From the IMG/VR virus record IMGVR_UViG_3300037517_000296, positions 1 through 31,684 of that record: a stretch of 31,684 nucleotides of DNA, one strand, 5' to 3'. The position numbers were made by a program, and so were the translations under genes. Numbering within the stretch: position 1 is the first letter of the stretch; every line of letters starts with the position of its first letter. The DNA is from a virus. The notes beneath the pieces are model-generated. The model was not told the origin of the DNA. It was given only the letters and a program-made list of their open reading frames with translations, and made no database searches. Below, in pieces: positions 1 through 31,684 of the stretch.

Positions 1-2242
1 TCTTGATTAGGTTGCTAAGACCAGTAGCAATCTGACCAAATTGTTCAGCCCCACTCGGCTGCCTAGAAATCGCACCAACCTGCGCACCGTAAGTCGATCC
101 AGCATAATCCGCCAACGTATTGTAAATGCTGGCCGCATTCTGCGCGCCAACGAATCCAGCGTTAGGATTGACGTAGGCATACGGATTGGCGGCTGAAGGC
201 GTAGCTTGGAATCCACCAGTAGATTGAGGTGCGGATGCAGCAAGATAATTGTTTAGAATATTCTGCTGTTGCCCCAAACGCTGGGAGGCCAAGTTGTACA
301 GCGTAGGACCGCTTGCAATAAACCCTTGAGCCGCGCCAAGGCGGGATTGAGTAAGGGCGTTACGCAGACCAACGTCACGCGCAATTGCGTCTGACATGCT
401 TTGACCAGAAGCCAAGAATCCTTGCGCTGCTCCGAGGCGAGCCTGTAACCTTTGCTCCCCAGCCAATCCAGTTGTGACTGCTTCCTCTACGGCTGGTGCA
501 ACGCCAAAGATATTGCCTCTGGCAGTCTGTGCTGCCCTTGCAGCCTGCTGATACTGCCTCTGCTCTTCCGCACCAAGTTGTGAGCCTAGCGCAACTTGAC
601 CAGCAATCCGTTGTTCAACATCACGCCTAAAGGCTTCTGTCTCTGGGCTGGTCGTTGCCTCAAGAGGAGTTTCGGCCATCGTCTGGTACTGCTTGGAAAG
701 AGCGCGGACAGTTGCTCCAACAGTGGGGTCAATCTCATCAAGCTGTCTTAGTGTTCGTTCTTCTGGAAGGCGTAAGGATTCTCTGAATTGCGATATTGCA
801 CCAGTAGCTTGCTCGCCAGATACGGGCTGATAATTCTCGAAAAGATTCTTAGCCTCAAGAGTATCCTTTTGCGCCTCTGCCAATTCTGAATTTAGGCTAT
901 CAATTGATTTCTGTGCTTCGGCACGCCTAGGGTCGTTTGCTGGAAGATCGGACAAGAACTGGTTGGCTTGAGCAATCTGGCTCTGCAGATCGGTTGTTGC
1001 GGCTGTGCCAATATCATACAGACTTTTATACTCATTCTTTCTGGCCGTGTTGATGTCATTAAGAATCTGATCGTCTGTAACTTGAGAGTTTAACTTCCCA
1101 GACAACGCATCAGTTCCAAAGACTTTATTGGCGCGAAGATTTGCAAGCCCAGTATCAACCTTGGCAAGATCGGCGGCCCTTCCTCCAATGCCTTGAACAA
1201 CATCAGATAGGCCATATCTAGTAAATGATTCTTGAAAGCGAGGAGCTAGATTCTTTGCGTCAGTAGCAAGGCGAATGGCAGATTCTCTGCTTTGCAAAAG
1301 TTTTTCTCGCGCATTGTTTTGGCTTTTGTTTTTGGCCCAAGCCTGATCGACTTGTTTTTTCTCAACAGCAGTAAGCTTATTGTATTCTGGAGATCCAGGG
1401 ATATTCTTGCCCTGCTCTTCCAGAATCTTTCTTTGGGCATCATAATTATTGATTGTCGTATCTACGTCATTGATTCTATCAATAATACTGCGTTGATTTT
1501 CGCTTATATTCTTTCCAGAAAAATCTCTTACCGTTCTTCCCAATTTTTGAAGGGTTGCCTTATCCGCATCGTTTATGTTCTCAAGCCCAACCGATATTGC
1601 AGCCTCAAAAGCTTTCGAGTAATTATTTACTGCTTGTGTAAAGTTCGCTGGATACTGTGAGACTGTCTCTATTCTAGGGCGAGCTTCTTCAAACCTTTGA
1701 CCCGCCTTTGCGATGTCATATTTCAATACTTGTTGGGTTATGTTTTCTTGCTTGCCAGTAACAGGATTTGGCCTTTGCCCCACAACTACTGTTCCAGAAA
1801 AAGCAAAATTGGCTGGGTCTAGTTTGTAAACATCCTTAATTAACTTCTCTTCTCCGCCAGCTACGTTGAATTTGCCCTTAGAGTCAATAAGCGACTCAAC
1901 ATCCTTTACTCCAAGTTCCTTGAACCTTGCGGCTTCGTTGGCCTGCTTTATGTCGTAACCGCCCTTTGCAAACTTCGTGTAATCCAAACCAAGCGACTTT
2001 ACTGCATACGCTTTGTTGGCTTTTGTGAGATCATAGGAACCGCCAGACTTAAACAAGGCTGGATCTAATCCAAGATTTGTTTTTAAATATTCTTTCCTGG
2101 CTGCAGTTAAATCTGCATTGTTTGCTGATGTAACATAATTTTCTGGATTAGCCAATTGTGGCAATGCCTTCTTAATTGTATTAATGGCATTATTTCTTTT
2201 TGTAGCAGCCGCTGTTGCTGCTCTTTCTGCTGCTGTTGCCAT
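1..2242 (-). CDS. Large virion or internal protein, C-terminus cut by window edge
   Basis: The frame is open for 747 codons from ATG at 2242 to the left edge without a stop, so the gene is partial. The start lies one base after the stop of the preceding gene, with GGAGT at 2251-2255 as ribosome-binding site. The protein is Ala/Gln/Lys-rich and mostly helical-looking. Residues 44-120 contain three imperfect repeats of about 26 residues (pattern D-L-T-x-A-x-K, then LGLD and F-x-K-G-G). Near residues 600-640 there are two copies of a RLGAAQGF(L/I)ASG unit. I see no enzyme motif. Its place at the end of the tail-gene run suits an internal (ejection) protein or a tail-associated structural protein; this is inferred from context only. 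Confidence 0.8.
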   Translation of the reverse strand, partial: MATAAERAATAAATKRNNAINTIKKALPQLANPENYVTSANNADLTAARKEYLKTNLGLDPALFKSGGSYDLTKANKAYAVKSLGLDYTKFAKGGYDIKQANEAARFKELGVKDVESLIDSKGKFNVAGGEEKLIKDVYKLDPANFAFSGTVVVGQRPNPVTGKQENITQQVLKYDIAKAGQRFEEARPRIETVSQYPANFTQAVNNYSKAFEAAISVGLENINDADKATLQKLGRTVRDFSGKNISENQRSIIDRINDVDTTINNYDAQRKILEEQGKNIPGSPEYNKLTAVEKKQVDQAWAKNKSQNNAREKLLQSRESAIRLATDAKNLAPRFQESFTRYGLSDVVQGIGGRAADLAKVDTGLANLRANKVFGTDALSGKLNSQVTDDQILNDINTARKNEYKSLYDIGTAATTDLQSQIAQANQFLSDLPANDPRRAEAQKSIDSLNSELAEAQKDTLEAKNLFENYQPVSGEQATGAISQFRESLRLPEERTLRQLDEIDPTVGATVRALSKQYQTMAETPLEATTSPETEAFRRDVEQRIAGQVALGSQLGAEEQRQYQQAARAAQTARGNIFGVAPAVEEAVTTGLAGEQRLQARLGAAQGFLASGQSMSDAIARDVGLRNALTQSRLGAAQGFIASGPTLYNLASQRLGQQQNILNNYLAASAPQSTGGFQATPSAANPYAYVNPNAGFVGAQNAASIYNTLADYAGSTYGAQVGAISRQPSGAEQFGQIATGLSNLIK
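1883..2113 (-). repeat. Three imperfect ~26-residue coding repeats
   Basis: Residues 44-120 of the large virion protein hold three tandem units. Each starts with D-(L/I)-(T/K)-x-A-(R/N)-(K/E), continues to a Leu-Gly-(Leu/Val)-(Asp/Lys) motif, and ends with Phe or Leu near a Gly-rich turn. The repetition is clear at protein level and weak at DNA level, so the duplication is old. Confidence 0.6.
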
Positions 2243-2243
2243 A

Positions 2244-2705
2244 TTAGCCGACTCCTACTCTTGGCAGATTGCTCAAGTAATCAACATTGCCTATTCCCTG
2301 CGATTGCTGGACATTCTGTGGAACTGCACCCATAGGAGATTGGCCATAAAGGCGAGCGAACTGGACTGCGGCTTGTTGACCCAAGCCACGCTGAGTTGCG
2401 TATGCTTCTGGAGCCATTTCAAATTGACGGCGCATAGCCTCCAAAGAACGTTGTGGGCCAAGCTCACGCTCAACCTGCAAGCCAGCTTGGGCTGATCTCT
2501 GCAAATCCAAGGCTGACATCTGGCGTTCTAGTTCACGCTGGCGCGGAGAATACTTCTCCCGCAACCTTTGTTCCAGCGCAGCAATTTCTGGCTGTTTCTG
2601 AATATAGGTCTCAAGGCTTGAGCGATAGAAAATATCATTCGCCTGAGCCGCCTTCAGCGGATCGGGCGGAGGCGGAGGTGCAGGAATAGAAGGACCGCCA
2701 CCCAT
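2244..2705 (-). CDS. Small Pro-rich virion protein
   Basis: 153 aa. The N-terminus is MGGGPSIPA followed by a run of five prolines, then a charged, coiled-coil-like helical segment (about residues 40-90) rich in Glu, Arg and Gln. The start overlaps the upstream stop by one base (TAATG), which indicates translational coupling. Proteins with this Gly/Pro-rich head and helical body are common next to tail-adaptor genes in uncultured podovirus-like genomes, where their function is unknown. A virion or tail-associated role is inferred from the neighbours. Confidence 0.75.
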   Translation of the reverse strand: MGGGPSIPAPPPPPDPLKAAQANDIFYRSSLETYIQKQPEIAALEQRLREKYSPRQRELERQMSALDLQRSAQAGLQVERELGPQRSLEAMRRQFEMAPEAYATQRGLGQQAAVQFARLYGQSPMGAVPQNVQQSQGIGNVDYLSNLPRVGVG

Positions 2706-3073
2706 TAGAGTAAAGCCTTTCGCATAAATTTCATATATTCGTAACTCCTTGGTTTGCCAGAACGATTAAAGGTGATCCGCTTGCGAGGACCGAAACGCTC
2801 TGCCAAGAGCAACAGCAAGCATCGTAAGGATTTAGCACCTTTTGAGGAGATAGTCAAATCAACAAACACATTCTCACCATCTTCGCTATGCACATAATGG
2901 TCAGCCTTTTGCCCATCCTTTATACACCTAGCCAAAGCCACCCCAGCTATACCTTCCTCATCCCTTACTATTCCGACCATACCCTGCTTCTCGAACCATC
3001 CAAACCACTCAGCCAGGTTAGGCCACATAGCCTCTGGAACACCGCTTTCCTCAATGTATTCAATAGCCGTCAT
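2705..3073 (-). CDS. Small GNAT-like protein in the tail module
   Basis: 122 aa. The layout (an N-terminal helical stretch, a central strand pattern GIVRDEEGIAGVALARC, then VFVDLTISS and a helix rich in Leu at residues 83-92) resembles a short acyl-CoA N-acyltransferase fold. T7-like phages have a GNAT-like protein at a comparable place in the internal-virion region, which supports the guess. The usual acetyl-CoA loop (R/Q-x-x-G-x-G/A) is not evident, so activity is doubtful. It overlaps the upstream gene by ATGA and the downstream gene by TAATG. Confidence 0.7.
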   Translation of the reverse strand: MTAIEYIEESGVPEAMWPNLAEWFGWFEKQGMVGIVRDEEGIAGVALARCIKDGQKADHYVHSEDGENVFVDLTISSKGAKSLRCLLLLLAERFGPRKRITFNRSGKPRSYEYMKFMRKALL

Positions 3074-4887
3074 ATATTCTTTTGCACCTCAATGGTGTCT
3101 GGGTTGGCGGCAATCATAATTTGCTTAATGGAAAGCTTCTTACCTGGAGCCTCCATCTTGAACTTCATATTGCGCCACTTCTGATAAGACCTAAGACTAT
3201 CAGCCCTAAAGTTGTAGGTCTGAGCCGAAAGCGTAGCTGGTAGCGTGAATGGTAGGGTTAATCCTCCTGGGGTCGATGTGTCTACGGCTGTTCCAATTGT
3301 GACATATTGAGAGTCTGTCTCCCGCTTCATGCCTATGGTGCAATTGGTGGCTGTGGAGTAATAGTACTCCATCTCATAGTGCGACCCATACTTCTTTGAA
3401 ATCCTGTCGTCAAAATCGTAAGCCTTGGTCACAACGTAGGACGCATAGGAAGTTCCGTAGTCCTTGTACTCTGTGTTGCCATCACCCTGCAAATCTGGAT
3501 CAAGGTAATCGTAAAGATGTCCAACCTGTCCTGTAGGACTGCCAACCGCAAGCTTTACGCAGTTTACTGAGTACCCACCAGAGAAGTTGGTCTTGGTCAT
3601 TGCGTTTGCGGCTATTGACCACAAGCCCTCAAATGATCCAAACAGCGTGTTGTAAACAAGCACATAATTGCAGGTTGTTGAGTTGTCCAGAGGAAGAGCC
3701 AGATAATACCTGTTGTTATGGAACGCTCCGTTTGAAGAACCAATATAGCTCCTATTGATTCTTGCTATCACATTCTTAACTGGCTCGCTAAGAGTTGGGC
3801 CTACGGTGTAAAAATCATCGGCTGCTGACCTCACAACGCTTCTTATTCCGTCATTAGACAGGAATAATACATCCTTGTTGGTAAAGATTGCGGATCTGGA
3901 TGCTTGACAACCAATCTTGTCGTTAATCAGTCTTACAGTCCAGCCAGAAGCAGTTGTTGAGGTTGGATCAACAGTTACTAGGTAAATCTTGTTTGGTTTG
4001 AAAACGAGCAATTCAAAGTCAAAGAATGGCTGGATGGCGATAATGTCCTCGCCATCATTACCACCGACAACGATTGTATTGGTTGCCTTCCATACCTCAG
4101 CATCAAGGATGTCGGATGCGTAAAGCGTGTTGCGATTATCGCCAGTTCCAACTGCAAATAAACGATTGGTAAACTGGCGAATGAGGCGAAGGCCAGATGG
4201 CGAGAGAGCAGAAACGCTGGCTGTTGCTGTTGCGCCAGACCCGCCTCCACCAGTAATTGTAACTGTAGGTGCTGAAGTATACCCAGAACCAGCGTTTGTG
4301 ACTGTTATTGCAGTTACCTTATTGGATGCCACTGTTGCAACCGCGCTGGCCGTTGTTCCGTATGCTAGGTTGGGCGCGCCAATTGTGACGGTTGGGGCAG
4401 AGCCATAGCTAGTTCCATCGTTTGTAACTGTAATTGAAAGAACACTTGTGCCTTGCCTAAATGCCGTTGTTCCGTCCGTAAAATGCAGATTGCTTGCTCC
4501 ATCCGAATAATAAAGCCTGTTATTAAACTGAGAAAAATCAACCTGTACTGCGCCGCTTGTTACAGTTCCAGAGGTTGTGGCAAAGCTTGTCGCACTTGTT
4601 GATTTGAAAATTGCTCCATTGCAAGCAACAACAATTTCCTCAATGTTTGGCGTGTCAAAGTAGTGCATACCCTGAATTCCTGATCCACTCGATACGTTTG
4701 CAGATACTTGCTCAATGCCTTGCCTAGTCTGGAGGATTCCAGACGGGCTAATCGTCATGTTGGAAATTTCGCTGGCTTGATTATTTGCAATTAAGCTTGG
4801 GGAAATTCCAGAAGCTTGCCCACCCTCAAAGCTGGTAGACCCAGCAATTGACAGTACATCGTCTGTTGTGTCTATGTAGTAAGGCAT
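3070..4887 (-). CDS. Tail tubular B / gp10-like tail stabilisation protein
   Basis: 605 aa. The body has repeated beta-strand blades (for example FNNRLYYSDGASNLHF, FTNRLFAVGTGDNRNTLYAS, FHNNRYYLALPL), as in the beta-propeller-like tail proteins T7 gp12 and P22 gp10. Near residues 150-230 it carries two copies of a phage surface motif of the form VTNxGxxYxSAPTVTI followed by a Gly-rich turn. It directly follows the gp11/gp4-like adaptor, as in podoviruses. It would close the head and form the tail nozzle. The family call rests on fold pattern and gene order rather than a diagnostic motif. Confidence 0.8.
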   Translation of the reverse strand: MPYYIDTTDDVLSIAGSTSFEGGQASGISPSLIANNQASEISNMTISPSGILQTRQGIEQVSANVSSGSGIQGMHYFDTPNIEEIVVACNGAIFKSTSATSFATTSGTVTSGAVQVDFSQFNNRLYYSDGASNLHFTDGTTAFRQGTSVLSITVTNDGTSYGSAPTVTIGAPNLAYGTTASAVATVASNKVTAITVTNAGSGYTSAPTVTITGGGGSGATATASVSALSPSGLRLIRQFTNRLFAVGTGDNRNTLYASDILDAEVWKATNTIVVGGNDGEDIIAIQPFFDFELLVFKPNKIYLVTVDPTSTTASGWTVRLINDKIGCQASRSAIFTNKDVLFLSNDGIRSVVRSAADDFYTVGPTLSEPVKNVIARINRSYIGSSNGAFHNNRYYLALPLDNSTTCNYVLVYNTLFGSFEGLWSIAANAMTKTNFSGGYSVNCVKLAVGSPTGQVGHLYDYLDPDLQGDGNTEYKDYGTSYASYVVTKAYDFDDRISKKYGSHYEMEYYYSTATNCTIGMKRETDSQYVTIGTAVDTSTPGGLTLPFTLPATLSAQTYNFRADSLRSYQKWRNMKFKMEAPGKKLSIKQIMIAANPDTIEVQKNI

Positions 4888-4897
4888 AAAGCCTACT

Positions 4898-5596
4898 TTA
4901 AGCTGAGAACATTTCTTCTATGGTTAGTTCGCCAAGGCTTTGTGGGGTAATCTGTTTCACGCCTCCAACCTGGCTCAACTCGTAGTTAGCCATAGCTGCA
5001 AGATCAGAATTTGCCCCTTGTGTAATTACCTGTGCCTTGGTGTACTGCCGTTCACGCTCCAGTGCATCAGCGTGAGTCAGGGCAAGAACCAAGTGATGAA
5101 CGTGGGGCAAACGAAGTTCATCACCAAGAGCGTCTGTGGATGGAGGGAAGTCAACAATATAGTTGGAGCGAGTGATGCATTTCAGCTTCTCCACAACACG
5201 CAAAGGAATCGTTCCAGATGTGGCAAGCCTTGGGTAAAGGTTAAGCTGTGCAACGCCACTGCTGTTGCGCCCTGTGAAATGGTAGGTATCTGGATCGCCA
5301 GTGCGGTCATCAGAAAGCAAGCCTGGGTCTTGGCTTACAATCGTTGCCAAGTCAATCGGATCAACCTCGGCATCGTTGTAAGCCACAGAGAGAGGAGTTT
5401 CTACATTCGTACCAAGCGTGATTGTGCGGCTTGTGCCAACCGAATAGGTGGAGTTGGTTACAGTCTCGCGCCAAGGTGCAAAGTCCCACACTCGGCGGTA
5501 GGCCAAGCTTGCAGCCTTCTGCAAGAAGGTAAGCGTATCCGAGTCGGTCTTGCCAACCTTCTCGCCAGCGTACTGAGCGATTTCAGTTAGGGTCAT
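4898..5596 (-). CDS. Tail tubular A / gp4-like head-tail adaptor
   Basis: 232 aa. The N-terminus (about residues 1-45) is helical and contains FLQKAASLAYRRVWDFAPWRE, the helix and Trp-rich turn typical of podovirus head-tail adaptors (T7 gp11, P22 gp4). A beta-rich middle follows, then a C-terminal helix with HHLVLALTHADALERERQYTKA. It should sit under the portal and connect it to the tail tube. It abuts the fibre gene upstream (stop and start adjacent) and lies 10 bases from the next tail gene. Confidence 0.82.
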   Translation of the reverse strand: MTLTEIAQYAGEKVGKTDSDTLTFLQKAASLAYRRVWDFAPWRETVTNSTYSVGTSRTITLGTNVETPLSVAYNDAEVDPIDLATIVSQDPGLLSDDRTGDPDTYHFTGRNSSGVAQLNLYPRLATSGTIPLRVVEKLKCITRSNYIVDFPPSTDALGDELRLPHVHHLVLALTHADALERERQYTKAQVITQGANSDLAAMANYELSQVGGVKQITPQSLGELTIEEMFSA

Positions 5597-7315
5597 TTAG
5601 CAAGCCATCAGCACGCATGGGACGCAATAGCTTCCGTCCTCGTAGGTGCAAGTGACATTTGTTGAAGTAACCTTGGCTATAGTTTTAGATCGGATAATAT
5701 CATCGCCTTGAGGCTTGGCCGTTCCATCGCCAGCAGACATTAATAAATCACCACGATTAACGCTTGTTCCTTGAGCAATACGGATAATCATATCTCCTGT
5801 CATTGCCATATTCAAATCGTATGGATTGTCTTGATCGTCATTATCCCAATTAACAAACACGCCTGCTGTATTTGAATCGCCCTCAACATCAGAAATTTTA
5901 ACTTTGTTTAGCTGTTCGTTTTGAAGAAGATTCCCATCAGCATCTCTCCATTCGCACATTGCATCAAGATTGGATAATACAGTTCCCTTTTTGATTTCTG
6001 GATCTCGCTGTCCATTGGGAAGCTGTGACCATCTTGATAAATGTCCTCCGTTATAAGATACTGTTGTTCCAGCAACAGATATGCTTCCCTCACCAGTTCC
6101 ATCTTGATAAAAAACAACTAAAGAACCATCGTTTGATGTTCTGTTTATGCTCATTATCTGCCCACCAGATACGGTCAACTCGTTGATTGCTGGTGATAGC
6201 AAAACTCCCGACTGAGCAATATTTGATGTTGCCTTACCAAATAATACATTCCCAGACGACTCAATTCGCATCCTTTCTGTTGCTCCAGCAGAAACCTTTA
6301 AATAAGATCCGTTGAATAAAATATCTCCACCATAAGTTCCAGATGCGGTTCTGAAGAATAATTTTGAATCATCGGTTCCAGATGACTGAATCCCGATCCC
6401 TGTTTCGCTTGATCCCTGTTTTACCTCAAGCCTACCACCAGTATCATTTGAGGTTGTTCCAATAAGAACTTTCCCACTCGAATCAATGCGTAGACGTTCT
6501 GTGCCGCCAGTTTGGAATATAAGTGGATGTACTGATTCTGCTCCTAAATATGCACCTGAGTATGACGAATCGTATCTTGCTCCAAAGTCTGCAAATACTA
6601 CTCCATTTCCAGACTTAACATCTATTCTTGCGTAATTATACGTTGAAGTATTGTTACCAAGTGTTGAGTTAGTATTTGTTACTCTGATTGATGGAAAATC
6701 TGAAACTGAACCTGAGTTGTCAGATTTTGCAATATCTAGAAGTGCCCCAACAGTAGTTGCTCCAATCCCAACCCTACCACTCGCATCAATCCGCATCGCC
6801 TCCGTTCCACCCTCGCTAAACGCAATGGTGTCTGCCGCTGGGAAGAAGATTCCAGTGTTGGTATCGCCAGTAGGAACGATTGCTGGGGCTGCTGCTGTGC
6901 CTGTGCCTGTGGTGACAAGAGTTGTTGCAACTAGGGTTGGGATTGTGCCAGTTGTAATCGTAGCAGCTGTAGATGTCGTAGTCCCAAACGTGCCTGTCTC
7001 AATCGTTCCAGTAGTAATTGTGGCGGCTGTAGATGTTGTAGTTCCAAACGTGCCTGTCTCAATCGTGCCAGTTGTAACCTTGGCCGTTGGCAGGGTTTGA
7101 GTGAAGTTGGCTACTGTCATCCGCTTCAAATTATTTGAGTCTGAAGCATCACCAATAAGCAATGTATCGTTTGTTGCAATAACAGTCTCAGCAGTACGAT
7201 CTTGAATAAAGCCAGAAGTAGGCGTTGCGTTGGTAACTAGATTGCCCAGCTTGGCGGCTGTTACGTCATTGGATACCCCGTCAACAAATGTAGTTCCTGC
7301 GGTAAATGAAGCCAT
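5597..7315 (-). CDS. Tail fibre or appendage protein with beta repeats
   Basis: 572 aa, rich in Thr, Ser and Gly. Residues about 80-125 contain tandem TTGTIETGTFG(T)3 units encoded by a 60-bp DNA repeat. Later there are three copies of a motif of the form TE(A/R)MRI(D/E)SSGxVxxG, a signature often seen in tail fibres of aquatic phages. The C-terminal part (GDLLMSAGDGTAKPQ) resembles the end of intramolecular-chaperone or Peptidase_G2-like fibre domains, but no catalytic pair was established. It probably recognises the host surface. The start has AGGAGA 9 bases upstream. Confidence 0.78.
   Translation of the reverse strand: MASFTAGTTFVDGVSNDVTAAKLGNLVTNATPTSGFIQDRTAETVIATNDTLLIGDASDSNNLKRMTVANFTQTLPTAKVTTGTIETGTFGTTTSTAATITTGTIETGTFGTTTSTAATITTGTIPTLVATTLVTTGTGTAAAPAIVPTGDTNTGIFFPAADTIAFSEGGTEAMRIDASGRVGIGATTVGALLDIAKSDNSGSVSDFPSIRVTNTNSTLGNNTSTYNYARIDVKSGNGVVFADFGARYDSSYSGAYLGAESVHPLIFQTGGTERLRIDSSGKVLIGTTSNDTGGRLEVKQGSSETGIGIQSSGTDDSKLFFRTASGTYGGDILFNGSYLKVSAGATERMRIESSGNVLFGKATSNIAQSGVLLSPAINELTVSGGQIMSINRTSNDGSLVVFYQDGTGEGSISVAGTTVSYNGGHLSRWSQLPNGQRDPEIKKGTVLSNLDAMCEWRDADGNLLQNEQLNKVKISDVEGDSNTAGVFVNWDNDDQDNPYDLNMAMTGDMIIRIAQGTSVNRGDLLMSAGDGTAKPQGDDIIRSKTIAKVTSTNVTCTYEDGSYCVPCVLMAC
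6961..7080 (-). repeat. Two tandem 60-bp repeats in the fibre gene
   Basis: Units 6961-7020 and 7021-7080 differ at only about eight bases, and a partial third unit precedes them. They encode 20-residue Thr/Gly-rich units in frame, so unit number can change without breaking the gene. Confidence 0.8.
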
Positions 7316-7326
7316 TGTTTAGTCTC

Positions 7327-7575
7327 CTAGTTAGAAAGGCGGTTTTTGAGGACATCCCAGGCCATTGAGCAAGCAAGCCCTATTAGCCCAGCTACAGCCA
7401 GAACCTTCGTCCGCAGGTGTTCCAGCGCACCTAATCTATTAGCAACATCCCCATGAAAAGCAAGTGACTTTTCGATCATAGAGTACAATGTCATTTGACG
7501 CTCCTCCATCCGAACAAGAGCGATTGACACGTTCTGCACCTTATCGCGCAGATCAGCCACTTCATCAAGACTCAC
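7327..7575 (-). CDS. XhlA-like coiled-coil membrane protein, possible holin
   Basis: 82 aa, GTG start overlapping the upstream stop region by 11 bases. Residues 1-55 are amphipathic and helical (LRDKVQNVSIALVRMEERQ), followed by one hydrophobic segment at about 58-74 (VLAVAGLIGLACSMAWDVL) and a short charged tail. This order, cytoplasmic coil then a C-terminal membrane anchor, is that of XhlA/haemolysin-type holin accessory proteins. It sits close to a lipoprotein gene, so a lysis role is plausible. It could also be an unrelated anchored virion or membrane protein. Confidence 0.7.
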   Translation of the reverse strand: MSLDEVADLRDKVQNVSIALVRMEERQMTLYSMIEKSLAFHGDVANRLGALEHLRTKVLAVAGLIGLACSMAWDVLKNRLSN

Positions 7576-7843
7576 GACCCTTACCCTCCAAGTATCTTAG
7601 TGAAACTGCAAGATGGACAACGGCATCCACAACCTCGTCCCGATCTCGGCCTTCCTCGACTATCCGCTTGATGCTTCTGTTGACAGATAGGAGATGCTTT
7701 ACCTTGCCAATGTACTTGGTCTCCTTGACCATGTTGTTGTTCTCCACGGCAAACTTTAACGCCTCCTTGAAACAGGCGTATTCCTGCCCCGTCATTAAGA
7801 AACGCAAACTCAAATTGGTCAGCCACATGGCGATGCGTTTCAT
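7565..7843 (-). CDS. Unknown small helical protein
   Basis: 92 aa. It is not recognised. The sequence is mostly helical, with a short hydrophobic N-terminus (MKRIAMWLTNLSLRFL) and a basic/acidic body containing VEEGRDRDEVVDAVVHLAVSLRYLEGKG. Its start shares ATGA with the lipoprotein gene before it, and its end overlaps the possible holin gene after it, so the three form a coupled group. Confidence 0.65.
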   Translation of the reverse strand: MKRIAMWLTNLSLRFLMTGQEYACFKEALKFAVENNNMVKETKYIGKVKHLLSVNRSIKRIVEEGRDRDEVVDAVVHLAVSLRYLEGKGRES

Positions 7844-7959
7844 TTGACATTACCAGCGTCCGTGGCTGCTCCCATATCGGAATAGCGAGGCAGTACATTG
7901 TTATCCGCTGGCTTGGGAGAGCAGGAGCAGAGCAAGAGGGTGAGGATGAGGAGGGGCAT
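7840..7959 (-). CDS. Tiny lipoprotein, possible o-spanin-like
   Basis: 39 aa. The N-terminus is a short hydrophobic signal (MPLLILTLLLCSC) with Cys at residues 11 and 13. The stretch resembles a minimal lipobox, with Leu at -3 and Ser at -1 of Cys13, followed by SPKP. The start overlaps the stop of the LamG-like gene (TAATG), and the stop shares ATGA with the next gene. It is shorter than most Rz1-type spanins. It could be an outer-membrane lipoprotein acting in lysis or in superinfection exclusion. Confidence 0.55.
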   Translation of the reverse strand: MPLLILTLLLCSCSPKPADNNVLPRYSDMGAATDAGNVK

Positions 7960-8744
7960 TATGTTAATCCCCATTTTTGGTATAAATAGTTTTCTATTGA
8001 TGTTCTGTCGTTAGCTGAAAGAACGGAGTTGTAAACAATCAGTTCCGAAATATCTCCGTTAAAATAATATAAAGTAACACTATCGGTTGATCTTCCTATT
8101 GTTTTTTCTGATGAGCTGAATACATTTACAGCCGTTGTAAATATTTGTGTTTTATTTAGCCTTGCTGTCCAAGAGGCACTTGTTGCCGACACATTGTATA
8201 GGTGGAAATTTGTAAGATTTGGTGTCGGATTCCCAACTGTCTTGCGTGTCGTTGCCAATGTTGAGTCGTATATGTTTCCATCAACCCAAGTGTAGTGCGA
8301 TGCAAGCCCAAAGGCAGGAGTAGCATTAATAAACATTATTGGATGGCCTGTTTTTGATTGATCTGTTGGTGGGTCTATAGCAATTTTTAACACAATAAAA
8401 TAGGAGGCAGAAGTCAGTCCACTAAAAGCAGAATCCATTTCCATGAAATCATTAATTGAATCGAACCTTACCGAGTTTTTTCCATTTTGTGTTGCAATCT
8501 TTAAGATTGGCCTATTCCCAGATGTGGCTTGCTTAAAATCTTTTTGAGACGTGCTTTTGTCCCGCCATCTAGCTATTGACCCACCATCAGTTGTCACATT
8601 ATTTCCGCCGCTTGTTGCATCAAATAACGATGTCGAATCGTTAGCGTCTAACCACATAATAAGCCCAGATATTTTGTTTGGATTAAAAGCTCTGCGTACC
8701 ATCATATTCTTTGGCAATGGGCTAGTAGGCGAATACAAAGGCAT
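7959..8744 (-). CDS. LamG/ConA-like lectin-fold appendage protein
   Basis: 261 aa. The pattern LIMWLDANDSTSLFD near the start, IARWRDKS, NGKNSVRFD, and the ending GDISELIVYNSVLS plus IENYLYQKWG is characteristic of concanavalin A-like (Laminin_G_3 type) domains in phage and bacterial surface proteins. It has no signal peptide, so it is probably mounted on the virion, where it could bind a polysaccharide. Start support: GGAG 6 bases before ATG. It lies between structural genes, consistent with a head or tail decoration. Confidence 0.75.
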   Translation of the reverse strand: MPLYSPTSPLPKNMMVRRAFNPNKISGLIMWLDANDSTSLFDATSGGNNVTTDGGSIARWRDKSTSQKDFKQATSGNRPILKIATQNGKNSVRFDSINDFMEMDSAFSGLTSASYFIVLKIAIDPPTDQSKTGHPIMFINATPAFGLASHYTWVDGNIYDSTLATTRKTVGNPTPNLTNFHLYNVSATSASWTARLNKTQIFTTAVNVFSSSEKTIGRSTDSVTLYYFNGDISELIVYNSVLSANDRTSIENYLYQKWGLT

Positions 8745-8753
8745 CGCCTACTC

Positions 8754-9281
8754 CTAGCTCAACTGCGTGACTTCAGCAGTTCCAGCGGTAGCAAAGATAC
8801 CGCCGATCAAGCCTGTGTATCTGAATGGAACTTCATAGTAATCTCCAGCACTTAATCTGATTGTAAATGCAGACGTGCTTGTTGTTGCTGTGCCTAGAGT
8901 GACGTGAAGGTTTCCTGGCCCAGAATTAAAAATTGTGCAACCAATCCTATTCCCATTTGTTGGTGCAATTGTTCCGTAGCTGGTAGAGGTGAAATCGGTA
9001 GGACCAGTTCCGCCAGATGTTGTTGCTTCTTGCCTTGTTATAACAGCATTTGGAACATTAACAGAAAGTTCTCCGCTATCTGCAATTTCAAACAAGCTAG
9101 AATAGCCTCCGCCAATAATTTCAGCAGGATTCCCAATGTTTGCGGTTACCCCATCAGCAACATCCGCTTGAAGCGTTGTAACCAACGCCTCTAGCTCTGT
9201 TAGGTTAGCATTGATCGATAAGCCAGTACCGCCAGAAAGCGGTCCTAAACTCTCAATAATCGTGTTCCATTGGCGTCCCAT
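8754..9281 (-). CDS. Beta-rich structural or appendage protein
   Basis: 175 aa. Residues 1-45 are helical (NANLTELEALVTTLQADVADG) and may trimerise. The rest is beta-rich with a jelly-roll-like end (NSGPGNLHVTLGTATTSTSA, then FTIRLSAGDYYEVPF) seen in small phage decoration and fibre proteins. AAAGGA precedes the ATG. The specific function is unknown; a virion surface role is inferred from composition and neighbours. Confidence 0.7.
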   Translation of the reverse strand: MGRQWNTIIESLGPLSGGTGLSINANLTELEALVTTLQADVADGVTANIGNPAEIIGGGYSSLFEIADSGELSVNVPNAVITRQEATTSGGTGPTDFTSTSYGTIAPTNGNRIGCTIFNSGPGNLHVTLGTATTSTSAFTIRLSAGDYYEVPFRYTGLIGGIFATAGTAEVTQLS

Positions 9282-9307
9282 ATATTTGTCCTTTTTAGTT
9301 TAACACG

Positions 9308-9631
9308 CTAGGGCGTGTAGTAAAGAGTGGAGGTTGGGGCTGGGGATGATCCACCCAGAGCACTCCAAGTTATTAAATCTGTACTGCTATATGTATCATT
9401 TCCTTCGATACCATCGTACAATATCCATTGGTCTTCACCTGGAAACCAAAAAATTTGGCTACCATTAGGATTATCATATTGGGGCTTTCCACTACTTATT
9501 GTTACCCCATCCCAAACATATTCACCATTTGATGTCGCTGTACCAGCACCAGAGATTAAGATCCTAAAAATCGTGCGACCACCAACCTTGCTGGTGTTTT
9601 GCACTCCTAGTCCTATGGATAATCTTGGCAT
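9308..9631 (-). CDS. Small beta-domain appendage protein
   Basis: 107 aa from ATG 9631; a TTG five codons upstream is an alternative start. The segment NGEYVWDG, KPQYDNPNG, FWFPGEDQWILYDG, then DTYSSTDLITWSALGGSSPAP matches a short repeat-like domain common in phage fibres and in secreted proteins of aquatic bacteria (NG-x-Y, a paired Trp motif, then a Pro end). It contains a single copy. It is probably a small binding domain on the virion. Confidence 0.65.
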   Translation of the reverse strand: MPRLSIGLGVQNTSKVGGRTIFRILISGAGTATSNGEYVWDGVTISSGKPQYDNPNGSQIFWFPGEDQWILYDGIEGNDTYSSTDLITWSALGGSSPAPTSTLYYTP

Positions 9632-9693
9632 AAAATCACAATGCAATCACCCGCCAAGGACTAGAACCTTTGGCGATGTGATTACTTCAATCA

Positions 9694-9933
9694 TTAACCA
9701 GCTATGTAACCAATTACAGTGCCAGTTCCAGCCGTGTAGCTGTTGAATTCACCGTAAATGATGTTGCCTGCGCCAATCGTAACGCCTGTCAGAGTACCAT
9801 CGAATTTACCACTAATCGTGCTAAACGTGGTATCTGCAAGCATCTGGATCGCCCAGTAGCCAGCAGGAGCTGTTCCAGTTGTCCCTACGGAGAATCCGTA
9901 TTGACCTTGGAATTTATCTAGTGCGCGAGACAT
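9694..9933 (-). CDS. Small beta-rich structural protein
   Basis: 79 aa, Gly/Thr-rich (GFSVGTTGTAPAGYWAIQML), no charged clusters, and not recognised. It is coupled to the preceding gene by a shared base (stop TAA and ATG overlap at 9933) and ends with TAATG. Such short beta proteins next to the capsid gene are often head-decoration or head-fibre proteins; this is inference. Confidence 0.65.
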   Translation of the reverse strand: MSRALDKFQGQYGFSVGTTGTAPAGYWAIQMLADTTFSTISGKFDGTLTGVTIGAGNIIYGEFNSYTAGTGTVIGYIAG

Positions 9934-10127
9934 TAGCTATGTAGCGCGATGCGATAGCTCGTGCCGTTAAGAGTCACGTTCAAGGACGCAGGGGCTGTTG
10001 CAACTGTGTTAACAGTGCCACCGCTGGAGCTTGCCGTAAACTCAATTACGTTAGCAAAGTTAGATCCGTCAATGCGGACTGACTTATTCTTCGCCTTAAT
10101 CGGACTGCGTTGAAACTCAGATGCCAT
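9933..10127 (-). CDS. Small beta-rich structural protein
   Basis: 64 aa. A basic N-terminus (RSPIKAKNKSVRIDGSNF) is followed by beta strands (VIEFTASSSGGTVNTVATAP). AGGAGA lies 8 bases before ATG, a strong site. The gene overlaps the upstream one by 11 bases. It is similar in size and composition to the next gene, and both may decorate the capsid. It was not matched to a known family. Confidence 0.65.
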   Translation of the reverse strand: MASEFQRSPIKAKNKSVRIDGSNFANVIEFTASSSGGTVNTVATAPASLNVTLNGTSYRIALHS

Positions 10128-10407
10128 ATTTTTTTCTCCTTAAAGTCGCACGTTTGATGCTATCTGGCGTGAACTTGCTTTTGAATCTACTGCCAAGCTT
10201 TTGTTCTTGGCGATAGTACCCCTTCATTAAGTTTGTTTGATTGACTCCCAGCGGGTTGTCGAGGGGTTCGCCAACCCCCACTAGGCTCAATCTTTGCGGG
10301 ACGGTGAATCGTTTAAGGTAACGAGGGACAGAATCCCTTTCGGCCACAGCCTTTTCCAGTTCGACAACTTTCCCATTTCTGGAGTCCTCGTACTGGTAAA
10401 CAGGCAT
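10117..10407 (-). CDS. FmdB-like small protein lacking the zinc cysteines
   Basis: 96 aa. The opening MPVYQYEDSRNGKVVELEKAV resembles the FmdB/zinc-ribbon start (MP-x-Y-x-Y-x-C), but no Cys pairs are present, so zinc binding is lost. The C-terminal third is very basic (RFKSKFTPDSIKRATLRRKK). In several phages a protein of this type lies next to the capsid gene. It may bind DNA or act in head assembly. It is coupled to the upstream gene by TAATG. Confidence 0.65.
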   Translation of the reverse strand: MPVYQYEDSRNGKVVELEKAVAERDSVPRYLKRFTVPQRLSLVGVGEPLDNPLGVNQTNLMKGYYRQEQKLGSRFKSKFTPDSIKRATLRRKKYGI

Positions 10408-10751
10408 TAGCTATAGTTTTCCTTATCCGACTCCTCGGCCATCTTCATCATACGGTCTTCTTCGGACTCTTCGGGTACAGCGGATTCTTCTTCAGATGCT
10501 TCAGCCATAGCGTTGTTCACACGCACCATAGCCACGCCACCTTCAATTTTCTCCACTACACCTTCCAATTCCACCATGTCTCCAGCTTCTGGTGTGGCGT
10601 TTTCTTCGCCTTCACCTAGCTCGAACATAGAGATCGGCAATTTAACCAATCCTTCTTTCATAGCTGGTTTCTCCTTAGTGGAAGAGGCTGGGGAGGTTTT
10701 ACCCTCCCCAGCTTTCCGAGGACCCATACCAATGACTAGCATGGTTCCCAT
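10407..10751 (-). CDS. Acidic capsid-neighbour protein
   Basis: 114 aa; ATG at 10742 is an equally good start. A beta-type core (DMVELEGVVEKIEGGVAMVRVNN) is followed by an acidic tail with many Glu and Ser (about residues 85-114). It lies 7 bases after the capsid gene. An acidic tail on a small beta domain suits a capsid-associated or decoration protein. It was not recognised as a named family. Confidence 0.65.
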   Translation of the reverse strand: MGTMLVIGMGPRKAGEGKTSPASSTKEKPAMKEGLVKLPISMFELGEGEENATPEAGDMVELEGVVEKIEGGVAMVRVNNAMAEASEEESAVPEESEEDRMMKMAEESDKENYS

Positions 10752-10758
10752 TTAATTA

Positions 10759-11787
10759 TTAGCTGTAGTTGGACTTCGCAACGATGACTCGGAAGAACCG
10801 AGGATCGAGTTGCTTGGCCGCGTAGAACGTCTTGAAGGACGCAACAACGCGCTGTCCATAAGGATCGCTCTTATCAGCAGCATCAAGGATCGTGACCTTC
10901 GGAGCGAAGGGCGAGCCAGAGGCGGCCAATGAAGACAAGCTAGGAACACCAAACGCGCCACCACCGAGGAGGACGTTTGCATAACCAGTGTTAACACCAG
11001 TTGTTCCTACGCTGTTTTCAGCGATACCAGAGGCGGAGGTATTAAAGGTCTGGACGTTGGTCGAAGAAATGACCGACACGCCAAACAATTTACCAGTCTC
11101 ACCTTTGAAGATTTGGTCGGGAGCCGAGTAGCTCGACACCTTCAACCAATCATCGTCCTGCTGTAGATCACGGATAACGGCAGGATGCGCAACAAGCGCG
11201 TAGCCGTCCTTGATCTTAGGAGCGCGGGCGATGAACAACGAAGTCGCACCATCGAGCAAGTCGGTGGCGGTCATTGCGCTGTTAGCAACGGACGAGGTAG
11301 CCCAGGTCGTGCCGTTCGTTGTGTTTTGAGCATAACGAGCGTAGGACTTGACTGCTACACCAGTACCAGTGCTGGTCGAGGAGTCCTGCACCAACGCACG
11401 GTGACAGAGGGTGTCAGCGTGGAGGGCGGCATCTTCGCCGAGTTGTTTAGTGGCCTGGGCAAGATGAGAAAATAGCTCTGTAGCGAGCACGACATCCGTG
11501 AGGATGATTTTGCTTCCATATTGCACCAAGGTTGCCTCAACCGAGGACAACGTGAGATCACGCTCGTCACCAGAAGAAGGAGTCGTTCCTTCCGACAAAG
11601 CGGAGATCGCAGTGATGCTGGGATCGCCGAAGCGGAAGAACCGAATCGTTTTGTTTCCACCCGTTTTGGTCGGGTAGGGGGCTTTCATTGCGAATTGCTC
11701 CATTTGGAGCAATGGGATTGCACGTTCCAATAACGCCTTCGAGAAGTACGTCTGGAACTGTGCGCTGACTGAACCAGTAGTTACCAT
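10759..11787 (-). CDS. Major capsid protein, N4-gp56-like
   Basis: 342 aa. The order of features is that of the N4 gp56-like HK97-fold capsid family: an N-terminal helix with YFSKALLERAIPLLQMEQF, the P-loop segment with TGGNKTIRFFRF, LSEGTTPSSGD, VQYGSKIILTDVVL, and a late block of APKVTILDAADKSDPYGQR and SFKTFYAAKQLDPRFFRVIV. It forms the icosahedral shell. The scaffold gene lies directly upstream, as expected. The family call is by remembered pattern and is fairly firm. Confidence 0.88.
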   Translation of the reverse strand: MVTTGSVSAQFQTYFSKALLERAIPLLQMEQFAMKAPYPTKTGGNKTIRFFRFGDPSITAISALSEGTTPSSGDERDLTLSSVEATLVQYGSKIILTDVVLATELFSHLAQATKQLGEDAALHADTLCHRALVQDSSTSTGTGVAVKSYARYAQNTTNGTTWATSSVANSAMTATDLLDGATSLFIARAPKIKDGYALVAHPAVIRDLQQDDDWLKVSSYSAPDQIFKGETGKLFGVSVISSTNVQTFNTSASGIAENSVGTTGVNTGYANVLLGGGAFGVPSLSSLAASGSPFAPKVTILDAADKSDPYGQRVVASFKTFYAAKQLDPRFFRVIVAKSNYS

Positions 11788-11818
11788 ATAATTAAGTATC
11801 CTTGTTTGTTATGACTAC

Positions 11819-12790
11819 TCAACCTCTGTCAACTTCGCTTGCCATTTTCATCAATTCACGTTCTTGCTCATCGAGCGAGAGTTCGTGAAAAGCTTTAGTC
11901 TTGGCAGGACCTTTGGGTTGACCTGACGCTGGAGTAGTCGCTTTTCTGAGTTGAGAAAGTTCTTTCTCATACTCTGCAACCTTTTTCGACAAATCGGAGG
12001 CGGACTCCGCTTTAAGCTTAACCTTTGCAATTCCAACCGCATCCTTGATACCCGCTGGGTAATTACGCAGGATAGCGTGGTTTTGCAACATTTCCGTTAC
12101 GGCTTTGTACAGAGGAGTAGTTGAATCTTTGAGTTCTGGGTTTGCGTCAACCTCTTCCATCAGATTCTTGTCCCACGCAGACTTTAGCTCTGCTTGGGTT
12201 TTCTGCTGGAACTCTTTCTTGTCCTCAACCTCAATCTCGCTGGCTTTGTTTTCAGCGAGTTTCGCAAGATCGTCACGGCCTTCATCACGGTAGCTCTTTG
12301 CCGCTTCCCTGTAATCTTCCGCGCTAAACTTGCGACTTGCCGTCTTTGTCTCGCCTTGAGGAGCTTCTGGAGTCTTCCTTGCCCTTTCAGCCTCGATCTG
12401 TTCGCGTTCTGCTTTGATTCTGGCTTTCTCGGCTCGGACATCTTCCCACTCCTTCTCAAGTCGTGACTTAGCCTTCTCGTAACGGGTAGGCTTCTTTTCG
12501 GAAGCCGACTCCGACTTGTCTTCTGAAGATTGCGTTGTTAAAGAACTTTTATCTTCCTCGGATTTCTCCTTGGCAGACGAAACATCATCCGATGCTTCTA
12601 GTTTTGTTTTTTCGGCTTCTTCAGCAGGCGCGGGTGTCTGCTCGTTATCTCCGCTGACCTTTTCTGTAGCTTCCGTTTCTACTTTGGCTTTTTCGTCTTC
12701 CTTGGGAGTAGGATTAAAATCCCGTCCTTCGTCAGCCGCTTGCGCCATCGCCAATACATCCGCTTCAGTCAGGTTATTTGAATCTGCCAT
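11819..12790 (-). CDS. Capsid scaffolding protein
   Basis: 323 aa, extremely rich in Glu, Lys, Ala and Ser. Residues 1-100 are acidic and disordered-looking. Residues about 100-280 form a long coiled coil (RLEKEWEDVRAEKARIKAER), and the tail has HELSLDEQERELMKMASEV. Scaffolds of tailed phages have this charged helical composition and lie just upstream of the capsid gene, as here. It would guide procapsid assembly and then leave. AAAGGG lies 5 bases before ATG. Confidence 0.85.
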   Translation of the reverse strand: MADSNNLTEADVLAMAQAADEGRDFNPTPKEDEKAKVETEATEKVSGDNEQTPAPAEEAEKTKLEASDDVSSAKEKSEEDKSSLTTQSSEDKSESASEKKPTRYEKAKSRLEKEWEDVRAEKARIKAEREQIEAERARKTPEAPQGETKTASRKFSAEDYREAAKSYRDEGRDDLAKLAENKASEIEVEDKKEFQQKTQAELKSAWDKNLMEEVDANPELKDSTTPLYKAVTEMLQNHAILRNYPAGIKDAVGIAKVKLKAESASDLSKKVAEYEKELSQLRKATTPASGQPKGPAKTKAFHELSLDEQERELMKMASEVDRG

Positions 12791-12837
12791 TTGACCCTTT
12801 CTTACACTTGTCGGTAGGGAGTCATTCTACCTAAAGG

Positions 12838-13161
12838 TTAGTCGGCTACTGGTTCATCCGATCCATCCCCATAGCCTGGGATGGCGGAGTTAAGTTTTTG
12901 GGATGCGAGCGATTCTAAGGTCGCAACACACCCACGAAATCCTTTAGCATAACCACAAGCGTCTGCAAGTGCCTCTGATTTCTTCATCACAGCAGAGCCA
13001 TTCTGACGCAGGGTTAGGTTGAGCAAAATAAGACTTAGCTTCTGTCCTGTTGGAGTTGACAAGAATCCCGTCCACGCCTTCTCATCCTCATCCTCCCATT
13101 GCGGTTCGTTGACCCATTCTTGGTCGCGAATGAACGCCAATGCTGCTTTTAGTTTTCTCAT
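12838..13161 (-). CDS. Unknown small head-module protein
   Basis: 107 aa from ATG 13161, which shares ATGA with the methyltransferase stop; that decides the start. A basic N-terminal helix (RKLKAALAFIRDQEWV) is followed by an acidic Trp-rich turn (WEDEDEKAWTGFLSTP) and a helical second half with Cys residues. It lies between methyltransferase and scaffold. Function is unknown. Confidence 0.7.
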   Translation of the reverse strand: MRKLKAALAFIRDQEWVNEPQWEDEDEKAWTGFLSTPTGQKLSLILLNLTLRQNGSAVMKKSEALADACGYAKGFRGCVATLESLASQKLNSAIPGYGDGSDEPVAD

Positions 13162-13688
13162 AGCTTTATTGCCCAAGAATCGCCTTGAAATAGTGTATAG
13201 TCCTTTTGTCCTATTTCTTCAAGTAAGGCCATCTTGACTGACTTCCAACTCCAATCGTGACCAGCCATAATCCCGCCTTCTTTAAGCTTCTTGCGCCAAC
13301 CCTTTAGGTCTGCCAGCACGCCTTCGTAGCGGTGATCTCCGTCAATATAAACTAGGTCTAGCTCGCCATCCTTGAAGAATTGGAGCGCATCCAAGCTTTT
13401 GCCTCTGCTATATAAAACATTCTTAAATGGGGATACGCGCTCTTGGAACGCATCAAAGACAAACTTCATTGGGCATTGCTGACTCGCCCTATCGTTAATG
13501 TCGTACCCGTTCAGCCAAGGATCTACGGCAAGAACATCCTTAAAATACTTTGCTATGACTACTGTTCCCTCGCCACTATAAGAACCAATCTCAACCGCCC
13601 TACCAGTTGCACCCTGTTCGTTCGCCCACTCACACAGCTTTGCCAAGCCTTCCGCTTGGAAGGCATCGCGCATTACTGGTACTTTCAA
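13158..13688 (-). CDS. Class I SAM-dependent methyltransferase
   Basis: 176 aa. Motif I is AVEIGSYSGEG at residues 31-41, the acidic residue binding the ribose is Asp56 (AVDPW), and YIDGDHRYEGV at 114-124 with AGHDW at 142-146 are typical of the Methyltransf_24/FkbM-like group, which usually methylates small molecules, sugars or proteins rather than DNA. The start is TTG at 13688 overlapping the portal stop (TTGA); ATG at 13673 is an alternative. Its place between portal and scaffold suggests a virion or host-directed modification, but the substrate is unknown. Confidence 0.8.
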   Translation of the reverse strand: MKVPVMRDAFQAEGLAKLCEWANEQGATGRAVEIGSYSGEGTVVIAKYFKDVLAVDPWLNGYDINDRASQQCPMKFVFDAFQERVSPFKNVLYSRGKSLDALQFFKDGELDLVYIDGDHRYEGVLADLKGWRKKLKEGGIMAGHDWSWKSVKMALLEEIGQKDYTLFQGDSWAIKL

Positions 13689-15565
13689 CCTGCCATCGGT
13701 GCTGGTGCTTGGCCTTGCATTGCTTCTGGAGGCAATTGTTGCCCCTGCTGTTGCATCTGAGCCTTACCTGCATCACGAAGCTGTTTCTGGATAGCGCGGG
13801 ATGTGTTGGGGTCGATCTGTTCCAACGCCTGCAAGTGCTGTTGTAAGTGCGCCATTAGAACTTGCATTGCGCTCTGATCGACCTGCTGTTGTCGCTGTTG
13901 AGCCGCTTGGTTAAACGCGAAGAGAACGGATATATGCGCTTTGTGATCATCGCTAGGCTTGATTGCGACTGGGAATCCAGTTGCAAGCATAGTCGCGATT
14001 TCAGTCGCTTGATCTTCAGCTTGATCGCCAGAGGCTGCGTTTGGATCTTGGAAGAGTCTGCGGACCAGCGAGGGATCGTCTTGTTCAAGCACTGACTTTA
14101 CCAATTCGCCTTGGTTGATGAAAGGATTATTTTGGAACATCTGCATACGCGATACAGATTTCTGCAACGCGAACTGACGATTGATGAAATCCAATCCACC
14201 CTTTGGCTCAATTGAATACTCATCGTGGATACCTTCGGGTGGCATCGAGCCTGTCTCTTCCGCATAGCGATACATCAAGTCTTTCTTGTTGTACTGCGTG
14301 TAAAGTGACCAGCACTGTTTGAAGAGATGGGCTAGACCCATTCGGAACATGCGATTGCGTAAATCGCCAGAAGCTGCTGCCTGCGACTGCAACGCTTGAA
14401 TCTCGGTGGCAGTCTTGCGATCCGACACCTGGAACTGCGACCCAGCACCAAAGTCTGGATTGCCCATCCGCTGTTCGGAAAGCAGACGCTCTTCAAGCAT
14501 CAGTTTCTGGAAGTCAAATGGAGGTTGGCTAAACTGAACTGGCTTCAAACCTTGTGGCAGGATCTGCCCAGGCTGCATCTTCAAGTTCGATGTGTTTAGC
14601 GAGATGGGATTCTGTGCTTCAAAAACTGGGCGGTTGGCAAGCTCCACATAGTCAGAGAGACTATTTTTTAATTTATTGAGGAGGTTCTCATTCGGGAGGA
14701 GGATCTCGGCCACACCTCGTGGACTGTACCAACCGCCACCAGTAACTTCATAAGGGAAATCTACGAAAGGTGGTTCACCGTGACGATAGGGTAATGTGAA
14801 AGGTTTGCGGACATCTTCGGTTAAAACAAGCGGGCTATAAGTTTCGACCTTCCATCCATCCTCGGATGGGGTGTACATTTCCCAAAGGACAATACGGTCG
14901 TTCTCAGCCTCTTGAGTAATTCCTTCACGCCTGTAAATCTCGTCTTGAATCTCACTTCGTAAGCCCACTGATTTTGAGGCCTTACCCGAAATTGTTTTGA
15001 TAAAGTCCTCATCCTGCTTGTACAAGGGATTTGCCTTATAGGAATCGACACTCGTTGAGATGATGTGAACGATGAAATCTGCATCTTTGAACTCCTTGGT
15101 ATAGGAAGGAACAATAATATGGAAGGGATCAATAGCCTCAAAGTCAATGCGCTTCTTATCCTCGTTCCAGACTACCTTTGACACACCACGCCCGTAGAGA
15201 AGCAAGTTATCAATTACGGAAACAATCTCTTTCTGGAAGTTGGTGCGCTCACGCATCTGATAATCAAACCAACGCTCGGCTGAAACTGTCAGCGGAGCTA
15301 ACTGCTGGCGCATCGGCACGAAGCTGGAAAGGATGTCGTTACCAATCGCGCTGTTGACGAATGAAGGCTTTAACTTCTCAATCGCTGTGTCAATCAGCTG
15401 AACGTGCAGGTCGGCGGCTGTAGGCCAAGGCTTGACCTTACGGCGTACACCAAAGTAACGGGCTTGATAGAACAACCGCTGGCGGTTCTCCCAGGTTTCG
15501 CGCTGGTTAAGAGCCTCGATGATTCTCGTATAATATTCTGTTCTTGCGGTATCTTTAGCGTTCAT
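13685..15565 (-). CDS. Portal (head-tail connector) protein
   Basis: 626 aa. The N-terminus (WENRQRLFYQARYFGVRR), the segment FVNSAIGNDILSSFVPMR, the core YGRGVSKVVWNEDKKRIDFEAIDPFHIIVPS, and the Gln-rich C-terminal region (about 560-626) match podovirus-type portal proteins. It would form the 12-subunit ring at the packaging vertex, contacting TerL and the tail adaptor. The start shares ATGA with the upstream lipoprotein gene. A Gln/Ala-rich tail of this kind is common in barrel-bearing portals. Confidence 0.86.
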   Translation of the reverse strand: MNAKDTARTEYYTRIIEALNQRETWENRQRLFYQARYFGVRRKVKPWPTAADLHVQLIDTAIEKLKPSFVNSAIGNDILSSFVPMRQQLAPLTVSAERWFDYQMRERTNFQKEIVSVIDNLLLYGRGVSKVVWNEDKKRIDFEAIDPFHIIVPSYTKEFKDADFIVHIISTSVDSYKANPLYKQDEDFIKTISGKASKSVGLRSEIQDEIYRREGITQEAENDRIVLWEMYTPSEDGWKVETYSPLVLTEDVRKPFTLPYRHGEPPFVDFPYEVTGGGWYSPRGVAEILLPNENLLNKLKNSLSDYVELANRPVFEAQNPISLNTSNLKMQPGQILPQGLKPVQFSQPPFDFQKLMLEERLLSEQRMGNPDFGAGSQFQVSDRKTATEIQALQSQAAASGDLRNRMFRMGLAHLFKQCWSLYTQYNKKDLMYRYAEETGSMPPEGIHDEYSIEPKGGLDFINRQFALQKSVSRMQMFQNNPFINQGELVKSVLEQDDPSLVRRLFQDPNAASGDQAEDQATEIATMLATGFPVAIKPSDDHKAHISVLFAFNQAAQQRQQQVDQSAMQVLMAHLQQHLQALEQIDPNTSRAIQKQLRDAGKAQMQQQGQQLPPEAMQGQAPAPMAG

Positions 15566-15801
15566 TTTTGTCTTTCTCTGCTCAATTCAAATGACAGATC
15601 GTTGACGTAATGTAAAGCGCGCTTTGCCCAAGCGCGTACTTTTGGATCAGCAGTACGGACAGCAGAATAGTTTTCATCTCGTATTAAAGACTCAACTGCT
15701 CCCGTTGTCTGTGTTACTGGTGTCGTTGTTGCGCAACCACCAAGACTCACTACGCAGATCACGCTCAATAGCTTCGCGATTCTTGCGCCAATCGGTTTCA
15801 A
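15562..15801 (-). CDS. Outer-membrane lipoprotein, o-spanin-like (Rz1-type)
   Basis: 79 aa if initiated at TTG 15801. The product then starts MKPIGARIAKLLSVICVVSL, a clean lipoprotein signal with lipobox SLGGC (Cys at residue 22), followed by ATTTPVTQTTGAVES. An earlier in-frame extension to 15882 would put an unlikely 27 residues before the signal. It overlaps the i-spanin-like gene by 110 bases in another frame, the classic nested Rz/Rz1 layout, and shares ATGA with the portal gene. It would span the periplasm with its partner and fuse the membranes at lysis. Confidence 0.7.
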   Translation of the reverse strand: MKPIGARIAKLLSVICVVSLGGCATTTPVTQTTGAVESLIRDENYSAVRTADPKVRAWAKRALHYVNDLSFELSRERQK

Positions 15802-15880
15802 GGTTTTGTGTCCGCTTTTCTTTCCAACCTGGAATGATGCGAAACACGGCTGCGATGATCTCAAGGATTGCACGCAGCAC
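15692..15880 (-). CDS. Small membrane-anchored helical protein, i-spanin-like (Rz-type)
   Basis: 62 aa with GTG start. Residues 1-18 (LRAILEIIAAVFRIIPGW) are hydrophobic, and the rest is a charged helix (KEKRTQNLETDWRKNREAIE). That is the i-spanin plan, an inner-membrane anchor plus periplasmic coil, though shorter than typical Rz. It overlaps the lipoprotein gene in a different frame and follows a holin-like gene by 6 bases, which strengthens the lysis interpretation. Confidence 0.6.
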   Translation of the reverse strand: MLRAILEIIAAVFRIIPGWKEKRTQNLETDWRKNREAIERDLRSESWWLRNNDTSNTDNGSS

Positions 15881-15886
15881 AAAAGA

Positions 15887-16057
15887 TTATTTAATATTCA
15901 GTCCGACTGTCTTGAGGAAGTTTACGATCTTTTCCAAGAACGTATCGTCCGCTGGGGTCGGTGTGAGTTTAACAATGATGCGAGCTGCAAGAACGATGCC
16001 GCCAACAGCGGCTACGATCTCTTGCCAATTTGAAGTAATCCAATTCCAGATATTCAT
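15887..16057 (-). CDS. Holin-like small membrane protein
   Basis: 56 aa. The N-terminus is NIWNWITSNWQEI, followed by one hydrophobic helix (VAAVGGIVLAARIIVKL, about residues 15-31), a Pro-rich turn (TPTPADD), and an amphipathic helix (FLEKIVNFLKTVGL). Small phage proteins with this exact plan are common near lysis genes. The ribosome-binding site AGGAGG overlaps the end of TerL. With the two spanin-like genes it makes a holin/spanin cassette. No endolysin is next to it. Confidence 0.7.
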   Translation of the reverse strand: MNIWNWITSNWQEIVAAVGGIVLAARIIVKLTPTPADDTFLEKIVNFLKTVGLNIK

Positions 16058-16062
16058 AGTGT

Positions 16063-17487
16063 TTATCCTCCTGGGTCAAATCCAGCCATGACGGGATCGT
16101 GGGATACCATCATTTCTTGAAGTGACTTCCAAGTTGGACGCTCTATCTGAAATGTCAAGTCAAGACCGACATTTGTGCTACTGAGGCACAAGGCCAGCGC
16201 GTCAGCCCTATCGGGTGAGGCTATGCCTCTGGCACGCATTGAGTCCTTAGACTCCACGCCTAGTTTGCCCTTGCTGTTGGTGATTGTACGCCTGCAGGTC
16301 AACTGCGCTGTCAAGTCCTCATCCTCTGGCAGTATGATCTCAGCATCCTCAATCTTCTTTGCCATCCCATACCACATCTCAGCCGATCTGTTGGTATAGG
16401 CGTTGTTGTCGTAGGCCGTAGCCCCAAAGTTCACGCGATTGACTACCCAGCCAGACTCAGCCAAGGCATCGCACATAACCATCCCCATGCCACTTGCGTC
16501 AGCGTAGATATTGTTGGCTTCCAGCCCAGCCTTCTTAAACTCGACTATAAACCTGCCTACGGCTGCCATCGTGTCTTTCTCACGCCAAGCGATCATAGGC
16601 AGGATCTTGTTGCCATCGCTTATGCAGATCACGTTCTGATCGCCGCCCGCTGCAAAGTCCACGCCTGCTATGCGTACACCTGGTCTGAATCGTGGTGGTG
16701 TGTTGTAGCAGTTCTGTAGCTGGGTGAGGCTGATAACTAGGCTTTCCAGTCCTATGTCAACAAACTCGCCGTAGATCATGGATCGGGTCAGAGGGTGCTT
16801 CTCGCCGTAACGCTGGACTACCTCATCAATCTGAGTCTGCGTGATGTGCGGACAGTCAAACGCTGTGACTGCGTGCTTCTGCCACATATTTGCTTCCTTG
16901 GTAAACGCACGATAGAACGCACCGCTAGTCCCTCCAGGGCTGGATGCGATTAGCAAGCGGGTTGGTTGACATCGGCTGATGGCCTCGAACAACGGGTCGG
17001 CTACGGTCTTGGCTTCGTCCACCACCATCAGCAACGGATGGTATTCGTGGTCCTCTGCGTGCCAGCCTTCAGCACGCCCAGGATCAGTCGCTGAGTAGCC
17101 TATAATGCGTGATGTGTTGCCGTTGGGGTGGAGGTAGCGAATCTCGCCAGATGTGACCTCCCAAGCACCACCAAGCTTGGCAATGTGATTGCGCAGGCTA
17201 GGCCAGAGTTGGCTTTCGACTTGGCGGAAAACGCCTGCCGTAGTTACGGCGATTGATCGCGGGTAAACGAGCGCGTGCCATATCAAAATAGCCGAAATGA
17301 CGGTGCTTGTCTTGCCAGAGCCGTTGGCTGCACGCAGGGCTACGCGACAGTCTCTAGGCTCTAAATCACGTAATACCTTCCTTTGCCAATCATAAAGATT
17401 GATGCCCAATACATTAGATGCGAATGCAGAGGGTTTAGAGAGGTCTTCGAGTATCTCTTCTTGACTACGCTTGGGAGGTTTTGGCAT
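16063..17487 (-). CDS. terL: Terminase large subunit (packaging ATPase/nuclease)
   Basis: 474 aa. The ATPase domain has Walker A ANGSGKT at residues 54-60, Walker B LLMVVDE at 152-158 and the coupling motif SSPGG at 182-186. The RNase H-like nuclease has Asp277 in GVDFAAGGD, Asp330 in YADASGMG, and Asp426/Asp429 in SPDRADAL. All key residues are present, so it should be active. It cuts concatemeric DNA and pumps it through the portal. It follows the small terminase gene by 61 bases and is followed immediately by the holin-like gene. Confidence 0.95.
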   Translation of the reverse strand: MPKPPKRSQEEILEDLSKPSAFASNVLGINLYDWQRKVLRDLEPRDCRVALRAANGSGKTSTVISAILIWHALVYPRSIAVTTAGVFRQVESQLWPSLRNHIAKLGGAWEVTSGEIRYLHPNGNTSRIIGYSATDPGRAEGWHAEDHEYHPLLMVVDEAKTVADPLFEAISRCQPTRLLIASSPGGTSGAFYRAFTKEANMWQKHAVTAFDCPHITQTQIDEVVQRYGEKHPLTRSMIYGEFVDIGLESLVISLTQLQNCYNTPPRFRPGVRIAGVDFAAGGDQNVICISDGNKILPMIAWREKDTMAAVGRFIVEFKKAGLEANNIYADASGMGMVMCDALAESGWVVNRVNFGATAYDNNAYTNRSAEMWYGMAKKIEDAEIILPEDEDLTAQLTCRRTITNSKGKLGVESKDSMRARGIASPDRADALALCLSSTNVGLDLTFQIERPTWKSLQEMMVSHDPVMAGFDPGG

Positions 17488-17548
17488 TGGTGATGTTTAA
17501 GACCTCTTTTTGTTTTGAGCCAGAATAATTTGGGGGGGTTTATGCGTA

Positions 17549-18220
17549 TTAAATGGGGGCTGGGGGGTTGGCGGGTGGCGTGGTGGTGGGCGGATACTTG
17601 GCTAGTGACTCGGCTCTAGGCTTGCGTAGTTTCATTCGCTTGTGACGAGGCTTAGGCAAAGTTTGCTTATGTGGTGAGATAATTGGCTTTGAAATTTCGG
17701 CACAAGTGCTTGTAGTATCAATGGCATCACCAGCAGAAGTCGCACAATAAAATATTGTATCAACTTTGTTTTTGGGTGGTTCTATATTGATAACTTCCGC
17801 TTTCTTCTCCTTCTTTCTGCCCGCGATGCCAGCGAGAAGTGAGGCCAAGTTTCCGCTGATGCCGTGCGTAACATCCTGGCTAACTTGCAGTCGGGCAGAG
17901 GGTTGCGCATATCCGTACACTCGTTCGCTCATCCACGCTTTAGCTTGCCACGATTTCTGACCAGCCAGTTCTATGTCTCGCAGTAAGGAAAGCTCGTGCT
18001 TTTTTCTGGCGGACTCTACACGCTTAGCGAAATCTGGCTTTCTACTCGCCCACGTTTTGATTGTGGAAGGATTGACGCCAACTAACGCACCAGCCTTTTC
18101 TAAAGTAAATCCAGACCCGCACGCCGATATGATTTCCTCGGCCAATTCTTTGGTAAATATCTCTCGCCCATTCTTAGCCTTTTCGATAGGTGCGGTGGAG
18201 TCCGCTGCCGATTCATCCAT
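17549..18220 (-). CDS. terS: Terminase small subunit
   Basis: 223 aa. Residues about 20-65 form a helix-turn-helix (FTLEKAGALVGVNPSTIKTW), followed by RKKHELSLLRDIELAGQKSW and RVYGYAQPS, typical of terminase small subunits that bind the packaging site. The C-terminal 80 residues are basic and Pro-rich, ending in a Pro/Thr run, and may interact with TerL. It is the first gene of the minus-strand late block, divergent from the plus-strand island. Confidence 0.85.
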   Translation of the reverse strand: MDESAADSTAPIEKAKNGREIFTKELAEEIISACGSGFTLEKAGALVGVNPSTIKTWASRKPDFAKRVESARKKHELSLLRDIELAGQKSWQAKAWMSERVYGYAQPSARLQVSQDVTHGISGNLASLLAGIAGRKKEKKAEVINIEPPKNKVDTIFYCATSAGDAIDTTSTCAEISKPIISPHKQTLPKPRHKRMKLRKPRAESLAKYPPTTTPPANPPAPI

Positions 18221-18257
18221 CCGCTAAAATTACCATATTCCAGGCAGAAAAAAAGTG

Positions 18258-18286
18258 TTGACCTAATAGACAAGCCGATATAGTAT
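18258..18286 (+). promoter_or_regulatory. Sigma70-like promoter for the plus-strand island
   Basis: TTGACC at 18258-18263 is a good -35 box. TAGTAT at 18281-18286 with a 17-base spacer, or TATAGT at 18279-18284 with 15, can serve as -10. It follows an A-tract and points at the gene starting at 18354. The 18221-18353 gap otherwise holds only a weak hairpin (TATCG/CGATA) and no clear opposing promoter. Confidence 0.6.
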
Positions 18287-18353
18287 GCATCTTATCGAGG
18301 GAGATCCGATAGGAACTTCCGAGATAAAAACAAAATAAAGGAAGCCAAGCACA

Positions 18354-18755
18354 ATGAACAAAATCAAAACACCAGACGATTGCGGAGACAATAAAGTTAT
18401 ATTCCGATATGATGATCCCATCTATTATATCGGATATTATGCTGGGCAAACTTGGAACGGCTGGGACTGCGTCCGAGTCGATAAAGCCACATTCGATCAG
18501 TTAAGGAAAATATGTGAGGAGCAAGGAGGAGATGTGGAGGATTACGACAATGCGGAGGCAGACGAATTTGGTTTGTATTCTCTCGACGGACATTGTACGC
18601 ACGTTTGCGGGTTTACTCATAAAGGAATCTTTGTGACTAATCCTTTTCAATCTGACTGCGGAAGATTCGAAGCAGATCCAGAAAAGGATTATGGATTGAA
18701 CCACGAGGAATTAGTTGAGATATTTGGGGAGAATTACAAAGTGTTAAAAAACTAG
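18354..18755 (+). CDS. Unknown acidic early protein
   Basis: 133 aa, strongly acidic (many Asp and Glu, for example GGDVEDYDNAEADEFG), with four Cys (residues 10, 39, 54, 81 region) and a CTHVCGFTHKG segment that could bind a metal. It is not recognised. AAAGGA lies 11-13 bases upstream within a leader shared with other genes of the island. First-gene position behind a strong promoter suggests early expression, perhaps against host functions. DNA mimicry is possible for an acidic protein but nothing proves it. Confidence 0.75.
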   Translation: MNKIKTPDDCGDNKVIFRYDDPIYYIGYYAGQTWNGWDCVRVDKATFDQLRKICEEQGGDVEDYDNAEADEFGLYSLDGHCTHVCGFTHKGIFVTNPFQSDCGRFEADPEKDYGLNHEELVEIFGENYKVLKN

Positions 18756-18761
18756 GCGATC

Positions 18762-18800
18762 AGACCCCGAACACATTTGCAAGAGTGTGTTTCGGTCTGG
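18762..18800 (+). promoter_or_regulatory. Hairpin after the first early gene
   Basis: Arms 18762-18776 and 18787-18800 pair as CAGACC/GGTCTG, GAA/TTC and CACA/TGTG, with two small bulges and a 10-base loop. There is no U-tract after it, so it is not a classic terminator. It may protect or process the mRNA. Confidence 0.5.
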
Positions 18801-18848
18801 CCGATAGGCTGGAACAAAAGAAACCAAAAAGAAAGGACACATAGAACA

Positions 18849-19073
18849 ATGAGTGCATTATACGGAACGATTCAAGGAGCGAAGGGTATGGCAACACGAT
18901 GTGGGCATCGTGAATTGGTGACCCACTCTGCTTGCTGGAATGGAGCAGTAAAGGTTGCCTTGCAACACGACAAGAAAACCAATTCGACATCATATCGTGT
19001 CGAGCTAGTGCCTTGGCACGGAACTGGTGAAAACAAATTGCTGGCAGAGGGAGTAATGGAGAAGCAATCGTGA
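18849..19073 (+). CDS. Small conserved phage protein
   Basis: 74 aa from ATG 18849, chosen because the shared leader AAAGGACACA lies upstream and a longer N-terminus is improbable. The opening MSALYGTIQGAKGMATRCG and the central WNGAVKVALQHD resemble a family of about 70-80 residue beta proteins widespread in phages and plasmids of Gram-negative bacteria; function is unknown. Its stop codon lies in the loop of a perfect 10-bp hairpin. Confidence 0.75.
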   Translation: MSALYGTIQGAKGMATRCGHRELVTHSACWNGAVKVALQHDKKTNSTSYRVELVPWHGTGENKLLAEGVMEKQS

Positions 19074-19086
19074 TATGCTTCTCCAT
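19056..19086 (+). promoter_or_regulatory. Perfect 10-bp hairpin over a stop codon
   Basis: ATGGAGAAGC (19056-19065) pairs exactly with GCTTCTCCAT (19077-19086) around an 11-base loop containing the TGA of the preceding gene. There is no U-tract. It could pause the ribosome, block exonucleases or be an RNase III-type processing site. Confidence 0.6.
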
Positions 19087-19200
19087 CTACTCACGAAATG
19101 GCTCATTCGTCTGCCGTTTTATGGAACGCAGCCGAGCCGAAATGTGGAGGAAGTTCCACGGCATCCAAGATTATGTAGTGAGAAAGGAGGTGTGGAATGA
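19075..19200 (+). CDS. Possible 41-aa ORF, doubtful
   Basis: An ATG at 19075 opens 41 codons (MLLHLLTKWLIRLPFYGTQ then a polar tail) ending in ATGA overlap with the next small gene. The hydrophobic start and the coupling favour a real gene. Against it, the ATG is buried in the hairpin and lacks a good ribosome-binding site. It may be leader sequence only. Confidence 0.25.
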   Translation: MLLHLLTKWLIRLPFYGTQPSRNVEEVPRHPRLCSEKGGVE

Positions 19201-19280
19201 TTAAGGCATACACCATTTTGATGTTTGGGATCTTGTTAGGCTTGAGCCTAGCAAGCTGGATTGAGTTGGTTTGGAAATAG
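19197..19280 (+). CDS. 27-aa single-helix membrane protein
   Basis: Residues 4-22 (AYTILMFGILLGLSLASWI) form one membrane helix, flanked by Lys at both ends. AAAGGAGG at about 19184-19191 is a near-perfect ribosome-binding site and is the best evidence the gene is expressed. It is too short for family assignment; possibly an inner-membrane micro-protein acting on host functions. Confidence 0.6.
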   Translation: MIKAYTILMFGILLGLSLASWIELVWK

Positions 19281-19284
19281 TTTT

Positions 19285-19310
19285 CCCTCGTCCATCCTCT
19301 TAACCGAGGG
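19285..19310 (+). promoter_or_regulatory. Hairpin after the 27-aa gene
   Basis: CCCTCG at 19285-19290 pairs with CGAGGG at 19305-19310 around a 14-base loop, starting 5 bases after the stop codon. An adjacent alternative pairing (CCTCT with AGAGG) could extend it. There is no clear U-tract. Confidence 0.45.
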
Positions 19311-19371
19311 TGGGAGAGGTCAAACTCGATAGAGATGGCCTAACAAACAGAAAAGAAAGGACACACGCACA

Positions 19372-19698
19372 ATGAGCAAAAACTATTGGGAGTCACACAA
19401 CATCGGAAAACAAGTTGGAGAGTATGCAGACAAGTTAAACCTTGAATGCATAGCAACTGGTGGAAGTTGCGACTTCATCGTCAAGCGTTTCTATAATGAA
19501 ATGGTTGCAGTTTTGGTTTCAGAGTTTTGCGAGTGTCCAGAGACTCTGAACGAAGTTGCTTGGGTATCAATTAAACTCAATTCATCTTGGGTTGAGTCTG
19601 TGGAGTTAAAGTTCGAGTCAGCTAGGAAGGCGATGCAGTTTATGGCAAGCCTCAAGGATGCTACATCGGTAAATATAGGGGAACTTGTAGCCAGCTAG
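19372..19698 (+). CDS. Unknown early protein
   Basis: 108 aa, mixed alpha/beta (CDFIVKRFYNEMVAVLVSEF, then VAWVSIKLNSSWVESVELKF), with four Cys in the first half and no recognised family. It has the same leader as the 18849 gene (AAAGGACACA, then ACAATGAG). It ends 2 bases before a strong hairpin. The shared leader suggests co-regulation with the other island genes. Confidence 0.72.
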   Translation: MSKNYWESHNIGKQVGEYADKLNLECIATGGSCDFIVKRFYNEMVAVLVSEFCECPETLNEVAWVSIKLNSSWVESVELKFESARKAMQFMASLKDATSVNIGELVAS

Positions 19699-19700
19699 TC

Positions 19701-19737
19701 CCTCCTCGATCCACCTTGTAGCGGAGGTGGACGGAGG
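19701..19737 (+). promoter_or_regulatory. Strong hairpin after the 108-aa gene
   Basis: CCTCC (19701-19705) pairs with GGAGG (19733-19737), and TCCACCT (19710-19716) pairs with AGGTGGA (19725-19731), leaving an 8-base loop and a small asymmetric internal loop. TTTT occurs a few bases later (19743-19746), so weak termination is possible. Confidence 0.55.
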
Positions 19738-19768
19738 ATGGATTTTGGCTCTCGCCAGGGCATCCTAT

Positions 19769-19784
19769 AAACGGCAGCGCAGCC
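19769..19784 (+). repeat. Left copy of AAACGGCAGCGCAGCC repeat
   Basis: This 16-base word recurs with small changes at 20142, 20162 and 20212, bracketing the last two plus-strand genes. It is flanked on both sides by CCTATAA, a word seen again at 20196-20202. Confidence 0.55.
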
Positions 19785-19796
19785 TATAAGGAGAAT

Positions 19797-20003
19797 ATGA
19801 AAACTAAAAAAAGAATTAGCAAAAGAATAAAAAGGATAGGATGCTTTGAATATGGTTATATCAGAAAGCCATCCGAAATGTTGGGAACGATGTATCCGCA
19901 CCGCCCGCATTGGTGGATTCAGCATCTTGGCAATGGATTGGATGCAATATACAAAACCAAGCGGGAATGTTTTGAGTGGATGAAATTATGGGATTTAAGA
20001 TGA
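19797..20003 (+). CDS. Small basic early protein
   Basis: 68 aa. A very basic start (KTKKRISKRIKRIG) is followed by an aromatic segment with HRPHWWIQHLGNGLDAIY. AAGGAG 5 bases before ATG is a strong site. It was not recognised; a nucleic-acid-binding role fits the charge. Its stop shares ATGA with the next gene. Both lie between copies of a short repeat. Confidence 0.7.
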   Translation: MKTKKRISKRIKRIGCFEYGYIRKPSEMLGTMYPHRPHWWIQHLGNGLDAIYKTKRECFEWMKLWDLR

Positions 20004-20170
20004 CTGAAGACGAAATTATCAAAGCCTACCTTTCGCGCTTGGGGCGTAAAGGCGGGAGCGTCAAGGGTCCGCAGAAGGTGCGACCTAAAGAACACTATCA
20101 GAAGGCGGTGGGTATCCGTTGGGCTAAGTATCGGGAGCGTCAAACGGAAGCGCAGACACCCAAACGGTAG
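20000..20170 (+). CDS. Small basic early protein
   Basis: 56 aa from ATG 20000, selected over upstream in-frame ATGs because it forms the ATGA overlap. The core AYLSRLGRKGGSVKGPQKVR resembles the small Ser/Gly/Arg motif R-x-GG-x-x-KGxxK found in short phage and plasmid proteins of unknown function. The 3' end of the gene is built partly from the local repeats. Confidence 0.65.
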   Translation: MTEDEIIKAYLSRLGRKGGSVKGPQKVRPKEHYQKAVGIRWAKYRERQTEAQTPKR

Positions 20171-20226
20171 CGTAGCCTTTCGCGGGAGCGTTAGCCCTAT
20201 AAGGGTGCTGCAAACGGCAGCCTAGC
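20053..20226 (+). repeat. Cluster of short repeats at the convergent junction
   Basis: AAACGG(C/T/A)AGC words lie at 20142, 20162 and 20212, and CGGGAGCGT words at 20053, 20132 and 20183. Between them AGCCCTATAAGGGTGCT (20193-20209) can form a small bulged hairpin. The cluster occupies the end of the plus-strand genes and the 51 bases before the minus-strand stop at 20222. It could act as bidirectional terminator, recombination site or protein-binding array; the sequence does not decide. Confidence 0.5.
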
Positions 20227-20386
20227 GACCAATACGGCAACAGCAGGCTCGGTTTCCTAGCTCCTCAACCCTAAATTTGACTACTGGAAGGTCTCGTGCA
20301 TCACCTTTCGCGCGAAGACGCTTAAAAACGGCATTTCTGCTCAATTTTGAGGCATCCTGACGTGTTTTTTTGGCTACTTTTGGCAT
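20222..20386 (-). CDS. Small basic protein with Cys cluster
   Basis: 54 aa from ATG 20386, one base after the upstream stop. The N-terminal half is basic (KVAKKTRQDASKLSRNAVFKRL), the end has CCC. It is not recognised, and no strong ribosome-binding site is present, so translation probably depends on coupling to the gene before it. Confidence 0.45.
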   Translation of the reverse strand: MPKVAKKTRQDASKLSRNAVFKRLRAKGDARDLPVVKFRVEELGNRACCCRIGR

Positions 20387-20387
20387 A

Positions 20388-20624
20388 TTACCAGTTTTTG
20401 CATGACCACGCACGGGCTGTTAGCTTGCTGGGAGGGTTGCTGTCACACTTATGCCTAGCCCTAAAGCTACGCCTGCGCTCTGGATTGCTCTTCTTGATGG
20501 TCATCTTGGGGTCACCATAGCGGATAACCTTGCTTTGCCCATCCTTACACGCTCGGACTACGAATTTACGCGCCTCTCCAGGTGTACGCCTGGGGCTGTT
20601 GCAAGGCAGTTCTCTAGGATTCAT
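20388..20624 (-). CDS. Small conserved phage protein, possible zinc binder
   Basis: 78 aa from the second of two adjacent ATGs (GAGGT spaced 6 bases). The core KFVVRACKDGQSKVIRYGD then KKSNPERRRSFRARHKCDSN and RAWSCKNW belongs, by memory, to a short family widespread in phages of aquatic bacteria. Conserved His-Cys and late Cys may bind zinc. It often lies near packaging or head genes; its function is unknown. Confidence 0.7.
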   Translation of the reverse strand: MNPRELPCNSPRRTPGEARKFVVRACKDGQSKVIRYGDPKMTIKKSNPERRRSFRARHKCDSNPPSKLTARAWSCKNW

Positions 20625-20895
20625 CATCTACCTCGTCGGTATCCCAAACCTCAGGGCAAGCATCGTGGAGCGATTGTAGTGCCTTCTGGTGACTCTCAAA
20701 GAAGCCTGACAGCCTCTTGACCTGCTCGGTAAGGCTGTTCCATTGCACCTCAAAGACCTCATAGGAGCAGTTGGCATTCATATCGTCCACCAACTGGCCT
20801 AGCAAACGTAGGACGCCATGCAACTGTGCATTCTCACGTTGAAGCAGGGCAATGAACTTGTGCGCTACCTTCAACTGCTCTCTATCTTGGTTCAA
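20614..20895 (-). CDS. Coiled-coil protein, TTG start
   Basis: 93 aa. TTG at 20895 with AGAAGG about 7 bases upstream is the best start, since the next Met is at residue 39. The sequence is helical throughout (LLQRENAQLHGVLRLLGQLV; VKRLSGFFESHQKALQSLHD) with an acidic end (DTDEVDDES). It is probably a small oligomeric or adaptor protein, not recognised. It overlaps both neighbours. Confidence 0.6.
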   Translation of the reverse strand: MNQDREQLKVAHKFIALLQRENAQLHGVLRLLGQLVDDMNANCSYEVFEVQWNSLTEQVKRLSGFFESHQKALQSLHDACPEVWDTDEVDDES

Positions 20896-21025
20896 ACCCG
20901 CCCTTCTTGGCTTTCATCATGCGCCACACCTTGGGGCTGATGGTGCTTTTAGATTTAGGACGGCTAGTGCCAGCCTTGCGGCGGGCGTTAATGTTGGCGT
21001 ACAAACCAGGCTTACTCTTGTTCAT
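20882..21025 (-). CDS. Small basic conserved phage protein
   Basis: 47 aa, missed by simple length filters. The opening KPGLYANINARRKAGTSRPK resembles a short family of basic phage proteins beginning (K)LYxNIxAKRKR. Basic throughout, it probably binds nucleic acid or is a head-associated protein. It is the first gene of this minus-strand group, downstream of a possible promoter near 21220-21249. Confidence 0.6.
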   Translation of the reverse strand: MNKSKPGLYANINARRKAGTSRPKSKSTISPKVWRMMKAKKGGFEPR

Positions 21026-21092
21026 TTCACGATTGTACCACACCCACCACCTAATAACCAACTTCGTTCCTTGGCAGGTGTGAACGTGTGCG

Positions 21093-21120
21093 AGCCAGCC
21101 CAGCCCAGCCCAGCCAGCCC
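21093..21120. repeat. Short tandem GCCCA repeat
   Basis: Five consecutive (A)GCC(C) units, mostly 5 bases long, lie in the non-coding stretch before the small-protein group. Slippage is likely; no function is evident. Confidence 0.6.
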
Positions 21121-21139
21121 TGTTTGTTCATTTAGGAGA

Positions 21140-21157
21140 ACGCTACGGAAATAGCGT
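21140..21157. promoter_or_regulatory. Small hairpin
   Basis: ACGCTA at 21140-21145 pairs with TAGCGT at 21152-21157 around a 6-base loop. It is followed by another GTAGCGTAG-like repeat and lies 6 bases before a larger inverted repeat. Confidence 0.45.
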
Positions 21158-21162
21158 AGCGT

Positions 21163-21200
21163 AGTAGGGACAGGACGGACTAAGGAGTCCTGTTCCTACT
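21163..21200. terminator. 14-bp inverted repeat, possible terminator or cruciform
   Basis: The arm at 21163-21176 pairs with 21187-21200 with a single G-T wobble and a 10-base loop (itself able to form GGACT/AGTCC). On the plus strand it runs into TTTT (21200-21203), giving a terminator-like shape, though no plus-strand gene precedes it closely. On the minus strand it lies about 75 bases beyond the helicase stop and could terminate the long operon without a U-tract. Confidence 0.5.
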
Positions 21201-21217
21201 TTTCCTTCGCGAATTAT

Positions 21218-21235
21218 TCCTTATATATATAAGGA
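21218..21235. promoter_or_regulatory. 18-bp perfect palindrome, possible operator
   Basis: TCCTTATATATATAAGGA reads the same on both strands. It overlaps the proposed minus-strand -10 box. A perfect dyad over a -10 is typical of repressor sites; AT-rich dyads also occur at origins. Confidence 0.55.
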
Positions 21236-21249
21236 GTCTGACTGCTCAA
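21220..21249 (-). promoter_or_regulatory. Possible sigma70 promoter for the 21025-20222 group
   Basis: On the minus strand TTGAGC (21244-21249) lies 18 bases from TATAAG (21220-21225), or 16 from TATATA. It points to the small-gene group beginning at 21025, giving a leader of about 190 bases with the two hairpins in it. Confidence 0.4.
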
Positions 21250-21274
21250 GGAATGATAGTGTTTTGAAAGTGGA

Positions 21275-22288
21275 TTAGAAAGTGGTCTGATTGGCAATAT
21301 ACAAGCCACTGTCAGACAATATCTTGTTAGCTTTATGGAGGCGTTTAAGATAGCGATAAAAGGTACTTTCGGATACTTCCAACTTTTCGATGATATGGCG
21401 GCATAAATCACCCGCTTGCCACTGCTTGCTACCCATCTCGGTTAAGAACCTTTTATCGTCAACAGCCTTGTGTGCGCCTGGCTTCTTTAGCTTGTCGGGA
21501 TTGAGTGCAAAGTTGGCTTGGAACAGCGGGTAATGCCACTGAACGACAAAGCTATCTACTGGCGGAAAGTTACGCAATGTGATGTCACAAGTGTAAGTCT
21601 TCTCATCCTCCTCGTGGGCAGTCAGAACGACCAAGGTATCTGGATTACGGGCGAACACGCCCGACCCACTGAAGCGGTCAATCGACTCCGCACCCGACTT
21701 GTTACCCTTGCTGAAGTGGTGTGACAGAATGATCGAAAGATTGTGGCGTGTCGCTAGGTACTCAAACTCATTCATCAGACTCGACATATCGCCAGCACTG
21801 TTCTCATCTCTCTCACCCATCAGCATATAGTTTGGGTCAAGGATAATCGCTTGGTAGCCCTTGCCTTCGATTTGCTTCTCAATCATAGGACGGATGAGAG
21901 TCAAGTCGGCAGCGTGGCCTCGTAGCGTCCACACATCAAAGTCATCGGCTTTGTCTTCTAGTCCTTTGGCTTTGATAACATCGGCTAACCGATTGCGGAA
22001 CGACCACTCTTGGATCTCAAAGTTAATGAACAACACCCGCGACATCTTGCACTGTTGCCCCCACCAAGGCACGCCAGCGTGTAACGAAAGGGCTAGGTCA
22101 ATTAGACTCCAACTCTTAAACGCCTTGCTACCTCCACCCAGCAACATCTTCCCGCCTCTGTGCAGCATTCCCTCAATTAACGTCTCTGGTGCGGGTAAGT
22201 CTTCCTTAACAAGTTGTGCATAAGATTTGATTGGCGGCCACTCGTCCGTCTTCGGTTTGATACCTAGTGCTACTGCTGGCTCTATCAT
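21275..22288 (-). CDS. RepA-like RecA-fold helicase/ATPase
   Basis: 337 aa from ATG 22288. AAAGGAGG upstream and the ATGA overlap with the primase stop decide the start. Walker A is GGGSKAFKS at residues 51-59, Walker B is AIILDPNY at 147-154, and a sensor-like motif IILSHHFSKG lies at 187-195. This is the pattern of AAA_25/RepA hexameric helicases. The last 70 residues look like a winged-helix (CRHIIEKLEVSESTFYRYLK). It probably unwinds DNA at the fork with the adjacent primase. Confidence 0.82.
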   Translation of the reverse strand: MIEPAVALGIKPKTDEWPPIKSYAQLVKEDLPAPETLIEGMLHRGGKMLLGGGSKAFKSWSLIDLALSLHAGVPWWGQQCKMSRVLFINFEIQEWSFRNRLADVIKAKGLEDKADDFDVWTLRGHAADLTLIRPMIEKQIEGKGYQAIILDPNYMLMGERDENSAGDMSSLMNEFEYLATRHNLSIILSHHFSKGNKSGAESIDRFSGSGVFARNPDTLVVLTAHEEDEKTYTCDITLRNFPPVDSFVVQWHYPLFQANFALNPDKLKKPGAHKAVDDKRFLTEMGSKQWQAGDLCRHIIEKLEVSESTFYRYLKRLHKANKILSDSGLYIANQTTF

Positions 22289-23217
22289 TTTCCTCCTTTG
22301 CAAAACCATAATAGGCTTTGCATTTTGTCTTCTCTCTTTGCCCCAGGAATCCTAACGGGTTGACTGGGTTTGAATGTTGCAGGATCGCAGCCCAACGGAA
22401 TAAGAAAAGCTTTTAATTGTTCCACCCATTCGTTCTTTGGTGGCATCTCAAACCAACCATGCAAGCTCTTTCCGCCAGTATCCACGACAGCGTGTAGTTT
22501 CATGCTGAATAAATCGCGCATCAATTGGAACACCGCGCCCATCTCTGGCTTGCTGAGTACATCCGACTCGACAACCAAGAACACCCTATGCTCAACCGTA
22601 TCGTTGGATCGGCTGACTGTACCCTGCTTGTAGCTCGCTCCAGTTGTGTACTGTCCGATTGGCTCATCCAGCTTCTTCCACTCGTAAGCGATGCGGAAGT
22701 TCTGTGGATGCTTCCCGCTGTCCGTTACGTTGCCTATCCAGATATTGTCAAGAGCGTTGAACAGCGATAGGAACAACTGATAGTCCTGCGCTGGATCGCC
22801 AAGCTTGGTCGGACTTTCCTCGTACATATCCGCTGGGTCCCAAGTGTAGTGAGTCAAGTATCGTTGCTTGTTGGATTCAGCAATCGTCTTGATCCTGTCC
22901 AGAACCTCGGAGTGCGGGTCTTTCTTGATGACCAACTTCGGTACGGCTGTGCCACCCGACATAATGTTGACTGGCTTGTAAAGCACATCGCTCGATATGG
23001 CTCGGCGCAACTTGCGGTTAGCCTCATCACGATACGGCGTGCAGGAAGTATGCCAGCAAAATATAGTCGGCGCGCCATCTACAAACACCGTTGTGTCACG
23101 GATGCGAGTGTGGCTGGTATGAGCAGCCTCGCCTGGACACTTGCACAACCCGTGGTTCTCGGACTGCCAATCCACTTGGCCTACAATCTCTTCAGCTTGC
23201 CGTTGTTTGTCGTTCAT
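22285..23217 (-). CDS. AEP-type primase with N-terminal zinc finger
   Basis: 310 aa. Residues 25-59 hold a Cys/His set (C25, C27, H33, C54, H56, C59) like a primase zinc ribbon. The C-terminal half has an acidic motif VESD at 216-219, a Ser-Leu-His motif in GGKSLHGW at 248-255, and basic RIPGAKR at 289-295. This order is that of archaeo-eukaryotic primases (hhDhD/E, sxH, basic). It would prime replication together with the overlapping helicase gene. The acidic pair is only partly typical, so activity is inferred. Confidence 0.72.
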   Translation of the reverse strand: MNDKQRQAEEIVGQVDWQSENHGLCKCPGEAAHTSHTRIRDTTVFVDGAPTIFCWHTSCTPYRDEANRKLRRAISSDVLYKPVNIMSGGTAVPKLVIKKDPHSEVLDRIKTIAESNKQRYLTHYTWDPADMYEESPTKLGDPAQDYQLFLSLFNALDNIWIGNVTDSGKHPQNFRIAYEWKKLDEPIGQYTTGASYKQGTVSRSNDTVEHRVFLVVESDVLSKPEMGAVFQLMRDLFSMKLHAVVDTGGKSLHGWFEMPPKNEWVEQLKAFLIPLGCDPATFKPSQPVRIPGAKREDKMQSLLWFCKGGK

Positions 23218-23720
23218 ATCACAAACTCGCTTGGTACTTTAAGGTATTCAACATAATCCTGAATGTAGGTATTGCTTATTGTAATTGACTGATCGTGTCC
23301 AAATTTATCAAATGGAACAATTAGCTTGAAGGCAACCCCAAGATCACCATTTAATCCAACTAGAAACCAGTAATCTGTTGGAAATGTATCTGGATCTGAT
23401 GAAGCTTTAAACTGATACCTATTTTTGTTTTTTTGAAACGTGGAGGTCTTTATGTGGAATCCTCTAAATGTTCCATCATTCATTGCGACTATCCGATCTA
23501 TCTTTGTATGAGGATTGATTGACCTCCACGCATTCAGCCCATTGCTGATTGCCCATATATCAAACTGCAACTCACCTATCTCGCCGACTTTGTGCGAGTA
23601 GTGCATTGCATCAATTGACAATGCTGTCGTGCTTAATGTTTCCGTTTCGGCTGCAAAGCCAAACAGATACTGTTCTGGCTCTTCGGCCAATCCACTAAAC
23701 ATCTTTATCTCTTCACTCAT
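23214..23720 (-). CDS. PD-(D/E)XK nuclease-like protein
   Basis: 168 aa. The core KVGEIGELQFDIWAISNGLNAW (44-65), Asp75 in KIDRIV, and the H-I-K-T-S segment ending in Lys91 form the E...D...(H)xK layout of PD-(D/E)XK folds, as in resolvases and group I intron-type endonucleases. Its C-terminal half is beta-rich. It sits between a glycosyltransferase and the primase, sharing ATGA with the latter. It could process recombination or replication intermediates, or cut unmodified DNA. Confidence 0.7.
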   Translation of the reverse strand: MSEEIKMFSGLAEEPEQYLFGFAAETETLSTTALSIDAMHYSHKVGEIGELQFDIWAISNGLNAWRSINPHTKIDRIVAMNDGTFRGFHIKTSTFQKNKNRYQFKASSDPDTFPTDYWFLVGLNGDLGVAFKLIVPFDKFGHDQSITISNTYIQDYVEYLKVPSEFVI

Positions 23721-23797
23721 AGAAATTCAAACTGGCTCTGATTCAAGGGGTAGACACACTGAGGAAACGCCCGATGCAAGATCTCCTTGCATACCAC
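23717..23797 (-). CDS. Possible 26-aa micro-protein, GTG start
   Basis: GTG at 23797 opens 26 codons (VCKEILHRAFPQCVYPL core) that end in an ATGA overlap with the nuclease gene, as most genes of this operon do. The composition looks protein-like, with two Cys. There is no strong ribosome-binding site, and the alternatives in this 98-base gap are worse. Confidence 0.35.
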   Translation of the reverse strand: MVCKEILHRAFPQCVYPLNQSQFEFL

Positions 23798-23818
23798 AAC
23801 GCCAGTTAGTTATTTGTC

Positions 23819-24916
23819 TTATAACTCAATCGCCTTTTGCGATGCAAGCACAATATCCTGCGCTGTTATATTCCGCAGAGCATTGCACCAGTATTGCGTC
23901 TTGGGAGTTTTGTTGGTCGCATCCTTACACTTGGCCTGTGGCAGCCCAGCGTGTGGACGGCAAGGCGCGTGCGGACAGGTATCGGGCTTGAATATCGATA
24001 CGTTCTTAGGGTAAAAACTAACACGATCTTTTGGATCGTAACTTCCCCACAACGACACACACGGCGTATCCAACCCAGCAGCCATGTGATTGACACTGCT
24101 ATCTGGCGCGACAACAAAGTCAGCCCCGCTGATAATCGGGAACAGCGAGCGCACAGCCTTAGTACAGTTAAATAGGTCAATCACTCGCGGATGATCCACC
24201 TTAAAGTTGTTTGAGTTATCCAGCCCAATAATCACAGCGTGATGTTTGGGGTAAGCCTCAAGCAACGCCAGCACCGCCTCCTGCCCCATCGTTGGCGGGT
24301 AGGTTCGGGTCGGACCAGAACTGCTGACATGATAAGCAAAGAACGGACTAGGCAACGGCCACTTGCCCATCGCCTTTAGTTCATCGTGGTCTGGCTCAAT
24401 GAGATGTAGAACTGGCTTACAATACTTCGCCATAGTCTTTTCGTCCCATACACCCATCCACTCATAGATCCGCTGGTAGCAGTTGCCACCGCCAGTGCCT
24501 AACTTCGTGTTGCCAACCTGCCCGCTGAACAGATCGTCAGTAGGTAGGTGTGCGTCAAATGAATCCCAAGCCTCCAGCGAGGATGGCAACGGCCACAGCT
24601 TTGCACCCAGCCCAGCGTAGAGAGGTAGGTTACGAGCAGGAGCGTAAACCTCCACAACCCCACCCGACTCCTGCACCAAGTAGTTTACGAAGGCAGTAGC
24701 AATGATCGCGTCACCAATTGCACCAGCGCGGTAGACGGCTGTTGCACCACCAGCAGCACGCCCTTTGTAGTACGGCTTGATCTTGTGCGGACAAGGGATT
24801 GAATCGTCCCAAGTTGGTCCAGTTAGCTCATCGGGCAGCACATAGGTAGTGCGCGGGTAGAGCATGTTGTCATCGACCTTGTGAATTGCGTTAGTGTTAT
24901 TTGTCCATAGTTTCAT
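23819..24916 (-). CDS. GT9-like glycosyltransferase
   Basis: 365 aa from ATG 24916. AGAGGAGAAAACC and the ATGA overlap with the upstream membrane protein gene favour this start over 25030. The N-half has AVYRAGAIGDAIIATAFVNYL (GT-B nucleotide-binding loop region) and the C-half has VVAPDSSVNHMAAGLDTPCVSLWG (residues 268-291), the signature of heptosyltransferase-family GT9 enzymes. Residues 314-344 carry four spaced Cys (C314, C319, C330, C344), unusual for GT9 and possibly metal-binding. Donor and acceptor are unknown: host LPS, virion, or DNA. Confidence 0.8.
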   Translation of the reverse strand: MKLWTNNTNAIHKVDDNMLYPRTTYVLPDELTGPTWDDSIPCPHKIKPYYKGRAAGGATAVYRAGAIGDAIIATAFVNYLVQESGGVVEVYAPARNLPLYAGLGAKLWPLPSSLEAWDSFDAHLPTDDLFSGQVGNTKLGTGGGNCYQRIYEWMGVWDEKTMAKYCKPVLHLIEPDHDELKAMGKWPLPSPFFAYHVSSSGPTRTYPPTMGQEAVLALLEAYPKHHAVIIGLDNSNNFKVDHPRVIDLFNCTKAVRSLFPIISGADFVVAPDSSVNHMAAGLDTPCVSLWGSYDPKDRVSFYPKNVSIFKPDTCPHAPCRPHAGLPQAKCKDATNKTPKTQYWCNALRNITAQDIVLASQKAIEL

Positions 24917-25047
24917 TTGGTTTTCTCCTCTATAATAAAGAACACAGCAAGAATCGCTGTGACTACTGTGATAACCGCAATGGCAACAAGAAGCTTTCCT
25001 ATTGCCAATCCTGCTCCGACAACGATCCAATCGTATAGTGCGCTCAT
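24913..25047 (-). CDS. 44-aa membrane protein
   Basis: After YDWIVVGAGLA the sequence is one long hydrophobic helix (about residues 8-39, GKLLVAIAVITVVTAILAVF) with a basic end. AAAGG lies 8 bases before ATG, and ATGA couples it to the glycosyltransferase gene. It lies between the C5 methyltransferase and GT9 genes. A membrane partner for the glycosyltransferase is possible but unproven. Confidence 0.6.
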   Translation of the reverse strand: MSALYDWIVVGAGLAIGKLLVAIAVITVVTAILAVFFIIEEKTK

Positions 25048-25060
25048 TTGGCCTGCCTTT

Positions 25061-26536
25061 CTATTTTGTTTTTTCTACTGCGTCAATCCTTTTCCCAATC
25101 CAAGCCATGCACGGCACGGCCATAGAGTTACCAAGAGCCTTGTATCGCGGACCATCGGGGCATTGATCGGCTGGCTTGTTACGCCAAGGAATTAGCGTGT
25201 GATCGTCTGGAAAGCCTTGCAGTCGTTCGCATTCTCTCGGTGTGAGCCTGCGTACTGCCATTCGGTTATCACTAACCGCCACCTGATTATCCCCCATCTC
25301 CTTCCGCAATGTCGGAGATAGTTCTTTTACAAATCTGCTCTCGTTGCCTTCTCTAGTTGCAATGCCAGGCTCAAAGGCAATCGCCTCCTGCACCAACGGC
25401 ACATTCCCACCACCAGTTCCATATCGTGATACGCAACTAGGAGCGACATCGTGTGGGCCAGTTACTCGGCTGTCGTTGGGGTGGTTTTCGTAGAGGACAA
25501 CCTTGACCTCAGTATCGCCAGCCTTTGTGTTTGCCTTGAGAGTTGGGCAAACAGATTTCTCGGTTAGCTTTCCTGTAAGTCGAAGCTCGGAAGTTTGAAA
25601 AGCAATTGCGTGCTTGTCTCCTTTAGTTAGGGTGGGCGCAGGATCACCTGGCTTACCCACCCCAAGTCCATTTCCCTTTCCGTCTTGCTTGTTACCACGC
25701 TTGCCAGCGTTGCGTGTGGCTTGATCGTGGATTGGGATTGGAAAGTAAAAACTTTCAGCTTGTTGCGTCAGTTGTTTGCCAACTTGTTTTGCTAGTCCGC
25801 AGTCAATCGTTGCACATACATCTGGTATGCCAGCGTTAATCGCTTCGTGAACTGCCTTAATCTCCATCAAGGCTTCGTCACTACATCCTCCTCGGCTCCC
25901 TTTGCACTGGGTGATTGTTGGACTAACTCCAACGCCTGCTTCAACATCGGTGGCAACTCCTTTCCGCGTTTCTCTGCTCGGCGGAGTATCCCTGCACACG
26001 CTTTCGGACTCAAATAAAACCTTTGCGGCAAGGTTCCCTTCTCCAAGATGTGCGACAACGAACACACGTCTGCGTCTTTGGGCCACTCCGAACCATTGAG
26101 CGTCCAAGACTCGGTATGCCCACTCATACCCCAGCTCCCCCAACGCTCCGAGGAAGGAACCAAAATCTTTTCCTCCGTTAGATGACAAGACACCAGGGAC
26201 ATTTTCCCAGACAAGCCATCGAGGTTTGAGACGTTCAGCGATCCCAAGGTACGTAAGCATAAGATTACCTCTGGGGTCTTTGAGTCCTTGCCTGAGTCCT
26301 GCGACTGAAAAGGATTGGCAGGGTGTGCCTCCGACCAGAAGGTCAACTGATCCGCTTTGTATATTCCATTGTTCATATTTACTCATATCTCCTAGGTTTG
26401 GTACTTTCGGCCAATGATGCTTCAGCACCGCTGACGGAAATGGCTCTATTTCTGAAAACGCAACTGGCTCCCATCCGATAGGCTCCCAAGCCTTGGACGC
26501 TGCCTCAATGCCAGAACATACGGATAGGTACTTCAT
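25061..26536 (-). CDS. C5 cytosine DNA methyltransferase
   Basis: 491 aa. Motif I SVCSGIEAAS is at residues 5-14, the catalytic Cys73 lies in GTPCQSFSVAG (70-80), motif VI is ENVPGV (111-116), motif VIII is QRRRR (153-157), then RECERLQGFP (434-443) and motif X GNSMAVP (469-475). All catalytic elements are present. The 160-420 region (target-recognition part) is long and carries low-similarity sequence. It methylates cytosine C5 in a specific sequence, perhaps to evade restriction or as step one of hypermodification. It overlaps the upstream small gene by ATGA. Confidence 0.93.
   Translation of the reverse strand: MKYLSVCSGIEAASKAWEPIGWEPVAFSEIEPFPSAVLKHHWPKVPNLGDMSKYEQWNIQSGSVDLLVGGTPCQSFSVAGLRQGLKDPRGNLMLTYLGIAERLKPRWLVWENVPGVLSSNGGKDFGSFLGALGELGYEWAYRVLDAQWFGVAQRRRRVFVVAHLGEGNLAAKVLFESESVCRDTPPSRETRKGVATDVEAGVGVSPTITQCKGSRGGCSDEALMEIKAVHEAINAGIPDVCATIDCGLAKQVGKQLTQQAESFYFPIPIHDQATRNAGKRGNKQDGKGNGLGVGKPGDPAPTLTKGDKHAIAFQTSELRLTGKLTEKSVCPTLKANTKAGDTEVKVVLYENHPNDSRVTGPHDVAPSCVSRYGTGGGNVPLVQEAIAFEPGIATREGNESRFVKELSPTLRKEMGDNQVAVSDNRMAVRRLTPRECERLQGFPDDHTLIPWRNKPADQCPDGPRYKALGNSMAVPCMAWIGKRIDAVEKTK
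25867..26376 (-). CDS. 169-codon ORF embedded in the C5 methyltransferase gene, alternate frame
   Basis: This frame lies wholly inside the methyltransferase catalytic region (its codons 54-223) on the same strand but a different frame. ATG 26376 is the first start after an in-frame TGA three codons back, and AGGAG lies 12 bases upstream. The sequence is not composition-random. It contains FWSEAHPANPFQSQDS, LSGKMSLVSCHLTEE, SSERWGSWGMSGHTESWTL, and a C-terminal RFYLSPKACAGILRRAEKR then GKELPPML. I recall near-identical words in stand-alone phage proteins annotated beside or inside C5 methyltransferases. The function is unknown; it may be a translated overlapping gene. Confidence 0.5.
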   Translation of the reverse strand: MNNGIYKADQLTFWSEAHPANPFQSQDSGKDSKTPEVILCLRTLGSLNVSNLDGLSGKMSLVSCHLTEEKILVPSSERWGSWGMSGHTESWTLNGSEWPKDADVCSLSHILEKGTLPQRFYLSPKACAGILRRAEKRGKELPPMLKQALELVQQSPSAKGAEEDVVTKP

Positions 26537-26721
26537 ACGCTCTGCATCTGGTAAGCGTGGTCAACCAATTCTCTGACGCATTTGGAGTATTCGTTCTCAT
26601 TCCACTCATAACAAAATATCTCGGATCTGAATCCGCCAGTTTCAACCCACAGCCTCCATCTATATCCCTTCTCATCCCATTCCTTCCTCACCTGCATCGC
26701 CAACTCATCCTTGCTTTTCAT
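26533..26721 (-). CDS. Small unknown protein
   Basis: 62 aa, helical with several Trp and Tyr (EWDEKGYRWRLWVETGGF), Cys at two places. It shares ATGA with the methyltransferase start and with the gene before it. It was not recognised. Its position between small genes suggests a coupled accessory role. Confidence 0.6.
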   Translation of the reverse strand: MKSKDELAMQVRKEWDEKGYRWRLWVETGGFRSEIFCYEWNENEYSKCVRELVDHAYQMQSV

Positions 26722-26897
26722 TCTTCACCTACCACTTCCTTGCACACAAGGCTTGCCGCATCCACCATTGTAATGATCTGGATCATATCTATAGCGTGTC
26801 CGTGAGTCGCGCGATTCCTCTCAACTACAAGCTTATTGCGTGCAATTGAAAGGATCTCGCGCGCCCACTTGAGCCTAGCTTTAGCCTCGACTTGCAT
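26718..26897 (-). CDS. 59-aa helical protein
   Basis: It opens MQVEAKARLKWAREILSIAR and is helical and amphipathic. ATG overlaps the previous stop (TAATG) and its own stop shares ATGA with the next start. That double coupling, rather than similarity, is the evidence for it. Confidence 0.55.
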   Translation of the reverse strand: MQVEAKARLKWAREILSIARNKLVVERNRATHGHAIDMIQIITMVDAASLVCKEVVGEE

Positions 26898-27076
26898 TAC
26901 GAACCAGACCGCATCCGAAACTTGCGTGGCTTGCTCTTGCCTGCTGCTGACAACGCAATGGCAATCATCTGCTCGCGCGAGCGAGGCTTACCGCCTGCTC
27001 CACGCTCGCTACCCTTCCTGCGATTATCCCTAGCCAACTCACTCATATTCTTCGATACGTCTTTACCTAATGGCAT
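26897..27076 (-). CDS. Small basic DUF6496-like protein
   Basis: 59 aa from ATG 27076, chosen because AAAGGA lies upstream and residues before it are not protein-like. The pattern RERG then GGKPRSREQMIAIALSAAG and Lys/Arg tail resembles short phage proteins of the DUF6496 type (S-R-x-Q-A-I-A-I-A-L-S). They are small basic proteins of unknown function, possibly nucleic-acid-binding. Confidence 0.65.
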   Translation of the reverse strand: MPLGKDVSKNMSELARDNRRKGSERGAGGKPRSREQMIAIALSAAGKSKPRKFRMRSGS

Positions 27077-27095
27077 ATTCTGTTTTCCTTTCTGT

Positions 27096-27722
27096 TTATG
27101 GTTGTTCCGACTTGTGAAGATCATAATAAAACGAATCCGTATCCTCCGTCACCCACTTGTCACTCTGATTCTCCACGGATGGAAGGTCGGTATCAACCCG
27201 AAATTGCTTGAGATTATCGGGCAACTTCTTGGTAACCCAATTACTATCCCGCCAGAAGATTCGATTGTTCGGCATGCAAAGTAAGTAGCCATCATCACCA
27301 GCGAATACATGACCGCACTTGTAGTCTGACGGCTCATCGCTGTAGGGATTGTTAAACCAATCCACAGTAAATAGGTATGTACCCCAAACCTTGGTCGCAT
27401 CCCTAAGTAGTATCTGTGCGCGGTGGTAGGCCAAGAAGCTGTACTCGGTCACGGTTACATTCTCAGAGAAGCAATCCCAAAGCTGTTTGTAGTTGAATGG
27501 GATGTCGGACTCTGGCTCGTGAGTGTATATCTCCGATAGGGGTACTCGACTCCGCAGCATTCCAGAGTCAGTCATAACGTGGAAGGTTAGGATTGCACCA
27601 GCGCAAGATTGCAAGGCGAAGACGTAGACGTTGTAAAACTCCTTGTCCGACTCGTTCTTGGTGAAAAACGACTTCCTCACCATAGCCTTTAAGCTAGGGA
27701 TGTTCTCGTTGAGCGTTGCCAT
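27096..27722 (-). CDS. Conserved phage protein of unknown function
   Basis: 208 aa from ATG 27722, which overlaps the previous stop (TAATG). It has alternating beta strands and paired aromatic residues: SFFTKNESDKEFYNVYVF, ILTFHVMTDSGMLRSRVP, LFTVDWFNNPYSDEPSDYKC, and an acidic ending VTEDTDSFYYD. I recall similar proteins in many aquatic phage genomes, always unnamed. No catalytic motif is visible. It follows the 2OG oxygenase gene and may function with it. Confidence 0.7.
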   Translation of the reverse strand: MATLNENIPSLKAMVRKSFFTKNESDKEFYNVYVFALQSCAGAILTFHVMTDSGMLRSRVPLSEIYTHEPESDIPFNYKQLWDCFSENVTVTEYSFLAYHRAQILLRDATKVWGTYLFTVDWFNNPYSDEPSDYKCGHVFAGDDGYLLCMPNNRIFWRDSNWVTKKLPDNLKQFRVDTDLPSVENQSDKWVTEDTDSFYYDLHKSEQP

Positions 27723-28294
27723 TATCGCCAAGCAGGTCCAGTAAACCAAGCCACCAACACCCAGCGCGTACCCCAGATAGGCGCACGCGCACGATGCTCT
27801 AGGTAGGATGGAAACCAGCAGCCTGCTCCTTGCTCGCGGACGAACTGAGCGTTCTCCATATCAGCCTTAACCTGCAACCCTCCTCCGATATACTCCTCTG
27901 GCGCGGACAGGTTCACCACAGCCGTAAGCTTGCGAACTGGTGCTTCGGATGTGTAGGTGTCCCAATGCCAGGAGAACTTCTGTAGTGGGCGGTAGCGCAG
28001 GATCTGCAACTGTTGGATGCCCTGAATGTCGAATCGCCATTGCTCGGCATTGATGCCGTCCGTAATCTCGCGCATAATATTGTAGATCCAGTTATAATGC
28101 TTGGCATACGGAATCCAGCACGATGAGCAGGTTCGCGTACGTGATACCGTACGTGTTACTCCATCCTTCGATAACACTGGCGCACGCTTCATCCCGATCA
28201 CTTCTGCATCCTGGCGCAGCATCTCACACTGCGTCTTGGTCAGGACGTAGCGATCTACTGATGCGGTCAATACCTTCTGCTTAAACTCGGTCAT
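27722..28294 (-). CDS. 2OG-Fe(II) oxygenase (prolyl-hydroxylase-like)
   Basis: 190 aa from ATG 28294 (ATGA overlap with the gene before). The metal-binding facial triad is His110-x-Asp112 in FSWHWD with distal His167 in YLEHRA, and Arg177 in GTRWVLVAW would bind the 2-oxoglutarate carboxylate. LQILRYRP and NLSAPEEYIGGGLQV complete the double-stranded beta-helix pattern of P4H/PKHD enzymes. It hydroxylates a substrate with O2 and 2OG. The substrate is unknown: protein in most relatives, or modified cytosine given the neighbouring genes. Confidence 0.82.
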   Translation of the reverse strand: MTEFKQKVLTASVDRYVLTKTQCEMLRQDAEVIGMKRAPVLSKDGVTRTVSRTRTCSSCWIPYAKHYNWIYNIMREITDGINAEQWRFDIQGIQQLQILRYRPLQKFSWHWDTYTSEAPVRKLTAVVNLSAPEEYIGGGLQVKADMENAQFVREQGAGCWFPSYLEHRARAPIWGTRWVLVAWFTGPAWR

Positions 28295-28488
28295 TTGAGT
28301 TCCTCGCATAGTTCCAGCAACGCCTTGTTCAAAGCGTACTCAAAGCAAGCCATCTTATCTTTAGCCAAGTGCTGACGGCCAGCCCTTGCCAACGCCTCGT
28401 AGAGATCATCGTCGACATCGATCATTACCCTTACGGATTCTTGCTCTAATGTTTTTACCAGAGTTATCTTTCTGTTTTTCTTTTTCAT
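28291..28488 (-). CDS. Small RHH-like or antitoxin-like protein
   Basis: 65 aa from ATG 28488, which shares ATGA with the upstream gene. A basic start (KKKNRKITLVKTLEQESVRV) and a body MIDVDDDLYEALARAGRQHL then helical end resemble ribbon-helix-helix regulators. It could be a transcriptional repressor of the operon or an antitoxin relic. No toxin partner is obvious. Confidence 0.55.
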   Translation of the reverse strand: MKKKNRKITLVKTLEQESVRVMIDVDDDLYEALARAGRQHLAKDKMACFEYALNKALLELCEELK

Positions 28489-28631
28489 CTGTCTAGTTCC
28501 TTTCTTATGATTTCGATTAACTTGAAGATCAAGTAACCAGCGCAGTAGATTGCCGACAAAGTCAGCGAACTGTAAAGCACAAACCAACCGATTACCCAAA
28601 CTATTGAGCCAATATCAAGTAGGCAGAACAT
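28485..28631 (-). CDS. 48-aa membrane protein
   Basis: Hydrophobic stretches at about residues 6-20 and 22-42 (VWVIGWFVLYSS; SAIYCAGYLIFKLIEII) suggest two short membrane passes. It starts 17 bases inside the preceding gene and its TGA overlaps the next ATG. There is no family match. Confidence 0.5.
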   Translation of the reverse strand: MFCLLDIGSIVWVIGWFVLYSSLTLSAIYCAGYLIFKLIEIIRKELDR

Positions 28632-28935
28632 AGTCGTTTTCCTTTAGTTTCCGTAGCAACGTGCGGTTGTCGATCTGCACCCCGCTTGCCCTGCACCACC
28701 AGGAGACAACGCCAGTCTTAAAGTCACGCAGTAGCTTCTGTACTTCGTGCGAGTTCTTATACTCCAGAGCATCGTTTAGTGGCACGCCTTGGTGGCCTTT
28801 AACAATCTTCATGCCCTTAACCATCCCTCGCTTGCGTAGCATCCGCAGGTCGCGGATAGCTTGGAGTGCAACCTCTCCAGCCAACTGCTGCACTCTGTCA
28901 TCGTAATCACCGCGACATAGCTGGGTTGACCTCAC
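28615..28935 (-). CDS. Unknown protein, GTG start
   Basis: 106 aa. GTG 28935 overlaps the upstream stop (GTGA). It is basic and helical: LRMLRKRGMVKGMKIVKGHQ, then VPLNDALEYKNSHEVQKLLRD, and an ending VQIDNRTLLRKLKENDYVL that looks like a DNA-binding helix-turn. It was not recognised; a small regulatory or nucleic-acid role is possible. Confidence 0.6.
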   Translation of the reverse strand: MRSTQLCRGDYDDRVQQLAGEVALQAIRDLRMLRKRGMVKGMKIVKGHQGVPLNDALEYKNSHEVQKLLRDFKTGVVSWWCRASGVQIDNRTLLRKLKENDYVLPT

Positions 28936-29597
28936 CGACCAAGCTCCACCAGCTTCGCTTCGTCAGCCTTAATCTGGTTAGATAATCTAGTTAGATCATT
29001 TGACTGCCCAGCGTAATGAATAATCATCGCATCCTTGTAGCGGTCCAAACCAAAGTGCGACTCCACGCTAGTCATGCAGTTGAATGACGGATCAAGCTCG
29101 GTCAGCGGGATGTTCCACAGGTGCGCCATCACGTTGAGCCATGTCTGCTCGGCAAAGTGGTTAGGGTGCAGGCCAATGGGCGGCATTGATAATATACCAA
29201 CGGCCTTGGTATGGACTACAAACACGCCAGTATTTACATAGAACTTAGGCTCAATCACTCCGCCGAAAGCTCCAGCCAACTTGACCATATCTGGCTTGCG
29301 ATCCAGATAAGCTCCCTCGTCAAATGCACAGAACACGCCAGCGTCATCTGAAAGCTTGGGGCAATCGGTTGCAATCAAAACATCAGCGTCAACAAATGTG
29401 ACCTGCTCATAGCCCTTGGTTGCCATGATGTTTCCAATGGCAGACTTGGAGTATTGGGCTGGATGCGTGAGTGGTTTATCAATCAGAATGAAGTCGCAGT
29501 TATGGCGTTTGCAGTACGCCTCCATCCTCGGCCTGGTCAGATCAATAATCTTCTGCCAATCCTCACCAAAAGATTGAGTTACTAATGCTTGTTTCAT
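28932..29597 (-). CDS. GT-A-fold glycosyltransferase (GT8-like)
   Basis: 221 aa. A nucleotide-sugar/metal-binding DxD lies in FVDADVLIA (Asp70, Asp72), preceded by YEQVT, with YVNTGVFVV (substrate-loop region) and MIIHYAG (His194) later, all typical of retaining GT-A enzymes of the GT8 type. The start shares ATGA with the gene before. It transfers a sugar from a nucleotide donor. Acceptor unknown; its presence in the early operon with the C5 methyltransferase and oxygenase makes DNA a candidate. Confidence 0.78.
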   Translation of the reverse strand: MKQALVTQSFGEDWQKIIDLTRPRMEAYCKRHNCDFILIDKPLTHPAQYSKSAIGNIMATKGYEQVTFVDADVLIATDCPKLSDDAGVFCAFDEGAYLDRKPDMVKLAGAFGGVIEPKFYVNTGVFVVHTKAVGILSMPPIGLHPNHFAEQTWLNVMAHLWNIPLTELDPSFNCMTSVESHFGLDRYKDAMIIHYAGQSNDLTRLSNQIKADEAKLVELGR

Positions 29598-29731
29598 TTC
29601 TCAATCCTAACCCAAGCATCCAGCGGTAGGTTCTCGCCGCAGAATCCAACTTGGATCTCTTTCTTTTCCTTTTCGGATATGCCGTAAAGCTCCCAGCCTC
29701 CGTCAATCTTAACTACGCGAGTGATCTTCAT
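29594..29731 (-). CDS. 45-aa micro-protein
   Basis: A compact beta-strand pattern (MKITRVVKIDGGWELYGI then EIQVGFCGE, LPLDAWVRI). Both ends use ATGA overlaps (with the genes at 29728 and 29597). No family is recognised. The protein-like composition and the coupling support it. Confidence 0.55.
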   Translation of the reverse strand: MKITRVVKIDGGWELYGISEKEKKEIQVGFCGENLPLDAWVRIEK

Positions 29732-29898
29732 TCTCTGGGATACCTATTGTTTCCTTCGTTATCGCAAAACTTCTGGAAAGATTCCTGTGTTTCAGATTCA
29801 TCGCTGTCGCTTGCTTTGTCTCCATAGTTTGAGTAAAGCCAAGGACGAGGCTTGCTGAAAAACTCATCCCAATCTTTGTCTATTTCTTCTTGGTTCAT
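29728..29898 (-). CDS. 56-aa acidic micro-protein
   Basis: It is acidic and Ser-rich (EEIDKDWDEFFSKPRPWLY then SDSDESETQESFQ), with ATGA overlaps at both ends. It could be a small regulatory or DNA-mimic-like protein. Nothing beyond composition and coupling supports a role. Confidence 0.5.
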   Translation of the reverse strand: MNQEEIDKDWDEFFSKPRPWLYSNYGDKASDSDESETQESFQKFCDNEGNNRYPRE

Positions 29899-30191
29899 AG
29901 TCTTGGTACTTCCTTTTTGATTTGTGCTAACACGAACAGCGACCTTACCAGCGCACGCTCTAAGTGGTCAACACTTGTTTCGCCGTTATTATCTGGACAA
30001 GGCGAGGACTTGTGCAGCTGCATTTGCGCTGTGGCTAGGTGGCGAATCGCCCTGGCAATATGGTAATCGTGAGTCGGCCTATCCTTCTCCAACCAATCTC
30101 CGTAGGCAGACTTGTCTGATCCTTTACCCATAACACGCCACACAATCTCCTGTGCGGCATTGCCCATTTCTTGAATCGTTGGTGCAGTCAT
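29895..30191 (-). CDS. Helical conserved phage protein
   Basis: 98 aa. It is all-helical, with HIARAIRHLATAQMQ and SVDHLERALVRSLFVLAQ, a two-helix pattern often seen in short phage proteins near nucleotide-metabolism genes (His-rich helix, acidic linker, Leu-rich helix). AGGAGG lies 8 bases before ATG. No catalytic motif can be claimed. Confidence 0.65.
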   Translation of the reverse strand: MTAPTIQEMGNAAQEIVWRVMGKGSDKSAYGDWLEKDRPTHDYHIARAIRHLATAQMQLHKSSPCPDNNGETSVDHLERALVRSLFVLAQIKKEVPRL

Positions 30192-30259
30192 TTTGCAAGC
30201 CTCCTATAAAATTCGTCTAGCAATCCTTCTAGCCAAAGTACGTCTTGTGGGTCAATCAT
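30188..30259 (-). CDS. 23-aa micro-gene, coupled at both ends
   Basis: ATG at 30259 forms ATGA with the upstream stop, and its own stop forms ATGA with the downstream start. The peptide is acidic then basic (DPQDVLWLEGLLDEFYRRL). Its sequence contains the AGGAGG that serves the next gene. It may be a real peptide or merely a translational-coupling device. Confidence 0.45.
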   Translation of the reverse strand: MIDPQDVLWLEGLLDEFYRRLAK

Positions 30260-30771
30260 AAACTTCCTCCCATATTCATAATTGCTGTTCGAGCATCAAA
30301 TGACTTACGCCATATTCTTTTCATCAAGACATCGAAATTCCTTCTCTTGACTGACTCGGCAACATTCCACAATCCAGTGCTTATCTGAGGAGATGCTTGC
30401 TTGACTTCATCTGAATCACAATATGAATCAATAATAAACTCTGGCATTATCCCGCTAACCAAAACAAGATCACCCTTATCCCGATCCTTCACCTTCCAGA
30501 ATCCATCCTTGGAATGCTTAACATCAATGCCAGTGTGCGGAAGATCACCGCTGTTCTTCCTGTATGTGTCAACAGAGCCATCCCAATACAATCCAATGAA
30601 CTTGGCAAATGCCATTTCCGCGCCAGCACCGTCAATGTGTTGACCCCAATATCTAACTGGATCTCCATCATATACGTTTTTAGATCCCTTTAATATTGCG
30701 CTCGCGTTCCTAGCAGCACCAACAGCTATGGCAACATTCATCTCGTATGGCTCTAATTTTACTGGGATCAT
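30256..30771 (-). CDS. PD-(D/E)XK-like phage nuclease
   Basis: 171 aa. GAGAEMAFAKFIGLYW (48-63, with Glu52), an acidic loop GDLPHTG, then D83-V-K85 in GIDVKHS form the E...D-x-K core; LVLVSGIMPEFII supplies the next strand. Phages often encode short proteins with this plan near Cas4-like nucleases. It probably cleaves or recognises DNA. The C-terminal end (KRIWRKSFDART) is basic. It shares ATGA with both neighbours. Confidence 0.68.
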   Translation of the reverse strand: MIPVKLEPYEMNVAIAVGAARNASAILKGSKNVYDGDPVRYWGQHIDGAGAEMAFAKFIGLYWDGSVDTYRKNSGDLPHTGIDVKHSKDGFWKVKDRDKGDLVLVSGIMPEFIIDSYCDSDEVKQASPQISTGLWNVAESVKRRNFDVLMKRIWRKSFDARTAIMNMGGSL

Positions 30772-31586
30772 AACTTCATCCCAGGAGGCGTGTAGCCTTT
30801 AACCCAAGCCCAGACTTTCTGCATTGCACAAAAGGCAATACCAGCTTGGTAGAGTTCGTCTTCGTCCCACACCTTCGTTGTCAGCTTGGTAGCATCGTTG
30901 GATGCTAGGACCACCGACACGCAGGCACACTTAGGATTCTCGCTTGCATTTCGGTATGCCCAAAGTTGGGCGCAATCTGTATCGTAGAATGGATCGTACT
31001 TAGGATTAACCTTACGATTCTTTAGGTCGATGATAGCGTCACCAATACCGCGTAGCTTGACGTAGGCATCACACCTTCCCGCATAGCCTGCGCCGACAAG
31101 ACCCTTTTCGCACCAGTAGGTTTTCTCAATGTTTGCATCGGACCACTTCTTAAAGGTTTCGATGTACGGAGCAAGTGTTTCATCTGTGGATACAGCTCTT
31201 CCAAGGAGGATGTTCTCCATACATTCATGCATCCTCGTTCCGTGTTCCGCTGCCTTGGTTGTTGACTCTCTTGAGTCCTTGACGATCCTTTTCGCATAAG
31301 CTTCGAGCGTTTCATCTGCCTCCTTCGGAAGTGTGAGCGAGGACATAATGGCCTGCTCTATCTTCCACGCCGTCAATTGCGGCTTATCCATAATGCCAAG
31401 CACGCTGGTTACGGATGGGTACAATCCCATCTGGCGCGCATCGGCTACGGTTGTGTTTCTTTCTTTTCCGTTCTTGCCAATCACAACGTGGGCGGATTCA
31501 CCCTCGGCTGTGTACCAATGTCCCGCCTGGTCAGTTGCGACCAGACGGGAATTAGTAGGCTCTTTAGCTGTGATTGTAAGAGCCAT
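30768..31586 (-). CDS. Cas4/RecB-like PD-(D/E)XK exonuclease
   Basis: 272 aa. The set GTRMHE (His120), GRCDA (Asp173), IIDLKN (Asp187, Lys189) and QLWAY (Gln207) is the full RecB/Cas4-type catalytic signature (H, D, DxK, QxxxY). There is no Cys cluster typical of Cas4 iron-sulfur proteins, so it is likely a lambda-exonuclease/RecB type without the cluster. In phages such enzymes act in recombination or DNA end processing. The SSB-like gene lies just upstream. Confidence 0.85.
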   Translation of the reverse strand: MALTITAKEPTNSRLVATDQAGHWYTAEGESAHVVIGKNGKERNTTVADARQMGLYPSVTSVLGIMDKPQLTAWKIEQAIMSSLTLPKEADETLEAYAKRIVKDSRESTTKAAEHGTRMHECMENILLGRAVSTDETLAPYIETFKKWSDANIEKTYWCEKGLVGAGYAGRCDAYVKLRGIGDAIIDLKNRKVNPKYDPFYDTDCAQLWAYRNASENPKCACVSVVLASNDATKLTTKVWDEDELYQAGIAFCAMQKVWAWVKGYTPPGMKL

Positions 31587-31591
31587 ACAAT

Positions 31592-31684
31592 TTAGAATGG
31601 CACTTGGTTGCCGTCTGCGTCCACCTCAACCTTAGTGGCCGTGGACTTGCCAGCAGCGGTAGCAAACTCCTTGGAGGCGCGGAT
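31592..31684 (-). CDS. C-terminus of probable single-stranded DNA-binding protein (partial)
   Basis: Only the last 30 codons are in the window. The tail KVEVDADGNQVPF ends in the acidic-then-VPF motif by which SSB proteins contact partner proteins. It sits directly before a RecB-like nuclease gene, the usual neighbour. The body of the gene lies beyond the right edge. Confidence 0.6.
   Translation of the reverse strand: MRASKEFATAAGKSTATKVEVDADGNQVPF

Follow-up and report, generated by a model that had tools for sequence, protein, structure and literature searches.

The cytosine-C5 DNA methyltransferase (MTase) M.EcoHK31I consists of two polypeptides, alpha and beta, of 309 and 176 aa, and beta is read from another frame inside alpha. 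In M.EcoHK31I the second polypeptide alone is reported to hold motif IX, and that of M.AquI, also a two-polypeptide enzyme, carries motifs IX and X (PMC3404938). In eukaryotes the cytosine MTase Dnmt1 is held at the replication clamp PCNA, and the same source gives QL(S/D)LF as the bacterial clamp-binding consensus (PMC9690074). Nested genes and two-polypeptide C5 MTases are both known kinds of arrangement. For a conserved nested gene with a clamp-like start across a large phage MTase clade we found no description in open-licence PMC, and no paper on an overlapping gene in phage C5 MTases was found there, which given the restriction to open-licence articles is weak evidence of absence.

We compare with these systems a locus in a viral sequence of 31,684 nucleotides (IMG/VR record IMGVR_UViG_3300037517_000296), referred to as a whole as the window. 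It contains, at 25061..26536 on the minus strand, a gene for a 491-aa C5 MTase that matches PF00145 (E 9.5e-54), the dcm family TIGR00675 (E 4.9e-53) and phrog_116. Its membership among the cytosine-C5 DNA MTases rests on these matches and on motif IX (VRRLTPRECERLQGFPDD, 25202..25255, minus strand) and GNSMAVP, which lie in the MTase frame; motif IX is not in the nested frame described below. Profile positions 653-864 of phrog_864, labeled "DNA primase," also match the window MTase, and that cluster may hold primase-MTase fusions or be mixed. Elsewhere in the window, PHROG matches identify head, portal, terminase, primase and exonuclease genes. By eye, the ORF at 27722-28309 (minus strand) resembles a 2-oxoglutarate/iron oxygenase (HxD, then a distal His and Arg), and the 403-aa ORF downstream of the MTase (23819-25030, minus strand), which is without a PHROG match at 1e-5, resembles a family 9 glycosyltransferase.

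Within the MTase gene, an ORF of 169 codons plus a stop (25867..26376, minus strand) runs in the +1 frame, one base 3' of the MTase frame, as had been noted from the letters alone. The in-frame stop claimed three codons before its first ATG (26374..26376) and the AGGAG claimed 12 bases upstream of it were likewise found: the stop is a TGA at 26383..26385 that arises from the GDM segment of the MTase and bounds the ORF upstream, and the Shine-Dalgarno-like AGGAG lies at 26389..26393. The eight closest loci listed, which come from six contigs, share both ATG and AGGAG; the spacing of 12 is longer than usual. Our designation of this ORF as a nested overlapping gene rests on the frame itself and on the family-wide coding evidence below; no Pfam or NCBIfam family matched its product. 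The original prediction had also held that two words of that product, LSPKACAGILRRAEKR and GKELPP, coincide with conserved segments of the MTase. This proved wrong, as the MTase frame is variable there except for a short LFE, and the MTase under both words is largely predicted to be disordered.

Like M.EcoHK31I, the window thus pairs a C5 MTase with a second, smaller polypeptide, but the window and most of its relatives have a complete MTase and a nested protein lacking motif IX. The window lacks the mark of an M.EcoHK31I-type beta, motif IX in beta and absent from alpha; relatives of the type of L284 show it, their second polypeptide alone having motif IX. When 198 genomes of the family of G019 were searched for an EcoHK31I-type system, 11 matched, and none of the core matches tabulated ran on through motif IX.

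A tblastn search of the 169-aa translation against 50,697 phage records matched 193 of them, and features named methyltransferase, methylase or dmt overlie 53 of the 60 matches listed. At each of 11 loci inspected (P1 dmt, Enterobacter CobraSix, mycobacteriophage Phoebus, Caulobacter DMCA, two Vibrio, Sinorhizobium, Providencia, Rctr41k and two gut phages), the match and the annotated gene are offset in the same way, with the match in the +1 frame. Two kinds of query gave larger sets of loci: the nested core yielded 80 viral and 80 genome loci, in each scan the 80 best among some 550-600 candidates, and MTase queries with MTase-motif search patterns yielded 240 viral loci. By profile, the nested core is in the +1 MTase frame in 79/80 viral, 79/80 genome and 234/240 MTase-selected viral loci; because the MTase queries were built from loci bearing the nested frame, the last figure describes the phage MTase clade only. 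Stops in this frame in related MTase genes would have refuted the prediction; the frame is present in these 234, and the six misses among the 240 are four contig ends, an indel in L398 and L392, whose second protein lies outside the overlap; across all three sets the misses are contig ends (L017, L373, L383, L386 and L387), one-base shifts (L121 and L398) and L392. L388, whose core is moved by a one-base shift, is counted among the 234 on a weak 22-bit partial match. At L388, L398 and L121, the shift is at or near a G-rich run and moves both frames together; assembly error, decay and phase variation are all possible. In a further 80 core-selected loci, 76 show the +1 overlap, the others being L411, which is the same contig as L392, and L442, L446 and L448, in which the core, judged by coordinates alone, departs from the usual frame relation. 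Some contigs are shared between sets; a deduplicated set of 275 phage and prophage loci (<85% DNA identity), 163 of them MTase-selected, served for part of the analyses below.

The nested frame was found in 12 of 30 C5 MTase loci from 21 trait-carrying genomes. These 12 score at least 157 bits against a phage-clade MTase profile, and the 18 without it score at most 90 bits; judged by these profile scores, the nested frame is a trait of one phage and prophage MTase clade, not of C5 MTases at large. According to host names and record titles, the phages and prophages that carry it have hosts in many bacterial phyla. In phage P1, dmt (L001 2746-3237) carries the nested ORF with an ATG at 2764 and GGAG seven bases upstream, and this ORF is absent from the features listed for AF234172. 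With the nested protein of L284 as query, 529 plasmid records matched, 449 of them from Escherichia; most are inferred from size and annotation to be P1-like. Among the loci examined, in each scan the top 80 of some 550-600 candidates, there was no standalone copy far from any MTase; the nearest to one are L392, L547 and gp104 of phage Thibault. Five candidate de-overlapped copies (H94, H96, H97, H98 and H103) were rejected, as their coordinates are those of ordinary +1 nested cases in all five.

Part of this family is probably present already in an existing database. The profile phrog_16143 (139 aa, "DNA methyltransferase") matches residues 32-125 of the nested protein (hmmscan, E 1.5e-12) and 7 of the 12 members of alignment A1, one row of which is in the MTase frame. 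Because of these matches, some nested ORFs have probably been called as genes and gathered in PHROGs as part of phrog_16143, with a label that names the overlapping enzyme and gives no separate function.

Long spurious +1 ORFs are common in conserved genes, and one reading of the locus is that there is no second protein, the frame being held open by the amino acid and codon constraints of the MTase or by a constrained RNA element. To assess what the MTase imposes, synonymous codons were drawn at random with the MTase protein kept, 20 draws per locus. The segment of motif VIII does bias the +1 frame, and the shuffles score a mean of 13.9 bits (maximum 56.7) with the nested profile, but the real loci score a mean of 99.4 bits (minimum 20.4). 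All 235 of 235 loci, not deduplicated, outscore all 20 of their own synonymous shuffles, with a mean excess of ~85 bits, and the core region stays open in only 18% of the draws.

The pattern of conservation is that of a protein read in the nested frame. Just after MTase motif VIII the nested proteins share a core of consensus LSxKACxGILRRAxxRGKxLP, and past this motif the DNA of the 275 loci conserves the +1-frame protein over the MTase frame, with the codon-position pattern inverted. Five residues of the nested profile are kept almost without exception (L32 275/275, G54 273/274, R58 273/273, P67 270/272 and L70 272/272). Under all five, the entropy of the MTase third position is near zero, and that of the MTase first position is 1.6-1.9 bits under G54, R58, P67 and L70 and 0.55 under L32, which sits in motif VIII. 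Over profile columns 46-74, the mean entropies of nested codon positions 1, 2 and 3 are 0.86, 0.68 and 1.57, respectively. Of 29 core columns, 14 fall below 0.5 bit when read in the nested frame; the MTase frame has only 1 such column, the +2 frame has none and the three antisense frames have 5, 0 and 0. The zero count of nested-frame stops in this six-frame control is partly by construction, the rows being profile hits in open frames. An RNA element in place of a protein was rejected because nested codon positions 1 and 2 are conserved and position 3 is free.

Synonymous codon identity relative to expectation, measured in sampled pairs with <62% MTase identity, is 0.96-1.16 at MTase columns 0-115 and 1.15-1.27 at columns 120-135 (ENVPG), and reaches 1.7-2.1 at columns 140-150 and 1.5-1.6 at columns 175-185 (motif VIII), with single columns up to 3.5; at columns 155-170, insertion columns with few sequences, it is 1.05-1.17. 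We also compared substitution classes in the core with a neutral expectation in 52 independent close pairs. Changes silent only in the nested frame occur at 2.30 of neutral (222 observed, 96.6 expected), those silent only in the MTase at 0.60 (56 observed, 93.8 expected) and those silent in both frames at 6.0 (15 observed, 2.5 expected); nested stops number 3 against 15.4 expected. In these close pairs the tighter constraint is on the nested frame in the core and on the MTase over motif VIII. The original prediction would have failed had synonymous changes in the MTase freely disrupted the nested frame; they do not, the ratio of 0.60 contrasting with 2.30 for the converse. It left open whether two proteins are co-selected or a single conserved stretch of DNA is read in two frames; the data settle this for a second protein under its own selection.

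The shuffles, the close-pair substitution classes and the six-frame entropies rule out a chance ORF produced by MTase constraint, and purifying selection in the second frame beyond what the MTase imposes, one criterion for a conserved overprinted gene, is shown. Copies that have left the overlap and have no MTase frame beneath them, described below, also count against the absence of a second protein. We therefore regard that reading as already refuted, unless the alignments are artefacts, and give it next to no weight. That the nested frame is a real coding gene we hold to be very nearly certain, on sequence grounds and without peptide or ribosome-profiling data.

By sequence, the nested gene has its own translation start. 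An ATG with a 4-base Shine-Dalgarno sequence (SD) in the open nested frame upstream of ENVPG is present in 160 of the 250 loci that entered this count from the set of 275, against 7% in the null. The MTases fall into two classes, class B being those with an insertion and the window belonging to class A, and the figures are 88/156 against 3% for class A and 72/94 against 12% for class B. In class A the starts are concentrated at MTase columns 57-64 and 89-90, and in class B at columns 104-111. The remaining 90/250 loci lack an ATG with SD by the criteria used; between the upstream stop and the conserved part, 11/273 loci have no ATG and 2/273 have no ATG, GTG or TTG. Nested proteins usually have 120-186 aa (5-95% range, with lengths filtered to 100-230 aa).

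Loci without an ATG leave room for a different route to the core, namely ribosomal frameshifting near motif VIII to give a truncated MTase with the core as its tail. The core begins right after motif VIII, and loci such as L388 show that a single base shift suffices for the fusion. Against it, the SD and ATG sites are far above the null and clustered at few places, constraint on the nested frame rises well upstream of motif VIII, and an N-terminal motif (see below) lies a few residues from the SD starts. We consider frameshifting very unlikely and conclude, from sequence alone, that the nested gene is in most loci initiated separately within the MTase coding sequence.

Structure models were examined for both proteins. 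Alignments of the family included A7 (105 of 110 nested proteins plus the window, without L068, L162, L285, L300 and L409), A8 (102 nested proteins plus the window, also without L006, L008 and L319) and A12 (45 of 135 eligible MTases). The AlphaFold2 model of the nested protein is confident only in the core, with pLDDT of 94-97 in blocks 121-150 and an overall pTM of 0.39. This conserved C-terminal core (residues 107-155, 25912..26058, minus strand) has predicted helices at 107-112, 124-137 and 143-154. The middle of the protein, which shares its codons with MTase motifs IV-VIII, is of low model confidence. The AlphaFold2 model of the MTase is for the most part confident as far as residue 178 or so and drops to pLDDT <50 at residues 179-216 (25889..26002, minus strand). 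This stretch, predicted to be disordered, carries the codons for nested residues of about 126-163 and thereby for most of the nested core. As disorder in the MTase underlies the confident nested core, predicted order in one protein largely falls on disorder in the other; the exception is the short nested helix 107-112, which overlaps ordered MTase.

Foldseek searches with the nested model returned nothing at E <1e-3 in PDB or BFVD, and the core profile found no relative among PDB sequences at E up to 10. The best BFVD match of the model, at E 1.4e-3, is Thibault gp104 (81 aa, hypothetical), which has the same core; it differs in its N-terminus and in its position downstream of an HNH insertion within a broken MTase gene. 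A resemblance to sigma-factor domain 2 (VIA-align, best Z 5.0) was set aside as within the range common for unrelated models.

N-terminal of the core, many nested proteins carry a short motif resembling the bacterial clamp-binding consensus. We searched 274 of the 275 loci with the pattern Q..[LMI]F or Q[LMI][STDAN]F[WLF] and found it in 110 (class A 75/164, class B 35/110), compared with expectations of 1.3 loci from the synonymous null, 4.1 from shuffled peptides, 2 from reversed sequences and 2 from the C-terminal part. After clustering of the MTase proteins at 60% identity it is present in 15/42 loci. The matches comprise 34 peptides and 75 DNA encodings and include the canonical QLSLF and QLDLF as well as QLTMF; some proteins have MQLSMF-like starts, and L003 begins MTSDQLDLF. 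In the 110 loci the motif lies within 3 residues of an SD start in 58, 4-12 residues away in 32 and further in 5, with no SD start in 15. The strict form QL[SDT][LMI]F was not found in any of 409 MTase-frame ORFs. The pattern is absent from 164/274 loci, and no clamp-like motif was seen in the EcoHK31I-like L284, L285, L300 and L303 (by pattern) or L287 (by eye). In the window the corresponding QLTFW (nested residues 10-14, 26335..26349, minus strand) is a non-canonical form of QL[SD]LF, and P1 has MQLTT.

The choice of pattern was post hoc, since the motif had been noticed in the same sequences before it was counted; despite this, the excess over the nulls is steep and the motif occurs in both start classes. 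It has probably arisen more than once, because the two start classes differ in their position within the MTase. For canonical motifs, binding to the clamp (DnaN) is a likely inference for which there are no binding data; as an inference from the motif, it is strong for the family and weak for the QLTFW of the window.

Whether the nested protein has to do with the MTase at all is best judged from loci in which the two genes are rearranged. In the 275 loci, the C-half of the MTase is in the MTase ORF in 207, in the nested ORF in 9, in a separate ORF in 42 and undecided in 17. In L284, L285, L287, L300, L303 and L258, the MTase ORF consists of motifs I-VIII, a variable region and motif X, and motif IX follows the core in the nested ORF. 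In L107, L240, L126 and L294, the nested ORF comprises the core with motifs IX and X. In L392 and L547, the MTase N-half ORF stops short of the core, under which no MTase-like frame runs, and the second ORF contains an N-terminal part (QLTLPG or QLMML), the core, a variable region and motifs IX and X. An AAGGAG precedes the ATG of L547 by nine bases. L548, a nested relative, starts MSGAAEQLTLF. L547 is the weaker of these two de-overlapped cases, being an unverified faecal scaffold in which the MTase N-half is shortened by an integrase-like ORF. Among the Rctr41k-like MTases L251-L330, many are split and have their C-half in an ORF of its own, the commonest place for which is the +1 frame (+1 frame 19/80, frame 2 6/80, frame 0 4/80, nested ORF 7/80). 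Six of the rearranged loci (L107, L240, L126, L294, L392 and L547) resemble M.AquI in that the second polypeptide has motifs IX and X; unlike in M.AquI, that polypeptide also has the core and sometimes the clamp-like motif, and it usually overlaps the first. Mainly because it is found fused to the C-half of the MTase, and also from its nesting, we infer with rather more than even confidence that the nested protein acts together with the MTase.

The fusions also bear on the possibility that the nested frame encodes a phage effector which binds the clamp but has no tie to the MTase, for example one that slows or redirects host replication, and which came to be overprinted on this gene by chance. 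The N-terminal clamp-like motif would suit such an effector, and in Mycobacterium phage Thibault (L491 3512-5340), where the MTase is broken by a frameshift and the insertion of an HNH endonuclease, the core survives as the annotated gp104, with another N-terminus and no motif; this may reflect either a function independent of the MTase or recent decay. An unrelated effector would not be expected, however, to lie nested in the MTase of one clade in nearly all loci examined or to be fused to MTase C-halves in L392, L547, L107 and L240, nor would its core be universal and its motif not. We judge this explanation improbable.

The nested protein might alternatively be a beta subunit in the sense of M.EcoHK31I, required for folding or catalysis of the MTase, with clamp binding in a minor role or confined to certain lineages. 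No part of the nested protein is more conserved than the core, and in the L284-type loci the same core precedes a motif IX that, in L284, L285, L287, L300, L303 and L258, is in the nested ORF, as is reported for M.EcoHK31I (PMC3404938). Yet 207/275 MTase ORFs have their own C-half, so that the nested protein cannot supply it there, and the N-terminal clamp-like motif would need a separate reason. We regard a beta subunit of this kind as unlikely, though not negligible.

The explanation that we prefer overall, with moderate confidence and with the function inferred, is a nested gene whose product would act as an accessory subunit and tether the MTase to the host replisome. A separately initiated gene, overprinted on the phage C5 MTase gene, would encode a protein whose C-terminal core docks on the MTase and whose N-terminal motif docks on the host sliding clamp. 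As a beta-type accessory subunit, the product would hold the MTase at the replication fork, and new phage DNA could be methylated there before restriction enzymes arrive. This complete tether model is a best guess that we put at about an even chance, in the absence of peptide, ribosome-profiling or binding data. The likeness to Dnmt1 and PCNA is confined to the proposed function, a cytosine MTase at the replication clamp; here the putative clamp motif is on the separate product of an overlapping gene, and it resembles the bacterial beta-clamp consensus, not the PIP box.

The findings point to a conserved gene, mostly unannotated, inside a common phage gene, including that of the textbook phage P1, whose dmt carries the nested frame, which is therefore testable in a laboratory phage. 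Given its occurrence across many host phyla, it would be an old same-strand overlapping gene with good support. More tentatively, with the chances somewhat against it, phages may practice an overlooked form of replication-coupled cytosine methylation, a counterpart of Dnmt1-PCNA in which one stretch of DNA encodes both an MTase and a clamp-binding adaptor that rides the host polymerase clamp. If so, it would be spread over phages of Proteobacteria, Firmicutes and Actinobacteria and would have escaped notice because nested frames are thrown out by annotation programs. Should the clamp reading hold, it suggests a way for replicating phage DNA to be methylated fast enough to escape restriction, and the second polypeptide of M.EcoHK31I may be one end of a wider family.
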